Of a stretch of DNA of 64,000 nucleotides, positions 1 to 64,000 are shown piece by piece. The stretch is from Microcoleus sp. FACHB-672. Lineage in GTDB: Bacteria; Cyanobacteriota; Cyanobacteriia; Cyanobacteriales; Oscillatoriaceae. Both the position numbers and the translations under genes were made by a program. The stretch's first letter is position 1, and the number at the start of each line of letters is the position of its first letter. Under the pieces are notes generated by a model, which was not told where the DNA came from, did not search any database, and saw nothing but the letters and a program-made list of their open reading frames with translations. The stretch is from the NCBI RefSeq assembly GCF_014695725.1, contig NZ_JACJOU010000019.1, positions 1 through 64,000 of the forward strand, in the 5' to 3' direction.

Positions 1-165
1 CCCATCGAGAATTGCTGGTCAAAAATCAAAGGGATATTGCGGACGATAGGAGCAAGAACTTATCGAGCCTTGGATGAAGCGATTACACTAGCCTACCAAC
101 AAGTGTCCTCTCAGGACCTTCTTAATTGGTTTACTCACTGCTGTTACTGTACTTCATCTATTTGA
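1..165 (+). mobile_element. IS630-family transposase, C-terminal fragment (cut by window edge)
   Basis: Frame 1 is open from the first base and stops with TGA at 163-165. The 54 residues begin PIENCWSKIKGILR and continue through ARTYRALDEAI to a TSSI end. The N-P-I-E-x-x-W-S-K-x-K block is the hallmark around the last acidic residue of the DDE_3 catalytic domain of IS630/Tc1-like transposases, so E3 is probably the third catalytic acid. The rest of the gene lies upstream of the window, so whether the element is intact cannot be told. I could not define its right terminal inverted repeat. Confidence 0.8.
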
Positions 166-868
166 GAAACGCTATAATAACACGAAAAATAATATGTTAT
201 TCGACAGCAATTTGAGAGCCTGTGAGACTGATAACGGTAGTATAACAACTTACAAGACACCAGCGTTACAGATTTCGAGCGCTTGGGAAAGGTGTTTCAA
301 TCTGTATCGTAAACAGCCGTTTGTGTAACCTGTTTTAATCATTGTCTTAGGATATATAAATTTTAGTTTTGACTAAGATGACGAGACAACATGATTACTG
401 GAAACTCAATCACCAATTATGACCCTTGTAGCTCTGCCTAGAATTACAGTGTAAAAGGCCACCATGCTTCTCAGCCAGAATCTTGTAGGCGTCGCACAAT
501 TAAAAATTCCGTTTACAGACAAACTCAAGCTTAAAACTCTTCCCTTTAATCAGTTATTCGGGAATATTAGTTTACTGAATAGTTGTATCAGTTTCAGGTG
601 TTATTTATTTTGGCAAATGTAATGTTAGTGCTTCGCTTCTACCTACCACTGAAAAGCGATCAATATTCCCGATTCTATCCATAATATCGCCAATCAGGTT
701 CACCAGGTTTTTCTCTGTCTAATATAAAACCACCCTTCCTTCCCTTTTAGAGAAGGAGTTGGGGGTTAGGTTATTCCGATATACTTCACGTACTTGAGAA
801 ACACAATACTAGTAAAATGATAAAGCGAAGTACCTCAAAGATGCTTCGCTTTTGAGCGCAACTTGGTA
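166..868. other. Intergenic stretch without recognisable gene
   Basis: About 700 bases of AT-rich sequence between the transposase end and the SH3 gene. I see no convincing coding frame, tRNA or array. It probably includes the right end of the IS630 element. A terminator-like hairpin lies at 822-853. Confidence 0.5.
822..853 (-). terminator. Rho-independent terminator of the SH3-protein gene
   Basis: AAAGCGAAG (822-830) and CTTCGCTTT (844-852) form a 9-bp stem. Read on the minus strand it lies 15 bases past the stop of the SH3 gene and is followed by a T-rich tail. Confidence 0.6.
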
Positions 869-1255
869 TTAATTGAAGCATTCAGGAGATATGAAGTCTT
901 CGCGAATCCAGCCACGAGCGCCACTTTCGGGAAAACCAACGTAATACCAAGAAGAACCTTGGCTATCCTCGACGATAAATAAATCTTGAGGGGTACCACG
1001 GGGGTATCGTAATATGTGAACGCGATCACCCACAAGTCCATAGCCTTTCTGCTGAGAGTTTGTGCTAGCGTCGGAACGCAAATTGATCCGTGACCCTGGG
1101 GTTTCACCAGTCAGTGTTCCCATGCAATAAGACATTTCACTCTCAGGAATTTCTGACTGTGCAGAAGCCGGCGCTACTGACAGCATCAAAGTAGCTAGAA
1201 GCCCGGTGAAGGCAACTACTCGAGTATTGACTAAAACATTCTTAACTATTCTCAT
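869..1255 (-). CDS. Secreted bacterial SH3-domain protein
   Basis: A 128-residue protein with a clear signal peptide: basic start MRIVKNVLVNTR, hydrophobic core AFTGLLATLMLSV, and an APASAQS cleavage region near residue 33. The mature part carries a bacterial SH3 (SH3_3) fold, with INLRSDAS as the usual 'lNvRsgpst' strand, then VHILRYPRG and a closing SWYYVGF...GWIREDFI. Such domains bind peptidoglycan or other periplasmic partners; the ligand here is unknown. Cysteines in SYCMG and SPECF could form a disulphide. The gene stands alone, with its own terminator. Confidence 0.8.
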   Translation of the reverse strand: MRIVKNVLVNTRVVAFTGLLATLMLSVAPASAQSEIPESEMSYCMGTLTGETPGSRINLRSDASTNSQQKGYGLVGDRVHILRYPRGTPQDLFIVEDSQGSSWYYVGFPESGARGWIREDFISPECFN

Positions 1256-1590
1256 GTTTTCCTTGAACTAACTATTTAAGACATTTGTATGTTTGTAGCT
1301 TCTTCACTATAGCTGTTGCTTTATATAAGTCAATGCATTTTTCTGAAAGTTACTCAGATGAAACAACAGGGTTTTATGCAAAATCCTCAATATTAATTTT
1401 TGTAATAAAATACCTGATGATAAATATTTATGAATTGACCTCTTGAACGGAGCGCTAGACAAAGCGTTAAGCTCTTGTTAGGTGAACGTAGCTTGCACGC
1501 AATCCTTACAACCCATACTATAAAAGGAATACCAGCGAAAAATTCCCGCTCTAAAAAGGTGGGGTTTCTGTTAGAAATCAGTGCGAGAAA
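1256..1590. other. Intergenic stretch, nothing recognised
   Basis: AT-rich sequence between two minus-strand genes. It should hold the SH3 gene promoter near 1260-1330, but no consensus element stands out. No coding frame is credible. Confidence 0.4.
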
Positions 1591-2547
1591 TTAATAATAG
1601 TGATTACGGTAAGAGGTTGCTATAAGGAACTCCGACACCAACACTTCTGCCAGCAACTCTGGGACAGGGCACCAGATAGCTTCGTCAGGGGCAGCCATCC
1701 TCTGAAGCACTTCAAGAGCAGCTAAGCAATCACTCTTTGCTCTGTATCCCCCATTGAGAGGTTGCCATCGGTAACCCTCATAATTTAGGCTCCATTGCCC
1801 CACAAACTTTGAATACCACTCTATCAGGCAGGCGCTGTTGCGTTGCTTCAGGTCTAGCGCTGGCAGCCTGTGCAGCTTGTAGTTATGCCTCAATATGTAG
1901 TAGTCAAATCCAAAGTCATAAGCTACTAAATACTTACCCCTCAAGGCGTCTGCGATTTGAGGCCAAACTTTAGGCAGTGTTGGTGCATCCTTCACCATCT
2001 CATCAGTAATGCCGTGAATGGCTATGACTTCATCAGGGATGAAGATCTTCGGTTTGACGAGGGTATCAACGAGAGGGGTGCCGGCCTTATCAATGATGGC
2101 AATCTCCACTATCTCAGCCTTATCCAAATCAAAGCCCGTTGTCTCAGTCTCTAAAATCACGAAATCCTTTTCCAGCATCTTTTTAGCCCAACGGATAGCG
2201 ACAACTTGGTCTATCTCGATGAAGCCGCCGTTGTCATACCACTCTCTGAATTCTGCTATGCGCTCTGGGTTTTCGAGGGGCTTAGGTGTACACTTGCGTC
2301 GAGGCTTCACGCTCTCAGAATTCTCAAGGTCATAAAGATTGAGTATATATTCGGAAGTTTGGATAAACGCAACAGGACTTTTTGCCAATAGTCCCAGCGT
2401 AGCCAGTTGTTTCTTGGTTTTAAGATTATCGGGCGGTGAGTTATCTTCATCCCACCAGGAATACTTAGGCAATGTGTCGTTACTACTCTCAACCTGCTGC
2501 CGATTCATGACCAATGGCCCCTCGTTGATACTTCTCTTCTTCGGCAT
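1591..2547 (-). CDS. DEDD-type 3'-5' exonuclease-like protein with substituted catalytic residues
   Basis: 318 residues. The first 125 are unlike the rest and of unknown fold; residues about 128-290 match the RNase T/DnaQ-like exonuclease domain, with FVILETETTGFD as motif I, AYDFGFDYYIL as motif II and GGYRAKSD as motif III. In active members motif I is D-x-E; here it is E133-T-E135. Motif III normally has H or Y placed as HxAxxD; here the histidine position is Y268, followed by D273. Two catalytic positions are therefore changed, so the protein may be inactive, weakened or adapted. No obvious operon partner. The function as a nuclease is family knowledge, its activity an open point. Confidence 0.75.
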   Translation of the reverse strand: MPKKRSINEGPLVMNRQQVESSNDTLPKYSWWDEDNSPPDNLKTKKQLATLGLLAKSPVAFIQTSEYILNLYDLENSESVKPRRKCTPKPLENPERIAEFREWYDNGGFIEIDQVVAIRWAKKMLEKDFVILETETTGFDLDKAEIVEIAIIDKAGTPLVDTLVKPKIFIPDEVIAIHGITDEMVKDAPTLPKVWPQIADALRGKYLVAYDFGFDYYILRHNYKLHRLPALDLKQRNSACLIEWYSKFVGQWSLNYEGYRWQPLNGGYRAKSDCLAALEVLQRMAAPDEAIWCPVPELLAEVLVSEFLIATSYRNHYY

Positions 2548-3030
2548 CCCGCCGGTGTTGTTACTGAGCTGAAATCGCGCTTATTTGGGCTTAATCAGTG
2601 TTTGCGATTTTTCTTGACTTTTGTATATTCTCAGATACTTTCGGATATTCTATCCCTAGACTTTTTGCGGCGATTTGGGGAGACAAACGGCAGAGGTTGT
2701 GGTTACTCTTCCAAAAAATCTGTTTTTTGTGGTTGTAAGTTGCGTCGGCACACCCAACCCAAACTTTTCACCCTAAATTGGGATATGCAAAATTTCTGCT
2801 GCTTCGATACCTCTGCCGGCACCCCAAATCTATATAAAAAATAAAGGGGTTTGCGTCTTGCGGGATGTATAGGGATAGAGGTAACTATGTCAGAGTAAAA
2901 AGATAATTTTATAATTTTTTAATGATTTTCTTTGCTAAATATTTGCTAAACTTACTACAAACTTGATAAATAAAAACTTGCTTTAAATAGGTTTAGATTC
3001 TCCCACACGGTAGCAAGAAAATAATATCTA
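2548..3030. other. Intergenic region between divergent genes
   Basis: Sequence between the exonuclease-like gene (minus) and the secreted protein gene (plus), so both promoters should lie here. A short open frame at 2602-2844 has no credible start signal or family resemblance and is not called. Confidence 0.4.
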
Positions 3031-3627
3031 ATGAATAAGAAGCCATTTTCTCATAGCAATAATTACAAAAAATTTACAGAGTTTTGGGTAGCTTTCTTTT
3101 TGGTAGGCTGTTTGCTCATAGTAGGAAGCTTATTGGCAATTCTACCTACAATCCCTAAAGTAGTCGCTGCACAAGAAGAAGTCATTTGGCATTGTTCTGC
3201 ATTTGGGCAGGGCCACCATTATATTGTAGATCAACTCGTAAAAAAAGGTGGAGCAAGTTTTGACCTTGCTATTTATCAAGTTGATAAAAGTCGTCCTTTA
3301 AATAAAGACTATTTGGGGCCAGCACCGATAGATTATTTAGAAACGGTGACTCTCGTAGCCAGCCTCGATAATAATACTGCACTAGTAGCAACAGGCCAAA
3401 ATAGTAAAGGAGTTGTACAGGTTGAAGCATTTGGTAGAACACCTGCTTTCCGTGTCAAGAATAGTACGACGGAGGCTCCTGCAATTGGGCGTTGTGATAG
3501 ATTTTGGGAAATGGCTAGCAGTCAAACAAGGAAAAAAATTAGAGAGTGTTTAGTAGCAGTTGCTCGTGAACAGGAAGGTAATATTGCAGAAGCCCAACGT
3601 TCTAAGTGCTTGTTTATTGATCAGTAA
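3031..3627 (+). CDS. Exported or membrane-anchored protein of unknown function
   Basis: 198 residues, not recognised. After a basic, Asn-rich start there is one strong hydrophobic segment (about residues 18-42, FWVAFFLVGCLLIVG) followed by KVVAAQEE, which could be a signal-peptidase site or leave the protein anchored. The mature part is mixed alpha/beta with three well-spaced cysteines (IWHCSAF, GRCDRFW, RECLVA) and a fourth near the end (SKCLF), so one or two disulphides are possible in the periplasm. A hairpin terminator follows at 3674-3696, suggesting a single-gene transcript. Confidence 0.65.
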   Translation: MNKKPFSHSNNYKKFTEFWVAFFLVGCLLIVGSLLAILPTIPKVVAAQEEVIWHCSAFGQGHHYIVDQLVKKGGASFDLAIYQVDKSRPLNKDYLGPAPIDYLETVTLVASLDNNTALVATGQNSKGVVQVEAFGRTPAFRVKNSTTEAPAIGRCDRFWEMASSQTRKKIRECLVAVAREQEGNIAEAQRSKCLFIDQ

Positions 3628-3673
3628 AATATCGATTGAAAAAGCAGCTTTCTACTATAAAAGTTTCGAGCTA

Positions 3674-3696
3674 AAAAACTATTTTAGATAGTTTTT
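3674..3696 (+). terminator. Probable terminator after the exported protein gene
   Basis: AAAAACTAT (3674-3682) pairs perfectly with ATAGTTTTT (3688-3696) over a 5-base loop, 46 bases past the stop. The T run is part of the stem, as in many bidirectional terminators. Confidence 0.55.
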
Positions 3697-3995
3697 CCAT
3701 AGGCTGAAATATTATTTGTTATTTACAAATTGTTTTTGCTAGTAGTTTTTTTTTGCAGAGTTAGCCTACAAAATCTTGGTCAGTTAGGACTTGCAAGTGC
3801 CGCCTGATAAATCGCCGCTTGCAGAACGTTGACCCGTCTGGCCGGTTCTTAGAAATGTACGGGGGATTGTCCACACTCAGCGGCGGATGGCCGGCCTGTA
3901 ATGAGGGGTGCCGATTCAGACTGCTGACTGCTCTGATCAGAGCATCGACTCCGGTGGGCTAGTATAGGCACAGGTATTGAGGGATTTCTCGCGGG
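3697..3995. other. Upstream region of the decayed HTH gene
   Basis: No coding frame is credible. Base composition becomes GC-rich from about 3790, unlike the AT-rich sequence before it, which suits the left boundary of the decayed accessory patch. Confidence 0.35.
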
Positions 3996-4327
3996 ATGGC
4001 TAAGAGCAAGTTCTGCCCCGAAACGGTCGAGGTGATAATTGACGCTATCCGCGCAACAGGTGGCGACAAGGCCGGCTGGGAAGCAGTGGGGATATCCGAG
4101 TGGACTTTCTATAATTGGTGCAAAACCCGTCCTCAGTTTTCCCAGGAAGTCACCCGATGCCTCACTGGGTCTGTGATCGGATTCTAGGCAAGAAGCTGGA
4201 AGTCTTTGAGGTACTGCAAGTGTTGCTGGCTGAGGGAGTAGCAACGCCGGCACAAGTGGACATTGTCAGGGACGGATTGAGCGAGTTGACTGAGAAGGTG
4301 AGAACGAGTGGCCAGCCCTTGACTTAA
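3996..4327 (+). pseudogene. Small helix-turn-helix (terminase-small-subunit-like) gene, internally deleted, copy 1
   Basis: The first frame (3996-4187) starts MAKSKFCPETVEVI and reads through GGDKAGWEAVGISEWTFYNW, a homeodomain-like helix-turn-helix of the type found in phage terminase small subunits and phage-like cyanobacterial proteins. It ends prematurely as VTRCLTGSVIGF. A second frame then carries DRILGKKLEVFEVLQVLLAEG and continues to a natural-looking C terminus, TSGQPLT. The two parts read like the ends of one longer protein whose middle is lost and whose frame is shifted near 4165. A second copy of the C-terminal part lies at 7061-7165. The family assignment is from pattern and is not certain; the broken state is seen directly. 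Confidence 0.6.
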
Positions 4328-4480
4328 AGGCATTAAAAAGGGGTACCGGCGAACACCCCGAAATCGCTGAAATGATAGTTTTGAAAATTGTCTTTTTGCC
4401 CTTCAAAGCTATGGGCAGTAAAAAGCTATGGGCTGGCTGAAAATCGCTTTCAATCCTTAAAAAAAACTTGGAAGTTGCTA

Positions 4481-6340
4481 CTAATTAAGAAAGACATTTG
4501 GTGAGGGGATACTTGTACCCTCCCCTTTAAGAACTTGGATGTCATAGTTAGATAAATATGTGTTTGGAGAAAGAGCGGCAAATTGAACTTGTGCAATTGC
4601 CCCAGTACCATCCCGGTCAAAGGAGAGTGCCCCAGTTGATTGGTTGTAGATAATGCGATGACTTGAATTAGTTGCGGCAGTGCCAACGATAAATTGTGAG
4701 GGATGCAGAGTTCCAGGGATTACTCCTGATGTAGTGATTAATAATGATGGAGTGAATATGCCGCCACCGAATCCAGTAGATGAAAGCGCAATTTTATCTC
4801 CTTCGTACCATTTAAAGTCAGTAATGGTATCCATACCTTGAGTCGCAGAGTCAAAGGAAAAGTAATCTGCCCCGGTTCCGCCAATCAATACATCAATACC
4901 AACACCACCTTTTATCCTGTCATTCCCTGCGTTACCCCAAAGGTAGTTGTTGCCGGGAGTACCGACAATATAGTTGTTGAGTTCGTTGCCGTAACCGTAA
5001 TAAGCACTACCTACAAGGTGAAGGTTTTCGACATTTGCGCTTAGGGTATAGCTGGCATTATAAGAGTAGACAATATCTGTGCCGGCACCAATATCTTCAA
5101 CAACCACATCAGTAGTATCGTTTACATCGTATCTGTCACTACCTAAGCCGCCTGTCATCGTATCAATGCCGGCAGCGCCCCAAAGGTAGTTATTCTGGGC
5201 ATTACCCCATATTCTGTTATTCAGTGCATTGCCATAGCCATAGTAAGCACTGCCACCGAGAAACAGGTTTTCGACGTTCGTACCTAAGGTGTAGTTGATA
5301 GAGGTGAAAACAGAGTCTATATCGTCACCGACACCTTCAATAACCACATCGTTGATGTTATCTATATAGTATCTATCACTACCGGAGCCACCTTCCATTA
5401 TGTCAATGCCTGCACCTCCATCGAGGGTATCATTGCCGGCTAATCCATAGATGCTATCGTTGCCGGTATCCCCCAAAAGGTTGTTATTCTGGGCATTTCC
5501 CCATATTCTATTATTCAATGTGTTGCCATAGCCCTTGCCAGCGTTGCCTTGAAGATAAAGATTTTCTACATTTTCGTTTAGGGTATGGTCATGATAAGAG
5601 TAGACAATATCTGTGCCAGCACCAACCTCTTCAATAATCTTACCGCCGTAACCAAGCATATTGGAGTAATTTGTTACATCGTATCTGTCATTACCTAAGC
5701 CGCCTGACATCGTATCGCTGCCCCCCCAGCCGCCCCAAAGGTAATTATCCTGGGCATTACCCCCTATTCTGTTATTAAGTTCGTTGCCATGTCCATAGTA
5801 TGCACTGCCTAGAATGTAAAGATCTTCTATATTGGCGCTTAGGGTATAGCTAGCATAAGAGTAGACAATATCATCGCCTATAACTCGGTCTTCAATAACT
5901 ACATCCCTGGTGTTTTCTAAAGAGTAAGTGTCATTACCGAAGTCGCCTACCATCGTATCAATGCCGACACCGCCCCAGAGGTAGTTGCCGTTGTCATCAC
6001 CGTCAATATAGTTGTTGAGTTCGTTACCATAGCCGTAGCTCCTAACGTAAAGAGAAGTACCAATAAGATCAAGATTTTCTACGTTTGCACCTAAAGTGTA
6101 ACTTTTAAGACTGTAGACGCTATCTGTGCCGGCACCTACCCCTTCAATAATCACATCACTGGTTATATCGTATAGAAGGTAAAGGTCATTCTGTAATCCG
6201 CCTACTAACGTATCAATGCCGATTCCTCCATTGAGGGTGTCATTGCCGGCTAAACCATAGATACTATCGTTGCCGCTTGTATTTGGATCAGTAAGTCTAG
6301 GCAGATTGTCATTCCATGATGTCCCAATGATTGTAGCCAT
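4481..6340 (-). CDS. RTX-type calcium-binding repeat protein, probably type I secreted
   Basis: 619 residues. It opens without signal peptide and is built of about five imperfect repeats of some 75-90 residues, each combining an RTX nonapeptide part (GIDTLVGG, GNDTLNGG, GGLGSDRYDV) with a beta-strand part (TDIVYSY..YTLSANVENL..GSAYYGYGN, then LNNRIWGNAQNN). GGxGxDxx nonapeptides bind calcium and fold into a beta-roll. The C-terminal 130 residues (from about GADYFSF through HRIIYNQSTG and ALSFDRDGTG) match the domain that ends many secreted RTX proteins and holds the uncleaved type I secretion signal. No ABC exporter is encoded nearby. The gene is flanked by remnants of one HTH gene, so it may be cargo of a decayed element. 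Confidence 0.85.
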   Translation of the reverse strand: MATIIGTSWNDNLPRLTDPNTSGNDSIYGLAGNDTLNGGIGIDTLVGGLQNDLYLLYDITSDVIIEGVGAGTDSVYSLKSYTLGANVENLDLIGTSLYVRSYGYGNELNNYIDGDDNGNYLWGGVGIDTMVGDFGNDTYSLENTRDVVIEDRVIGDDIVYSYASYTLSANIEDLYILGSAYYGHGNELNNRIGGNAQDNYLWGGWGGSDTMSGGLGNDRYDVTNYSNMLGYGGKIIEEVGAGTDIVYSYHDHTLNENVENLYLQGNAGKGYGNTLNNRIWGNAQNNNLLGDTGNDSIYGLAGNDTLDGGAGIDIMEGGSGSDRYYIDNINDVVIEGVGDDIDSVFTSINYTLGTNVENLFLGGSAYYGYGNALNNRIWGNAQNNYLWGAAGIDTMTGGLGSDRYDVNDTTDVVVEDIGAGTDIVYSYNASYTLSANVENLHLVGSAYYGYGNELNNYIVGTPGNNYLWGNAGNDRIKGGVGIDVLIGGTGADYFSFDSATQGMDTITDFKWYEGDKIALSSTGFGGGIFTPSLLITTSGVIPGTLHPSQFIVGTAATNSSHRIIYNQSTGALSFDRDGTGAIAQVQFAALSPNTYLSNYDIQVLKGEGTSIPSPNVFLN

Positions 6341-6696
6341 ATCAATTACTCCAAATTAGTGTTGTCGAGTTAACTAAAAAGCATCCATTACACTGCTCTT
6401 TATCTCAATTGAAACTATGGGCTGGTATCCTAGCAATGAATGATAGTAGCTTGTATTTACCTATGCGATATTCGCTTTTTAAATTTCAAAAAATAGAATA
6501 ATGATGGAAGAGAGGCAATCCTACACTATTCATTTACAGTATTAGAAAACATAGAGGCTTACATCCTCTATTACTTAAGCTAATAAAGCTATGAAAAATT
6601 TAGTTTTTTGCCCGGTTAACAGATTTAAAAAAGCTTGTGAAGGAAATTTTTTGCTTTACGGACAGGCTCAGCGATATCATAAACGAAGATTGTCAT
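6341..6696. other. Upstream region of the RTX gene
   Basis: AT-rich stretch; should contain the promoter of the minus-strand RTX gene. No gene, and no clear -35/-10 pair that I would defend. Confidence 0.35.
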
Positions 6697-7048
6697 TTAG
6701 TCAATTGGCCCGAGAACCTGGCCAGCACTCGTATTTAGTTGCTGATAGGAATTGTACAAAGTAATGCGATTACACGGCAGATGCAAACCATTGCTAGCAG
6801 AGGGATTAGCGTGAAGATACCAGCTCGTCGTCTCAATCGAGCTAGGCCCCAAAGTTGCCTGCACGAGATGAATGGGGCAGCCTTTATTCATTGCGTGGGA
6901 TGCGTGAGAGTGCCTGAGCCAATGGGCGAGACTTTCCCTTCAATTCCAGGGTGTTTGCCGGCAGCCGAGACAATCTGTGCAAAGGGGCAGTGCGGAGATG
7001 GCCTCCCTTCTGAGACAAAAACACCGGCATCTCGGCTCCCCTGCCTGA
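6697..7048 (-). pseudogene. Tyrosine recombinase (phage-integrase family), frameshifted C-terminal remnant
   Basis: Two minus-strand frames join into one integrase C-terminal domain. The upstream frame gives VFVSEG...FAQIVSAAGKHPGIEGKVSP; shifting frame at about 6905-6935 continues HWLRHSHASHAMNKGCPIHL and then VQATLGPSSIETTSWYLHA. In the family this is the block S-P-H-x-L-R-H-x-H-A...VQ-x-x-L-G-H-x-x-x-x-T-T-x-x-Y. The H-x-x-R box and the nucleophile tyrosine position (SWY) are present, but the LGH histidine is proline. N-terminal parts are missing. So the gene is dead: one frameshift, one lost catalytic residue, truncated. Confidence 0.75.
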
Positions 7049-7060
7049 GCGCTTTAGGCG

Positions 7061-7165
7061 TTATTAGCTGAGGGAGTTGCCACGTCGGCACAGGTGGACA
7101 TTGCGAGGGATAGGCTGAACTCGCTTACGGAGAAGATGAGAACGAGCGGCCAACCCTCGATATGA
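7061..7165 (+). pseudogene. Second C-terminal remnant of the HTH gene, copy 2
   Basis: The frame LLAEGVATSAQVDIARDRLN, then SLTEKMRTSGQPSI and stop matches the C terminus of the remnant at 3996-4327 (LLAEGVATPAQVDIVRDGLS, then ELTEKVRTSGQPLT and stop) almost residue for residue, and the DNA is clearly alike. Only the last 34 codons survive, directly against the integrase remnant on the other strand. Confidence 0.75.
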
Positions 7166-7367
7166 AAGTATAAAAAATAGGGTGCTGATAAAGGTTTAGA
7201 TAGCAGGTTTATGCTGAGACGCTCCACACTTTTTTGCGATTGTCAAGCTCAGTTTTTACTGGCTGTTTTCTGATTCTAAGCTGAGCTAGTTCAATCTAGG
7301 TAAATCAAAAATATTAGACACAAGAAATTTCAATTTGCGTTGACACTTGCAATCTCATTTTTATTTA

Positions 7368-7899
7368 ATTCAAGGAAAAGTATTTATGAAAGAGATTGAA
7401 GAAAATAGCCCCAGCTTCTTTTAGCCAACTGCCTACCAAGTCCGCTATCTCTAGCGCTTGTCTTATTGTCATGTAGCTCAGCTCTTTCTCTTCACGGGCG
7501 TTAAGTTCTGCCTTTACTTTTGCAGCTATCTCGGATTCTAGAAAGCTGCTTAGGCGCACGGTGGAGCAGTAGTTCCAAACGGTTATGGGTTGCGTGTCAT
7601 AGCTGAGCCAAAATGCGTAGCGAACAGCCCGCAATCTCTCTCCTTTTACTACCTCAAACCCGTCCGCTTCCAGTTCCTTTCGATGATGCTTGATGGCATT
7701 ATTTCATCGCGCTCACCGGCACTTCGTAATATCTGGCGACATCTTCCGTTCGCGCCACGCTGCCAATATATTCGCCGGCCTGATACCTATTGACCATTTC
7801 CTCATTGCTCATTTTGCCGTTCCAGCCGGCGACAACCATTAAGATTGCCTTTACCTTGTTGAGGGTTTCTTTGGAGATCTGCTCTGTAACGTTTTCCAT
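7368..7899 (-). pseudogene. Frameshifted cyanobacterial gene with YYEVP/VRYAFWLS motifs
   Basis: A first frame starts at 7899 (MENVTEQISKETLNKVKAIL) and runs through EDVARYYEVPVSAMK to a stop. Removing one base near 7697 restores reading into NAIKHHRKELEADGFEVVKG, then ERLRAVRYAFWLSYDTQPIT and further to about 7368. The joined product would be about 176 residues. I recall related proteins of this type (a short DNA-binding-like N-terminal part, then a VWxPRxxLRL-like block) scattered in cyanobacterial genomes, but I cannot name the family with certainty. A single-base sequencing error could also explain the break. It lies at the right end of the decayed patch. Confidence 0.55.
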
Positions 7900-8122
7900 G
7901 CGATGGTTGCGATACGATGGTGACTCAACCAGTACAAGAGGAGTGTTGGTGAACAGTTCTACTCCTTAACTTTGTGAAAGAAAGTAGTGCTGGGTGAATC
8001 TTTACAAGTATACGGAGCTGGCATACTATTTTGGGTTGATCGAAACTTTCTTTTCTATTCTATTAGTGTCCTAACCTTAAAACGTAGTGCTATAAAATTG
8101 TAGATTTTGAATTGAAGTGAAA
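7900..8122. other. Intergenic, nothing recognised
   Basis: AT-rich spacer between the frameshifted gene and the terminator of the BON lipoprotein gene. No credible coding frame. Confidence 0.35.
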
Positions 8123-8160
8123 TAAAAAAAGCCTGTTACTAATTGAAGTAACAAGCTTTT
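8123..8160 (-). terminator. Rho-independent terminator of BON lipoprotein gene 2
   Basis: On the minus strand AAGCTTGTTACT and AGTAACAGGCTT form a stem over a short loop, followed by a run of seven T's (8124-8130 read in reverse). It ends the gene at 8232-8819. Confidence 0.85.
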
Positions 8161-8231
8161 GACTCGTTTTGAGATCTTACGAATTAAGATTGCCTGTTTT
8201 TACCAAACTGAAAAGCTCAAAAATTTCGCCT

Positions 8232-8819
8232 TTACTGGGGGCTTTTGGTCTCAGTGTTTTCAGTTTCTTTGTCAACTTCCTTGTCGGCTTCCGGGGTTGT
8301 TGTGTCCGCGCTGCTGGCTCCCGGCGTTGTTGTTTCCGTGTCGCTGGCTGCCGGCTCAGATGTTGCTGAAGCAAGGGTTGCTTTATTGGTAACTGTGTTA
8401 ACACCTTTGACTTCCTTCGCCAAAGTGTCGATCTGGCTCAATTGCGCTTCAGTCTCAACCGTGCCGGTGATTGTGACAGCACCCTCATCACTAGCAGCAA
8501 CAGTTAGCTGACTGGAAGGAAGGTTAGTTTCGAGGGTATTGCGAACTTTACTTTCAATGTCGTCTTCGCTGATATCTTGCGGGTTTCCAACCGCTTCATT
8601 CCGCTGATCCCGTGCTCGTTCGTCTGAGGATATTTGAGCTTGACGGGTTTCGCTCGCCGCGTCTTTTGTCGTCTCACGAGCGCTTTCTGCATCCGGAGCT
8701 ATGGTAGCGGTTTCATTCGTGGAATTGGGAGCGTCAGAGCTTGTCTTAGAAGTGTCTTGGCAAGCAGCAGCACCTAGGACTAAAGCACCGCTTAGGAGAA
8801 ATGGAATAAACTTTTTCAT
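8232..8819 (-). CDS. BON-domain lipoprotein (copy 2)
   Basis: 195 residues. MKKFIPFLLSGALVLGAAAC is a lipoprotein signal with lipobox GAAC, so C20 should be lipidated. A disordered, Ser/Thr/Glu-rich linker follows (about 21-95), then a BON domain at about 95-150 (DDIESKVRNTLETNL, LTVAASDEGAVTITGTVETE, KEVKGVNTVTNKA), and an acidic, Thr-rich tail. BON domains bind phospholipid or envelope components and often appear in osmotic or envelope stress proteins. It is a paralogue of the protein at 10432-10965; both follow a glycine-rich stress-type gene, so the pair appears duplicated. A strong terminator follows. Confidence 0.85.
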   Translation of the reverse strand: MKKFIPFLLSGALVLGAAACQDTSKTSSDAPNSTNETATIAPDAESARETTKDAASETRQAQISSDERARDQRNEAVGNPQDISEDDIESKVRNTLETNLPSSQLTVAASDEGAVTITGTVETEAQLSQIDTLAKEVKGVNTVTNKATLASATSEPAASDTETTTPGASSADTTTPEADKEVDKETENTETKSPQ

Positions 8820-8955
8820 TGTGTACTTTTTTTCTTGGAACTGCCTAAGGCATCTGTGAGTTAAAGAAATCTTACACTTTATTTCTTTTTATGACAAGTA
8901 GTTAATAAAATGATGCAATTTCTGGAAATCAAGCAATCTTTATTCCCATGAAAAT

Positions 8956-8991
8956 TTGGAGCTTTTAGAATATTAATTCTAGAAGCTCCAA
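8956..8991 (-). terminator. Hairpin after the two-domain stress-type gene
   Basis: TTGGAGCTT at 8956 and AAGCTCCAA ending at 8991 form a long, nearly perfect stem (with TAGAAT/ATTCTA inside) over a four-base loop. On the minus strand it follows the gene at 9066-10271 and is trailed by ATTTTC. It may end transcription or only attenuate it before the BON gene. Confidence 0.6.
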
Positions 8992-9065
8992 GATGGGATT
9001 TTAAAAATTTGCCCCTCAATTAGCAACAGCCAGTCAGGCTTATCATGATGCTAAATTTAAGGCGA

Positions 9066-10271
9066 TCAATGCCCCAGATTTTTCGCATCGCGGTCATAAA
9101 CCGTTTCAGGGAAAGGTACGCCAGGAGCGCCGGTTGTGGCGTAGGTCGCATCACCCGTGTTGGTAGGAGTGGGGGCATCGTACACACCCCAATCCTGAAT
9201 GCCGCGATGGTTGAGAATTGTGTCAGCGTGGCGAACCTCTTCTTCAGATCCATTCACCATCACCAAATAATCACCGCGTGCCACCCGATCGCCATAAACT
9301 TTAGCGCGCTCTTCAGGAATGCCTAAACCAACTAAAGCACCAATCAAACTGCCGGCTGTTGCACCCAGGGCAGTACCGGCCAAGGTGGTGGCAATTGCAG
9401 TGGCTTCAGCACCGGCTAGCATGATCGGCCCAATGCCGGGAATTGCTAGGGCACCCAAACCGACTAGCAAACCAGTAAGTCCGCCTAGTGCGCCGCCTGT
9501 CAGTGCGCCGGTTGTTGCGCCTTCGTCAGCCTTATTGCCTACGCGATCTTTCACATCAACGCCGGCGATATCTCCCTCGCGATCAGCATCTCGTGCGATC
9601 ACGGAAACTTTATTCATCGCAAAACCAGCATCGCGCAAGTCGTGGAGCGCTCTTTCGGTTTCTGCGCGGCTAGAAAAAACACCGACTGCCCGTTGATGCC
9701 GGCCAGCACCTCTGTCGGTGCTACCCGCGGGTGCGTCATAGATGCCCCAATCTTGAATTCCACCACGGCTGAGGATCGTTTCTGCCGCATGGATTTGCTC
9801 GTCTGTACCTTCTACGAGCACTAAATAATCGCCCTTAGAGACGCGCTCATTGTAGCCTTTAGCACGATCTTCGGGAACTCCCAACCCGACCAGTGCGCCC
9901 ACCAGACCGCCGGCAGCAGCACCAATCGCACCGCCGATCAAAGTGTCCCCTAAAATAGAGGCCAGAGCGCCTCCTGCCATAATAGGGCCAATTCCCGGAA
10001 TCGTCAGCGCAGTCAGACTTCCGATTAAACCGATCAAACCTCCTGTCGCAGCACCGGCTACAGCACCGGCTTTCGCGCCCTCGCCCGCTTCTTTACCCGG
10101 ACGATCACTCATTCCAACGCCGCCTACGTCCTTGCGTCCGTCACTATCCTGGGCAACGACGGAGACTTTATGCATGGGGAAGCCAGAAGTTCTCAGTTCA
10201 TTGAGTGCCGCCTCGGCGTCACGGTAGTGGGAAAACACACCCACTGCACGTTTGTGTTGACCTATTGCCAT
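9066..10271 (-). CDS. Two-domain glycine-rich general-stress-type membrane protein
   Basis: 401 residues, starting at the ATG at 10271, which has a strong Shine-Dalgarno GGAGG eight or nine bases upstream; an upstream in-frame extension to 10337 lacks one. The protein is two copies of one module (residues about 1-185 and 190-401): an N-terminal part like the GsiB/YflT '17M' stress-protein family (KRAVGVFSHYRDAEAALNEL, MHKVSVVAQD), a Gly/Ala-rich hydrophobic hairpin with glycine-zipper character (IPGIGPIMAGGALASILG, AAAGGLVGALVGLGVPE), and a closing GDYLVLVEGTDEQI...GIQDWGIYDAP. The hairpins probably insert into a membrane. A single-module paralogue lies at 11015-11605. Function unknown; link to stress is family inference. 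Confidence 0.8.
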   Translation of the reverse strand: MAIGQHKRAVGVFSHYRDAEAALNELRTSGFPMHKVSVVAQDSDGRKDVGGVGMSDRPGKEAGEGAKAGAVAGAATGGLIGLIGSLTALTIPGIGPIMAGGALASILGDTLIGGAIGAAAGGLVGALVGLGVPEDRAKGYNERVSKGDYLVLVEGTDEQIHAAETILSRGGIQDWGIYDAPAGSTDRGAGRHQRAVGVFSSRAETERALHDLRDAGFAMNKVSVIARDADREGDIAGVDVKDRVGNKADEGATTGALTGGALGGLTGLLVGLGALAIPGIGPIMLAGAEATAIATTLAGTALGATAGSLIGALVGLGIPEERAKVYGDRVARGDYLVMVNGSEEEVRHADTILNHRGIQDWGVYDAPTPTNTGDATYATTGAPGVPFPETVYDRDAKNLGH

Positions 10272-10431
10272 TTTTCCTTCCTCCATTATCTGCAATCTGA
10301 GCGGGCAGGCATGACACGGTTTACCAGCCTGTCCCACTTATTTACACACTTTTTGTCTAGCGTATTCATCAGCCGCTAGGGATAACGTCACTCTCTATCA
10401 AGAGATAGAGAAGTAATCAGTCAAAGCGGAA

Positions 10432-10965
10432 TTAATTTTCTTTCTCTTTTTCTTTCTCTTCTCCTTTCTCTTCATCTGTATCCTGATCTTTTTCGTTGCT
10501 ATCTCCAGGAACTGCGGATTTTACAGTGGCTTTAACATCCACAGTTTTAACCCCTTTAATTTCCTTGGCTAAAGGTTCGATTCTAGCTAGCTGTTCTGGT
10601 GTGGGAACCACTCCGGATATCACCACCGCTCCCTCATCGGCTTTAACCGCTAGAGAACTTGCCGGTAAATTCACTTCCAATTTGCTGCGAATTTCGCTTT
10701 CTAAATCGTCATCTGCTCTTTCTAATGGGTTGCCGGCAACATTGTTGCGTTCCTCTCTGGCACGGATATCAGCATTGGCTTGTGCTCTGCGAACTTCGCT
10801 GACGCCATCCTTCTGATTTTCTTTAGCAGTTTCAGCATCTGGAGCTTTGGGGTTCGTCTCTGTAGTGGTATCGGGAGCATTAGAACTTGTTTTAGCTACG
10901 TCACTGCAAGCGCCGGCACTTAAAACTAATAGACTGCTGAGTAATAAAGTTGTTAGCTTTTTCAT
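10432..10965 (-). CDS. BON-domain lipoprotein (copy 1)
   Basis: 177 residues, ATG at 10965 behind an AAGGAGAAGG ribosome-binding site. MKKLTTLLLSSLLVLSAGAC ends in a lipobox, with C20 the lipidation site. A charged linker (about 21-95) is followed by a BON domain (DDLESEIRSKLEVNL, LAVKADEGAVVISGVVPTPE, KEIKGVKTVDVKA) and a strongly acidic, Lys/Glu-rich tail. Closely similar in order and sequence to the protein at 8232-8819. It lies 49 bases after the single-module stress-type gene and is probably cotranscribed with it. Confidence 0.85.
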   Translation of the reverse strand: MKKLTTLLLSSLLVLSAGACSDVAKTSSNAPDTTTETNPKAPDAETAKENQKDGVSEVRRAQANADIRAREERNNVAGNPLERADDDLESEIRSKLEVNLPASSLAVKADEGAVVISGVVPTPEQLARIEPLAKEIKGVKTVDVKATVKSAVPGDSNEKDQDTDEEKGEEKEKEKEN

Positions 10966-11014
10966 TTTCCTTCTCCTTAATGTATTGGTAAAACTTGTTG
11001 GTGACTAAGGTTAG

Positions 11015-11605
11015 TTACATCCCCATCCAAGCATCTGATGGCACATCACTTATTTGTTTTCTTTGAGCGTCGTAGATGATCAAGTCTTCAATCTGCCGCT
11101 GAGTCAGAATTTTTTCAGCGATGGCAATCTCTTTGTCTGAGCCTTCTACCATCACCAAATAGGCTCCGCGTGAGACGCGTTCGTAATAACTTTTTGCTTG
11201 AGCTTCGGGAATGCCCAAACCGACAAAAGCCCCCATAAAACTCCCCGCCGCCGTACCAATTGCACTCCCCGCCAGCGTGGTTGCCAGGGCAGTTGCTTCC
11301 GCACCCGCTAACATAATCGGCCCAACGCCGGGAATGGCGAGTATGCCCAACCCGACCAGTAAGCCAGCTACTGTTCCCAAAGCCCCACCAGTCAACGCAC
11401 CTGTCGCAGTGTTTTCTTCCGCTTGATTGCCACTTTCGGCGCTTTTAACCAGGTTGGCAATCTCCCTATCTTCCTCAGTATTTCTGGAAATTACAGAAAT
11501 CTTTTCTATAGGAAAGCCGGCTGCTTTTAGTTCCGTAAGTGACGCCACAGCATCTTCGATTTTGGCAAATATGCCGACAGCGCGTTTGGTTAGAGAGGAA
11601 CCCAT
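11015..11605 (-). CDS. Single-module glycine-rich general-stress-type membrane protein
   Basis: 196 residues with the same order as each half of the protein at 9066-10271: KRAVGIFAKIEDAVASLTEL and IEKISVISRN at the start, a Gly/Ala-rich hydrophobic hairpin (LGILAIPGVGPIMLAGAEA, AAGSFMGAFVGLGIPEAQ), then GAYLVMVEGSDKEI and QIEDLIIYDAQ. It looks like the unduplicated form. First gene of a likely two-gene transcript with the BON lipoprotein downstream. The 17M-like N terminus is assigned from pattern; the biochemical role is unknown. Confidence 0.75.
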   Translation of the reverse strand: MGSSLTKRAVGIFAKIEDAVASLTELKAAGFPIEKISVISRNTEEDREIANLVKSAESGNQAEENTATGALTGGALGTVAGLLVGLGILAIPGVGPIMLAGAEATALATTLAGSAIGTAAGSFMGAFVGLGIPEAQAKSYYERVSRGAYLVMVEGSDKEIAIAEKILTQRQIEDLIIYDAQRKQISDVPSDAWMGM

Positions 11606-12008
11606 TTGCTTTTTTAGGTAGTTGAAACAGTGAATAAAAAATCAGTTTTATACATTTATATTAAGCTGAACTTGCTTAAGAGTTCATCACTCTTTAGGTG
11701 TAAGTTAAGGCTCTGTCGGTAGAGGGATAAAATAGCAAAAATGACATCTTCATTGCATTGTTACTAGCAGAATGTCATGGGTTATAGGGGGTGACTCAGT
11801 TAACCTCTGGCTGTTTAAGCCACGCAAAGCAGCGCGATCTCCTCTCGTGCAGCCGGGTGCGCTTTAGCGGTGTTAGAGACAAGAGTTGAAGGGAATTGAG
11901 TGCCGCAGTTGATCCCGGCACGGTATTCAAGTCATTGCCTCTGTTAAAGCCGGCGAAGGGCAAGAAAATCTTACGTTGATTTAAATTCTTAATAATAAAT
12001 TCTAGATG
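11606..12008. other. Intergenic, nothing recognised
   Basis: Promoter region of the minus-strand stress-type/BON pair plus sequence downstream of the CHAT remnant. No credible coding frame. Confidence 0.35.
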
Positions 12009-12643
12009 TTACTGCCAATTGCCTACTAAGATGTCGGGTGCCTATTTCCTTGGTTGAAACGCAGGGTTATCATCCATCAGCTTTAATTGGACTTGGCGGA
12101 GTGCTGCTGCTTTGGCAGTTTTAGGATTTCCTTTTAACTGTTTATACAACTCCTCGGCTAACTGAGCAGTGAAATTGTCGTTCACTAGCCATAAGGAAGC
12201 AATGATACTGCGTGCGCCGGCTTTCACAGCAACTCCCGCAACTGCCAAAGTCGCTCGTTTATCTCCCTTGGCGGTTTCACAGCCAGAAATAATCAGCAAC
12301 TCACGTTGGTTAGAAGTTCTTTGCTCGCTTATTCACAAGCTGTTATCTAAATCTTTAACTTTGAGATCTTTGTCCCAAACATCGATAGAGGTTTGATTTG
12401 AATCAGAACTAAATTTACCCTGCGTTTCTATATGAAGCACAGAGATAGAACCTGATTGAAATGTGGTTGGTAAAGTGACATCAATAAAATCTCTCTTGAG
12501 AAGAATCTGAGTTTAAGTAGGAAATTATTCTTGAATTTTATTAAGTTCACTTTTTACATAGGGAATGGGCGGCGAATCTTTCCCCTCAAATTTTTGTTTT
12601 TCACTAATGCCGGCAGCTAAAACCTTTAACTTTTTCGGTAAGA
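12009..12643 (-). pseudogene. CHAT-domain (caspase-like) protease, C-terminal remnant with four in-frame stops
   Basis: One uninterrupted minus-strand frame of about 210 codons reads as the C-terminal half of a cyanobacterial CHAT domain: KKLKVLAAGISEKQKFEGKD, then TFQSGSISVLHIETQGKFSS, KDLKVKDLDNSL, LLIISGCETAKGDKRATLAV, ARSIIASLWLVNDNFTAQLA, and APDILVGNW at the end. Stops TAA, TAA, TGA and TAG interrupt it (two near 12525, one near 12331, one near 12041), each where a sense codon would continue the family pattern without frameshift. The usual catalytic histidine block H-x-A-T-H-G is HIETQG, so the histidine is lost; the catalytic cysteine (SGCET) remains. The N-terminal half (usually TPR) is absent. 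Clearly a decayed gene. Confidence 0.85.
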
Positions 12644-13986
12644 AAGAGCTTCCTAGTTTTGGCAAGCTTTATATCGGCACCCTCTGAGGTTAAGGGTGGG
12701 TAACCCCTTATCTCTCCTGAGTAAGCCGACAAAACAGCCGGTGATTGCAACACCCGTGGTGTGATCACCAAAATCTATACAAAATATAAAACACCTTTAG
12801 GCTTGAGACTATACAACTTTGCCCACTGGATTTCGTCCACCTGTCGAGATTGACTAAAAATTTCTATCTTAAGGGGGATTCATAAATTTTTCAGAAAGCT
12901 CTATGGTTGAGATCGGTTGTTTACGCGTCGATCACCAATCGCACCGCAGTTGCCTGAAGGCTTGAAATGTCTGTGCTGCCGGCAGTTACTTCCGATTGTG
13001 ATTGCCGGCCAAGCTGTAGCGCATTTCAGGATCTGTTGAGACTTTGCCAGGAAATAAGAAAACAATAGAGGAAAGCGAGTGTTTAGCCCTTTGTCGGTCA
13101 GAGTAAAAAATTAGCTGTTAATATGGGGTAAAATTTTGCTCATTCTTGCCTGTCCCTTTTCATTCTCAAATATTTGTGCCGGCCTGACTTGACAAACCTG
13201 TGGAGAAAGCTCTCACAAAAAAGTTTAATTCAAATTGTTAATAATCTAAAATCAGATAAAAAACTTGTTAGTCATTAAGTTTGAATTAAAAACTTTCAAG
13301 AATAAAAGCATTTTTTATTAGTGCTTATACATTGCATTCAGGCTATTTTGAAGTTTATTGTACTGACAAGTTCGGTTAATCATCCGTGGTTTTTCGTTTC
13401 TAATCGTTAGAGAAACAAAAGTCGAAGTAATGTTCTATACCAATACCGTTGATTGGTATATCTTCAGGAATACATTTAAACTTAAGCAATCTTGTTTTAG
13501 AAAAAAGTTTAGCTTGTAGACCTTAAAGAATTAGCACAAACGCAATACCTGAAGAGCTGAAACACTTTTTCTGGTTTGGACAAGCCGCATCCAAGCGAGG
13601 TTGTATTGTCAATTACAAGCTAACTTTACACAATCTTAATTCTTCAGGTATAAACTGATGCATTTTTTTAGGAATGAATTACATAAAGTGGCGTTTATTT
13701 TTGTTCCGTATTTATAGCAACCTCATCCTTTAGGCAGAAGAAGGTCATAAACTAAAATGATATTGTTTTGGTTAATCAGAGCAATCCAAAACAAAAGCTT
13801 AAAGTGAAGTTTTCCAGTCTGCAAAAGACAGCAATTTGTACTTCATTATAAGCTAAGCGAACGCTTCCTTCAAACTCATTTTTTTTGTAACGTTCTGGTG
13901 AAAACGTTCCCAGTGATGTTTGATAGCTAACTGCTTTTGACACTTCTAAAAAACAGCATCGAACGACTAAATATCTGAGGCTACTT
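12644..13986. other. Long intergenic region upstream of the glycosyltransferase operon
   Basis: About 1.3 kb with stops in all frames. The part up to about 13000 may be further decayed sequence of the CHAT gene, though I cannot align it; from about 13200 it is strongly AT-rich. The operon promoter should lie in the last few hundred bases. I see no tRNA, array or clear regulatory hairpin. Confidence 0.4.
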
Positions 13987-15306
13987 ATGTCCCTGTACGA
14001 AGGTAAAATAACTAACGATCTCAGCAATGTTGTATCTCTAGCCGAATCTGCTCAAAAACTCGCTTCATCGCCGAGTTCCCAAGCTTCAGACAACGGCGTT
14101 CACAGCTCCGAAGACTCCCTTCCACAGGTGCCCGATCTCGTCTGCTTATGTCATTTGCGCTGGGATTTTGTCTACCAACGGCCTCAACATCTGTTGAGCC
14201 GGTGTGCAAAAACGCGGCGCGTATTCTTGATCGAAGAGCCAATGTTCGTTTCTGAACCGGAAGGACGGTTGGATGTCAGCCAGCGCGAGAGTGGAGTGTG
14301 GGTGATTGTTCCACATTTGCCAGAAGGCATGGGTGAAGAGGCGGTAAATACCCTTCAACAAAAACTCATTGACGAGCTGTTTGCAGAACACAGCATTGAT
14401 CAGTACATTTTGTGGTACTACACGCCAATGGCGATGGCGTACACGCGGCATCTCAAGCCCTTGGCAGTTGTCTATGATTGCATGGATGAACTTTCGGCCT
14501 TCAAAGGAGCGCCACCGGCACTGAAAGAGCGCGAAGCTGAACTGTTCAAACGTGCAGACTTAGTATTCACCGGCGGGCATAGCCTTTACGAAGTGAAGCG
14601 CAACCAGCACCCCAACGCCCACCCATTTCCCAGCAGCATCGAAGCAGCGCACTTTGCACAAGCGAGAAACCTATCAGAAGATCCGGCAGATCAGGCAAAT
14701 ATCCCCCACCCGCGCCTCGGTTTCTATGGGGTGATAGATGAACGGATGAATCTTGAACTGCTTGCTGGCATTGCCGAAGCGCGTCCTGACTGGCATCTGG
14801 TGATTATTGGGCCGATTGTCAAAATCGATCCCGCCGTCTTGCCGCGTCACGCAAACATTCACTATCTGGGCGGCAAATCTTATCAAGAATTGCCATTGTA
14901 TCTTGCCGGCTGGGATGTCGCGTTGCTGCCATTTGCGCTCAACGAGTCAACGCGCTTTATTAGCCCCACCAAAACCCCAGAATACCTCGCTGCCGGCAAG
15001 CCGGTGGTGTCAACCTCTATCCGTGATGTGGTGCGTCCCTATGGGGAGCAAAACTTGGTGGCGATCGCAGATACCTCTGCCGAGTTTGTTACCGCAGCGG
15101 AAGCAGCGCTGAATCAGAATGCCGGTGAATCAGCGCAATGGCTGAGTGAGGTGGATGTCTTCCTCTCTCAAACGTCTTGGGATCGCACTTGGGGGCAGAT
15201 GTTGCAACTGATTGAGTCTGTCATTAGCGATCGCATGGCATCGGCAGACGGTTTAGTAGGTTCAAAGGAAAATCGCAACACTGCCGCCTCCGTTCATCAC
15301 GGATAG
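13987..15306 (+). CDS. Glycosyltransferase, GT-B fold, family 1/4-like
   Basis: 439 residues. After about 50 variable residues comes LVCLCHLRWDFVYQRPQHLL, the typical opening of a cyanobacterial and actinobacterial GT-B group in which the enzyme acts on cell-surface glycans. The C-terminal half has the nucleotide-sugar fold: PRLGFYGVIDERMN, WHLVIIGPIV, IHYLGGKSYQELP, LPFALNESTRFISPTKTPEY and LAAGKPVVST, where the E of PTKTPEY is the position that contacts the sugar nucleotide. Start has GAGG six bases upstream. First gene of an apparent operon with UDP-galactopyranose mutase 176 bases downstream, so a galactofuranosyl or related transfer is a fair guess, not shown. Confidence 0.85.
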   Translation: MSLYEGKITNDLSNVVSLAESAQKLASSPSSQASDNGVHSSEDSLPQVPDLVCLCHLRWDFVYQRPQHLLSRCAKTRRVFLIEEPMFVSEPEGRLDVSQRESGVWVIVPHLPEGMGEEAVNTLQQKLIDELFAEHSIDQYILWYYTPMAMAYTRHLKPLAVVYDCMDELSAFKGAPPALKEREAELFKRADLVFTGGHSLYEVKRNQHPNAHPFPSSIEAAHFAQARNLSEDPADQANIPHPRLGFYGVIDERMNLELLAGIAEARPDWHLVIIGPIVKIDPAVLPRHANIHYLGGKSYQELPLYLAGWDVALLPFALNESTRFISPTKTPEYLAAGKPVVSTSIRDVVRPYGEQNLVAIADTSAEFVTAAEAALNQNAGESAQWLSEVDVFLSQTSWDRTWGQMLQLIESVISDRMASADGLVGSKENRNTAASVHHG

Positions 15307-15482
15307 CAGACAGTCAAGTTTGACCCCTTCGATTTAACGTTCCACCGGCAGCGACTATTCCCGGCTGCGTCGGGAGCGATTTGTTCAACAATTTCCTGCT
15401 TTGAAGCGGCCTTTTCATCCTTTGAGAGAAAGTGAGAAAAGTGAGTGACCGCCTGATTAAATACAAAAAGTGAGGTACTTCA

Positions 15483-16715
15483 ATGTTCGATTATTTGATT
15501 GTGGGCGCAGGTTTTTCAGGAAGCGTGCTCGCCGACCGGCTAGCGCGTGAATGCAACAAAAAGGTTCTGATCGTTGACACGCGCAACCATATCGGCGGCA
15601 ATGCCTATGATTGCTATGACGAATCTGGCCTTCTCATCCACAAATACGGCCCGCATATCTTTCACACCAACTCCCGCGAAGTCTTCGAGTACCTCTCGCA
15701 ATTCACCGAATGGCGGCGCTACGAGCACCGCGTTATTGCCAGCGTTGATGGGCAACTCGTTCCAATCCCGATTAACCTCGACACTATCAATAAACTCTAC
15801 GGTTTGAAACTGACTTCCTTCGAGGTCGAAGAGTTTTTCAAGTCGGTTGCTGAGCAAAAAGAATACATCCGCACTTCAGAAGATGTCGTTGTCAGCAAAG
15901 TCGGACGGGAACTGTACGAGAAGTTTTTCCGCAACTACACCCGCAAACAATGGGGACTCGACCCATCCGAACTCGATAAGTCAGTGACGGCCCGCGTTCC
16001 TACCCGCACCAACCGCGATGATCGCTATTTCACAGACACCTATCAAGCGATGCCGCTGCACGGCTATACCCGGATGTTTGAGCGGATGCTGACGCACCCC
16101 AACATCAAGATCATGCTCAATACCGACTACCGCGAGATTCAGAACATTATTCCGTATCGGGAAATGATCTATTCCGGGCCGGTCGATGAATTCTTCAATT
16201 ATCGCTTTGGGAAATTACCCTATCGCTCCTTAGAATTCAAGCACGAAACCCACAATATGCCGAAGTATCAACCCGAGGCAGTGGTTAACTATCCCAACGA
16301 ACATCTTTACACCCGCATTACCGAGTTCAAGTACCTGACCGGACAAGAACATTCTAAAACAAGCATTGTTTACGAATTTCCCCGTGCAGAAGGCGACCCT
16401 TACTACCCCGTGCCGCGCCCAGAGAATGCCGAAGTTTACAAGAAATACAAGGCGCTGGCTGACGCGACCCCAGGCGTGCATTTTGTAGGCCGGCTCGCAA
16501 CTTACAAGTATTACAACATGGATCAAGTGGTGGCTCAGGCGCTGACGATCTACAAACAAATTAGCACCCAGCCACAAGAAGCCGGTGTCACAGAGGTAGT
16601 CCAGAAGAAAATGGCTCCCGACATCACCCTGCCGCCGGCATTAGAAACCCCAGGACTTGCGCTTTCAAAATTAGAATCTCTAGGAGGCAACGGTAATGGT
16701 AAAGCCACTTCCTAA
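15483..16715 (+). CDS. glf: UDP-galactopyranose mutase
   Basis: 410 residues; typical length is 370-400. The flavoenzyme converts UDP-galactopyranose to UDP-galactofuranose. Seen: FAD-binding YLIVGAGFSGSVLADRLA at the N terminus, HIGGNAYD, the diagnostic KYGPHIFHTN, the substrate-loop region YTRKQWGLDPSEL, PTRTNRDDRYF, and near the end HFVGRLATYKYYNMDQVV, a strongly conserved flavin-contacting block. The start has GAGG eight bases upstream. Its last codons overlap the next gene by 20 bases and hold that gene's ribosome-binding site, so the two are translationally linked. The tail from about residue 370 is a variable Gln/Lys/Gly-rich extension. Confidence 0.95.
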   Translation: MFDYLIVGAGFSGSVLADRLARECNKKVLIVDTRNHIGGNAYDCYDESGLLIHKYGPHIFHTNSREVFEYLSQFTEWRRYEHRVIASVDGQLVPIPINLDTINKLYGLKLTSFEVEEFFKSVAEQKEYIRTSEDVVVSKVGRELYEKFFRNYTRKQWGLDPSELDKSVTARVPTRTNRDDRYFTDTYQAMPLHGYTRMFERMLTHPNIKIMLNTDYREIQNIIPYREMIYSGPVDEFFNYRFGKLPYRSLEFKHETHNMPKYQPEAVVNYPNEHLYTRITEFKYLTGQEHSKTSIVYEFPRAEGDPYYPVPRPENAEVYKKYKALADATPGVHFVGRLATYKYYNMDQVVAQALTIYKQISTQPQEAGVTEVVQKKMAPDITLPPALETPGLALSKLESLGGNGNGKATS

Positions 16716-18897
16716 CCCGCGCCTTGAAATGTGGGGCGGAGTGGAATGCACCGTTAACCGTGTACGCGACCAGTATTTTGACCAGTTGGAGCGAAACGGC
16801 CACGCAACGCGCCTAGAAGACCTCGATTTGTTTGCAGAGCTGGGCGTGTCTGCCCTTCGTTACCCGGTGATCTGGGAACGAACAGCCCCTAATAATGTCG
16901 AGGATGCCGACTGGTCATGGGCGGATGAGCGACTCGGACGCCTGCGGGAACTGGGCATTCGCCCGATTGTGGGACTGGTTCACCACGGCAGTGGGCCTCC
17001 CCATACCAGCCTGATCGATCCGGCGTTTCCGGAGTTGCTGGGCCGGTTCGCCGGCGCAGTGGCAAAGCGCTATCCGTGGGTAGAAAGTTACACGCCGATC
17101 AATGAACCCTTGACAACGGCACGTTTCAGCGGACTGTACGGCCATTGGTATCCGCATGGCTGTGATGATGCGACGTTCCTACAGGCTTTGATCGTAGAGT
17201 GCCGCGCCACTGTGCTGTCAATGCAGGCAATCCGGCAAGTAAACCCCACGGCACAGCTGGTTCAAACTGAGGACTTATGTAAGGTTTTCAGTACGCCCCT
17301 GTTGGCGTATCAGGCGGAGCTGGAAAATCATCGCCGATGGCTGAGCTTCGATCTGCTGTGCGGTCGTGTCAACCGTGACCATCCCCTTTGGAAATATATA
17401 CTCAAGGCCGGCATCCCTGAGGCTGAACTTGATTTCTTCCTTGAGCAGCCTTGTCCGCCCGATATTTTGGGTATTAACCATTACCTGACGAGCGATCGCT
17501 TCCTGGATGAGCGCCTGGAACGCTATCCAACGAGCACGCATGGAGGCAATGGCCGGCACAGGTACGCAGATGTGGAAGCCGTGCGTGTCTGTACCGAAGG
17601 GATAGCAGGGCCGCGCCGGCTACTGACAGAGGCGTGGGAGCGCTACCATCTGCCAATGGCTGTAACCGAAGTCCATCACGGCTGCACGCGAGAGGAGCAA
17701 CTGCGCTGGTTTTATGAAGTCTGGGGGGCTGCAGAAAGTCTGCGGCAGGAGGGAGTAGACGTGCGGGCGATCACAGCTTGGTCGCTCCTCGGTTCCTACG
17801 ACTGGAATACCCTGGTGACTCGCCTCAGCGGTCACTATGAGCCAGGAGTGTTCGATCTGCGTTCCCCCCATCCCCGCCCAACCGCACTTGCCCGAATGCT
17901 GCGCGAGTTCTCTACCGGGGGCAAATATGAACACCCTCTGCTTGAGATACCGGGTTGGTGGCATAGAACCCAGCGGCTGCTCTATCCGGCAGTGAGTTGT
18001 GACGTTGAAAGCAAGCCCAATTTTGTGGAAGTTCAACTACCCAGCACAAATTCATCCACGCCGCGCCCCCTAGCGATTATTGGAGCTAGAGGAACCTTAG
18101 GAAATGCCTTTGCTCGCCTGTGCGAACTGCGAGGCATTCCCTACCACCTTTTAACTCGTCAGGAAATGGATATTGCTGATCCAGTTTCTGTAGATGGGGC
18201 GTTGAGTGAGTTGCAGCCTTGGGCAGTTGTGAATGCTGCCGGTTATGTTCGCGTGGACGATGCGGAACACGAACCTCACAAATGCCTGCGCGAGAACGCT
18301 GAAGGGCCGGCAATTTTGGCGGCTGCGGCGCAAAAGCGGGGAGTTGCCTTGCTCACTTTCTCATCGGATCTGGTATTCGATGGAGCCACAATTTCACCAT
18401 ACGTCGAGAGTGATGCGGTTGGCCCGCTCAATGTTTACGGGCGCAGCAAAGCAGAAGCTGAGGTTAGGGTTTTACAGGCGCATCCTTCGTCGCTTGTGAT
18501 CCGTACCAGTGCCTTCTTTGGGCCGTGGGACGATTATAACTTCGTGACCGTTGCCCTGCGAACGCTCTCTGCTGGGCATCCTTTCATGGCTGCAGAGGAT
18601 GCGGTGATTTCGCCGACTTACGTCCCAGACTTGGTGAATGCCAGCTTGGATCTGTTAATTGATGGCGAGTATGGGTTGTGGCATTTGGCTAATCCAGATG
18701 CGATCGCTTGGGCTGATTTCGCACGGATGGCGGCTAAACTTGGCGGTGTCAGTGCCGGCCACGTTGATGCCCGTCCAGTCCGAGAACTCGGACTTGTCGC
18801 GCCCCGCCCCACTTACAGCGCTCTCAGCAGCGAACGCGGCGTGCTGCTTCCGTCTCTGGAAAATGCCTTTTTCCGCTATTTCCACGAGCGCGGGTGA
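16696..18897 (+). CDS. Fusion of GH1-like glycosidase and RmlD-like sugar-nucleotide reductase
   Basis: 733 residues in one frame. Residues about 5-420 form a family 1 glycoside hydrolase-like (beta/alpha)8 barrel with both acids in place: E137 in YTPINEPL (acid/base) and E325 in MAVTEVHHG (nucleophile). Residues about 455-733 form a short-chain reductase of the RmlD/dTDP-4-dehydrorhamnose reductase type: GARGTLG (463-469) binds NAD(P), FSSDLVFDG, and Y581-G-R-S-K585 is the catalytic YxxxK pair. Starts at the ATG at 16696 behind AGGAGG (16682-16687), within glf. The pairing of a glycosidase with a rhamnose-type reductase in the glf operon suggests surface glycan remodelling; the substrates cannot be read from the sequence. 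A long hairpin follows. Confidence 0.85.
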   Translation: MVKPLPNPRLEMWGGVECTVNRVRDQYFDQLERNGHATRLEDLDLFAELGVSALRYPVIWERTAPNNVEDADWSWADERLGRLRELGIRPIVGLVHHGSGPPHTSLIDPAFPELLGRFAGAVAKRYPWVESYTPINEPLTTARFSGLYGHWYPHGCDDATFLQALIVECRATVLSMQAIRQVNPTAQLVQTEDLCKVFSTPLLAYQAELENHRRWLSFDLLCGRVNRDHPLWKYILKAGIPEAELDFFLEQPCPPDILGINHYLTSDRFLDERLERYPTSTHGGNGRHRYADVEAVRVCTEGIAGPRRLLTEAWERYHLPMAVTEVHHGCTREEQLRWFYEVWGAAESLRQEGVDVRAITAWSLLGSYDWNTLVTRLSGHYEPGVFDLRSPHPRPTALARMLREFSTGGKYEHPLLEIPGWWHRTQRLLYPAVSCDVESKPNFVEVQLPSTNSSTPRPLAIIGARGTLGNAFARLCELRGIPYHLLTRQEMDIADPVSVDGALSELQPWAVVNAAGYVRVDDAEHEPHKCLRENAEGPAILAAAAQKRGVALLTFSSDLVFDGATISPYVESDAVGPLNVYGRSKAEAEVRVLQAHPSSLVIRTSAFFGPWDDYNFVTVALRTLSAGHPFMAAEDAVISPTYVPDLVNASLDLLIDGEYGLWHLANPDAIAWADFARMAAKLGGVSAGHVDARPVRELGLVAPRPTYSALSSERGVLLPSLENAFFRYFHERG

Positions 18898-18970
18898 TAC
18901 AAAAATGCAACTCAGCTCAAGAGAATTTCCTAAAACCCATTTTGTAGCGTTCTCTTAGAATAAAGTTCAA

Positions 18971-19027
18971 AAGATGAAAGTTCAATCAAGTATTTTTATG
19001 ATTTATAAAAATACTTGGTTAACTCAT
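18971..19027 (+). terminator. Terminator-like long hairpin after the glf operon
   Basis: The 13-base arms at 18987-18999 and 19005-19017 pair perfectly over GATTT; outer AAGATGA/TCATCTT arms extend the structure. It lies 90 bases past the fusion gene and is followed by a T-rich stretch. Confidence 0.65.
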
Positions 19028-19680
19028 CTTTGACTTTTTTATTTATATTGAGAAATCAGGCCGGCACTCTGTTTAGTGTGTCTGCTCCTTCGCTCTAACC
19101 TAATGGTAGAGCAGAGTTCCATTTAGCTAGTCAGATTACTAAAGGTTACAAAAACACTTTTTATCACAATTTTAAAGCTGATTGCTAGTGATTCACATAG
19201 CAGCAGTTTTCTTGTGAAATTTGACCTCTAAAATCAGCCATATTTGATTTTTCTAAAATTGTTCGCTTTTTCTATGGGCGCGTCTTCCATTCACTTTTTT
19301 TAATGACTTACCCCCAAAAAACTTATCTCTTTTTAAGAGCAAGCTTTTTAGCCAATACCCCTATCAAATCGTACAAACCTTTAATGAAACAATGTATTCA
19401 AAATAACAAATAATTGTAGTATCACATCTTCTTCCTCAAGATAGAGGAGTAACTTTAACAGATCGCTTAAATTATTGGAATGGCAAACCAAATGTATTTT
19501 CAGCAAAATCAAGCTTAACCGTACGAGACTTGGCTGTAACCAAACAGAACAGAAGAAACTTAGTTGGTTAGCCTTGCAAGGATAAAACTTAAAAAAGAAG
19601 TTTTGACTGTTGGTAATTCTGAGGTTTGCCGACAGCTATGGAGCTTCACAATTTCACTTTAGCCATTCAAAGGAGTCTGT
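19028..19680. other. Intergenic, nothing recognised
   Basis: AT-rich, no coding frame. Holds the promoter region of the STAS gene. Confidence 0.35.
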
Positions 19681-20058
19681 ATGAGTCTGGTTATAAAAGC
19701 GATCCAATATCCCGAAAAATTGGACAAGAAACGGATCGCCCAGTTTCATCGAGAAATTGAAGCCGTGGTTGCTGCTGGAGGGAATATTATTTTGATCGAC
19801 TTCAAAAATGTTTCATTTATTAGCAGTCCAGGTTTAATTCCTCTAGTTTCAGCGTTTAGAAAAGTTAAAGTCGCTGGATGCAAATTCTTTGTTTGCTCCA
19901 TGAACGCCCAAGTCAGAATGTTATTTGAGTTAACGGGTTTGAATCAAGTTTTTGAGACTTTTACTACTAATCGAGATGATTTTTCCAAGCCGGCTTTCTC
20001 AAAAAATATCTCATTCAAATCTTCTACGCTCAAAGTGAGTCAGTTAGTCGAAAAATAA
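19681..20058 (+). CDS. STAS-domain protein (anti-sigma factor antagonist type)
   Basis: 125 residues; start has AAAGGAGT seven bases upstream. A single STAS domain: NIILIDFKNVSFISSPGLIP is the strand-turn that carries the regulatory phospho-site in SpoIIAA-like proteins (usually D-S-S/T-G; here S-S-P-G), followed by LVSAFRKVKVAGCKFFVCSM and VRMLFELTGLNQVFETF. Such proteins bind a partner anti-sigma kinase or other regulator and are switched by serine phosphorylation. No kinase, phosphatase or sigma factor lies beside it. It has its own terminator (20121-20156). A short Ser/Lys-rich tail follows the domain. Confidence 0.85.
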   Translation: MSLVIKAIQYPEKLDKKRIAQFHREIEAVVAAGGNIILIDFKNVSFISSPGLIPLVSAFRKVKVAGCKFFVCSMNAQVRMLFELTGLNQVFETFTTNRDDFSKPAFSKNISFKSSTLKVSQLVEK

Positions 20059-20120
20059 TCATAGAACCCATTTTGTGAGTTGCTGTCTTTGTACCAATTA
20101 AGATAAAGCTTTTAAAAATG

Positions 20121-20156
20121 AACCTAGAACTGCTCAGGCAAGCTAGGTTTTTATTT
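20121..20156 (+). terminator. Rho-independent terminator of the STAS gene
   Basis: AACCTAG (20121-20127) pairs with CTAGGTT (20143-20149), followed by TTTATTTG. Confidence 0.75.
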
Positions 20157-20472
20157 GTTAATTGAAACATTTACAGGTTGTCCGGCTATTTCGGGAAGCA
20201 CCCCACCCATTAAACTGCGGCAAGCCAAGATTCTCTAAAACAATAATCAACGGGGCGGGTTTTCGCATTTATGCTCACAAAGGTTTTTTTGGGGGATATC
20301 CATTGCCGGCAGCGTCTCTTCCTTTAGGTGGATTTTTGTCAGCAAGACTACTCATGAAAATCTAAAATATGAGATTCTAGAAGCAGAACAAGCGTTGAAA
20401 AATTTATGTAGCTCAACTGACATTCATCAGCAGCCATCTGTCTAAAAAAAAGAACATTACCGAGTATTAAAA
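20157..20472. other. Intergenic before galE
   Basis: A 67-codon frame at 20162-20365 is open but has no ribosome-binding site, no family resemblance and atypical composition, so I do not call it. The galE promoter should be here. Confidence 0.35.
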
Positions 20473-21474
20473 ATGCCAGAAAGCAAATCAACTATTTTAG
20501 TCACCGGCGGTGCCGGCTACATTGGCAGCCATGCGGTACTCGCCCTGCAGCAAGCCGGTTACGATCCGATCGTTCTTGACAATCTGGTGTACGGGCATCG
20601 AGAAATTGTTGAAGAGGTATTAAAGGTTAAGTTGATTGTCGGCGATACCAATGATCGTGCTTTACTGGATGACCTTTTTGCGACTCACTCCATTGACGCT
20701 GTCATGCATTTCGCCGCCTATATTGCCGTCGGTGAATCCGTTACAGATCCAGGCAAATATTACCGCAATAATGTCAATGGAACGCTGACGCTTTTAGAAG
20801 CAATGGTGGCGGCAAATATCAAGCAATTTGTCTTCTCCTCCACTTGTGCGGTTTACGGAATGCCAAAAACTGTTCCGATGGCTGAAGATCACCCTCAAGA
20901 TCCGATCAGTCCTTACGCAACCAGCAAGCAAATGGTGGAGCGTATCTTAGCAGATTTCGATATAGCTTATGGCTTAAAATCAGTTGCTTTCCGTTATTTT
21001 AACGCTGCCGGTGCTGAGGCAAGCGGCTTGCTGGGAGAAGACCACAACCCGGAAACTCATTTAATTCCTTTAGTATTACTAACTGCCTTGGGTAAACGAG
21101 AATCTGTCTCCATTTTTGGCACCGACTATCCAACTTCAGACGGCACTTGCATTCGAGATTATATTCATGTGAGTGATTTAGCTCAAGCTCATGTTTTAGG
21201 CTTGGAATATTTGCAAAAAGGGGGAGATAGTAACGTATTTAACTTAGGGAATGGCAGCGGGTTTACCGTGAGAGATGTGATAGAATCGGCACGTCTGATA
21301 ACCGGCAAAGAAATTAAAATCATAGAAAGCGAACGCAGAGCCGGCGATCCTCCTGCCTTGGTGGGAAGTAGCGACAAAGCCCGAAAAACTTTAGGTTGGA
21401 ATCCCCAATATCCTGACATCAAAGAAATTCTCACTCACGCATGGCAATGGCACCAAAAGCGACATATTAACTAG
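20473..21474 (+). CDS. galE: UDP-glucose 4-epimerase
   Basis: 333 residues, usual length. Interconverts UDP-galactose and UDP-glucose using tightly bound NAD. Seen: ILVTGGAGYIGSHAV (NAD-binding GxxGxxG), DNLVYGHRE, MHFAAYIAVGESV, FSSTCAVYG, Y-A-T-S-K catalytic pair in SPYATSKQMVE, and YFNAAGAEASGLLGEDHNPE, DGTCIRDYIHVSDLA, all diagnostic for GalE rather than other extended SDRs. It heads the galactose cluster and sits 23 bases before a cupin gene. It supplies UDP-galactose both for catabolism and, with glf in the operon before it, for galactofuranose. Confidence 0.95.
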   Translation: MPESKSTILVTGGAGYIGSHAVLALQQAGYDPIVLDNLVYGHREIVEEVLKVKLIVGDTNDRALLDDLFATHSIDAVMHFAAYIAVGESVTDPGKYYRNNVNGTLTLLEAMVAANIKQFVFSSTCAVYGMPKTVPMAEDHPQDPISPYATSKQMVERILADFDIAYGLKSVAFRYFNAAGAEASGLLGEDHNPETHLIPLVLLTALGKRESVSIFGTDYPTSDGTCIRDYIHVSDLAQAHVLGLEYLQKGGDSNVFNLGNGSGFTVRDVIESARLITGKEIKIIESERRAGDPPALVGSSDKARKTLGWNPQYPDIKEILTHAWQWHQKRHIN

Positions 21475-21497
21475 GGGACAATACTGGGAATTTGGCA

Positions 21498-21887
21498 ATG
21501 CAACCTCAAGTTATTTTTGGAAATGCCGGCACGGAAGGTGCCCCTCGCCGGGGTTGGTTTATGGGGCACTTTCTAGACCTTCCTGATGATCCTCGTTCCA
21601 CTTCCGAACTTGAAGTGAAATGGGCTGTTCATGAAGCGGGAGAAGGGAGAAATCAGTGGGCGACAAATGCTGAAGCAACCACCCTTTCTATCCTAATTCA
21701 AGGGCGATTTTCTATTCAATTTCCCGAACAAGAATTTATGCTTTCTCGTGAGGGCGATTATGTTCTGTGGTCTCCTGGAGTGCCTCATACTTGGTTAGCC
21801 GAAGAAACTTCGACCATTCTTACCATTAGATGGCCATCAAAGTCAGGGGATAGTGTGGCAACAAGTCGCGCCGGCACAGACCAGTGA
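21498..21887 (+). CDS. Small cupin-fold protein
   Basis: 129 residues from the ATG at 21498 (an in-frame TTG lies two codons earlier). A single cupin beta-barrel: KWAVHEAGEGRNQW...TTLSILIQGRFSIQF corresponds to cupin motif 1 and EGDYVLWSPGVPHTWLAEE to motif 2. Only part of the usual metal-binding histidine set is visible (H in VHEAG and H in VPHTW). Such proteins bind small ligands or signal peptides of sugars and often act as isomerases or regulators. It is tightly coupled to galE, so a role in sugar metabolism or sensing is likely but unproven. Confidence 0.75.
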   Translation: MQPQVIFGNAGTEGAPRRGWFMGHFLDLPDDPRSTSELEVKWAVHEAGEGRNQWATNAEATTLSILIQGRFSIQFPEQEFMLSREGDYVLWSPGVPHTWLAEETSTILTIRWPSKSGDSVATSRAGTDQ

Positions 21888-22088
21888 ATAATGATGAGCT
21901 TGGAAATAAAACGGTGGAGCAAAATTATGTATGAGCTTGCTTAATTTTTTCGAGCTATTAAGTTTTACAACAAATTGGCCGGAACCCTAGGCACAAACAT
22001 GGAATAAAAATCTATTGTCAAGTTAGAGACCGTTATACAAAAACCCGACACGGGAACTCTGACCTAAAGTAGCTAGGATTGATTATCC

Positions 22089-24008
22089 ATGAGTTCGTTT
22101 GGTAAATGGCTTGAGAATTGTTACATACAACAGCAGCCTGGTGAAGGCAGTAGCCAGAGTAATTTTGAATTAAGCAAAATGGCCTATCCACGCCCACAGT
22201 TACAACGCCCCAATTGGATGTCTCTTAACGGCCCGTGGAAGTTTACTTATGACGACGATGGGCGATTTGTTCAACCTAGTGATATTTCCGAGTGGACGCA
22301 CACCATTGAGGTGCCGTTTGCGCCGGAAACGACCCGCAGTGGCATCGGCGACACCGGCTTCCACCCAAATTGCTGGTACGAACGCGAATTTGACGTGCCG
22401 GCAGGCGGAGGAAGAGTGCTGCTGCAATTTGCCGCAGTAGATTATCGTGCCCGTGTCTGGGTCAACGGTCAATTCATCACAGAACATGAAGGCGGCAACA
22501 CCCCGTTCACCGCCGACATGACCCACGTTCTGAATGAAAATGGGCCGCAGCGGGTAACAGTCTGGGCGCAAGACGACCCCCAAGACTTAGCCAAACCCCG
22601 TGGCAAGCAAGATTGGCAGCTGGAACCCCACAGTATTTGGTATCCGCGTACAACCGGCATCTGGCAAACCGTCTGGGTTGAACGCGTTCCCCCCACGTAT
22701 ATCAGAAACATTCGCTGGACACCGGACTTCGAGCGCTGGGAAATCGGCTTTGAAGCCTTTGTTTCCGGCGAACCGTGCAATGACATCCAACTGAAGGTGA
22801 AACTCTCCCTTGGGTGCCAGATGCTCGTTAATGATACCTACGAAGTCATTAACCGGGAAGTTCACCGCCGCATCGCCCTTTCCGACCCAGGCATCGACGA
22901 CTACCGCAACGAATTGCTTTGGAGTCCGGAAAAGCCTAGCCTGATCGACGCCGAGATTGAGCTTTGGTGTGATGGCCAACTCATGAATGTCGTTAGATCC
23001 TATACGGCAATGCGGTGTGTCGCGATCCAGCGTGACCGCTTCATGCTCAACGGGCGTCCCTACTATTTGCGGCTGGTTCTCGACCAAGGCTACTGGCCCG
23101 AAAGCTTCATGACCGCGCCCTCAGATGAGGCGTTGCGGCGGGATGTCGAGTTAGTCAAAGCGATGGGATTTAACGGGGTGCGGAAACACCAGAAAATTGA
23201 AGACCCCCGCTTTTTATACTGGGCAGACGTGCTCGGTTTGCTCGTTTGGGAAGAAATGCCCAGCGCCTACCGCTTCACCCCGAAAGCCGTGGAACGCATT
23301 ACGAAGGAATGGGCGGAGGTCATTGAGCGGGATGTCAGCCACCCCTGTATCGTGGTGTGGGTGCCGTTCAATGAATCTTGGGGCGTTCCGAACTTAACAG
23401 AAAGTGCAGCGCACCGGAACTATGTGCAAGCGCTGTATCACTTGACCAAAACCCTCGATCCGACGCGCCCGGTAATCGGCAACGATGGCTGGGAAAGTAC
23501 GGATACAGACATTATTGCGATTCACGATTACGACAACAAACCCCAGCGTTTAGAAAAGCGCTACGGGCCGCAGGTTGACCTGACGAAACTGTTCGACCGG
23601 CAGCGTCCCGGCGGGCGCATCCTCACCCTCGACGGCCACCCCCACCAGGGACAGCCGGTGATGCTCACCGAGTTCGGCGGTATTGCCTATGCCGGTCGCG
23701 AAGCACCCGAAACCGACAAAGTCTGGGGATATGTACGGGCAGAGGAAATTTCAGAACTGCAATTGCGCTACACAGCGCTGTTGGAAGTGGTGAACAGAAT
23801 AGAGATGTTCAGCGGATTCTGTTACACGCAGTTAACGGATACGTTTCAGGAAGCCAATGGCTTACTGTATGGCGACCGCACACCCAAATTTCCCATTGAA
23901 GCAATCGCAACGGCAACCTTAGGAGGAGAGGAAGAGGACGATGTATTCTGTGGAACGATTAAAGCCGGATGGCCGCAAGCTGACCCTATACAGTCGATTC
24001 CCCATTGA
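22089..24008 (+). CDS. Glycoside hydrolase family 2 protein (beta-galactosidase/beta-glucuronidase type)
   Basis: 639 residues. Domain order is that of GH2: a jelly-roll sugar-binding domain (RPNWMSLNGPWKFTYDDDG through RVWVNGQFITEHEGGNTPFT), an immunoglobulin-like domain (about 215-310), then the catalytic (beta/alpha)8 barrel from about 320. The acid/base is the E in VVWVPFNESWGVP and the nucleophile the E in PVMLTEFGGIAYAG. No signal peptide, so probably cytoplasmic. Its last 68 bases overlap galT, which ties it to galactose release: it could feed galactose to the kinase and transferase of this cluster. Galactoside rather than glucuronide specificity is inferred from context only. Confidence 0.88.
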   Translation: MSSFGKWLENCYIQQQPGEGSSQSNFELSKMAYPRPQLQRPNWMSLNGPWKFTYDDDGRFVQPSDISEWTHTIEVPFAPETTRSGIGDTGFHPNCWYEREFDVPAGGGRVLLQFAAVDYRARVWVNGQFITEHEGGNTPFTADMTHVLNENGPQRVTVWAQDDPQDLAKPRGKQDWQLEPHSIWYPRTTGIWQTVWVERVPPTYIRNIRWTPDFERWEIGFEAFVSGEPCNDIQLKVKLSLGCQMLVNDTYEVINREVHRRIALSDPGIDDYRNELLWSPEKPSLIDAEIELWCDGQLMNVVRSYTAMRCVAIQRDRFMLNGRPYYLRLVLDQGYWPESFMTAPSDEALRRDVELVKAMGFNGVRKHQKIEDPRFLYWADVLGLLVWEEMPSAYRFTPKAVERITKEWAEVIERDVSHPCIVVWVPFNESWGVPNLTESAAHRNYVQALYHLTKTLDPTRPVIGNDGWESTDTDIIAIHDYDNKPQRLEKRYGPQVDLTKLFDRQRPGGRILTLDGHPHQGQPVMLTEFGGIAYAGREAPETDKVWGYVRAEEISELQLRYTALLEVVNRIEMFSGFCYTQLTDTFQEANGLLYGDRTPKFPIEAIATATLGGEEEDDVFCGTIKAGWPQADPIQSIPH

Positions 24009-25041
24009 CCCCGCCATAAAAGCCACCAGCCCCAGCGATGAGCCGGTGCAGGCGAACCCTCACCTGCGCTGGCATCCCTTGCGGGGAGAATGGATAGCCT
24101 ATGCCAGCCACCGGCAAGGGCGCACGTTTATGCCGCCGCCGGAATACAATCCTTTGGCACCCAGCATCAATCCTGAGTTTCCCACGGAACTACCTCAGGG
24201 GAAATATGATGTGGCGGTGTTCGACAACCGCTTTCCCTCTTTGGCGCTGGCGGCGCAAAATCCGCCGGCAAGTATTGTGGAGACGCTGCCGGCAAATGGG
24301 GCGTGTGAGGTGGTGGTGTTTACGCAAGATCCGGAAGCCACTTTCGGTTCCCTGCCGCTAGATCACCTGGAACTGCTGTTGCAAGTCTGGGCAGATCGGA
24401 CACGGGCAATTGGAGAAAATCCTCACATTCAGTATGTGCTGCCCTTCGAGAACCGGGGCGTGGAAATGGGGGTGACGTTGCTGCATCCCCACGGGCAAAT
24501 CTACGCCTATCCCTTGGTACCGCCGGTGCCGGCAAGGATGCTGGAATGTCAGCAAGCCTATTACCGGCAACACCAACGAGGTGTGCTGGAAGATTTGATT
24601 CAAAAGGAAATTGCGGACAAACAGCGGATTATCTATCTGGATGAACACGCCATCGCTTTCGTGCCGGCGTGTGCGCGTTATCCCTATGAAGTGTGGGTTG
24701 CCCCGATCAAGCCGGTTGCGACGTTTGGGGATCTGACGCCACAACAGCGTCAAGCACTCGCCAGAGCTTTAAAGACCGTCACCCTCAAATATGATGGGAT
24801 GTGGCACCGGCCTTTCCCTTACTTGATGGCGTGGTTTCAAGCGCCGACAGATGGGCAGCCGCATCCCGAAGCACATCTGCACGCAGAGTTCTATCCGCCC
24901 TACCGCACAAGTGAACGCCTCAAGTATCTGGCGGGAACTGAACTGGCAGCAGGGCTGTTTGCGAACGATGCTTTGCCAGAGGAAAAAGCCAAAGATTTAC
25001 AGGCAGTTGTCGTGAATATCGAAACGCCAGTGGCTTTATGA
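23941..25041 (+). CDS. galT: Galactose-1-phosphate uridylyltransferase
   Basis: 366 residues. Exchanges UMP between UDP-glucose and galactose-1-phosphate. Seen: LRWHPLRGEWIAYASHRQGR near the start, VFDNRFPSL, CEVVVFTQDPEATFGSLPL, the active-site HPHGQIYAYP with the nucleophilic histidine, and the late HLHAEFYPPYRTSERLKYLAGTE block (shown here in two parts: HLHAEFYPPYR, SERLKYLAGTE). The start at 23941 has GGAGGAG 12-18 bases ahead and GAGGA nearer, within the coding end of the GH2 gene; the 68-base overlap implies translational coupling. A C-rich hairpin follows. Confidence 0.93.
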   Translation: MYSVERLKPDGRKLTLYSRFPIDPAIKATSPSDEPVQANPHLRWHPLRGEWIAYASHRQGRTFMPPPEYNPLAPSINPEFPTELPQGKYDVAVFDNRFPSLALAAQNPPASIVETLPANGACEVVVFTQDPEATFGSLPLDHLELLLQVWADRTRAIGENPHIQYVLPFENRGVEMGVTLLHPHGQIYAYPLVPPVPARMLECQQAYYRQHQRGVLEDLIQKEIADKQRIIYLDEHAIAFVPACARYPYEVWVAPIKPVATFGDLTPQQRQALARALKTVTLKYDGMWHRPFPYLMAWFQAPTDGQPHPEAHLHAEFYPPYRTSERLKYLAGTELAAGLFANDALPEEKAKDLQAVVVNIETPVAL

Positions 25042-25068
25042 TCCGCCTTTAAGAATTGGGAAAAGATC

Positions 25069-25091
25069 CCCCCACGCCACCCTAGTGGGGG
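25069..25091 (+). terminator. Possible terminator or attenuator between galT and the M24-like gene
   Basis: CCCCCAC (25069-25075) pairs with GTGGGGG (25085-25091). The tail CTTTC is short in T, so termination may be partial. Confidence 0.4.
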
Positions 25092-25157
25092 CTTTCAATT
25101 CCCCTTAATCAGGTGGCTAGAAAAATTGAAAATGCAGCCGTACAATCGAGAAAGCCT

Positions 25158-26258
25158 ATGAATCGATTCACTGAAGAAGTCTCCACGAAGCTAGCGTTAA
25201 TCCGCAACGCCCTAAGTGAAACCGAGGCGCAAGGTGTGCGACTGCGCGGCACAGATTGGTTTGCTTGGGCAACTGCCGGCGCATCTAACACGGTATTGCT
25301 CACTGCAGAAACCGGCGTGGCGGAAGTGTTGGTGACTGCCGGTGATGCCTGGGTTCTAACCGATGAAATTGAAGCGCAGCGCTTTAAGGATGAAGAACTG
25401 CCCAATAATTTCAAGGTGCACGTTAATCCTTGGGCGGATGCGGCTGCCCGTGAGTCTTTCGTGCGCGAAGTCACCCATGACGGGAAAGTTTTAAGCGACC
25501 GGCCTATTCCTCATGTCGAGAAGCGATTACCTGCGTCTTTACAACTGCAAAAACAAGTGCTTTTGTCAAGTGAATTGGAGCGGTATCGCGAAGTGGGGCG
25601 TAAGGCAAGCGAAGCCATGACAGAAGTGCTGTTAGCCGCTAAGCCGACTTGGACAGAATACCAACTAGCTGGTGCCGGTGCTGAGGCGTTGTGGGCGAGA
25701 GGGCTGCATCCAGCGTTGACTTTGGTTGCCGGTGACAGGCGGTTGCCGCTTTACCGGCACGCAACAGCCACAGGCGAATCCCTAGGCCGGCAAGCGATGC
25801 TGGTGTTTTGCGCCAGGGGATACGGAGTTTTTGCCAATCTCACCCGATTTGTTTCATTTGGAAAACTTCCAGATAAAGACGCCCAATTGCACCAGCACGT
25901 TCGCGAAATTGAATCCCTAGCCTTGGCTGTTTGTCAACCAGAAACGCCCCTCAATCAGGTTTACAAAACTCTGGAACAAGCTTATAACGCGCACGGTTAT
26001 CCCCAAGCAATTTATCAACATCACCAGGGAGGAACGACTGGATATTTGTCACGAGAAATTGTGGCAAATCCTAATACGGACGATCTGTTAAAAGCAAATA
26101 TGGCGATGGCTTGGAATCCCAGTTTGCCTGGGGCAAAAATTGAAGATACTTTTGTGATTCTTGAAGGTGGGAAGTTAGAAAATTTAACGTTCGATCCCAA
26201 TTGGCCAAGTGTTGAAGTTGAAGGAAGGCAGCGCCCGGTGCCGGTGGAGGTTACATAA
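25158..26258 (+). CDS. M24-peptidase-fold protein lacking most metal ligands
   Basis: 366 residues from the ATG at 25158; an in-frame GTG at 25113 would add 15. An N-terminal creatinase-like domain (about 1-130) precedes a pita-bread M24 domain. In active Xaa-Pro or methionine aminopeptidases five ligands (D, D, H, E, E) bind two metals. Here the first Asp position reads C218 (MLVFCARGYG), the second N227 (VFANLTRFVSFG), a His remains (IYQHHQGGTTG), the first Glu is N320 (AMAWNPSLPG) and only the second Glu is kept (E329 in KIEDTFVI). It should therefore be inactive as a metallopeptidase and may bind a ligand or partner. Position between galT and galK suggests a link to sugar use. Confidence 0.8.
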   Translation: MNRFTEEVSTKLALIRNALSETEAQGVRLRGTDWFAWATAGASNTVLLTAETGVAEVLVTAGDAWVLTDEIEAQRFKDEELPNNFKVHVNPWADAAARESFVREVTHDGKVLSDRPIPHVEKRLPASLQLQKQVLLSSELERYREVGRKASEAMTEVLLAAKPTWTEYQLAGAGAEALWARGLHPALTLVAGDRRLPLYRHATATGESLGRQAMLVFCARGYGVFANLTRFVSFGKLPDKDAQLHQHVREIESLALAVCQPETPLNQVYKTLEQAYNAHGYPQAIYQHHQGGTTGYLSREIVANPNTDDLLKANMAMAWNPSLPGAKIEDTFVILEGGKLENLTFDPNWPSVEVEGRQRPVPVEVT

Positions 26259-26280
26259 TTCCGATTATGTTGCATTCGAG

Positions 26281-26324
26281 TTTTTTAATAGCACTATCCG
26301 GTTGTGGATGGTGCTATTAAAAAA
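26281..26324 (+). terminator. Bidirectional terminator after the M24-like gene
   Basis: TTTTTTAATAGCAC...ATCC (26281-26299) pairs over a six-base loop with GGAT...GTGCTATTAAAAAA (26306-26324): a 19-bp stem with one mismatch and A/T runs on both flanks. Confidence 0.75.
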
Positions 26325-26413
26325 CTTTACGTCACCTCCTATTTTGTCCGTATTTCTGCTCTATCTCGTAAAAACAAGAGAAGCAGAGAAGATCAACAGC
26401 AAAGGTTCGTAAA

Positions 26414-27049
26414 ATGGATGAAGTCGTCAAAAAAATAGCGGCCTTGGGTTTACCAGGTATCATCCTGGTGGTAACGATGGCTGCGACAGGTTTGACAGGA
26501 GCGGCTGCGATAACAGCAGCTTTGGCATTTCTGGGTGGCCCGGCGGGAATGCTAGGCGGCATTGCTATCCTAGGTTTGACGGGATTGATTGCAGATGCTC
26601 TAACAAAAATGGGGCTGGAGGACTTGCTGACAGCGATTTATTGCCAAAGGCGTTTATCTGCGCCACACGGGCAACTATTAGATGAGATTGAGACGTTATC
26701 CCTGTTTGATGGCGACATAAAACAAAGGCTCAAGCTGACTGTGACAGATGGCTGCGGCTGTTCGGCAGCGAGCAAAGAAGGCATTTCAGAGATTACCAGG
26801 GAGGCTGTCGCCATTTTAGAAGCTGTCCCAGGAATAACACCGGCACATCACAGGGATTTTAATAGTTCCAATCCGATTATGAGGCTCAGGGATGGGACAG
26901 CGGTTAGGGCTTGGAAAAACCCCCTGGGCGTTGAGCACATTTTTTTAGGCGCACCCGATGGCAGAATGATTTATGGCGGCTACGTTGGCTGGATTCACAG
27001 TGAAGGCTTGAATCAGGCGCTCTCGCAAATGAGACGAGACTTGACATAA
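26414..27049 (+). CDS. Unknown protein with N-terminal Gly/Ala-rich membrane segment
   Basis: 211 residues, not recognised with confidence. The first 65 residues are a hydrophobic, Gly/Ala-rich stretch (LGLPGIILVVTMAATGLTGA, LGGPAGMLGGIAILGLTGLI) that could form two membrane-inserted helices. After a charged middle (about 80-110) comes a Cys pair (DGCGCSAAS), then VAILEAVPGITP and a C-terminal half with MRLRDGTAVRAWKNPLGVEH and GGYVGWIHSEG. A short membrane-active N terminus on a globular tail resembles the layout of bacterial effector proteins, but no partner gene supports that here. It has its own terminator upstream, so it is probably not cotranscribed with the gal genes. Confidence 0.6.
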   Translation: MDEVVKKIAALGLPGIILVVTMAATGLTGAAAITAALAFLGGPAGMLGGIAILGLTGLIADALTKMGLEDLLTAIYCQRRLSAPHGQLLDEIETLSLFDGDIKQRLKLTVTDGCGCSAASKEGISEITREAVAILEAVPGITPAHHRDFNSSNPIMRLRDGTAVRAWKNPLGVEHIFLGAPDGRMIYGGYVGWIHSEGLNQALSQMRRDLT

Positions 27050-27221
27050 CCATCCCCTACAATAAAGGATTTTCTTTGCATTTAACTGCCGGCCTTATCG
27101 CCTCATCAATTTCCTCTAGTAACGCTGTCACAAACCGCGTCGGCAAAGGCACGTTTGTATAGCCCCAAACTTCTGTTTAAAAGGTAATCGTTGCAGTGTT
27201 TTTTATTAGCAAAACAGTATT

Positions 27222-28292
27222 ATGAATTTTCAAGAAATATTTGGTCAAGAACCGACAATAGAAGCCAGTGCGCCCGGACGCGTTAATTTACTCGGAGAAC
27301 ATACTGACTACAATGATGGATTCGTCTTGCCAACGACGATTCCTCAACGCACGACGGTACAGTTAGGTTTGAGTGGGGATAAACAGCACCACTTCTACTC
27401 GGAAAATTTAGACGAACGGGTAACAATTTCACAAAGTGATCCCACCCCGTCTGGGTTCGCCAGTTATGTATTTGGCTGCATCCGGCTATTAGAAAAAGAA
27501 GGCTATACCATCCCGGCTGTGAACGTGTACGTCAATTCATTCGTGCCGATGGGTTGCGGTTTGTCTAGTAGTGCGGCTTTGGAAGTGGCGATGCTGCGAG
27601 CACTGCGTGAACTTTTAAATCTGCCTCTCGATGATGTGCGGCTAGCGCAAATCGGACAGCAAGTGGAAATTCAGTATGCCGGTTTAAACTGCGGCATTAT
27701 GGATCAAATGGCATCAAGTTTAGCCAGCACTGATTCCATGCTATTTTTGGACACGCGCACTTTAGAACGGCGAGTGTTGCCTTTTCCTGCCGGCGCAGAA
27801 ATCCTCGTCATAGATAGTGGCGTGCATCACGAACTCGCCGCAGGAAGCGGTTACAATCAGCGTCGGGCTGAATGTGAAGAAGCAGCGCACCTGCTAGGCG
27901 TAAAAGCCCTTAGAGATATTACCGATCCGCAAGTTACAGAGTCCTTACCCGAATTGCTAGCCCAGCGGGCGCGTCATGTCATTACTGAAGATAACCGTGT
28001 GCTAGAGGCTGTGGAAGGGGTATCAGCCCAGCGATTTGGAGAGTTAATGAATGCTTCCCATACCAGCCAGCGCGATGATTACGAAGTTTCAGTGCCGGCA
28101 GTCGATAGCCTAGCGGCAATTTTACAAGAAACCCCCGGCGTCTTTGGTGCACGCCTCACAGGTGGCGGTTTTGGGGGTGCCTGCGTCGCTTTAGTGGAGA
28201 CGGGTAAAGGTGCAGAGATCGCTAAAAATGTGTTGGAACATTATAATAGTGCCGGTCACACAGGACGCGTATTAGTTTGCCCAGAATTGTAA
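27222..28292 (+). CDS. galK: Galactokinase
   Basis: 356 residues. Phosphorylates alpha-galactose to galactose-1-phosphate, the substrate of GalT. All GHMP-kinase landmarks are present: APGRVNLLGEHTDYNDGFVL (the galactokinase signature), the ATP-binding PMGCGLSSSAALEVA, CGIMDQMASSLA, LVIDSGVHHELAAGSGYNQR and the closing GARLTGGGFGGACVAL. Start at 27222 has no strong ribosome-binding site. It stands 172 bases after the unknown gene and completes the Leloir set (galK, galT, galE) in this window; no galactose transporter is seen. Confidence 0.95.
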   Translation: MNFQEIFGQEPTIEASAPGRVNLLGEHTDYNDGFVLPTTIPQRTTVQLGLSGDKQHHFYSENLDERVTISQSDPTPSGFASYVFGCIRLLEKEGYTIPAVNVYVNSFVPMGCGLSSSAALEVAMLRALRELLNLPLDDVRLAQIGQQVEIQYAGLNCGIMDQMASSLASTDSMLFLDTRTLERRVLPFPAGAEILVIDSGVHHELAAGSGYNQRRAECEEAAHLLGVKALRDITDPQVTESLPELLAQRARHVITEDNRVLEAVEGVSAQRFGELMNASHTSQRDDYEVSVPAVDSLAAILQETPGVFGARLTGGGFGGACVALVETGKGAEIAKNVLEHYNSAGHTGRVLVCPEL

Positions 28293-28369
28293 CCCCATCA
28301 AACCAAAAAAACCCTGGCAAAAACCAACAAACCATCCCAAAACATCCCTAACACCCAACCCCAACTAAT

Positions 28370-28466
28370 CGCCAACATCTGCGTTTATCTGCGGACGTAG
28401 GTGGAACTTGAATGACGAACGCAGCACATTCAAGTTTCACCTACGAAATCTGCGGTTAAAAAAAAG
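28370..28466. repeat. Dispersed 'TCTGCG..GGTTAAA' repeat with internal inverted repeat
   Basis: Related to stretches at about 37933, 45474 and 55180. It contains a 19-bp hairpin with one mismatch: arms 28396-28414 and 28427-28445 around a 12-base loop. The outer parts (ATCTGCGTTTATCTGCGG and TCTGCGGTTAAAAAA) resemble the other copies, so the hairpin may be an insertion within a copy. Confidence 0.55.
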
Positions 28467-28480
28467 ATCCCTTGCATCCA

Positions 28481-28519
28481 GACAAAAAACATCAGGGACA
28501 CCCACAATGAGTGTCCCTG
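28481..28519 (-). terminator. Rho-independent terminator of the baeRF3 gene
   Basis: CAGGGACAC (28493-28501) pairs with GTGTCCCTG (28511-28519); on the minus strand the stem is followed by ATG and a run of six T's. Confidence 0.85.
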
Positions 28520-28546
28520 CATAACTCAAAAAACCTGTCAGATTAA

Positions 28547-29716
28547 TTAATAGCGAAACACTGCCGCTAACGGAGCTTCAGCCGGCACTTTTTCAGGTTC
28601 CACTGCATAAACAGTTCCACCGTTCAAGATGGGTTGAATCGCTGCAGAATTCAATAAATCGTCATCGCCGACTTCTGCCTCTTGATGGATCTCAATAATA
28701 TTCGTATCGGGATTAAACGTTCCCCACTGCTGAACACCCACCGCCACAAATAATTCCTCAACTCGCCCGTAATAAGCAGCCGACACCGCTTCTTCGACAT
28801 CAGTGGAAGTTTTTTCAGTAATAGCCGCCAGTTCCTGATAGCGTTCCATTGCCTCTTGCTGTGCTTGCAAGAACACGGGTTCTACTATCGGCAAAGCTTG
28901 CTCGTGCAACTCTTCTGGTTTCAAGTGTTCAGGATTGCCGGTGATGCCTTCCGCAACGAGATGGGGGTAATTATTCGCCTCACGGTAAATCCGGAATAGA
29001 TACTCAACGCCGGCTAAGACTAAAGGCGCTTTCTTATTTTTCAAAAATTCGTACAGGGCATGATCAACGATGTGAAAATATTGCAGGATATCCTGTTGGC
29101 TCTTATCCTGATCTGGGCTGCCTTGACCGTGAAAACTTCCCGCGTGTTGGAAGGAATTATTCGTGCCGCCTTTAGATGTACTGAGCCGATACTGTCCGTC
29201 CTTAGCAGTTGGATCATATTGCAACGCATCATCCATACTCTTCGGTAAGTTTTCTACTTCAACTTCTGTCGCACTGGAGCGCGTGCATTCCAGCAGTCTA
29301 ACCGCCTGTTGACTCAGCGCTAAGACATAAAATAGTCCATCGCCGGTGAGCAGTGGCATTAAGGGTTTGAGATGGAAATTATCTGCGACAACGACTAATT
29401 CGTCAAAACTCAACGGTGAGCGATAGTAGTGGAAAAAATTAGGCCCAATAAAAATTGCCAATCCGTTATTTTGGTTTTCCTAGAAAGTCGCTTCATCAAT
29501 TTCTTGGAGAGCCGGCTCTAAAACTTTTCTGATTTCTGTTTTCTCAAAGCCATACTCTTCTAATTTATTTTCAGCTTCCCGCACTAAGTTTTTAAAACGT
29601 ACGGGATTTTGTTGAATTTCTAGCCCAACCCGATAGATGGGCATATAAATTGAAACGCTTACTCCTGTCGGTTGTTCAACTAGACTTTTAAGTTCTTCTA
29701 CAGACAGTAAAGTCAT
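28547..29716 (-). pseudogene. Bacterial eRF1-like protein (baeRF family 3) with one in-frame UAG
   Basis: Two minus-strand frames are one continuous frame of 389 codons broken by a single TAG at 29480-29482. The upstream part (MTLLSVEELKSLVEQPTGVS, YMPIYRVGLEIQQNP) and the downstream part (GLAIFIGPNFFHYYRSPLSF, QYFHIVDHALYEFLKNKKAP, GVEYLFRIYREANNYP) together match the baeRF3 group, whose members relate to archaeo-eukaryotic release factor 1 and ribosome-associated proteins. In the family the broken site normally reads F-W or similar, so a TGG to TAG change is the simplest explanation. There is no frameshift and the downstream part is intact, which suits a recent nonsense mutation, a sequencing error or stop-codon readthrough. 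Own terminator downstream. Confidence 0.8.
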
Positions 29717-30162
29717 GGGCTTGACTCCTTTTTAAAGTGCTGTTATCTAATGAAGTGAAATAGATGCAAAAAAGGACTCCAGAGGTATTCAATACGTCTC
29801 TTAAGCTTTACTTCGGCAAAAAAAATTGATATTTTCTCTAGTAGCCACTTCTTCGCGTACCGGCACTACCTGATACTATTTTTAAAAGTTTATCTCTGCA
29901 ATTGAAGCTGCTGCGTCTATCTAAAAAATGACGTTTTATGATAATTCTAATGACTAATAAATATTAAATATTGTAAACTATTCAAACAAAACAAATTTTT
30001 ACTTTCAATTTTTATTGTATTCATTAATACAACCTAACTTTAATTAATATTATGCCGCTTGGGGGAAGTATCAAGCAGTATAAAGTATTATTTTTTTCCT
30101 TAAGCGAAAATCTGCTTTTGCTAGCGCCATGTTTATACATTAAAAGTCAGCTAGGATGCATT
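29717..30162. other. Divergent promoter region of baeRF3 and the MBL hydrolase
   Basis: AT-rich. An upstream in-frame extension of the hydrolase (30052-30162) is hydrophobic and lacks a ribosome-binding site, so it is treated as untranslated. Confidence 0.4.
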
Positions 30163-31017
30163 ATGAGTGAAATAAAAACGATTGTTCTACCCATTGATCG
30201 GGAACAGCCGGATGTGGAAAATGGCTCGATCTTCTTTGTGGGAACGGCAACAGTTATCCTTCGTTATGCAGGATTCACAATTCTAACTGACCCGAACTTT
30301 CTCCATCAGGGCGACCACATACATTTGGGCTATGGAATTCGCACGACGCGAACCACAAATCCCGCTATAGAAATTGAAGCCTTGCCACCCATCGACTTAC
30401 TCGTGCTTTCGCATATGCATGAGGATCATTTTGATCGCGTGGCAGAGGAAAAGCTCGATAAAACGATTCCCATTGTTAGCACGCAGCACGCTATCGCTAA
30501 GCTGAATAAGAAAGGATTTAATTCAACTTACGCCCTAGAAACTTGGGAAAAAATAACCTTTACAAAAGGTGAAGAAAAACTTTGTATCAGCGCGATGCCG
30601 GGTATACATGGCCCGGCTTTTATTTCTGCTGCACTGCCGCCGGTGATGGGGAGTATGCTGGAATTTCAGACATTTGCCGGCAAGACTCGCTTTCGCCTTT
30701 ACATTACGGGAGATACGCTGATTACGGAACAGTTGAAGGAAATTCCTAAGCGTTACTCTGATATTGATTTGGCCCTACTGCACTTGGGCGGAACAATGGT
30801 TTTTGGGGTGTTACTAACGATGGATGGAAAACAAGGCGTAGAAGCGATTCAAATTATCGCACCTCACACTGCTATCCCCATTCACTATAACGATTATACG
30901 GTTTTTAAATCGCCCCTTGAGGACTTTATGAAGGCCGTAACTGCAGCCGGCCTTGAAGAACGAGTGAAATACTTAAATCACGGGGACACTTACACATTTA
31001 AAGTGCCGACAGCTTAA
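30163..31017 (+). CDS. Metallo-beta-lactamase-fold hydrolase (UlaG/NAPE-PLD-like)
   Basis: 284 residues from the ATG at 30163, which has AGGA seven bases upstream. The metal site is intact: LVLSHMHEDHFD gives H84, H86, D88 and H89; further ligands are the H in GIHG, the D in ITGDTL and the H in PIHYND. The sequence opens FVGTATVILRYAGFTILTDP, the pattern of the 'metal-dependent hydrolase, UPF0173/UlaG-like' branch that cleaves lactone or phosphodiester bonds. No substrate can be named. Stands alone; hairpin at 31039-31074. Confidence 0.85.
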   Translation: MSEIKTIVLPIDREQPDVENGSIFFVGTATVILRYAGFTILTDPNFLHQGDHIHLGYGIRTTRTTNPAIEIEALPPIDLLVLSHMHEDHFDRVAEEKLDKTIPIVSTQHAIAKLNKKGFNSTYALETWEKITFTKGEEKLCISAMPGIHGPAFISAALPPVMGSMLEFQTFAGKTRFRLYITGDTLITEQLKEIPKRYSDIDLALLHLGGTMVFGVLLTMDGKQGVEAIQIIAPHTAIPIHYNDYTVFKSPLEDFMKAVTAAGLEERVKYLNHGDTYTFKVPTA

Positions 31018-31038
31018 TCGCCACAAAAACAAAAAATA

Positions 31039-31074
31039 CGCTTAAGAGAAAGTATTGTTAACTATCTCTAAGCG
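31039..31074 (+). terminator. Probable terminator of the MBL hydrolase gene
   Basis: CGCTTAAGAGA at 31039 pairs with TCTCTAAGCG ending at 31074 with one bulge; a modest T-rich tail follows. Confidence 0.5.
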
Positions 31075-31213
31075 CATTAGTGTTTTATGAGACGTCTGGC
31101 AAATATCCAGTTATTTTGCCGGCAGAACTGAATTTAAGTATCAAATTCATTTGTGGGGCAAGCATCCTGCCGGCTTTATCTCTGCCACTGCAAGAGGTAT
31201 ATAATGGCGAAAA

Positions 31214-31612
31214 TTATCGGCCTGAGTTTCCACTCACCGCACCACCGGCATTCTCCAAAGCATGCTGTGGCGCTTCAAGGATGTCCTCGGCTTTATCTTT
31301 CACCGAACCAAAAAACTCTTTGGTGCTCTCAGGAACCGGCTGATCAAGATTCAACCTTTCACGGAGGGTTTCACCCAAGTTTTTACCGTTAGTATTGGGA
31401 GGGAGCGGTTTCTGAGGAATGGAATTTCCCGGACGAGAAGCCTTGTCAATTTCGTAAGCATTCCCTTCTGGGGTCAGCGCGCCGGCAGCCAGGGCTTGAC
31501 TTGCGTTGCCGGTGATAAATGGTGCGCTAAAAAATAGGACGGTTGCTACCAGGAAGGCACTCAAAACTTGACGCAAGCGAAGATTCTTTAACTGGGAAAT
31601 AACTTTTTGCAT
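31214..31612 (-). CDS. Exported small protein of unknown function
   Basis: 132 residues from the ATG at 31612, preceded by GGAG seven bases upstream; an earlier in-frame start at 31630 lacks this. Signal peptide: basic MQKVISQLKNLRLRQ, hydrophobic VLSAFLVATVLFFSA, cleavage near SQALAAG. The mature part of about 90 residues is charged and probably helical (LGETLRERLNLDQPVPESTK, SVKDKAEDILEAPQHALENA), ending in a Gly-rich tail. Not recognised; the amphipathic helical C terminus resembles small stress-related periplasmic or lumenal proteins of cyanobacteria. Confidence 0.65.
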   Translation of the reverse strand: MQKVISQLKNLRLRQVLSAFLVATVLFFSAPFITGNASQALAAGALTPEGNAYEIDKASRPGNSIPQKPLPPNTNGKNLGETLRERLNLDQPVPESTKEFFGSVKDKAEDILEAPQHALENAGGAVSGNSGR

Positions 31613-31958
31613 TGAATGACTCCTTTTCAATTTTTATGCTGTTAATACAATTTTAACACAATTGCTTTTCTTGTTTTCTAATATTTTATTTTTAGTAATT
31701 TTTAATCTAGACTTAACGGGGACAGAATCCTATAAAAAGCGATTTACTTCACTGTTTTGGATAGAATGAAGCATCATTGACCTTCTGCTTTTTTAACTAA
31801 CCGTTAATATTAATAATTCCAAAAAATGAAAGCTATGCCGGCAAACAGCTTTTATCGCTTTATTTTTTTGCCGGCAAACTTCAATTGTCCTCCTTACAAG
31901 CTTGAATCGCTAACATAGCTGCGGCTACAGCTTCCAAGCAGTGATTGAGAGGAGGTTT
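31613..31958. other. Intergenic, nothing recognised
   Basis: AT-rich; promoter region for the exported protein gene on the minus strand. Two CCGGCAAAC blocks near 31840 and 31872 are seen, part of the genome-wide GCCGGC pattern. Confidence 0.35.
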
Positions 31959-32972
31959 CTAAATTTGATTTGGCTTGATGAACGCGGCTGCTGCCAGCAA
32001 GGCGGCCACTCCCAAGACGCTGCCGGCAATTGCCACTGCCGGATTCAGCCTTATCCAGTCAGATAAGCTGGGGATTGTCAAGTGACCAAAATCTCCCTGC
32101 ACTCGGTCATAACCGGCCATTGGCTCAAACAAATTGTCCGGCGCATCCTCAGACTTTGGCTCAGGGGTTCGCTGTGCCGGAAAGGCGATGAGTAGCAACA
32201 GCAGATCCACCAGCCCAGGTGAAAGCCGTTGCAGCACATCCAGCACTCGACCGACATCTCCCACAATGTAGTCACGGGTTGGATGCTCAGCCACGTGGAG
32301 GATCGCATCCGCAACCAATTTGGGGTCGTAGTAGGGTGGGATTCCTGTGGGTTTTACGCCTAACTTGGTGCGAACGTGATTGTAGTAAGGCGTGTTGATC
32401 ACCGCGGGTTTGACACTCGTGACACTGATGGGGATTTTTTCGTGTTGGAGTTCCACGCGCAGGGATTCGAGGAAGCCTTCCATGCCGTGCTTTGCTGATG
32501 AATAAGGGCTTTGCAGCGGCACGGATCGCCGGCCTTCCATTGAGGAAATGTGAATCAATGCGCCCCGACCTTCTCGCTTGAGATGGGGGAGCGCTGCCAT
32601 TGCCCCGTATACTTGCCCCATCAAGCTAACATCGATGACGCGCTGAAATTCTTCTGGGGTGATTTGGTCAAAGGTAGCAAGGACGCCGGTGGCTGCGAGG
32701 TGAACCCAAGTATCGAGCCGGCCATATACTTCTACCGCTTTGTCGGCAATCGCTTGCACCTGAGCAAAGTCTGCCACATCAGCTGTGATCGCCACAGCCA
32801 CACCGCCGGCATTTTGGATCTCTCGCACCAAGGACTCTAACCCTGATTGGCTGCGAGCCGAAACCACCACTTTTGCCCCTTGTGCGGCGAACTGTAAGGC
32901 AGTTTGACGCCCGATGCCGCTGGAGGCTCCAACGACTGCGACAACCTGCTGGTTTATCGGCTTCAGTTGCAT
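31959..32972 (-). CDS. Short-chain dehydrogenase/reductase with C-terminal membrane segment
   Basis: 337 residues from the ATG at 32972 (AGGAG ten bases upstream); the frame extends to 33053 without better support. Rossmann nucleotide site GASSGIG (15-21), structural H-L-A-A (the usual N-A-G is replaced by LAATG), catalytic S in ISSMEG, Y157 and K161 in YSSAK. Substrate unknown. Beyond the catalytic domain (to about 255) lies a variable linker and a hydrophobic C-terminal segment (LNPAVAIAGSVLGVAALLAAAAF) that should anchor it in a membrane. Such anchored SDRs are common in cyanobacteria. Confidence 0.85.
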   Translation of the reverse strand: MQLKPINQQVVAVVGASSGIGRQTALQFAAQGAKVVVSARSQSGLESLVREIQNAGGVAVAITADVADFAQVQAIADKAVEVYGRLDTWVHLAATGVLATFDQITPEEFQRVIDVSLMGQVYGAMAALPHLKREGRGALIHISSMEGRRSVPLQSPYSSAKHGMEGFLESLRVELQHEKIPISVTSVKPAVINTPYYNHVRTKLGVKPTGIPPYYDPKLVADAILHVAEHPTRDYIVGDVGRVLDVLQRLSPGLVDLLLLLIAFPAQRTPEPKSEDAPDNLFEPMAGYDRVQGDFGHLTIPSLSDWIRLNPAVAIAGSVLGVAALLAAAAFIKPNQI

Positions 32973-33133
32973 TAAATAGAGAGAGCTCCTTGTCTGTTCT
33001 TGAACCTGTTTTTCTCGCTCAGGCGATGAGGCATCCCGTCTCGCCTTTGGCAATGGCTGCCGGCCCGATTTTGATAAACTTGAGCCGGCAGCCTGAAGAA
33101 GATGCGACGATTTGGGATTTTCCGAAGGTGTTT

Positions 33134-34267
33134 TTACCCCTCTGGAGTCATGCTCCGAGCCATTTGTAGATGCTCCTGTAGGAGTGGGAGCTTCTGGGCA
33201 GCCCAGGCTTTCAAATCTTGAGCCTGTCCTTGTTGAGTTTGGCTCTGGAACAAGGAGACATCCTCGGTGTGAGCGTTGACCATTTCTTGCATATAAGCTG
33301 AGTCAAACTCTCTCCCAGAAAGCTTGGACAATCGCTCCACCTTTGCTCGGTTTTCTTCGCCCATATCTGTTGGCAAAGTCAGACCTTTTTGGCGAGCTAA
33401 TTGCGTCAGTTCTTGCGTCGCTTGGGTGTGATGCTCTACCATCATTTGCCCAAACTCTTTGACTGCGTCAGATGTGGCTTTTTCTGCTGCCAGTTGACCC
33501 AGTTGGATTTCTGCTAGGTTATCTTGGGCAGCTTTCATAACGAAATCCTTGTCTGCGGTGCTCAGAGAACTTTGGGAATTTCCTCTAGCGGGATTGTTAG
33601 TCCCCCTTGCCGGCGCATTTCTCGTACCTGGAGTGTTACTGCCTTCACCTTGACGCTGCTGCATGGTGCCGGGAGTATTGCTGCCTTCACCTTGACGCTG
33701 CTGCATGGTGCCGGGGGTGTTGCTGCCTTCACCTTGACGCTGCTGCATGGTGCCGGGGGTGTTGCTGCCTTCACCTTGACGCTGCTGCATGGTGCCGGGG
33801 GTGTTGCTACCTTCACCTTGACGCTGCTGCATGGTGCCGGGGGTGTTGCTGCCTTCACCTTGACGCTGCTGCATGGTGCCGGGGGTGTTCATCTCTCCTG
33901 CCGGCCCGTTGGTGTTACTTGGGGTGTTGCTGCCCCCACCCTGACGCATCCTTTCTGGGGTGTTGGTGCCCCCACCCTGCTGTAGCCTACCTGGGGCGTT
34001 TGTTTCCCCTGCCGGTGCGGTGATATTTTCTGGGATATTCGTGTCTGTTGCCGGCCCGCTGCTGTTGTTTGGAGTATTCATAGAACCCCCAGTTTCACCC
34101 GTGGTGCCTGGAGTATTCTGAGCAATATCTAAACCTTGAGAGACAGATAGGCTAACAGTGCGAGGTGTTACATTCATCTGTGCCAATACCGGCAGACTGA
34201 TTAAGGAACTCACACTGGCGATTCCCAGAAACCCTGCTAGTTTCTTGAGGCTATTTTTGCGACTCAT
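33134..34267 (-). CDS. DUF4142-type exported protein with a 14-residue tandem repeat
   Basis: 377 residues from the ATG at 34267; an in-frame TTG at 34294 is less likely. A signal peptide (KKLAGFLGIASVSSLISLPV, cleavage near LAQ) leads into a long Asn/Thr/Pro/Gly linker rich in NTP motifs. In its middle the unit GSNTPGTMQQRQGE occurs six times (DNA 33636-33888). The C-terminal 150 residues (KDFVMKAAQDNLAEIQLGQL, FGQMMVEHHTQATQELTQLA) are a DUF4142 four-helix, ferritin-like bundle; members are periplasmic and linked to stress, with unknown biochemistry. The repeat number is likely to vary between strains. Confidence 0.85.
   Translation of the reverse strand: MSRKNSLKKLAGFLGIASVSSLISLPVLAQMNVTPRTVSLSVSQGLDIAQNTPGTTGETGGSMNTPNNSSGPATDTNIPENITAPAGETNAPGRLQQGGGTNTPERMRQGGGSNTPSNTNGPAGEMNTPGTMQQRQGEGSNTPGTMQQRQGEGSNTPGTMQQRQGEGSNTPGTMQQRQGEGSNTPGTMQQRQGEGSNTPGTMQQRQGEGSNTPGTRNAPARGTNNPARGNSQSSLSTADKDFVMKAAQDNLAEIQLGQLAAEKATSDAVKEFGQMMVEHHTQATQELTQLARQKGLTLPTDMGEENRAKVERLSKLSGREFDSAYMQEMVNAHTEDVSLFQSQTQQGQAQDLKAWAAQKLPLLQEHLQMARSMTPEG
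33636..33888. repeat. 42-bp coding minisatellite, six near-identical units
   Basis: The 42-base unit (containing CTTGACGCTGCTGCATGGTG) repeats in frame six times inside the DUF4142 gene with only scattered third-position changes, which implies recent unequal exchange or slippage. It makes all other frames look open over this stretch. Confidence 0.9.
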
Positions 34268-34430
34268 TGTTTTATCTACCTTTGATTTTTTCAAGTGCTA
34301 AATGGCTATGCACCCTGCCTCCGAAGATCGGAATGTTCGGAGGTTTTGAATCGGTCGTTGATTGAATTTTGTCGCTATGAACAGCGGATCTAGAAGCCAG
34401 CAATACCGGCAGCCTATTCGCTAAATCGCT

Positions 34431-35510
34431 CTAACGGTAATGAACGACTTCTTCACGTTGAACGACTGGTTTTGATTTGCGGAATAAATTGGCTAACCCG
34501 CCTAAGCCGAGTAAACCGAGTAAACCCCAATTAGATGCACGACTTTTCCGGCGAGTTGTCGCTGCTTCAGTCGCACCATAAGGAGTTGTGGTGGGACTGG
34601 GCGAGACGGTGGTGGTTGTTGTGGTTGTGCTGCGGGTGGTACTTGGCGTTGTGGTTGTGCCTAACCCACTTGGCGTTGTGGTTGTGCTACCCGGCGTTAT
34701 GGTGGTGGTGGTGCTTCTCGGCGTTGTCGTGGTGGTGCTACTGCCGGGACTTGTTGTGCTGCCGGTGCCGGTGCTTCCCGGAGAGGTGGTGGTGCCTAAG
34801 CCGCCGGGAGTTGTGGTGGTATCTGTGCCTAAACCGCTTGGCGTTGTGCTGTTGTCAATGCCGCTGCCCGTGCCTAAACCGCTCGGTGTTGTCGTGTCTA
34901 TATCTGTATCACCGGGAGAAGTGGTGGTGCCTAAGCCGCCGGGAGTTGTGGTGGTATCTGTGCCTAAACCGCTTGGTGTTGTGCTACCGGCTCCTGTATC
35001 ATCGGGCGTGTCGGTGCCTAAGCCGCCCGGAGTTGTGGTGGTGTCTGTGCCTAAGCCGCTCGGCGTTGTGGTGCTGCCGGTGCCATCTGGACTGGTGGTG
35101 GTATCTGTGCCTAAACCGCTCGGTGTCGTCGTGCTGCCGGTGCCGGTGCCATCGAGAGTGCCGGTGTCGGCTCCTGAACCTGTGGGGCTAGTAGAATTGG
35201 TGCCTGTGCTTGCGCCGTCAGTGGTGGTGCCCGCTCCTGAGCGTGTGGGGCTTGTGGTGGTTCCTGTTCCTGAGCCACTGCCGGTTCCTAAACCACTGCC
35301 GGTTCCTGAACCACTGCCGGTTCCTAAACCACTGCCGGTTCCTGAACCACTGCCGGCTCCTGAACCACTGCCGGCTCCTGAACCACTGCCGGCACCCCCG
35401 GCACCCCCACCGCCTGACTGGGCGGAGGAAGGCAAATCTAAAGGCAGACTAGCTACAGCTATAGTAAAAGCACCCGCACAAACAATTTTCAACAAGTTAG
35501 AAGGTTTCAT
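34431..35510 (-). CDS. WGxxGxxG-family exported protein with long low-complexity region
   Basis: 359 residues. Signal peptide (LLKIVCAGAFTIAVASLPLD, cleavage near SSAQS). Residues about 33-315 are almost only Gly, Ser, Thr, Pro, Asp: first SGAGSG/TGSGLG repeats, then TTTPGGLGTD-type units. The C terminus ends NWGLLGLLGLGGLANLFRKS, the tripartite WGxxGxxG sorting-like motif plus basic tail seen in cyanobacterial exported proteins (analogous in layout to PEP-CTERM and GlyGly-CTERM signals). Probably a surface or periplasmic filamentous protein anchored by its tail. Residue bias gives a spurious long frame on the other strand. Confidence 0.8.
   Translation of the reverse strand: MKPSNLLKIVCAGAFTIAVASLPLDLPSSAQSGGGGAGGAGSGSGAGSGSGAGSGSGTGSGLGTGSGSGTGSGLGTGSGSGTGTTTSPTRSGAGTTTDGASTGTNSTSPTGSGADTGTLDGTGTGSTTTPSGLGTDTTTSPDGTGSTTTPSGLGTDTTTTPGGLGTDTPDDTGAGSTTPSGLGTDTTTTPGGLGTTTSPGDTDIDTTTPSGLGTGSGIDNSTTPSGLGTDTTTTPGGLGTTTSPGSTGTGSTTSPGSSTTTTTPRSTTTTITPGSTTTTPSGLGTTTTPSTTRSTTTTTTTVSPSPTTTPYGATEAATTRRKSRASNWGLLGLLGLGGLANLFRKSKPVVQREEVVHYR
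35268..35394. repeat. 18-bp coding tandem repeat (about seven units)
   Basis: The unit CCACTGCCGGTTCCTGAA, with T/C and A/G variants, repeats about seven times inside the WGxxGxxG gene and encodes Gly-Ser-Gly-(Thr/Ala/Leu) runs. Each unit carries a CCGG core. Confidence 0.85.
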
Positions 35511-36180
35511 AATCTACATTCCTCTGGGCTTTAACATTTTTGACCGTTCTGTCTTTCTCAATCCGCTTTGCCTGTTGAAGTAGCTGCTGCATTTAAGCCA
35601 GCTTTTCCAAACATTTTCGACAAGGCTTTTAGGGTGTCACCGGCTTGTAACGGGCGAACTCACGACGAGCCAGGAGAACCGTTCAATCTACAGCCATTTC
35701 ACTGGCAGTCTGTACGGCCCTCGCTGCAAGTTTGATTATTCCCCCTTACGCTATGACTAATGCCTTACTTTCGCCTACAGCCTCTAGGAGGATTTTGCTG
35801 TTCTCAAAATCCGCCCTCCGGTGTATGTATTTTGGTTTTTCCAAAGAATGCTGAGGCTCAGTTAAATCCCCTTCGGGCTTGAGTTTGATAGCTTTTTGTG
35901 AAACTGGATTTCTTGAGGCGCTGTTTGTCTTGAGATTTGCCTCACAAATTACTTTTGTCCTTCATCTTCAGCGTTCAATAAGCACTGATGCTCTCGTCGC
36001 ACTTCTATCGAAGGAAGGAATCCAAGGTTAAGTTAACCTGTAATCAAGATAACTTTTAGTCAGAAAGTCGGCACGCTTGATTTGATGCCGGCGGCACCTG
36101 ACTGTTAACCGGCAGTGCTGCCCAACCGATTCGCAACTGTCTTGCAAAACAATGAAAAATAAATATATCAAACGGCCAGA
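35511..36180. other. Long intergenic region, GC-rich centre, nothing assigned
   Basis: Between two minus-strand genes. Short frames resemble nothing; a minus-strand stretch at 35590-35650 (LQAGDTLKALSKMFGKAG) vaguely recalls a LysM-like or transposon-end fragment but is too short to call. Confidence 0.3.
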
Positions 36181-37911
36181 TTATTTCTCGGCTGCTTTCA
36201 CAATACACTCAGAGCGCAAAATTATAAAACCTTCTTGATTAAAAACAGAACAACGCTCGGCGATGCGGGACAAAGCCGGCACTGCTCCTTGCTGCAATCT
36301 GTTGCTGGCATCAATTGCTACAGGATACTGCCGTCGCCAGCGATTTGCTGTGATATATTCTGGCGTAAATGCGGAGTTATCGAGCAGCCAAAAATCTACT
36401 TTGTACTTTTGAATGAGCTGTTGTGCCGGCGCTAAATTCTGGCTGTACTGAGCCTCAATTAATTCCAGCGTTCGTTCTCGAAATTGGCGATAATAGCCGG
36501 CATGGTAGGGAATCGCATATTCCCGCCCGACTAAAATGGAGCGCCCAGCAAAAGAGGGGATGTTACTGGCTTCTTCCGCAATTGATGCGATCAGGGTGTC
36601 TTTGGGTTGTTGTTGAAAAAACTGATATAAAGCCCTAGCTTGTCCCACCGTATAATCACTTTTTGGGAAGGTTTTAACCAAGCTGGGATAAATTAAAATT
36701 ATCACGCTGATTACGCAAGAAATTAAGCCTAATAATAAAGAGACTTTTGATTTTTTGTTATTTAAAATAGAATTTTTGAGGGTTTGTAAAACTGCCTCTA
36801 AAAGGATAATTAAGGTAATACCGGCGGCAATTGCTAAGACAATTCGCAGGCTATGTTGAGTGTAACGGCTGGGGAGATGAAGTTTGAATAAAACAGCATG
36901 AGCCGCCAAAAACATGGCAAGGGAAGCCAAAAGAATTTGAGGTAAAACGGTGACGCCGGCACGCAATTCTTTGAGTAAAGGAAAGCGAGACGGATAGCGC
37001 AGCAAAACTGGCAGCAAAACCGCACTCCAGATGGGAATCGGCAAGCGGGATGGCAAGATGCCGCTACCTCGCCCATCCAGCCAAAAGTTTAAAGGATCGT
37101 CGTGAAAAAAAGGTGTGCGCCCTTTGGGTAAGAATTCAGGCAGTATTCTTGCTTCTGCTGGGGTGATTACAGGGCCATATTCACTAGCACTTAAAGCGTA
37201 AGGCAACATAATCAAAAAAGCAATGGCTAATCCAACTGCACAAAACCAATATTCTTTGCGATCTTGAAGGAGTTGAATACGTCCTTTTGAAAAGTGAATA
37301 AGTTGCAGAATTAAGAGACCTGCACAGATGAATACATACTGGGGATAAAATAATCCTAAAAGGGAAATAGCGATGCCGGTGCCTATGAATGATCGGCGTA
37401 GTAAATAATATAAGAATCCTACAAATAGGGGATAAACAAAGGCTCTTGGGGTTGCGGAAATTAAGTCATCTTTCATCCACAAGCTTTGATTGAGCAGCAA
37501 TGAGGAAAGAAAGCTGGCTGCCGGTATAGGCAAAATTTGCAGGGTACAGGCGAAACAGTAGCCGATGGTGATTAATCCTAGTACCATTGGCAGGAGTTTA
37601 TGCAGCAGCATGGGTTCGATACCGGCTGCGTTTATCAGTTGATAAAGGGTGGTATATCCCCAAGGTGCAACTGATTGAAAGTAGTTGGCGATTAAATCAT
37701 TAGGAAATAGTTCTGGATCGCTAAAGCGTTGCATCCAAAATACGTGCTGTCTGGCATCATCTTGCACGACATAATCGCCGCTAAAGGCTTGTTGCAGTGC
37801 GAGAAGTGCGTAAATACATGAAAAGGTTAGGCTTAAGCTGAACCAGAATATGAGTTGAGATCGGGAGGTTTTGGTTTGGGTTAGAAGTTTATGGAGGTGG
37901 GTGATGAGCAT
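36181..37911 (-). CDS. Polytopic membrane protein, probable GT-C glycosyltransferase, paralogue 3
   Basis: 576 residues with about ten or more hydrophobic segments. After the first transmembrane helix (FWFSLSLTFSCIYALLALQQ) comes the loop VVQDDARQHVFWMQRF with adjacent D51-D52, the place where GT-C enzymes carry their catalytic acidic pair, then DPELFPNDLIANYF. The C-terminal soluble part has FFQQQPKDTLIASIAEE and REYAIPYHAGYYRQFRERTL, near-identical in the paralogues at 39705 and 41512. I do not know a named family; GT-C membership is inferred from the topology, the acidic pair and the neighbours. No sign of decay. Confidence 0.65.
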   Translation of the reverse strand: MLITHLHKLLTQTKTSRSQLIFWFSLSLTFSCIYALLALQQAFSGDYVVQDDARQHVFWMQRFSDPELFPNDLIANYFQSVAPWGYTTLYQLINAAGIEPMLLHKLLPMVLGLITIGYCFACTLQILPIPAASFLSSLLLNQSLWMKDDLISATPRAFVYPLFVGFLYYLLRRSFIGTGIAISLLGLFYPQYVFICAGLLILQLIHFSKGRIQLLQDRKEYWFCAVGLAIAFLIMLPYALSASEYGPVITPAEARILPEFLPKGRTPFFHDDPLNFWLDGRGSGILPSRLPIPIWSAVLLPVLLRYPSRFPLLKELRAGVTVLPQILLASLAMFLAAHAVLFKLHLPSRYTQHSLRIVLAIAAGITLIILLEAVLQTLKNSILNNKKSKVSLLLGLISCVISVIILIYPSLVKTFPKSDYTVGQARALYQFFQQQPKDTLIASIAEEASNIPSFAGRSILVGREYAIPYHAGYYRQFRERTLELIEAQYSQNLAPAQQLIQKYKVDFWLLDNSAFTPEYITANRWRRQYPVAIDASNRLQQGAVPALSRIAERCSVFNQEGFIILRSECIVKAAEK

Positions 37912-37932
37912 GGGGGGTTTGTATTTTATTTT

Positions 37933-37979
37933 TTAACCGCAGATAAATGCAGATGATAGCGCAGCGTGCCGGTAGGTAT
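37933..37979. repeat. Dispersed intergenic repeat, copy 2
   Basis: TTAACCGCAGATAAATGCAG followed by ATGATAGCGCAGCGTGCC. The inverse of this pattern lies at 45474-45545, and a shorter version at 55180-55225. Confidence 0.7.
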
Positions 37980-38020
37980 AGAGGAATGTTTTAAGGTGAT
38001 ATGCAAGGGTTAGATAGGGG

Positions 38021-39640
38021 TTATTTTTTGAGTTTCCACAGCCAGAAATTTTGGTTGTTTAATATTAATTTTGTTTGGCGCTTTTGCTGGGTTTCGATTC
38101 CTTTGATTAAGGTTTGGGAAGGACTGAATACAAATGTATCGCTGAAGCCGGCGGGGATTTTAGGAATTTGAGGTTCAAGGACTAATTGAAGTTTGACTTT
38201 TGGATCGAGAAGGTAGCTAAGAGATAGCATCCGGCAGGTAAAACAATCGCCCAGAATAGGGGAATTATCGCTAATCAGAAGTGGGTTAGGCGTTAGATTA
38301 ACTATTTTGGCAATTTGAGGTAGATATTGGTTTTTGGAGGGGCTTTTGTTCCACCAGAATTGAGATTGAGAACTGAGAGTGCAGGAGAGAATTCCGCTTA
38401 ATGCTAGGGCAATTAGAATCAAGTGCCAAAATTTTTGTTGCCGGGGGTGTCTAGAGGTGGGGAGTTGACTTGCAAGAAGGTAAGCAACGGCGAGTTGAAT
38501 ACCTAAATAATAAGGGATTAGATATCGAGCGGTGGTAGATCGCAGTCCTCCTAAAATTAAATCGGGTAGGATTAAAGCGAGTGCCGGCACTCCCATTAAT
38601 ATTAGAATAAATAACCAGACTTTTTGGGGGGTATGCCGGCATAAAAAATAAATTGAATAGGCAATTATCAATAATATAGCGATACTGGGAGGGTTTAAGG
38701 ATTTATAGCCGGTATTTAGATCGAAAAAAATATTGCTTGTGTGAACTAGCAACCGTTGTAATAAAAATCCCCAAGCAACTTTTTGATTTGTCCAAGCAGC
38801 GCTAGTCTGAAGCCGGTTTAAATTAGCAACTGTTACCCATAGCCAAGGAGAAAAAGCAAGAATGCCGGCAGATAAAGCGATGAGATAAACTTTAACGGTT
38901 TTATTCCAGCTAAAATGTTCAGTTTTTAAGAAATAAATGCCTTGGGCAATTGTTACAAACCAAGCAAAGAGAAAGGTATAAAGATTAAGTGCTAGAGTGG
39001 CAGCATAAATACCCCAATGTAGTTTAGTTTGACGCCGTATGGCTCGCAATAGTGCGGCACTTGATACTAAAGTGGTAACCGTCCATAAACTGTACTCTCG
39101 TGCTTCTTGTGCGTAGAGAACGTGAAAAGGAGAGACAGCCATGAGTGCAATGGCAATCCAGGCAACTAGGGGCGACTCAAATAATTCTAGGCACAGCCAA
39201 TAAAGAGCAGGAAATACTAACAAGCTAATTAAGGCCGATAAAGTTCTCGGTGTTGCTAAAGAATGACCCAATTGCTGCACCCAATATCGCGCCATTATAT
39301 AATAAAGGGGTGGGTGTTGGGGAGATTCTATGGCTAAAGAATTTAGAGTGTCGGCTAAGCCTTTTTCTGGATTGGGTTGTTGATATTTCTGTAGGCTTGC
39401 AACGCTAATTACTTCGCCGTTGTAGAGTTTTTGGATTGCTTCAGCTTCGGTGTGTCCGGAAATTCGCAAGGATGTGTAAGTTTCATCAATCCAATAAATT
39501 TTTTTATCAATATTGAAAAATCTGAAATAAACTCCAAAAATTACCAAACTTGTAATTAAAAATATTAAACAGGTTTGCTGCAAAGCTCGACTTTGCCCCA
39601 TTTTTCTATTAATTTCTCGCACCCGCTCAAGATAATTCAT
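38021..39640 (-). CDS. PMT/GT39-like membrane glycosyltransferase
   Basis: 539 residues with around ten transmembrane segments. The first loop reads KIYWIDETYTSLRISGHTEA with D52-E53, the catalytic acidic pair of the PMT_2/ArnT group of GT-C enzymes, which move a sugar from a polyprenyl-phosphate donor to lipid, protein or glycan on the outer side of the membrane. ALMAVSPFHVLYAQEAREYS is the equally typical second-loop block (R-E/Y motif). It is set between the paralogous membrane proteins and probably acts in the same pathway. The acceptor is unknown. Confidence 0.82.
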   Translation of the reverse strand: MNYLERVREINRKMGQSRALQQTCLIFLITSLVIFGVYFRFFNIDKKIYWIDETYTSLRISGHTEAEAIQKLYNGEVISVASLQKYQQPNPEKGLADTLNSLAIESPQHPPLYYIMARYWVQQLGHSLATPRTLSALISLLVFPALYWLCLELFESPLVAWIAIALMAVSPFHVLYAQEAREYSLWTVTTLVSSAALLRAIRRQTKLHWGIYAATLALNLYTFLFAWFVTIAQGIYFLKTEHFSWNKTVKVYLIALSAGILAFSPWLWVTVANLNRLQTSAAWTNQKVAWGFLLQRLLVHTSNIFFDLNTGYKSLNPPSIAILLIIAYSIYFLCRHTPQKVWLFILILMGVPALALILPDLILGGLRSTTARYLIPYYLGIQLAVAYLLASQLPTSRHPRQQKFWHLILIALALSGILSCTLSSQSQFWWNKSPSKNQYLPQIAKIVNLTPNPLLISDNSPILGDCFTCRMLSLSYLLDPKVKLQLVLEPQIPKIPAGFSDTFVFSPSQTLIKGIETQQKRQTKLILNNQNFWLWKLKK

Positions 39641-39704
39641 TCAATTGTTTTTATTTAGGGTTTCCGGCTTCAATTTTTTTTGCCTAGAATTTCTAGCTTT
39701 ACTT

Positions 39705-41471
39705 TTATTTAGCTTTTAAAAGACAGTCTGAACTCAGGACAATTAAGTTTTTTCTGTCGAATACAGAACATTGCTGTAGAAGATTTTCTAAAACCGACTT
39801 TCTTTTATCCTTCATTTTTTCAATCGCCTCGTCGGCTGCCGGCTGGTATTGCATTACCCATTTATTTTTTGCTACATAATTTGGTTTATAAGCATTTTTA
39901 TCTAGCAACCAAAAATCTACACCCGATGTCTGAATGAAATTTTTAACCTCTGCTAAATCTAAGCTGTATTGAGCGCGAATCAAATCGAGTACTCTCTGGC
40001 GAAATTGCCGATAGTAACCTAAATGATAGGGAATGGCATATTGATTACCGATCCAAATAGATCGCTGAGCAAATGTGGGTATCCTGTCAATTTCGTCGGC
40101 TAAAGATGCAATGACAATGTCTTTGGGTTGTTGTTGAAAAAATTCATAGAGTGCCGGCATTTGACCTGTCTTATACGCAGTCCTGGGAAAGTAAGGAACA
40201 AAATTAGGATAAAATAGTAAAATTAAAATTACGGAAAGAAACGGAAAAAGAAACAAAGCGTTTTTTTGAGAATTTGAGGGTTTACCTGTCGCCTTTCTCA
40301 ACAGCGCATCTAATATTACAGTTATAGCGATGCCGGCTGACATTGCCATCACAATTCGCAAGCTATGCTGAGTATATCGGCTGGGAAGATGAAGTTTAAA
40401 CAAGACAGCATGAGCGGCAATAAACATCGCCAGGGAAGCTAAGCCGACTTGAGGCAGTAAAAAGATGCCTGTTTTTAGCTGTTTAATTAAAGGAAACTGG
40501 ACGGGAAATTTTGCCAACACCGGCAGCGATAATCCCACCGCAAACATTACGGGAAAATACTTAAATGGCAACCAACTCCACTCTAAGGGAAAGAAGCCGC
40601 TGCGCTGTGCATAGAGCCAAAATTTCCAAGAGTTGGAGAGGAAAAAATCACTTCTTCCTTTGGACGAAAATTCTAGCATTTTCATCGCTTCAGCACTTGT
40701 AATAATCGGGCCAAATTCTGAAGTTTTTAAGGCATAAGGTAACATCACGAGCAAAGCCACAGCCAAACCAACCCCACAGAATAAATAATCGCCTTGATCT
40801 TGAGAAAAATAAGGATGCCAAATACGAAACTTTGCGTCTTTTCTCCATTTCAGCCATTGCAAAATTAGGATGCCGGCGCAGAGAAACACAGACTGCGGGT
40901 AAAATAATCCTAATAAGACGATTGTTACACCTGTCGGCAGCAATGAGCGCCGCAACAAATAGTACAAAAAAGCTGTAAATAATGGGTAGAAAAAAGCCCT
41001 TGGCGTGGCAGATGCTAAATCATCTTTCATCCAGAGATTTTGATTGAGCAATAGCGAAGCAACAAATCCAGAAAACGGCACCGGCAGGATTTGCAGCACA
41101 CAGCTAAAGCAGTAGCCGGTGGTGATTAATCCCAGTACAATGGGTAAAAATTTATTCAGCAGTAGCGGATTAATTCCTAACTGTGCAAATAGCTGATACA
41201 AAGCTGTGTAGCCGGCAGGCGCAACTGATTGAAAATAATCTGTTATTAGATCGTTGGGAAATAATTGTGGATCTAGAAACCGCTGCATCCAAAATACGTG
41301 CTGCCGCGCATCATCTTGCACAACATACTCACTGCTAAACGCTTGCTGTAGCCCTAAAAATCCATAAAACGTTGCAAAAGTCAAGCTTAAAGAAAACCAA
41401 AAAATCCACTGAGATTTTGTAGGCTTAGTGTTTGGGGCGGTGAAAAAATTGTGCAGATGCGCGATTAGCAT
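39705..41471 (-). CDS. Polytopic membrane protein, probable GT-C glycosyltransferase, paralogue 2
   Basis: 588 residues, same architecture as 36181-37911 and 41512-43314: FWFSLSLTFATFYGFLGLQQ, then VVQDDARQHVFWMQRFLDPQ with D53-D54, NQNLWMKDDLASATPRAFFY, VLFKLHLPSRYTQHSLRIVM and a C-terminal FFQQQPKDIVIASLADE...NQYAIPYHLGYYRQF. It ends 40 bases before the next gene's start region on the minus strand, so the cluster may be cotranscribed. Differences from its sisters are concentrated in the middle membrane segments and the extreme C terminus. Confidence 0.65.
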   Translation of the reverse strand: MLIAHLHNFFTAPNTKPTKSQWIFWFSLSLTFATFYGFLGLQQAFSSEYVVQDDARQHVFWMQRFLDPQLFPNDLITDYFQSVAPAGYTALYQLFAQLGINPLLLNKFLPIVLGLITTGYCFSCVLQILPVPFSGFVASLLLNQNLWMKDDLASATPRAFFYPLFTAFLYYLLRRSLLPTGVTIVLLGLFYPQSVFLCAGILILQWLKWRKDAKFRIWHPYFSQDQGDYLFCGVGLAVALLVMLPYALKTSEFGPIITSAEAMKMLEFSSKGRSDFFLSNSWKFWLYAQRSGFFPLEWSWLPFKYFPVMFAVGLSLPVLAKFPVQFPLIKQLKTGIFLLPQVGLASLAMFIAAHAVLFKLHLPSRYTQHSLRIVMAMSAGIAITVILDALLRKATGKPSNSQKNALFLFPFLSVILILLFYPNFVPYFPRTAYKTGQMPALYEFFQQQPKDIVIASLADEIDRIPTFAQRSIWIGNQYAIPYHLGYYRQFRQRVLDLIRAQYSLDLAEVKNFIQTSGVDFWLLDKNAYKPNYVAKNKWVMQYQPAADEAIEKMKDKRKSVLENLLQQCSVFDRKNLIVLSSDCLLKAK

Positions 41472-41511
41472 GGCGAAAAAGAAAACCTTAAGAAGTCAAA
41501 GTTGTCAAGTT

Positions 41512-43314
41512 TTAATTCTTAATTGAATTGACAATACATTCTGCCTGGAGAACAACCAATCCTTGAGTTTGCAAAACGCTGCAGCGCTCCGTCACACCGG
41601 CTAAAGCTGGAACCGCACCTTGCTGCACTCTCGCTTTTGCTTCTAAATATGCCGGCTCATACTGTTTAATCCAAATACTGGTATGGGAATCATCATCATC
41701 TAAAAAAGCAAAATATTCCGGTTTCAGTGCTTTCGCATCTATGAGCCAAAAATCTATCCCATACTTTTCTATAAAGCTTTGCACTTGCTTAAGATCGGGA
41801 CTATACTGAGCGCGGATTAAATCGCTCGTGCGCTGCCGAATTTCAGCATAGTAACGAGTATGGTAAGGAATTGCGTATTCCCGTGCTGTTAAGACTGAGC
41901 GTTTGGTAAATGTGGGAATATTACTGGTTTCTCCTGTTAAAGACGCGATAGTAATATCTTTGGGTTGTTGTTGAAAAAATTGATAGAGTTCGGGAATTTT
42001 TCCCACTTCATAACCGGCTCTAGGAAATTTTTTTAAAGAACTTGGGTAGAGAATGAAGGTAGTCCCTAATAGTACAGTTAAACTCAGTGCTAATAGAGGA
42101 GGGAGGAATGGGAAACGATGAAGTGAAAATTTACTCTGCTTTTCTCTCTTCCCTTGTGCCCAAGAAAAAAGAGCATCTAATAAAACCGTAACTGCAATGC
42201 CGGCTGAAAGTGCCATTAACATTCGCAGGTTATGTTGCGTATACCGGCTAGGAAGATAAAGCTTAAACAGCAAGGCATGGGAAGCAAAAAACCAAAACGT
42301 AGAAACCAGTAAGATTTGGGGTAATATTGCAATGCCTTTCGTAATTTGGGTTGTCAGGGGAAAGCGGGAAGGAAATTTTAACAGAACCGACAATAATAAC
42401 CCCAAACCGCAAAATATCAGAAAATAACTGTGGGGTAATTTCTGCCATTCTCTTGGAAAAAAGCCGCTGCGATCTCCCCATAACCAAAACTTCGAGAAAT
42501 GCTCACGGAAAAAATCGCTCCGTCCCTCTTTGGAAAACTCTAACATTGTTCGGGCTTGAGCGCCGGTGACGACAGGGCCAAATTCTGAGGCTTCTAAGAC
42601 GTAAGGTAACATCATCACCAGCGCCACCCCCAAGCCGGCAGCAACCAACCCAAAATCGCGCCGATTTTTACATAGACGGGGACGCCAGCCTTCCCAACGC
42701 ACTAACTGCAAGATGAGTACACCGGCTGAAATCAGCACGCATTGCGGGTAAAACAACCCTTGCAGGGCGATCACTGCGAGGCAGGGAAAAACTGATCGCC
42801 GCATTAAATAGTATAAAAATGCCAGAAATAGCGGATACAGAAACGCCCTGGGGGTGGCTGAGGCGATGTCATCCTTCATCCAGAGATTTTGATTCAGCAG
42901 CAGCGTGGCGATAAACCCAGCCGCCGGCACCGGCAAGATTTCCATCACACAGGCAAAACAGTAGCCGGTGGTGAGCAATACCAGCCCGAATGGCAAGATT
43001 TTACTGAAAAATAGGGGATCGACGCCGAGGGTGGCAAACAGCCGGTAGAACGCAGTATATCCAGGGGGCGCAGAGGATTGATAGTAATTGGCAATCCAAT
43101 CATTCGGGAATAACTGTGGATCGATGAAGCGCTGCATCCAAAATACGTGCTGCACAGCATCGTCTTGCACGACGTACTCGCTGCCAAAGGCTTGCTGTAG
43201 CCCCAAAAAGCTGTAAATCACCGCAAAAGTTAGGCTTAACGTCAACCAAAACACTAATGGCGATGATGATTTGCCAAGCGGGGCGCTTAAAAATCTGTGC
43301 AAATGCGATATCAT
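41512..43314 (-). CDS. Polytopic membrane protein, probable GT-C glycosyltransferase, paralogue 1
   Basis: 600 residues; first of the three paralogues in transcription order. FWLTLSLTFAVIYSFLGLQQ is followed by VVQDDAVQHVFWMQRFIDPQ (D51-D52), NQNLWMKDDIASATPRAFLY, LLFKLYLPSRYTQHNLRMLM and FFQQQPKDITIASLTGE, REYAIPYHTRYYAEIRQRTS. A Asp-rich insertion (FLDDDDSHTS) before the C terminus is unique to this copy. The LPSRYTQH-L-R block, shared by all three, is a good family marker. Divergent from the GT2 gene at 43506. Confidence 0.65.
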   Translation of the reverse strand: MISHLHRFLSAPLGKSSSPLVFWLTLSLTFAVIYSFLGLQQAFGSEYVVQDDAVQHVFWMQRFIDPQLFPNDWIANYYQSSAPPGYTAFYRLFATLGVDPLFFSKILPFGLVLLTTGYCFACVMEILPVPAAGFIATLLLNQNLWMKDDIASATPRAFLYPLFLAFLYYLMRRSVFPCLAVIALQGLFYPQCVLISAGVLILQLVRWEGWRPRLCKNRRDFGLVAAGLGVALVMMLPYVLEASEFGPVVTGAQARTMLEFSKEGRSDFFREHFSKFWLWGDRSGFFPREWQKLPHSYFLIFCGLGLLLSVLLKFPSRFPLTTQITKGIAILPQILLVSTFWFFASHALLFKLYLPSRYTQHNLRMLMALSAGIAVTVLLDALFSWAQGKREKQSKFSLHRFPFLPPLLALSLTVLLGTTFILYPSSLKKFPRAGYEVGKIPELYQFFQQQPKDITIASLTGETSNIPTFTKRSVLTAREYAIPYHTRYYAEIRQRTSDLIRAQYSPDLKQVQSFIEKYGIDFWLIDAKALKPEYFAFLDDDDSHTSIWIKQYEPAYLEAKARVQQGAVPALAGVTERCSVLQTQGLVVLQAECIVNSIKN

Positions 43315-43505
43315 ATCAATTTTGAATTTTGAATGCGTGGATTTGAAATTGATTAATCAAGCTTATTGAGGTATTCTAAGTTATTTAATTCATGCAAATT
43401 TATAACAAATTCAGATGAAAGCAGTCAGACAGACGGATGAAAGGCTCAAATCAGAATAGTATATGGGGTGGTGGAATAAATGTAAGCAGGAGTGGAAGAT
43501 AAGTC

Positions 43506-44432
43506 ATGGCCGAAGGCAAGATATTGGGTGAAGAAGGAAACCCAACCGCTCAAAATTTAGGAGCGATTTGTCCGGCTTTTTCGCTCGTGCTGCCGGTTTA
43601 TAACGAAGAATTAGGCATTACGACAACGCTGGATCACCTTCAGGAAACGCTTCAGGGTGTCGGTAGCAAATATGAACTCGTTGTCGTAAACGATGGTTCT
43701 ACAGACAGAAGCGGCGAAATTTTACGCGCTCGTTCAGATATCCGGCTTGTCGAACACCCGCGAAATCGGGGATATGGTGCCGCACTGAAAACGGGAATTC
43801 AACACGCTCAGTACCCCTTAATCGTTATTACAGATGCGGATGGCACTTATCCGAATGAGCGAATTCCCGAATTGGTTGCACTGGCAATGCACGCAGATAT
43901 GGTTGTCGGCGCGAGAATCGGGGCAAACGTTCAGTATTCCAACATCCGGAAAATTCCTAAGTGGTTCCTTGTTCATTTTGCCCAATGGGTGGTAAGACGT
44001 CGGATTCCCGATTTGAATAGTGGGTTGCGAGTTTTTCACAAAAGCGTTGTAGAGCGATTTCTGAATATTTTGCCCGACACATTCAGTTTTACAACCACGA
44101 TCACCCTGGCAATGTTGACAAACCATTATTTGGTTCATTATGAGCCAATTGATTATCGGTTTCGGGTAGGTAAAAGTAAGATTAAACCTATCCGCGATAC
44201 GTTAGGGTTTATTCAGCTAATTCTCAGAACCGGCGTCTATTTTGCACCGCTGAGAGTGTTTTTGCCCGTAGCAGGTATATTTTTTGCCGGCTTTCTATTC
44301 ACACTTTTTCAAGATATCTTTGTTCGGGAAGATTTAACCGAGAGAACCCTCATTCTCTTTGTCGCTGCTACGCAGATCGCGATGTTTTCGCTTCTAGCAG
44401 ACATGATCGATAAACGTAATATGCGGTTGTGA
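43506..44432 (+). CDS. GT2 glycosyltransferase, polyprenyl-phosphate sugar synthase-like
   Basis: 308 residues, GGAG about 13 bases before the start. A GT-A domain of the DPM1/polyprenyl-phosphate glucose synthase kind: FSLVLPVYNEELGITTTLDH, ELVVVNDGSTDRSGEIL, NRGYGAALKTGIQHA, the metal-binding VITDADGTYP (D-x-D), IPDLNSGLRVF, HYEPIDYRFRVGKSK. Two hydrophobic C-terminal segments (FLPVAGIFFAGFLFTLF, ILFVAATQIAMFSLLA) anchor it. Such enzymes make the polyprenyl-phosphate-sugar donors that GT-C enzymes use, so it probably serves the four membrane proteins encoded divergently beside it. Confidence 0.85.
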   Translation: MAEGKILGEEGNPTAQNLGAICPAFSLVLPVYNEELGITTTLDHLQETLQGVGSKYELVVVNDGSTDRSGEILRARSDIRLVEHPRNRGYGAALKTGIQHAQYPLIVITDADGTYPNERIPELVALAMHADMVVGARIGANVQYSNIRKIPKWFLVHFAQWVVRRRIPDLNSGLRVFHKSVVERFLNILPDTFSFTTTITLAMLTNHYLVHYEPIDYRFRVGKSKIKPIRDTLGFIQLILRTGVYFAPLRVFLPVAGIFFAGFLFTLFQDIFVREDLTERTLILFVAATQIAMFSLLADMIDKRNMRL

Positions 44433-44467
44433 AATAAGATAAGCAATCTTTGCCTTGCCAGTTTAAA

Positions 44468-45409
44468 TTAAACTTTACCGCGCACCGCTGTTAAATATTG
44501 CCCTAAAAAAGGCAAGCCGGCAAGGGCAGGAATGACATAACGCGACGTGCAAAGTAATCCCAGCGCCGCAGCAGTTGGCGCATTAAAATAAGGCTGGTAA
44601 AACAAAATCAGCGCCGCGTCACGAGTGCCAACACCGGCAAACGTCAAAGGCAATAAACCAGCCAAAATCGCCAGAGGAGAAAGGGCAAGATTTGCCAGAA
44701 AAGGCGTCCAGGCATTGAGGGCAAGGATAAAAAACCAAATTTGTAATAGATGGCAAAACCAGATAAAAATAGAAGTGCCGGTGATTATAGCCAGTTGACG
44801 CTTATCGCTCCAAAAATAATCGTGCATTTCTGACCAAGAAAAGCGCATTTTGTCAAGTTTAACCTTAAGCTTTTTAGGAGCAAACCCGCTCAAAATCGTA
44901 AAAAATAACTGGGCAAGCCGGCGAGAACTTAGCAGTAGTATGCCTGCAAGCAAGCCGGTAGCAACTCCAGCCGTCATCAGCCAAAACAAAATATCTTTGT
45001 GCCGGTAAAACATTAACCCAAACACACACCAAAGCAGCAGCGACAACATATCGCAAGCCTTCTCAAACACCACCAACGACAGTGAAAGGGAACCACTCAA
45101 ATGTCCCTTATCCCGCATAAAATAAGCCTTCGCTATATCACCCATTTTCGAGGGCAGCACCATATTCAACGTGCTTGCAGCTAGAATTAAACCATTCGCC
45201 TCACCAAAACCCAATCTGCTGCCGGTGGGCATCAATTGTTGCAAACGCCATGAAGTCAACATCGTCAGGGGCACCACCATACCCAGACTAATTGCTATCC
45301 AAATAACATGACAATTTTGAAAAACTTTAATTAGGTTAAGAAAATCAATTTTAGAATAAATAACCGCCAAAATAATCAGGCTGACAGCCAAAGAAATAAT
45401 TCGTTTCAT
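44468..45409 (-). CDS. LPG-synthase-TM-family membrane protein (AglD/YbhN-like)
   Basis: 313 residues with eight or so transmembrane helices. The marker blocks of the family are present: WIAISLGMVVPLTMLTSWRL, a first-half LPSKMGDIAKAYFMRDKGHL and SLSLVVFEKACDMLSLLL, and a late PLTFAGVGTRDAALILFYQP. Members relate to the flippase domain of MprF and to AglD, and are often placed with glycosyltransferases that use polyprenyl-phosphate sugars. Convergent with the GT2 gene, 35 bases apart. Specific transport is inferred, not shown. Confidence 0.82.
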   Translation of the reverse strand: MKRIISLAVSLIILAVIYSKIDFLNLIKVFQNCHVIWIAISLGMVVPLTMLTSWRLQQLMPTGSRLGFGEANGLILAASTLNMVLPSKMGDIAKAYFMRDKGHLSGSLSLSLVVFEKACDMLSLLLWCVFGLMFYRHKDILFWLMTAGVATGLLAGILLLSSRRLAQLFFTILSGFAPKKLKVKLDKMRFSWSEMHDYFWSDKRQLAIITGTSIFIWFCHLLQIWFFILALNAWTPFLANLALSPLAILAGLLPLTFAGVGTRDAALILFYQPYFNAPTAAALGLLCTSRYVIPALAGLPFLGQYLTAVRGKV

Positions 45410-45473
45410 TTATGTTTTCTTATCACTTATTTATCACTCATCATTTTATAAAATCAACCGTTAACTCATCTGT

Positions 45474-45545
45474 ATATGCCTAATGGCACGCTGCGCTATC
45501 ATCTGTATTTATCTGTATTCATCTGCGTGCATCTGTGGTTAAAAA
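45474..45545. repeat. Dispersed intergenic repeat, copy 3 (inverted)
   Basis: Read on the minus strand: AACCACAGATGCACGCAG, then repeated ATGAATACAGAT/AAATACAGATG, then ATAGCGCAGCGTGCC. The same end occurs at 37933-37979. Variation lies in the number of 11-12-base CAGATxxATx units. Confidence 0.7.
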
Positions 45546-45548
45546 TTA

Positions 45549-46136
45549 TTACTCCTCCCTCAACTCAAAATCAACCCGCTCATACATCTCACTTAAAGCA
45601 ATTGTAAAATCTATCGAAGACAAAGTTAAAACAGCATCCGCCGATTCATAGTAACTCAACAGCCATTTGCCCTCAGAAGTTTTAGAAAATTGTTCAACAT
45701 GAAACCTATATTGATCAATCAGAATATATTCCTTAAATTCAGGAATCGAGCGATAAAAATCAAATTTCTCACCTCTATCGTAAGTTTTTGTTGACTTAGA
45801 TAAAACCTCAACAATTACCAGCGGATTCATTACAGTATCCGTGCGACTTTCATGGTATGCCGGCTCCCCTTCAATCACCATAATATCTGGATAAGTGTAC
45901 AATTTATAATGCGTCATCCACAAACGCACATCGTTCATAAAGACGCGATAATTTTGCCGACGAAAAGCAAAATGTAAATGAGCGCTAAGATTAACTACAA
46001 TTTGGTTATGATTAGTAGTGCCACCTGTCATGGGTACGATTTCTCCATCTCTATACTCATTTTTATATTCAGCCGCTTCCTCCAGCGCCAAATACTCTTC
46101 AGGCGTGTAATAGCGTTTTTCCGTTTGCGCCGGCAT
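45549..46136 (-). CDS. Uma2-family (DUF820) PD-(D/E)XK nuclease-like protein
   Basis: 195 residues from the ATG at 46136, with GGAGG eight bases upstream; a GTG one codon earlier is possible. The layout is typical: RYYTPEEYLALEEAAEYKNE, DGEIVPMTGGTTNHN, VFMNDVRLWM, YTYPDIMVIEGEPAYHE, PLVIVEVLSKSTKTYDRGEK with the nuclease acids (D in YPDIMV, E in VEVLS), and EYILIDQYRFHVEQF. Uma2 genes are strongly amplified in cyanobacteria and their function is unclear. A broken N-terminal copy lies immediately upstream (46151-46262). Confidence 0.85.
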   Translation of the reverse strand: MPAQTEKRYYTPEEYLALEEAAEYKNEYRDGEIVPMTGGTTNHNQIVVNLSAHLHFAFRRQNYRVFMNDVRLWMTHYKLYTYPDIMVIEGEPAYHESRTDTVMNPLVIVEVLSKSTKTYDRGEKFDFYRSIPEFKEYILIDQYRFHVEQFSKTSEGKWLLSYYESADAVLTLSSIDFTIALSEMYERVDFELREE

Positions 46137-46150
46137 CACATCTTCCTCCC

Positions 46151-46262
46151 AATGTAGTGGAACAATCTCACCGTTCCTGTACTAACTTTTGTATTCAGCC
46201 ACTTCCTCCAGTGCCAAATACTCTTCAGGCGTGTAATGGCGCTTTGGTGGCAGTTCTTTCAT
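46151..46262 (-). pseudogene. Uma2 N-terminal remnant with in-frame stop
   Basis: MKELPPKRHYTPEEYLALEE and VAEYKS, then TAG (46182-46184), then YRNGEIVPL. This matches the first 37 residues of the intact Uma2 gene just downstream, with the TAG where that gene has GAG (E). After VPL the similarity ends. It is a partial tandem copy fused to the leader of the intact gene. Confidence 0.75.
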
Positions 46263-46290
46263 CAAACAATGACACAACTTAGCTCAATCT

Positions 46291-46821
46291 TCATTCAATC
46301 CTTGAAACAGCTTTAAGCGAAGTTGCCAAAATTTTACCTTGAATTAACTCAAACCTAATAGTTTCAGCCGAATTGCTACGAATTTTTTGACCTTGAAACG
46401 TGACTTCCTCATTCGCATTAAAAGTTGCGGTTGCAGTTTTTCCATCCGGACTAACTTGAACTTTTAAATTTGAATAGGAACCGTTGTAGTTCTGCATCCT
46501 CTGAAATCCCTGTTCCAGATATCGGCGATATTCTTCACGGTTCAAACGAAGGGTTTGAGAACCAGACGCGGCTTGCAGAGTTACTTCAATGGCAATCTTA
46601 GGAGACATAAATTTAGTAATCGTCTCAGCATTTCTATTTTTTGTAGCAAGCTTCATTTGCTCCATAATATTGCGAACTTGAGTTTCTGTAATTTTCTGCG
46701 TTTGTTGAGTTGCTTGGGCTGTGAAATTCGGGATCGCTTCCTTCGCTGATACTGGGCAAACGAGACATAAACTCAGTGCCAAACCGGCCAACATTGCTTT
46801 GCTATAACCGCTCAAATACAT
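46291..46821 (-). CDS. Exported NTF2/SnoaL-like protein
   Basis: 176 residues from the ATG at 46821, which has AAAGGAG eight bases upstream; longer in-frame starts (to 46914) lack one. Signal peptide YSKAMLAGLALSLCLVCPVS, cleavage near AKEA. The mature part has the helix and curved sheet of the NTF2-like fold: TETQVRNIMEQMKLATKNRN, ITKFMSPKIAIEVTL, LNREEYRRYLEQGFQRMQNY, LKVQVSPDGKTATATFNANE, ETIRFELIQGKILATSLKAV. No catalytic residues can be assigned. Function unknown. Confidence 0.65.
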   Translation of the reverse strand: MYLSGYSKAMLAGLALSLCLVCPVSAKEAIPNFTAQATQQTQKITETQVRNIMEQMKLATKNRNAETITKFMSPKIAIEVTLQAASGSQTLRLNREEYRRYLEQGFQRMQNYNGSYSNLKVQVSPDGKTATATFNANEEVTFQGQKIRSNSAETIRFELIQGKILATSLKAVSRIE

Positions 46822-47073
46822 AACCTGTTCTCCTTTGCCTTGCTCATTCATGGAATCTAATGTTATCAAATGAATTGTAGCGACAATAGCGCCATACACA
46901 GCCGGCACTAACATCTGCAGCTACCGGCAGGCAGCGTTTTTCAAGTCTCCCAGCAATATTATGAATATAATCAACAGCTTTTGGTATGAGAATTTTGCCT
47001 ATTTCGCCGCAGCGAGATAGACAAATATTCGCTAATGTGACTCAAAACCTCACCGAAATAAAGCCGGCACTCA

Positions 47074-47955
47074 CTAGCGCCCCTGCAAACGCGACTGCAC
47101 AATACGAGCAAATTCTTCACGTCCGTTCTGAAGATTTGCAGGAACACCATTCGGGTATTGCTGGCCAATCACACCCTGTAAGCGTTCAACCCGGTTGCCT
47201 GGGTTTGGGTGAGAACTCAAAAACTCTGGCGATGCTCCCCCACTCCTTGCTGCCTCGAATATCTTCATCACCTCGATCAACCCCCTCGGATCGTAACCGG
47301 CTTCACTCATAAACCGCACACCTAGCCGATCACTCTCCAACTCATCCTCGCGTCCATAACGCAAACTCACCATTTGGTTAACAGCCTGCGCGAGCACAGC
47401 CCCCTGCCTTCCGCCCCCCTGTTCATCCGTCGTTGCCACACCTACAGCCGTTACCAGTGACCCGCCAAGCTGCTGTTTTGCCAAGTGTTCAGCCCCATGC
47501 CGACCTATGACGTGACCGACTTCGTGGGCCAGCACACCCGCCAGTTGAGCTTCCGAATTCATCTTTCTTAGCAACGCAACCGTAACAAAAATCTGCCCCC
47601 CAGGCAGCGCAAAGGCATTCACAGTTTTCGGATCAGCCAGTAAATGAAATTCAAACGGATAGCCTGAACCAGACGCTACCGAGTTTTGCACAACCTGCTG
47701 TCCCACCTGATCGATATAAGCTTGCAGCTGTTCATCTGGGTAAAGACCACCAAACTGTTGGGCGATTCTCCCTCGTCCCTGAAGCCCAAGCGCCACCTCT
47801 TCCCTGGGTGAGAGTTTTACCCGCTGCTTTTCCCCAGTGATCGGATTTTCTACCGTACTCGTGAAATAACTAATCAGCCCAAAAAACGCGACTAAAAGCC
47901 CCAACCCCATACGGAACAACACTCGGTTCACTGGTTTTCTCCCATTGGTCGCCAA
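47074..47955 (-). CDS. M48-family zinc metalloprotease
   Basis: 293 residues. An N-terminal hydrophobic helix (VLFRMGLGLLVAFFGLISYF) anchors it or exports it. VLAHEVGHVIGRHGAEHLAK holds the zinc site H144-E145-x-x-H148; the third ligand is probably E205 in YGREDELESDRLG. NAFALPGGQIFVTVALLRKM and RSGGASPEFLSSHPNPGNRV complete the M48 (BepA/HtpX-like) pattern. Such proteases work in envelope protein quality control. No cofactor gene adjacent. Confidence 0.9.
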   Translation of the reverse strand: MATNGRKPVNRVLFRMGLGLLVAFFGLISYFTSTVENPITGEKQRVKLSPREEVALGLQGRGRIAQQFGGLYPDEQLQAYIDQVGQQVVQNSVASGSGYPFEFHLLADPKTVNAFALPGGQIFVTVALLRKMNSEAQLAGVLAHEVGHVIGRHGAEHLAKQQLGGSLVTAVGVATTDEQGGGRQGAVLAQAVNQMVSLRYGREDELESDRLGVRFMSEAGYDPRGLIEVMKIFEAARSGGASPEFLSSHPNPGNRVERLQGVIGQQYPNGVPANLQNGREEFARIVQSRLQGR

Positions 47956-48116
47956 ATTCCTGGTCAGGAGATTACCATGCAGTTACCAAATCTAGCATCT
48001 GTCTTAAGGTGACTTTTTGCCGCCGGCATTCCTATTTCAGTGAAGATCGCCCTCAATGTTCTGCTAATTTTTCAGCTTGAGAAAACAAGTCAAAATTCAA
48101 AATTAACCTCGAATAT

Positions 48117-49745
48117 TTACAACCGGCGCTCCACTTTTAGCGGTTCACCGGGTGCAAGTTTTTTAACCTCATCCGTGAGGTCTAACCAAGGTTGTAATTG
48201 ACCTAACTGAAATGTGCGACTCATCACCACATAAATTGAAGTTTGGTCGCACCCAATGCCGGCACCCACCACCTTTTGCCAGGAGTCTGCTTGCAGTTCA
48301 TCGGTGACAACCCACCGGCAATTTTCCCACCGCAATCGGCGCGTGAAACGGAAGGGCGCATCCTGCTTGCCGGTGATTAACATTTTTTGTAATAACTTGC
48401 GAATTAAATTCGGGAAAAACCGCCCAAAACCAAGCATCACCACCCGCAATAAAATTAATTTGGCTGGCGTCATTTGTTGCTGTTTCGCCCACCCCAACTG
48501 ACCTTGAATCGAAATTTCTTCTTTGTCGATCTGGACTTGATAAGGGCCGATTAAATGACCCACTGCATTTTTAACAGAGTTCCCCTCACGTACTAACAGA
48601 GAAAACTGCGTATCAGATGCAACCAACTTGCGATCACGAAACAGTTTAAAGACCCCACCTTTATTAACCGCTAAATACAATTCTGTAGAGACGCGAGAAA
48701 CCTTATCTGTGCGAGTGATATCGTCCTCAAAAGTGCGGTCAATTAAAAGTTGAGCTTCGGGCAACCAAATGCGAGTGCTGGGGGGGAGAATCGGTGTGGG
48801 TCTTTCGGGCACAAAATCCCGCCAAGCGAGTAAATAATTCCAGGTATGGTGACCAATGATGTGATCATCTGAGTGAGAAGCCGCCAAACCGGCATCCAAT
48901 CCTTGCAAAAAATAATCATTAATTCTGAGGGCATCTGGCAGCCAGCGACCGGCTAATTCAAACCCGTGGGGGAAAAAGTTGTAAGTGTTGCGGCTTGCAT
49001 ATTCACCGCCATAAGATCCATCGGGGTGCATAAAATGGCCGGCTAACTCAACCGCTTTCGTAATTGCTTCTTTCAATCTCACATCCGGTTTTAGCTGGTA
49101 AATTTTAGCCAGACAGAAAATCGTCAGGGTATGGTAGCCCGGATCGCAACCCTCGTATTCCTGAAACCAGCCTTCCTTACTTTGCCAATCTAGCACCCGT
49201 TCTAAACGTATTGCTTTTGCCCGTTTCCACTTCGAGGTTTTTAATAGCTGAGACAGCAATTCTAGGCACAACACAATTAAAGCTTGGTGATTCGTTAGTT
49301 GCCCACTTTCATTGTGATTTGCTAACCAGTCTGCCCGTTTTTCAAAAAATCTTACGGCTTCATCACTGTATAGCCCCATTAGCAAATAACTTTCGATACA
49401 CGCTAGTAGGGAAAATGCTGCAGCCCCACCGGCTCTTTCATAAGGGAAATAATCATCACAAGACCCATCTGCATGGGCGCTGCGGGCTGCGTAAAGTATG
49501 CCAGCTTCTACGAAATCTCGAATCACCGGCTGCTGGTAAAAAGGGTTATTTGGCACATTTGTATCGTAAGCCAAAGCCAAGGGCCAAACAAACTCCTGAG
49601 ACATTCCACTCGGAAAATCAATAATTTTGTAATGCCAGAAGTTGCGGTCAAAACACCCATAGGTCGGACTGTGGCGATTACGATCTAACAGTGTTAAAAT
49701 TTTCGGAATTTGTGCCAATGCCTCACGGGCAAATAAATCTCTCAT
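48117..49745 (-). CDS. Large alpha/alpha-toroid-like protein, heparinase-type layout
   Basis: 542 residues, no signal peptide. The first 330 residues are helical with conserved aromatic/acidic patches (YGCFDRNFWHYKIIDFPSGM, DDYFPYERAGGAAAFSLLAC, DPGYHTLTIFCLAKIYQL, MHPDGSYGGEYASRNTYNFF), as in alpha/alpha-toroid glycan-active proteins; residues 340-542 are mainly beta, as in heparinase II/III-like C-terminal domains. The catalytic residues cannot be fixed. Beside GT2 and MurG-like genes, a role in making or trimming an exopolysaccharide is plausible. I do not recognise a named family. Confidence 0.6.
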   Translation of the reverse strand: MRDLFAREALAQIPKILTLLDRNRHSPTYGCFDRNFWHYKIIDFPSGMSQEFVWPLALAYDTNVPNNPFYQQPVIRDFVEAGILYAARSAHADGSCDDYFPYERAGGAAAFSLLACIESYLLMGLYSDEAVRFFEKRADWLANHNESGQLTNHQALIVLCLELLSQLLKTSKWKRAKAIRLERVLDWQSKEGWFQEYEGCDPGYHTLTIFCLAKIYQLKPDVRLKEAITKAVELAGHFMHPDGSYGGEYASRNTYNFFPHGFELAGRWLPDALRINDYFLQGLDAGLAASHSDDHIIGHHTWNYLLAWRDFVPERPTPILPPSTRIWLPEAQLLIDRTFEDDITRTDKVSRVSTELYLAVNKGGVFKLFRDRKLVASDTQFSLLVREGNSVKNAVGHLIGPYQVQIDKEEISIQGQLGWAKQQQMTPAKLILLRVVMLGFGRFFPNLIRKLLQKMLITGKQDAPFRFTRRLRWENCRWVVTDELQADSWQKVVGAGIGCDQTSIYVVMSRTFQLGQLQPWLDLTDEVKKLAPGEPLKVERRL

Positions 49746-49879
49746 AGTAATTTTAGATTTTAGATTTTAGATTTTAAATTAAGCACACCATAAAACCAAG
49801 ACTTAATACTTGACAACTTTCTTAATTCTTAATTACTTTCACTCTTCGACTCAGAACTCAGCACTCAGCACTCAAGACT

Positions 49880-50824
49880 CTATCCCCTAAAATCCCTCCG
49901 CCGTAGTCGCAGTTGAATTTCTTCCATCAGTTTACGGTTAGCTGCCAGTAAATCAGCAACTAACCCTAAAATCCATAACTGAAAGCCCATCAAAATTAAA
50001 ATGCTAGCCAGAATTAAACTGGGAATTCGGGTACGTTCAGTGCCGGCAAAAAAATAAATCAGCCAGCGAATGCCAAGAGTTACACCCATACTAAACGGTA
50101 CGCTCCCTAAGAATAAGAAAAAGCGGAGCGGTTTGTAGACCATGAAAATCCGCAAGATAGTAAACAGGGAACGCACCACATAGGAAGGAATGCTCTTGAC
50201 CAAGCGGGAGGATCGTAACACGCCATTGGTGCGAACCGGCACAGAGGTGATAGCCATCCCTTTTTGGCCGGCTTGAATAATGGTTTCTAAGGTATAGGTA
50301 TATTCATTAAAGACATTTAACTGCATCGCCGCCTCCCGGCTAAAGGCGCGAAAGCCGCTAGGCGCATCGGGGATATTGGTATTGCTAGCAAGGCGCACCA
50401 CCCAACTGCCCAACTTCTGCAAGAATTTTTTAGCCGGCGAAAAGTGTTTGATTTCTGTAATGGGGCGTGCTCCCACCACAATTTCAGCTTGCCCTAACAG
50501 AATAGGCCGGATCAGCTGGGGAATATCCTCCGCACAATACTGATTATCTGCATCCGTGTTGACAATGATATCAGCACCGGCTTTCAGCGAAGCTTCTAGC
50601 CCTGCCATAAACGCTTTTGCTAAACCCTGGTTGCAGGAAAGACGAATAATATGTTCAACGCCACACTCCTTCGCCACTTCAAGCGTGCGATCTTGGCTGC
50701 CATCATCAACCACCAGCCACTCAATCACATCGATCCCAGGCAGTTGGCGCGGTAAGGCTGCTAGCGTGACGCCTAGGGTGTTTTCCTCGTTGTAGCAAGG
50801 AATTTGGATAATCAGTTTCGTCAT
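49880..50824 (-). CDS. GT2 glycosyltransferase with C-terminal membrane segments
   Basis: 314 residues. GT-A pattern: LIIQIPCYNEENTLGVTLAA, EWLVVDDGSQDRTLEVAKEC, SCNQGLAKAFMAGLEASLKA, IIVNTDADNQYCAEDIPQLI with the D-A-D metal site, IPDAPSGFRAFSREAAMQLN. The C terminus has two or three transmembrane helices (PLRFFLFLGSVPFSMGVTLG, SLILASILILMGFQLWILG) and a basic tail (QLRLRRRDFRG). Of the polyprenyl-phosphate glycosyltransferase kind or an inner-leaflet transferase; the sugar is unknown. On the same strand as, and downstream-facing to, the toroid-like gene. Confidence 0.82.
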   Translation of the reverse strand: MTKLIIQIPCYNEENTLGVTLAALPRQLPGIDVIEWLVVDDGSQDRTLEVAKECGVEHIIRLSCNQGLAKAFMAGLEASLKAGADIIVNTDADNQYCAEDIPQLIRPILLGQAEIVVGARPITEIKHFSPAKKFLQKLGSWVVRLASNTNIPDAPSGFRAFSREAAMQLNVFNEYTYTLETIIQAGQKGMAITSVPVRTNGVLRSSRLVKSIPSYVVRSLFTILRIFMVYKPLRFFLFLGSVPFSMGVTLGIRWLIYFFAGTERTRIPSLILASILILMGFQLWILGLVADLLAANRKLMEEIQLRLRRRDFRG

Positions 50825-51400
50825 GGGTTGAGAGGTGCTTGCTGCCCAGATTTTAGCCCCTGCCGGTGACTTCCCACACTAGCCGGTTATGAGTTGCGCC
50901 AACTTTATTGTGGGCGGCAACCGATCAGACTCCATTTAATCAGTTAACGCTCCTGCATTCACCAAGCCTCTAAAAAATTCACTCTGAGGCGCATTTACAA
51001 CCGCAGGATCGCTGCTTCACTGACTTTCTCCGCACCTCAAAACGCACTCTAAAAACATCTTGAGTATGCTTAGCATTTTTAGCTGATGTCTGTGGTATGT
51101 TGTCGAAAGTCTTGAGAAAGACAATTGGAATGAACTTAAAAGTTAATTCTAGCGTCTGCTTTTATAGAATCAATGGGGTGCAATTCGTCATGTTAATGTC
51201 ATCAATAATTTTAACTGTTATTTGGCTTTTAAACCGGCTTCTTCAAAACGTAACCGTTAAATTGCAGAGTGTACTGTCTTGCTTTATACAAAGTCCTGAA
51301 TTCGACGCTTCTGTACAGATTTCCCTCAAAACAGGTATTAAACCACCCGTAAACCTATCAGATCCCTATTTTCTGTACCTCGGAGCAGCTAATTAAGTGT
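50825..51400. other. Divergent intergenic region with a doubtful small frame
   Basis: A 99-codon frame at 51097-51396 (MLSKVLRKTIGMNLKVNSSV...) has one hydrophobic stretch (FVMLMSSIILTVIWLLNRLL) and stops four bases before the next gene, which is compatible with a small leader gene. It has no clear ribosome-binding site or family match, so confidence is low. Confidence 0.3.
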
Positions 51401-52696
51401 ATGATTCAGGAACAGGCTTTAAATATTGAAATCCCCCAATCCTCACTGGTTCCTTTGGCCTCTCTCCCTTCAACTGAACCTTGGCTGATCTACGCCCTTG
51501 GCGGCGGCTGGGGTCATTTAGTTCGCTCGCTGAGTTTCGGTCGAATTGCAGCAATTCACAGGCCCGTGATTATCCTCTGCAACAGTCCTTATGCGGCTCA
51601 ATTATTGCAATATGAAGCCTCTGATCGTCGGCTTTACGCTGATTTATTGCTTGCAAAGGAACCCGTAAAGATACAAAAACAAGAAGTAGACGAGTATTCA
51701 GGATTACTTTCTACTCTTTCTATGTTACCTTTCTCGGAAGATTTACGTTTCACCTTTGAAAATTCAGAATTCTTAGAAACAACTGAACCTTTGCCAATTG
51801 TGGAGGGATGTTATCTCCAGGTCATTTCACCCATCGCGTCATCTAGCACTATCAAAAATCAGGTGCGTCAAATGCTGGCGGAGGAGCAGTATGAGTGTGT
51901 AATTGTAGATACTTTCCCCAGAGGACTTGGCGGAGAGCTTGCAGAGATATTACCGCTATTAAGCGCCCCGAAAGTTCTAATTCATCGAGACATTAATCCG
52001 GATTATGTTGTTGCTAAGAATTTGCCGGATTTCGTTGCAGATAACTTTGATTTAGTAATTGTGCCGGGAGAAGGTGAGGAGATGCCTTTGGCAGAACTTC
52101 CCCAGGTTCGACATACTGCGCCGTGGTTGATCCGCAGCGCCGGCGAACTGCCAGATGTCACCCGCGCTAGAACTTTATTGGGTTTAAATCCCATTGACAC
52201 TAACCCGTTGATAGTGATCTGCGCTGCCGGTCGTGCTGAAGAGTTAAGCTTGTATGGCAACTTGACACGAGTGCTGGCTGAATCGCTGCCTGGAGTGACA
52301 GTGCGGTGTTTAGCGCCTGAGTGCCCAGAAAATTGTCCGGCTGAATTGTGGGTGTTTCACTGGCCGGGAATTGAATGTTTGCCGGCAGCGGATGTGGTGG
52401 TGGGAGGTGCCGGTTATAACACTTTTTATGAATGTCTTTCTGTGGGTGTTCCTTTGGTAGCGTTTGCTTTTAAACGGCAATACGACCGGCAGGAAATGCG
52501 TGTGCTACGGTGGATAGAGAATCAAGCAACTGTGCCGGTGAAGTTGGTTGAAAGTGTGGAGGGTGCACTCTCGGCTGTTTGCGATTTCCTCAATCAGGCT
52601 AAGAAATCAATATCCTCAGCTGAAATTCCAAAAGCATACATGAATGGTGCTGCCGGCGCTGTCAAACTGATTGAGCAATTTGTCAGCTATGGCTGA
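51401..52696 (+). CDS. MurG-like GT-B glycosyltransferase
   Basis: 431 residues. LIYALGGGWGHLVRSLSFGR is the Gly-rich N-terminal loop of MurG/GT28-type enzymes, where H contacts the acceptor. The C-terminal domain has NPLIVICAAGRAEELSLYG, CLAPECPENCPAELW, IECLPAADVVVGGAGYNTFY (GGAGxNT, donor-binding) and ECLSVGVPLVAFAFKRQYDR. Residues 85-200 form a variable acceptor region. Not MurG itself: too long and divergent. Lies in the glycan region, divergent from a GT2 gene; product unknown. Confidence 0.8.
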   Translation: MIQEQALNIEIPQSSLVPLASLPSTEPWLIYALGGGWGHLVRSLSFGRIAAIHRPVIILCNSPYAAQLLQYEASDRRLYADLLLAKEPVKIQKQEVDEYSGLLSTLSMLPFSEDLRFTFENSEFLETTEPLPIVEGCYLQVISPIASSSTIKNQVRQMLAEEQYECVIVDTFPRGLGGELAEILPLLSAPKVLIHRDINPDYVVAKNLPDFVADNFDLVIVPGEGEEMPLAELPQVRHTAPWLIRSAGELPDVTRARTLLGLNPIDTNPLIVICAAGRAEELSLYGNLTRVLAESLPGVTVRCLAPECPENCPAELWVFHWPGIECLPAADVVVGGAGYNTFYECLSVGVPLVAFAFKRQYDRQEMRVLRWIENQATVPVKLVESVEGALSAVCDFLNQAKKSISSAEIPKAYMNGAAGAVKLIEQFVSYG

Positions 52697-52829
52697 TGCC
52701 GGTGTCTGCGAATTCTTGATTTTTTATCCATTGCGTCGGGTGTTTCTGCAAGCCATTTACCAGATTGCTATCATTAAAACTTAAAGAGTTTTACGATCAG
52801 CGAAAAACCAATCACGCATTTAGGGTTTT

Positions 52830-53432
52830 ATGCCGTTGAAATTTTCTCAGGATATCGAGTCCCTTCTCAAACGGTTATCCGAAAAATCTATCACCCTTGC
52901 AGATATTATCATAGAAACAAAGGAACGGGGATTTAGCCTAGTTATCGGCTTACTTGCTTTACCTTTTTTGTTTCCCATGCCGCCGGGATTAACCGCTGTT
53001 TTAGGAATAGGCAGCTTACTTTTGGCCGCACAGATGGCCCTAGGCCGGCGCACCCCTTGGCTGCCCAAAAAAGTTGCTCAGTTTCAATTTCCCCACGCAT
53101 TTGTCCTGCTGCTATTAAAAAATCTCAAGAAAATCACCCGCATTTTGGAAAAATTGACCAAGCGCCGGTTGCCGCGAATCGCAGACAATCCCCGCGTTTG
53201 GCAAATTAATGGAATTTGCATTGCTTGGCTAACGCTGTTACTTATGTTGCCAATTCCTTTTACAAACCCGATCCCCACGATTGGAATTTTGCTGTTTGTT
53301 GTTGCGACTTTAGAATCGGATGGTTTATTAATTTGTATTAGCTATATCTTGACTCTTTTAATTACTTTCTTGTTTGCGTTCATTATTTATACTCTCTGGC
53401 ATACGCCCGGTTTCTTGCAAAATCTATTTTAA
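52830..53432 (+). CDS. ExoD-family exopolysaccharide-synthesis protein
   Basis: 200 residues, four or five hydrophobic segments. SITLADIIIETKERGFSLVI, LLALPFLFPMPPGLTAVLGI, LLLAAQMALGRRTPWLPKKV and the paired hydrophobic C-terminal half (LTLLLMLPIPFTNPIPTIGI, LTLLITFLFAFIIYTLWHTP) are the ExoD pattern. ExoD was described from exopolysaccharide and symbiosis mutants, its biochemistry is unknown. It precedes the structured element at 53441 without an evident terminator. Confidence 0.85.
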   Translation: MPLKFSQDIESLLKRLSEKSITLADIIIETKERGFSLVIGLLALPFLFPMPPGLTAVLGIGSLLLAAQMALGRRTPWLPKKVAQFQFPHAFVLLLLKNLKKITRILEKLTKRRLPRIADNPRVWQINGICIAWLTLLLMLPIPFTNPIPTIGILLFVVATLESDGLLICISYILTLLITFLFAFIIYTLWHTPGFLQNLF

Positions 53433-53440
53433 TAATAGTC

Positions 53441-53469
53441 TTGACAGTAGATGATGTTAGTGCTATATT
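53441..53469 (+). promoter_or_regulatory. Consensus sigma-70-type promoter
   Basis: TTGACA (53441-53446), a 17-base spacer, and TATATT (53464-53469): a perfect -35 and a five-of-six -10 at the ideal distance. Expected transcription start near 53475-53478, only some 40 bases ahead of the large stem described next and far from any coding start. Confidence 0.75.
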
Positions 53470-53475
53470 CTTTTG

Positions 53476-53800
53476 CTATGACATCTGAAGTCAGCACCTA
53501 GCTTAATACGTGGGCTGCTGTCTCAGATGCGGTATGAAAACGGCGGTTCTTGCTCTAGTAAGGTACAGACGCAATCGTCAGAAGCATTACTAGCTATAAG
53601 CCTCAAACACCCATTAAGAACCGAACAAATAGCAATTTGTGATCTAGCAAAGTACAGAGGCGCTTGTCCAAAGGGTTACTAGATCTAATCGAGGTTATAC
53701 CTTCGATGACAAAGAATTGCTACCAAGTAATACCGCACCTGAGACATCAGCTCACACCTAGCACCACCTTAAAAGTGTTCGCTTAGTGTGAGTTGTTCTC
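53476..53800 (+). ncRNA. Candidate structured noncoding RNA, two-armed, upstream of HNH gene
   Basis: No coding frame, but nested pairing throughout. Closing stem: 53514-53535 with 53730-53751, 22 positions, 20 paired. Inside are two arms of like design. Arm A: CGGTTCTT (53544-53551) with AAGAACCG (53616-53623), containing CTAGTAA (53555-53561) with TTACTAG (53587-53593), which encloses hairpin GACG/CGTC (53568-53579). Arm B: AGCAATT (53631-53637) with AATTGCT (53715-53721), containing GATCTAGCAA (53641-53650) with TTACTAGATC (53676-53685, one mismatch) and a second hairpin at 53689-53706. The inner loops of both arms share GTACAGA. A further hairpin is at 53751-53792. I cannot match it to a known riboswitch, 6S, RNase P or tmRNA. 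HEARO/omega RNA is considered but not supported by specific motifs. Confidence 0.6.
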
Positions 53801-53996
53801 ATTCTATGGACTTCCATTTAGAAAATTATCCCTATATCCTGAGTGATCCAGAAGTAGCATTCTTCGCTACTTGTGAATTGCGGTTATTGGGAAATAGTTC
53901 TCTGTGGCAAGTCTTTTGAGCAAAACTCCGTGGGCGCTAGATGCGTAATTTACCGAGGATGTCATGTTAATAAAACGCGAAAAGGAAGCGTAAACA

Positions 53997-54268
53997 TGGC
54001 AAGAATCAGTTCCAAACTAAATAAAACCAAAAAAATGAGTTCCAAGCAAAAGAAAAGCAAAAAGCGGCAACTCATAGAAAAATTTGGTTCCTGCTGTTGC
54101 TGGTGCCATAAATTTTTCCCAGAAGCTGAGGTAACACTTGATCACCTGCACCCCAGGAGCAAGGGCGGATCTAACTCTCTTGAAAACTTACAGCTTGCTT
54201 GTTTCCGGTGCAACAACTCACGGGGAAACAGTCCTTGCCCTCCCGGCTGGAAACCAGTAACCTGTTGA
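53997..54268 (+). CDS. Small HNH endonuclease
   Basis: 90 residues from the ATG at 53997 behind AAAAGGAAG; the frame is open further upstream but without a better start. A Lys/Ser-rich N terminus (about 1-27, KLNKTKKMSSKQKKSKKRQ) could bind nucleic acid. The rest is a HNH domain: GSCCCWCHKFF and ACFRCNN supply two CxxC-type zinc ligand pairs, EVTLDHLHPRSKGGSNSLEN has the catalytic D-H and the usual N, and NNSRGNSP the last conserved N. It is far too small to be IscB. It follows the structured element by about 200 bases and ends in a strong terminator. Confidence 0.85.
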
Positions 54269-54303
54269 TAACCGGCACCCAAAATTTGTAAAAATATTTC
54301 TTA

Positions 54304-54329
54304 GGCGGGTAGTCATCCTACCCGCCCTT
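54304..54329 (+). terminator. Rho-independent-type terminator of the HNH gene
   Basis: GGCGGGTAG (54304-54312) pairs perfectly with CTACCCGCC (54318-54326) over five bases, followed by CTTT. Confidence 0.75.
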
Positions 54330-54368
54330 TCCGTGCGATGAATGAACTTAATAAGAAAAGAGATAAAA

Positions 54369-55052
54369 ATGCCAAAACTTCCACAATTTAAAGATGAATC
54401 TCTTTTGCGCCTAGCACTGACTCATCGTTCTTATGTTAATGAACACCCTGATGAAAGTGAAAACAACGAACGCCTAGAATTCTTAGGTGATGCTGTGCTG
54501 GGTTATTTGGTTGGAGAACTGCTCTATAGGTATTATGATAATATGACCGAAGCACAACTCACCCGTTTACGATCTGCTTTGGTAGACGAAAAGCAGTTAG
54601 CGAAATTTGCAAGTCAGCTTGGCATTGGTGAGTTAATGCGGCTCGGTAAAGGCGCAGATAAAGATGGAGGCCGGCAAAACCCCTCTTTGCTTAGCGATAC
54701 CTTTGAAGCGATTATCGGTGCGTACTTTCTCGATTCTACTATTACTCCGGTTCGTGCTTTTGTAAAGAAGCTATTTATTCCGGTAGCAGATAGCATTGTT
54801 TGTCCCCCGTGTGATGCTGATCCTAAGAATCTCGTAGACTCGAAAAATCGGTTTCAGCAATGGGCGCTAGCAAAATTCGGACAAAATCCTGAATATGTAA
54901 TTATAGATGAAGATGGGCCGGCACACGCAAAAGAATTCACGGCTGAAGTGTATGTTAAGGGCAAAATGTACGGACTAGGCAAGGGCCGGCGCAAGCAAGA
55001 TGCTGAAAAACGTGCTGCTGAAGTTGCATTAAGAAAGGTTGGTTTGGTGTAA
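54369..55052 (+). CDS. rnc: Ribonuclease III
   Basis: 227 residues from the ATG at 54369; an in-frame ATG at 54342 would add nine. Cleaves double-stranded RNA. The catalytic domain has the signature NERLEFLGDAVLGYL (E37, D41) and the second acidic block LLSDTFEAIIGAYF; a double-stranded-RNA-binding domain follows from about 155 (SKNRFQQWALAKFGQNPEYV, EFTAEVYVKGKMYGLGKGRR, QDAEKRAAEVALRKVG). Intact and of normal length. Its position just after the structured element and HNH gene is notable because highly paired RNA is its substrate, but cyanobacteria usually carry more than one RNase III-type gene. Confidence 0.95.
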   Translation: MPKLPQFKDESLLRLALTHRSYVNEHPDESENNERLEFLGDAVLGYLVGELLYRYYDNMTEAQLTRLRSALVDEKQLAKFASQLGIGELMRLGKGADKDGGRQNPSLLSDTFEAIIGAYFLDSTITPVRAFVKKLFIPVADSIVCPPCDADPKNLVDSKNRFQQWALAKFGQNPEYVIIDEDGPAHAKEFTAEVYVKGKMYGLGKGRRKQDAEKRAAEVALRKVGLV

Positions 55053-55452
55053 TTTTAAAGTAGCTGATTATTGCTGAAGGAAAATAGCAGATTCCTATTT
55101 TCTTTAAAAAATTGATAGCGGATTTTTCTTCAGTTTTCCATAATCTAATAATTGCATCGGTTACGTTCTGTTTTAAAACAGCAGATAATAGCGCAGCTTG
55201 ATCTTAGGCATATATAAATAGATAAATGCCGATAAAGTTAATGCTTAAACGTCTTTGATTGTGGGCTTATAAAATTTTTATTTAAACACAACCGACTTTT
55301 TTACTAAATCCGCCGAGAGAAAACTTAACTCTGGCAAATGTCATCAAATCTTTAACCTTTAGAAATGCTGAAGATTTAAAAAAGAATGAGGTTTTTTAAG
55401 ACTTTCGGGGTGATGATCTAGAGTGGGTGTTTAGACAGGAGGTATCACTAAC
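55053..55452. repeat. Intergenic region with a degenerate copy of the dispersed repeat
   Basis: AACAGCAGATAATAGCGCAG at about 55177-55196, then CTTGATCTTAGGCATATA, resembles the end of the repeats at 37933 and 45474 (ATGATAGCGCAGCGTGCC, ATTAGGCATATAC). The rest is AT-rich, with the promoter of the TPR gene. Confidence 0.5.
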
Positions 55453-56925
55453 GTGAGCGCAATCCACAATGAAAAATTAGAGCTTGAATCAAATAGCAAT
55501 AGGGATTTATACCGGGAAGGTAATGCTTTTCTGGATAGAGGCCGCTACGAAGAAGCGATTGCCAGTTATGACGAAGCTTTAGAACAGGAACCGGCAGACT
55601 ATTGGGTGTGGTATAACCGGGGCATCGCTTTGGATGAATTAAACCGGCACGAAGAAGCAGCCGCCAGCTTTGGGAAAGCCTTGGAATTGCGCCCGGACGA
55701 CTACTGGGCAACTTACCAGCGCGGCGAGGCTTATCGGCACGCGCGTTGCTACGAAGACGCCTTCGCCAGCTACAATCGAGCGGTGGAACTGCGCCCCAAA
55801 GACTACTGGGCGTGGTATAAACGGGGATGTGTGGCGCTGTATGACTTACACCGGCATGAAGACGCCCTCGCCAGCTTTGAGAAAGCCATTGAAAACCGTT
55901 GGTGGGACTACTGGGCGTACTACCGGCGCAGCGAAACCCTACACCAGTTGGAACGCTATGAAGACGCTTTGGCAAGCTACAGCGAAGCGCTGGAAATGAG
56001 ACCCAATGACGCTGCCGGCTGGTACAATCGCGCTCAATTACTCGACGATTTAGGCCGGCATGAAGACGCCCTCGTCAGCTATGACTGCGCCCTCGATATT
56101 AACCCCGAACTTACCGAAGCTTGGTATCTGCGAGGCTTAGGGCTGGGAAGTTTAGGAAGTTACGCAAAAGCCATTGCCAGCTTCGAGAAAGTGCTGGAAC
56201 TACAACCTAACCACCCAGAAGCTTTGCTCAACCGCGCCATTACGCTTGATGAGTTAGAACACTTTGAAGAGTCCCTTGTCGGCTTCGATCAACTTCTCAC
56301 GATTCAACCCGACAACCCAGAAGCTTGGTTTAATCGGGGCATTGCCTTGGGCCACTTAAGCCGGCATGAAGAGGCCATTGCCAGTTACGAACACGCTTTA
56401 AAATGGCAACCTAACTATCCAGAAGCCTGGAATAACCGGGGCATGGCTTTCGATGAGTTAGGCCGTTACGAAGAAGCCATTGCCAGCTACGATCAAGCCT
56501 TAGCACGCCGGCCTGATTACGCCAGAGCACTGAATAACCGAGGCATTGCCCTCGCTAAATTAGACCGTGCCGGCGACGCCATTGCCAGCTACGATCAGGC
56601 TTTAAAATGCCCCCCAGACTATCCCGAAGCCTGGACTTGGAACAACCGCGCCCAGGCATTACGGCAGTTAGGTCGCATTGAAGACGCCCTTGCCAGTTAC
56701 GATCAATCAATGGAGATTGAACCGGAAGAACCGGATACTTGGTACGGTCAAGCTTGCTGCTATGCCTTGCAAGGAAATGTGCAACAGGCAATTGAGAAAT
56801 TAGAACAAGCAATTCTGATCGATCCCGATCAATACCGGCATCTTGCCGGCAATACTTCAGATTTTGACAGCATTCGGTCTTCAGAACAATTTCAAGCTTT
56901 GATTGAAGGAAAAAGTCACCATTGA
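55453..56925 (+). CDS. TPR protein, about 13 repeats
   Basis: 490 residues, GTG start at 55453 with AGGAGGT nine bases upstream. Nearly all of it is 34-residue TPR units of the form ASYDEALEQEPADYWVWYNR, many with D-Y-W-x-x-Y in place of the usual A-W-x-x-R-G start. The last 60 residues are a cap: WYGQACCYALQGNVQQAIEK, then DPDQYRHLAGNTSDFDSIRS and F-Q-A-L-I. The same cap ends three other proteins in this window. It should be a soluble protein-binding scaffold; no enzyme domain is attached. Confidence 0.85.
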   Translation: MSAIHNEKLELESNSNRDLYREGNAFLDRGRYEEAIASYDEALEQEPADYWVWYNRGIALDELNRHEEAAASFGKALELRPDDYWATYQRGEAYRHARCYEDAFASYNRAVELRPKDYWAWYKRGCVALYDLHRHEDALASFEKAIENRWWDYWAYYRRSETLHQLERYEDALASYSEALEMRPNDAAGWYNRAQLLDDLGRHEDALVSYDCALDINPELTEAWYLRGLGLGSLGSYAKAIASFEKVLELQPNHPEALLNRAITLDELEHFEESLVGFDQLLTIQPDNPEAWFNRGIALGHLSRHEEAIASYEHALKWQPNYPEAWNNRGMAFDELGRYEEAIASYDQALARRPDYARALNNRGIALAKLDRAGDAIASYDQALKCPPDYPEAWTWNNRAQALRQLGRIEDALASYDQSMEIEPEEPDTWYGQACCYALQGNVQQAIEKLEQAILIDPDQYRHLAGNTSDFDSIRSSEQFQALIEGKSHH

Positions 56926-57097
56926 AATGAGAAATTCTGAATGGGTGAGTGCGTGAATTTTAAAATAGATTCTTTCATTCAAAATTCACCCATTCAAAAT
57001 TATTTTCCCTTCACTTTGAATTGTGCTTGAGGGTAACACTTTCAGAGTTCAGTTCCCCTTATACTCAATTCAAATTGCACTACTGCCGGGGGTTTAG

Positions 57098-58027
57098 ATG
57101 AGCCACAATGAAGAATCTCAAGCCAGGGAAATACAGGGTAGCGTCTTAGAAGACCCCACCCCCACGGCAGCGATGAAGGCCGATGAAAAGCAAGCACCGG
57201 CAGCCGGTACAAATGAGTATCTGGATTACTACAAACGCGGTAGCGTCCTCCATAACGCAGGCCGGCTTGAAGACGCTTTGGCTAGCTACGACCAAGCCTT
57301 AGAATTACGACCGGATGATTACTGGGCTTGGTATCAGCGGGGCAACGTCCTCGACGACTTAGGCCGGCATAAAGATGCTGTCGTCAGCTACAACAAAGCC
57401 CTGGAAGTGCGCCCGGATGACTACTGGGCTTGGTATCATCGCGGCATCGCCTTGCAAGACTTAAAATGCTACGAACAATCTCTCGCTAGCTACGAAAAAG
57501 CCTTAGAACTACGACCAAATGACTACTGGGCTTGGTATCAGCGCGGCATCGCCCTAGATGATTTAGGCCGGCTAGAAGATGCCCTCACCTCCTTCGACAA
57601 AGCCCTCGACATCAAACCCCATGACTACTGGGCGCAGTACCGTCGAGGGGAAGCGCTGCGTCATGCCGGCCACTATGAAGCCGCAGTTACCAGCTACAAT
57701 CAAGCTTTAGAAATCAAGCAGGATGATTACTGGGCATGGCATCGGCGAGGTCTAGCCCAGGAACGCTTGGGTCTTATTGAAGACGCCCTTAGCAGTTTTG
57801 ACAAAGCCCTGGAAACGAAACCGAATGACCCGGAAGCGTGTTATGACAAGGCTTGCTGTTATGCCGGTTTGGGCAATGTTGAGCAGGCGATCAAAAACTT
57901 GCGATACGCCATCAATCAAAATCCTGATTTATACAGCAAACTCGCTAAAAAAGACGCAAAATTTAATGCGATTCGCACAGATAATCGGTTTTTGACGTTA
58001 ATTGCAGGTAACGAGGGTAATGATTGA
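57098..58027 (+). CDS. TPR protein, about 7 repeats
   Basis: 309 residues. A 40-residue Glu/Ala-rich start, then TPR units of the strict form ALELRPDDYWAWYQRGNVLD, each with D-D-Y-W-A-W-Y, closing with the cap CYDKACCYAGLGNVEQAIKN and KFNAIRTDNRFLTLI. Its repeats are so alike at DNA level (TACTGGGCTTGGTATCAGCG) that recent duplication within the gene is likely. Second of three TPR genes in a row, each with its own upstream gap. Confidence 0.85.
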   Translation: MSHNEESQAREIQGSVLEDPTPTAAMKADEKQAPAAGTNEYLDYYKRGSVLHNAGRLEDALASYDQALELRPDDYWAWYQRGNVLDDLGRHKDAVVSYNKALEVRPDDYWAWYHRGIALQDLKCYEQSLASYEKALELRPNDYWAWYQRGIALDDLGRLEDALTSFDKALDIKPHDYWAQYRRGEALRHAGHYEAAVTSYNQALEIKQDDYWAWHRRGLAQERLGLIEDALSSFDKALETKPNDPEACYDKACCYAGLGNVEQAIKNLRYAINQNPDLYSKLAKKDAKFNAIRTDNRFLTLIAGNEGND

Positions 58028-58029
58028 TA

Positions 58030-58109
58030 GGGGCATGGGGCATGGGGCATTGGGCATTGGGCATGGGAAATTTTCACCCCCTCGCCCCTCCCTAGTCCCT
58101 AGTCCCTAG
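58030..58109. repeat. Short tandem heptamer repeats (STRR-like)
   Basis: Five units of GGGGCAT/TGGGCAT at 58030-58064, then three of TCCCTAG at 58089-58109. Such seven-base tandem repeats between genes are a known trait of filamentous cyanobacteria. Confidence 0.85.
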
Positions 58110-58166
58110 CTACTCCCAATTCTCATATACTGAGAATTAGAAGCTATTCCGTGTACCGCTGTCCTT

Positions 58167-59165
58167 ATGAGTCCCTATCAAGCCTTTCACGCGCTACGCA
58201 TCCCTAGCGGTCATAATGACGTAATGGCGAGTTATAACAAAAATTTGGAATGCCGGCCCGATGGCTACTGGGCTTTGTATCAGCGCGGGAATGCCCTGCG
58301 GCAGACTGGTCTTTATGAGGACGCCCTTGATAGTTACGAAGAAGCCTTAGCCTGCCGGTCGGATGACTACCGCGCGTGGCATCAACGTGGAAACGCACTG
58401 GCAGAATTAGGCCGGTATGACGATGCCATTGGCAGCTATGACAAAGCGTTGGCCCTCAAACCGGCACACTACTGGAGTTGGTATCAGCGGGGTCATGCGT
58501 TGCGTAATGCAGGCCGGTATTACGACGCCGTTGCCAGCTTCAACAAAGCTTTGGAAATTCGACCAGATGACTACTGGACTTTGTATCATCGGGCAAGCAT
58601 TTTTCTGTATAACCTGAACCGCTCTCAGGAAGCGCTTGCCGGCTACGATCAAGCTTTGGAACTGCGGCCAAACGACTACTGGAGTTGGTACAGGCGGAGT
58701 ATTGCTCTATTTGGCCTAAGTCACTATCAAGATGCCATTGCCAGCTATGATCAAGCCTTGGAACTGAGGCCGCGCGACTATTGGGCCACTTACCGGCAGG
58801 GCGACGCCTTACTGGGGTTAGGCAGATATGAAGATGCCATTGCCGGCTATGATCGCGCCGTCGAAATTCAACCCGACTACCCAGACGCCTGGGTTTATCG
58901 GGGTCTAGCGTTGCAGCTTTCAGGCAGAACTTGCGATGCCATTGCCAGCTACGATCAAGCGCTGGAACTCGATTCTTATGTCTCCGATGCCTGGTATGGC
59001 AAGGCTTGCTGTTATGCCTCGCAGGGTGATGTGCGGCAAACAATCGAACACCTGCAAAAAGTGTTTGAGCTTAGTCAGGATGAGTACCGACAGCAAGCCA
59101 CCGCTGAGCCGGCTTTTGATGCGATTCGCGAGTCGGAGGAGTTTCAGGCATTGCTACAAAATTAA
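58167..59165 (+). CDS. TPR protein, about 8 repeats
   Basis: 332 residues. TPR units again of the Trp-rich kind (ALELRPNDYWSWYRRSIALF, ALELRPRDYWATYRQGDALL), shifting to the common Y-P-D-A-W-V-Y-R-G form near residue 240, and the cap WYGKACCYASQGDVRQTIEH with AFDAIRESEEFQALL. The start is the ATG at 58167; the first 25 residues are not TPR. Very similar to the two TPR genes before it; the three form a tandem family. Confidence 0.85.
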   Translation: MSPYQAFHALRIPSGHNDVMASYNKNLECRPDGYWALYQRGNALRQTGLYEDALDSYEEALACRSDDYRAWHQRGNALAELGRYDDAIGSYDKALALKPAHYWSWYQRGHALRNAGRYYDAVASFNKALEIRPDDYWTLYHRASIFLYNLNRSQEALAGYDQALELRPNDYWSWYRRSIALFGLSHYQDAIASYDQALELRPRDYWATYRQGDALLGLGRYEDAIAGYDRAVEIQPDYPDAWVYRGLALQLSGRTCDAIASYDQALELDSYVSDAWYGKACCYASQGDVRQTIEHLQKVFELSQDEYRQQATAEPAFDAIRESEEFQALLQN

Positions 59166-59721
59166 TTCTTTAGATAAGTCTGTTGGGTAGAGCAAAGCGA
59201 AATTTAATACCGGCAAGCATCTTAGACGTTGGGTTGAGAACCGTCCGTTTCATTGCGCCCAACCTACATCTGTCCCACTCTCCCACTCAGCACTCCCCAT
59301 TAACACCCCCTGCAAAAGCGTTTGCCGGCAAAGTATTAAATAAACTTTTTGTTTAAGGCGATTTTATAAGTTAATCGACTCAATGTTTTTCAATAACAAG
59401 TCTCAATTAGATTTTTTACTTCTTGTAAAATGTTGATTAAAAAAACAACATAATGAGCCAATTTGCGCTATAATAAAAGAGGTTGTAAAACCTTACAAAA
59501 TGCGGAAATTAGAAGCCCATATAAATCAGTAAATTCACTCGTTTGAGTGAGGGGTATTTACCCATAAAATATAGAGAGTTCCGAGCGAAGACTCAAACAA
59601 AGCTCGCTCTCCACAAACTGGAAAGCTAAGTTGTTTTACCAACTTATTTAAACAGATATTCGGTTGATTAAATTCGAGTGAGTATCACAGCAGAAATGCA
59701 GAGTCAACGCAGGCATGAGTT
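59166..59721. other. Intergenic, no gene recognised
   Basis: AT-rich, several imperfect inverted repeats (for example GAGCGAAGACTC/GAGTGAG-like around 59540-59610), none convincing as a terminator or RNA gene. Confidence 0.35.
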
Positions 59722-60318
59722 ATGGATAATAAGCGCTTAATAGATATCATCGAACCCCGCACCCTTAATATCACCCTGTCTGATATTGCTCAGGGGGTGA
59801 GGAGACCGATTGAGCAACTTTATTTTCCCCGGCCCAAACCGGAAGATGAAACACCCGAAGATGCCTGGAAATGGGCGGCGCTGTTCCTAATTGTCGTGTC
59901 AGGTGAAGGAGGCCGGTTTGGCAGTTATCGTTCCTTGCCATGCTGGTTGGAAGCAGTCAAGGAATTGCTTGCTAATTGTGATAATTGGCGAGTTTTAGAA
60001 GAGCTGATTTTGCTCGTAGAAAGTGACTTGGAAACCTACCGCTATTCAGAAATACAGCGAGAGCGGTTGCGGGATTTCTTGGATGAGCAAAAGTATAGGC
60101 TGAAAGACTTAAGAGAGCAAAATGCCGGATTAGATAATGCTTGGGAGTGGGCGAAAGGTTGGGTGCCGGTGATCAAGTCTTGTCTGAACGAGGAATCACT
60201 AAATATTGCCTTGCAACTCTACAAATCCCAGAAAGCTCAATTTGAAGAGTATCCAGAAGTGCTGGACTGGGTGTTAGAAGTCGGGCGAGAACAGCGGGCG
60301 TCTTTGCGGACTTTGTAA
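59722..60318 (+). CDS. Soluble helical protein of unknown function
   Basis: 198 residues, not recognised. No signal peptide or membrane segment. Mostly alpha-helical and acidic, with Trp-rich helices (EDAWKWAALFLIVVSG, NAWEWAKGWVPVIKSCL) and a charged central helix (YRYSEIQRERLRDFLDEQKY). Stands alone between TPR genes with a perfect terminator downstream. Confidence 0.65.
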   Translation: MDNKRLIDIIEPRTLNITLSDIAQGVRRPIEQLYFPRPKPEDETPEDAWKWAALFLIVVSGEGGRFGSYRSLPCWLEAVKELLANCDNWRVLEELILLVESDLETYRYSEIQRERLRDFLDEQKYRLKDLREQNAGLDNAWEWAKGWVPVIKSCLNEESLNIALQLYKSQKAQFEEYPEVLDWVLEVGREQRASLRTL

Positions 60319-60403
60319 GCGTTCTAGTGAGATTTCAGAAGTAAATTGCGAGGCGATAAAAATCTAGGCGAGTAGCAAGCCGATTATAAAATTAGTAAAA
60401 TTT

Positions 60404-60431
60404 AAAGTCCGCAGTCGCGGACTTTCTTTTT
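60404..60431 (+). terminator. Rho-independent terminator
   Basis: AAAGTCCGC (60404-60412) pairs perfectly with GCGGACTTT (60417-60425), followed by CTTTTTA. It ends the gene at 59722-60318. Confidence 0.9.
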
Positions 60432-60845
60432 ATAGCCGGGCTTTCAATTCAAAAATTTTATTTATGTAAAATTCTCTATTCGCTAAAATAGTGCCGGCAT
60501 CAGCATCGTTTCTCAGGCAATTCTGTTGATAATAAAGTCAATTAATTGTGTTTTTAAAGCCTCACGCCCTCAGCTTCGTATTTAAAAGTAAAAGGCACAG
60601 CAGTTTTTAAGTCATTCATCTGAATGCATAAATAAAACAATAAGTCAAGGTATCAGATTCCTCCAACCGGCCCACTTAACAGATATGCAGTGAGGCAGTA
60701 ATTACCAGAGTGGGTAGCGAGGGCAGCTTTTTTCTGCTAAATTTGCATCGTTAAGTCGCTGCCACGATTAATCTAGAAGTAGAAAACCTTCTATTTCAGT
60801 GGGAAAATCCCAGCAAACCTAAAAAATTGCTAACAACTTACTAGA
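60432..60845. other. Intergenic, nothing recognised
   Basis: AT-rich spacer; promoter region for the PIN gene and the genes after it. Confidence 0.35.
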
Positions 60846-61325
60846 ATGAAAAGCCGCATCCTTCGGGTTTATGCCGATACATCTGTGTTTTGCGGCATCT
60901 GCGACGAGGAATTTGAACAAGCGAGTCGAGCCTTTTTCCGTCAAGTTCAGAGTGGGCGCTTCCGCCTCGTCACCTCCGTAGTTGTGCAAAATGAAATAGA
61001 GTCGGCACCGGCAGAGGTTCAGGAACTCTTTGAAAAAATTCTTGGGATCGCAGGAATTGTCAACCTGACTGAAAGCGTTCTGCTACTCCAGCAAGCTTAC
61101 CTAGATGCAGCAATTGTTACCCCAACCCTAGCCATTGATGCCCTTCATGTTGCAATGGCAACCGTTTCCGAGTGTTCTGCCCTTGTGAGTTGGGACTTTA
61201 AGCACATCACCCATTTTAAAAAAATTCGCCTTTATAACGCGATTAATTTATTGGAAGGATACTCTCAAATTGCCATTTACTCACCTTTACAAGTCATTCC
61301 TTATGAAGACGAACAAGAAATTTGA
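60846..61325 (+). CDS. PIN-domain protein, VapC-type toxin candidate
   Basis: 159 residues. Acidic residues expected of a PIN ribonuclease are present: D11 in RVYADTSVF, E in VVQNEIESA, D in LAIDALHVAMA, D in LVSWDFKHITHF. PIN toxins cut tRNA or other RNAs and are held inactive by a small partner. The next gene starts 23 bases before this one ends and encodes a short charged protein, so the two are translationally coupled in toxin-first order. Of normal length. Confidence 0.85.
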   Translation: MKSRILRVYADTSVFCGICDEEFEQASRAFFRQVQSGRFRLVTSVVVQNEIESAPAEVQELFEKILGIAGIVNLTESVLLLQQAYLDAAIVTPTLAIDALHVAMATVSECSALVSWDFKHITHFKKIRLYNAINLLEGYSQIAIYSPLQVIPYEDEQEI

Positions 61326-61695
61326 TTGTGTGGAAATGAAACGCCAAGGCACCGAGCGTATTCTAGATAAAATTAAAGACATGAACCCAGAAGAGCAGCT
61401 AGCTTACTGGCAGGAACACACAGAAGCTTTGCGGAAGCGCCAGCAAACTAAACGCCGGGATAACTTAAAAGCCGGTTTGATAGCGGTTGATTCCCCCGCC
61501 GTTAGCTTTCCAACCCGAACCAAAACATTCGACTGCGTGCGGATGAAAAGAGCAGGAAATCAAAAAATATTTGAAATAATAAAAGATATGACCCTAGAGG
61601 AAGAACTCGCCTACTGGCAAGACGCCACGGAAAAACTGCGCCGGCAGCAACAAGCTGTTCGCCGGCACAACCTGGTTTCAGGCAACTCAATCTAG
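61303..61695 (+). CDS. Doubled antitoxin-like protein, partner of the PIN gene
   Basis: 130 residues from the ATG at 61303. It is two copies of one module: KKFDCVEMKRQGTERILDKI, KDMNPEEQLAYWQEHTEALR (residues about 4-50) and KTFDCVRMKRAGNQKIFEII, KDMTLEEELAYWQDATEKLR (about 70-115). As I recall, the single module (FDCVxMKxxx..I....M..EE...) is known beside PIN genes in cyanobacteria as a short antitoxin of 60-70 residues. A tandem fusion would pre-pair two binding units, fitting the dimeric form of VapC toxins. The next TPR gene starts three bases after its stop, so the three may share an mRNA. Confidence 0.75.
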   Translation: MKTNKKFDCVEMKRQGTERILDKIKDMNPEEQLAYWQEHTEALRKRQQTKRRDNLKAGLIAVDSPAVSFPTRTKTFDCVRMKRAGNQKIFEIIKDMTLEEELAYWQDATEKLRRQQQAVRRHNLVSGNSI

Positions 61696-61697
61696 CA

Positions 61698-62471
61698 ATG
61701 GAAAACTTACGCTCTCTTGAAGAAGCCCTTATGCAATACGATCAGCAGCTCACCACTCACCCAGACAACTACAAAGCTTGGAACAACCGAGGCGTTGCCC
61801 TAGAAAAATTGGGTCGCTATGAAGATGCGATCGCCAGCTACGACAAAGCCTTAGCCCTTCAACCCGATCTCCCGGAAACTTGGAACAATCGAGGTATTGC
61901 ACTCGCTGAACTCAACCGTCATCAAGACGCACTGAGATGCTACGACCAAGCTTTAACCCTGCAACCGAATCTATCTCAAGCTTGGAACAATCGCGGCATT
62001 TCCCTGCGGAAACTTGGTCGCTACCAAGCAGCCGTTGCTAGTCATGATAAAGCCATCGCGATTCAACCCAACGACTGGCAAGCTTGGAACAATCGCGGCA
62101 TCGCCTTATATGAATCAGGTCGTTACCGAGACGCACTGATCAGCTACGACAAATCTTTAGTCATTAAACCCAACAATTGCGAAACTTGGACAAACCGAGG
62201 CAATGCCTTGGGGAAACTTGGCCGCTATGAAAATGCCATCGACAGCTACGGCGAAGCTTTAACAATCCAACCGGATCAAGCGCTAATTTGGTATAACAAA
62301 GCTTGCTGTTACGCACTACAGCGTCAAGTAGATCTAGCTATTGAAAACCTACAAACTGCTATTAATTTAAATTCTGAACGATATATAGAAATGGCGAAGA
62401 CAGATTCGGATTTTGATAAAATTCGCCGAGATGTAAGGTTTCGAGTTTTACTTCGAGGGCCAGTCAGTTAA
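61698..62471 (+). CDS. TPR protein, about 6 repeats
   Basis: 257 residues. Canonical N-N-R-G TPR units (ALALQPDLPETWNNRGIALA and so on), not the Trp-rich D-Y-W kind of the three upstream TPR genes, but the same cap: IWYNKACCYALQRQVDLAIE and DFDKIRRDVRFRVLL. Starts two bases after the doubled antitoxin-like gene ends, so it is probably read from the same transcript. Its partner protein is unknown. Confidence 0.85.
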   Translation: MENLRSLEEALMQYDQQLTTHPDNYKAWNNRGVALEKLGRYEDAIASYDKALALQPDLPETWNNRGIALAELNRHQDALRCYDQALTLQPNLSQAWNNRGISLRKLGRYQAAVASHDKAIAIQPNDWQAWNNRGIALYESGRYRDALISYDKSLVIKPNNCETWTNRGNALGKLGRYENAIDSYGEALTIQPDQALIWYNKACCYALQRQVDLAIENLQTAINLNSERYIEMAKTDSDFDKIRRDVRFRVLLRGPVS

Positions 62472-62724
62472 ATGTTTAATGCCGGCAGCAACGACAGATA
62501 AAAAAGAAAGTAAAACTTACAACTTTATGAAGCCTGAGCCTACAACTTAGTCTCTTTCAGTTTTAATTAACTCCTCACACTTCAGAGCCGGCAGCAGGAA
62601 GAACAGTAACAATCGGGGATGACATTTCGTCTAATTTTGACAGATCACTTCCTCCCAACTGTACAGCTCAATCTACAGTTGCTTATAAGATACGGATATC
62701 TGCTGTTTTGAATGGTAAATCATA

Positions 62725-64000
62725 ATGCTTATGTCTTCTGATGCCGCTAGCATGAAAAGCCTCGAAAAGAGCGACCCTAAATTTTTAGAACTGAACACTC
62801 GTCTGACAGAGATCGACGACATCGAATCAGCAGCAGCACTGCTGCACTGGGATCAAGCCACTTATATGCCTGCCGGCGGCGCACCGGCACGAGGTCGCCA
62901 ACTCGCTACCCTAAGACAAATCGCCCACGAAAAATTTACCGATCCCGTTATTGGGCAACTGCTAGAAGATTTAAAACCCTACGAAGACAGCCTCTCCTAC
63001 GACTCCAACGAAGCCAGTCTCATCCGGATCGCCCGCCTCAGCTACAACCGATCTGTTTGCGTACCGGCATCCTTCATGGCAGAACTTTCTCAACACCGAT
63101 CGGCATCCTACGAAGCTTGGGCGAAAGCCAGACCGGCCAACGACTTTACCATTGTTCAGCCTTACCTAGAAAAGACCTTGGATTTAAGCCGCGAATTGGC
63201 CGGCTTTTTTCCTGGATACGAGCATATCGCCGACCCACTAATTGACTTTTCAGATGCCGACATGAAAGCATCTACCCTGAGACAGATATTTAGCCGGCTG
63301 CGCCAAGAACTCGTGCCAATCGTCGAGCAGATCACCTCCCAACCGGCAGCCGATGATGCCTTCCTGCACCAGCATTTTCCCGAAACCAAGCAACTAGAAT
63401 TTAGCCGCCGGATCATTGAGCGCATCGGCTACGACTTCAAACGAGGCCGGCAAGACAAAACTCTGCATCCCTTCATGACCCGATTTTCCACCGGCGATGT
63501 TCGTATCACCACCCGCGTCTACGAAAACGATCTGGGACAAGGACTATTCAGCAGCATCCACGAAGCCGGTCACGCCATGTATGAACAAGGCATCTCCCGT
63601 GAATTTGAAGGCACCCCCCTAGCCAGTGGCGTCTCCTCCGGCGTCCACGAAAGCCAATCTCGCCTGTGGGAAAACCTCGTCGGGCGCAGCCGGGGTTTTT
63701 GGGAATGCTTCTATCCCCAACTGCAAGGCGTCTTCCTCAGAGAACTTGGCAATATTTCCATTCACAAATTCTACCGGGCAATTAACAAAGTCGCCCGCTC
63801 TCTGATCCGCACCGACGCTGACGAAGTCACCTATAACCTGCACGTCACAATTCGCTTCGATCTAGAATTAGCCATGCTCGAAGGTTCCCTGTCGGTGCGC
63901 GACCTCCCCGAAGCCTGGAACGAGCGTTACCGCAGCGATCTCGGCCTCGTCCCTGCCACAGACAGCGAAGGCGTCATGCAAGACGTACATTGGTATAGTG
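62725..64000 (+). CDS. M32 carboxypeptidase (cut by window edge)
   Basis: Open from the ATG at 62725 (a second at 62731) to the end of the window, 425 residues, stop not reached; full members have about 500. The family pattern is strong: LLHWDQATYMPAGGAPARGR, DVRITTRVYENDLGQGLFSS, zinc site I-H279-E-A-G-H (SSIHEAGHAMYEQG), SGVSSGVHESQSRLWENLVG, and near the edge VMQDVHWYS. Removes C-terminal residues from peptides using one metal ion. A common cyanobacterial peptidase, no operon link visible. Confidence 0.92.
   Translation, partial: MLMSSDAASMKSLEKSDPKFLELNTRLTEIDDIESAAALLHWDQATYMPAGGAPARGRQLATLRQIAHEKFTDPVIGQLLEDLKPYEDSLSYDSNEASLIRIARLSYNRSVCVPASFMAELSQHRSASYEAWAKARPANDFTIVQPYLEKTLDLSRELAGFFPGYEHIADPLIDFSDADMKASTLRQIFSRLRQELVPIVEQITSQPAADDAFLHQHFPETKQLEFSRRIIERIGYDFKRGRQDKTLHPFMTRFSTGDVRITTRVYENDLGQGLFSSIHEAGHAMYEQGISREFEGTPLASGVSSGVHESQSRLWENLVGRSRGFWECFYPQLQGVFLRELGNISIHKFYRAINKVARSLIRTDADEVTYNLHVTIRFDLELAMLEGSLSVRDLPEAWNERYRSDLGLVPATDSEGVMQDVHWYS

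Follow-up and report, generated by a model that had tools for sequence, protein, structure and literature searches.

Gene organization of the locus

The window, that is the whole stretch of 64,000 nucleotides analysed here (contig NZ_JACJOU010000019.1 of Microcoleus sp. FACHB-672, positions 1 to 64,000), contains at 53441-53800 an element which lies between an ExoD-type gene (52830-53432), its 5' neighbour, and an ORF for a small stand-alone HNH protein. As a preliminary description of the locus had stated, this protein comprises 90 residues (53996-54268, plus strand; Pfam HNH, 2.8e-12). The first gene 3' of it, which had been overlooked, is an accessory RNase III gene, rnc (54369-55052, plus strand; TIGR02191, 6.1e-68). 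Its 227-aa product carries no HEPN fusion according to the domain search, and a second, distant rnc paralogue of the window genome (G000), at G000:C4:97350, is 35% identical to it. A GC-rich, terminator-like hairpin with few U residues (54304-54326, plus strand) was seen in the gap between HNH and rnc by eye only, as were hairpins in the same gap of G001, G002, G070 and G476, while a terminator scan found none between the leader and rnc.

The element itself contains no long coding frame, in agreement with the preliminary description; the ORF list gives a 51-aa ORF at 53527. Just downstream, a 37-codon open frame (53806-53919, plus strand) is probably not a gene, judging from substitution counts per codon position. 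These were 3/6/3, 3/6/3, 6/3/6 and 7/8/7 in four pairs of close relatives, 5/2/2, 3/3/2 and 2/1/1 in further comparisons, and 7/3/7 in the first 66 nt between G000 and G070. As there was no consistent excess at the third position, a leader peptide was rejected. The start codon or the frame is lost in G554, G613, G632 and G378. A relic of an rnc start was rejected as well, since the similarity to rnc N-termini was mostly at shuffle level (p 0.004-0.87). The start region of the frame is conserved in sequence across families without clear coding constraint.

An RNA family without an Rfam match

At the gathering score, no Rfam family matched anywhere in the 64,000-nt window. The sole match in a sensitive Rfam scan of 53000-54400 was CrcZ with an E value of 0.27, which is chance level and was discarded. 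The earlier impression that the element fits no familiar RNA class is thus borne out as far as Rfam is concerned.

Twenty homologues were obtained among 388 genomes of the order with a covariance model of the 3' half of the element (R1). Of 100 genomes searched at the DNA level, the window genome among them, 5 gave matches, and a 14-mer of the 5' strand occurred at 32 places in 31 of the 388 genomes. Thirty of these 14-mer loci were read, the match in G424 not being among them; nine had the partner strand together with the 3' hairpin and were kept, and the remaining ones, in which no partner strand was present and the 14-mer match appears to be coding or fortuitous, were dropped. In one family R1 matched 15 of 61 genomes, a number that includes three weak matches (G583, G605 and G611; E 0.05-0.09) later dropped for want of the 5' strand. 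A second model, R2, came out of 17 sequences without base pairs and was left unused. The final set consists of G000, G001, G002, G070, G476, G513, G547, G099, G575, G638, G629, G640, G595, G554, G589, G609, G601, G613, G632 and G378. No second copy of the element was found in its own genome at E 0.001. The element belongs to an RNA family that has no match in Rfam.

Promoter, 5' end and strand

The consensus promoter noted earlier was recovered by the motif scan as a sigma-70-type site (TTGACA-17-TATATT with a TG before the -10; 53441-53469, plus strand), and its position is conserved in the homologues. A promoter of the form TTGAC(A/G/T)...TGnTA stands 73-81 nt before the stem motif TGTCTC in 18 of the 20 homologues; it is shifted to 99 nt in G613, and none of this kind was found by the positional test in G638. 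By number alone, promoter sites of this kind are no more frequent in the region than chance would give (2 found vs 2.4 expected from shuffles). Judging from the -10 box, the RNA should start near 53476, and in the alignment 53476-53509 (plus strand) is a weakly conserved lead-in at its 5' end. The structured RNA is hence predicted to span about 53476-53800 and to be read from its own promoter.

Stretch 53478-53800 folds at -98.1 kcal/mol (z -4.3), better than 100 of 100 shuffles. The complement of the same stretch likewise folds better than shuffles (z -4.2), and the plus strand was therefore assigned from the promoter and from conserved G-U pairs, for example pair 11-70 of alignment A6, which is G-U in 17 of 20 sequences. 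When the 20 homologues were folded at full length against 30 shuffles each, z ranged from -20.4 (G002) to -0.6 (G613), with -2.1 for G378 and values between -3.8 and -16.1 for the other 17.

Compensatory changes in the closing stem

The closing stem P1 was delimited by covariation. Its 5' strand (GUGGGCUG-C-UGUCUCA followed by the distal stem) occupies 53510-53535 and its 3' strand (distal stem followed by UGAGACA-U-CAGCUCAC) 53730-53755, both on the plus strand. The stem described previously is thus real, and its length had to be corrected from 22 to 26 positions, with one usual C-U mismatch. At this length P1 spans roughly two helical turns of double-stranded RNA, if not more.

Among 19 distinct rows, 89.1% of the P1 cells are paired. 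Double changes occurred in 52 cells as compared with 19.9±4.2 after shuffling (0 of 500 shuffles as high), although such cell counts overstate the independent events because many rows are close relatives. The covariation score was 0.301 vs 0.143 in shuffles. When the partner strand was slid, at most 12 double-change cells and a covariation of at most 0.105 were reached. The number of further standard pair types, 24 vs 22.8 in shuffles, was not above chance. The motif core UGUCUC/AGACAU had been used in choosing homologues, which makes the evidence from those P1 columns circular; most of the pairs that change belong to the distal stem, and this part had no role in that choice. The element is thus a conserved RNA pairing element whose substitutions keep pairing, as had been proposed from the single sequence, and the compensatory changes looked for in cyanobacterial relatives are present in P1 of the 20 homologues.

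The variable internal domain

P1 encloses a variable internal domain (53536-53729, plus strand, from the homologue alignment), and the distance between the motif strands ranges from 34 to 370 nt in the homologues. Inside the hairpin the stem sequence changes rapidly, and only its base stays constant. No conserved pocket was seen in the enclosed domain, which differs between families. In the window genome the domain carries two arms of one plan, recognised by their mutual similarity: arm A at 53552-53594 and arm B at 53641-53685, both on the plus strand. Their likeness, pointed out in the preliminary description, is well beyond chance, with a score of 17 where 2000 shuffles reached no more than 2. 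The duplication is limited to G000 and G001; in the 18 further homologues the best local scores were 4-9, no better than those of shuffled domains.

RNase III as the constant partner

A constant association with the HNH gene had been named as a point to check. The neighbourhoods of the homologues instead single out RNase III: in 19 of the 20 loci its gene follows the RNA in the same orientation. In G589 it is a C-terminal part only, near the contig end. In the twentieth homologue, G513, the contig continues for only 570 nt beyond the RNA, and the rnc of that genome lies 269 nt from the end of another contig. Between the RNA and rnc there is an HNH gene in 7 of the 20 loci (HNH fragments in G640 and G609 being left out of this count), an NYN gene in 6 and neither in 6, and one locus is untestable; in G099 the rnc start codon follows directly behind the RNA.

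All 21 genomes compared, 15 of which bear the RNA, hold an RNase III that is 33-37% identical to that of the window. The RNA does not belong to this protein but to the closer, accessory rnc. Relatives of the accessory rnc without a recognisable leader occur in G021, G015 and G003 and at L015, L020 and other loci, and some loci hold tandem rnc copies.

These neighbourhoods bear on the readings first considered for the element, namely a guide RNA of the HEARO/omega kind that would serve the HNH protein, or a pair of tandem aptamers. A structured RNA upstream of an HNH-domain gene, as with HEARO/omega RNA and IscB, and two similar arms do speak for them. However, the HNH gene follows in only 7 of the 20 loci and is thus not a constant neighbour, L017 is an HNH-rnc pair without a recognised leader, and Rfam gave no match. 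The window protein, with its 90 aa, matches IscB in the HNH core only, at 44 bits (cut-off 175), so that the suggested IscB resemblance does not extend further. The arms, being confined to 2 of the 20 homologues and set in a space of 34-370 nt, are no general feature of the family, and the tandem-aptamer interpretation was dropped together with the guide RNA. Altogether we regard either of them, as a reading for the whole family, as highly improbable.

Retron RNA was also considered and rejected. In retrons, the msr-msd RNA has a closing stem formed from both ends around a variable inner part, as in the present RNA, and Retron-type reverse transcriptases were observed downstream of rnc in two sister genomes, at L150:2317-3747 (G632) and L151:4572-6020 (G378). 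Their best PADLOC match was RT_XIII (3.5e-189 and 1.6e-189, respectively). Unlike in retrons, the reverse transcriptase is found in only 2 of the 9 loci with ORFs listed and lies downstream of rnc; the two sister genomes are the only ones with it among the loci examined, and inspection by eye showed none among the ORFs of window positions 50000-57000.

Two RNA loci encode HEPN_Swt1-RNase III-dsRBD fusions, at L142:4968-6170 (G575; 400 aa) and L147:3526-4749 (G609; 407 aa). Further tandem rnc copies follow in both, and L147 holds four RNase III stretches, one of them partial.

Longer hairpins ahead of other cyanobacterial rnc genes

Named cyanobacterial genomes were then scanned for ungapped stems over the 1.5 kb that precede rnc. 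Stems scoring at least 50 were present at 16 of 39 loci; the controls gave them in 1 of 41 window stretches and in 3 of 36 regions on the 3' side of rnc. The strongest of the window control stretches is a long inverted repeat at 33637-33887 (score 56, two 116-position arms). Two of the 16 high-scoring loci (L063 and L066, Pseudanabaena) have a different kind of stem; the leader at L019 is of type A. A stem based on GUCUCA/UGAGAC and scoring at least 43 occurred upstream at 14 of 39 loci and downstream at 0 of 39, three of the downstream stretches being shorter than 1 kb.

The leaders could be sorted into types. Type A-like leaders were found in Planktothrix (L018, L032) and, with a changed base, at L166; type B at L027, L031, L035, L046 and L064; and type C at L028, L036, L039, L040 and L043. 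L041 shares only the motif with types A-C. In types B and C and in L041 the stems have 53-89 positions and GUCUCA/UGAGAC at their base; the base of L026 is GUCGCA/UGCGAC, and at L052 the motif lies just outside the stem. In these rnc clades the leader is one long, near-continuous hairpin. Double changes were found by RNAalifold in 13 of 67 pairs of type B and 21 of 74 pairs of type C, from five rows each. No Rfam match at the gathering score was obtained at the hairpin in eight longer-hairpin loci. Upstream of 16 hairpins, promoter hexamers with at least 10 of 12 matches were present in 7 (reached by 5% of shuffles) and with 9 of 12 in 10 (29% of shuffles), so that promoters at the longer hairpins are only partly supported.

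Like the window RNA, the longer hairpins precede NYN or HNH genes and rnc: all 16 named longer-hairpin loci have an HNH (7) or NYN (9) gene upstream of rnc. A search with the hairpin sequences found type C in 36 of 192 genomes and type B in 3 of 386. Among the 33 hairpin-found loci examined (30 of the 36 of type C and 3 of type B), rnc lay downstream in all 33, accompanied by NYN in 28 and HNH in 5; the hairpin pattern of L172 matches both arms, and NYN and rnc follow there on the minus strand. In a tree of 68 rnc proteins, types A and B each make up one side of a branch and type C (with L041) needs two changes, as counted over the labelled rows, with 32 unlabelled rows left out and the G589 row representing a different paralogue.

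Two further observations were made at these loci. A few kb downstream of rnc, three type C loci contain c-di-AMP riboswitches (RF00379; L039:5411-5628, L040:4005-4263 and L043:5098-5300). In Tychonema, inspection by eye of the region upstream of NYN-rnc (L025:1500-2110) showed what looks like another diverged leader, a long interrupted stem together with a promoter-like site.

Alternative folding of the 3' part

Computed folding of the 20 homologues predicts two forms for the P2 region (53741-53800, plus strand), a short hairpin with P1 formed or an alternative long hairpin. The long P2 pairs 53748-53757 with 53786-53795 and 53741-53744 with 53797-53800, which excludes the outer part of P1. 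It uses the CUCAC of P1 and ends a few bases before the next AUG. The full RNA of most homologues folds as P1 up to the outer pairs plus the short P2, and the 3' half alone as the long P2, best in the group from G000 to G575. Over 17 of the 20 homologues (G513, G547 and G638 being omitted), double changes in the long P2 fall in 19 cells, as compared with 7.1±2.8 after shuffling and up to 11 in slid versions. This support is uneven, as column 9-57 is U-A in 8 and C-G in 6 rows while 10-56 is broken in 10 of 17, and G638 fits P2 poorly. A switch between P1 and the long P2 is plausible from these foldings. Sequestration of a ribosome site by P2 is no more than a tentative idea, since the candidate site in the window is 13 nt away from the AUG.

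The two foldings exclude each other and each shows compensatory changes, and the sequence GUCUCA/UGAGAC is conserved inside a helix. These features would also suit a leader with another sensor, in which a ligand, temperature or another protein sets the P1/long P2 switch and RNase III is merely the regulated gene. We consider this rather unlikely: no pocket is conserved, the enclosed domain changing from family to family, the leaders of other rnc clades are long near-continuous hairpins, and the changes behind the long P2 are weaker and partial, with one pair broken in 10 of 17 rows.

A probable leader of the accessory RNase III operon

The long stem, the RNA's own promoter and its constant place ahead of rnc suggest that the RNA is a substrate of the RNase III encoded downstream, and so does the recurrence of such hairpins, in different sequence, across separate rnc clades. 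We therefore propose that the element is probably the 5' leader of the accessory RNase III operon and is cut by RNase III as a means of autoregulation. The operon transcript would start at the leader's own promoter, and the leader would form a hairpin whose long double-stranded stem has GUCUCA/UGAGAC as its base motif. The accessory RNase III would recognise and cut this stem, and the cut would remove the 5' part and free the 3' strand. In a possible second step, the freed strand could refold as the long P2 just ahead of the first start codon. Message stability or translation would fall after the cut, and RNase III would thereby repress its own operon, which often includes the small HNH or NYN nuclease gene. 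In the window genome, where the HNH gene and the GC-rich hairpin stand in between, the coupling of rnc to the leader may be partly lost.

Cleavage by RNase III, the position of the cut and the lowered expression are what we infer to be most likely by analogy with E. coli. There, RNase III is reported to cut its own 5' leader and to destabilise the rnc-era message (PMC8708148). The two systems share a structured stem at the 5' end of the RNase III-encoding transcript and feedback by cleavage, reported for E. coli and proposed here. Unlike the rnc-era leader, the present leader forms a separate RNA family with a GUCUCA/UGAGAC base, stems of up to 89 positions at other loci, a variable inner domain, an accessory RNase III paralogue as partner and an HNH or NYN gene often in between.

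RNase III is usually thought to need less sequence conservation than GUCUCA/UGAGAC shows, and the conservation of this motif hints at a further binder. A search of the open-access literature, with subscription journals mostly outside its range, found no description of leaders of this kind. A review reports that several RNase III genes occur per cyanobacterium (PMC10989914), and the words hairpin and HNH are absent from its main text.

Alternatively, the hairpin could be a separate product, a dedicated dsRNA substrate for short RNAs or for sensing of activity, with the nucleases as effectors of a defence-like module. The loci do bring a further nuclease together with the hairpin RNA and RNase III, HNH in 7 and NYN in 6 of the 20 homologues and one or the other in each of the 16 named longer-hairpin loci; HEPN-RNase III fusions occur at L142 and L147, rnc copies stand in tandem, and the inner stem evolves fast over a fixed base. 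A HEPN-RNase III fusion from Lyngbya, moreover, is discussed in connection with RNA-based defence (PMC3710099). These cyanobacterial "two-headed RNases" resemble the present system in occurring at some loci of the RNA; they differ from it in that the available part of the paper mentions no RNA leader and that the window rnc has no such fusion. On the other hand, two hairpins compared with 50,697 phage records gave no match of note, a hit to a Colwellia phage at E 0.09 being at chance level. At E 0.001 the window genome holds no second copy of the RNA. The PADLOC models matched neither rnc nor either of the two HEPN-RNase III proteins; the HNH protein and one NYN protein matched weakly and the other NYN protein not at all. 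In G099, finally, the RNA directly adjoins the start codon of rnc, the position expected of a leader. A separate product of this sort is thus unlikely. It is quite unlikely, too, that the loci represent a widespread cyanobacterial module in which RNase III acts with a further nuclease and with the hairpin RNA as its dedicated substrate. The hairpin would then report RNase III activity or be diced into short RNAs, and HNH, NYN or HEPN effectors would be released; if true, such a module would give bacteria an equivalent of a hairpin-RNA defence pathway.

With the autoregulated leader as the probable reading, a hairpin leader with a recognisable base motif, whose types follow the rnc tree, offers a testable handle on RNase III control. 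An RNA family absent from Rfam here links RNase III with small HNH, NYN and HEPN nucleases in one locus, and this linkage makes it possible to ask by experiment whether bacteria have a defence or sensing pathway based on dsRNA.
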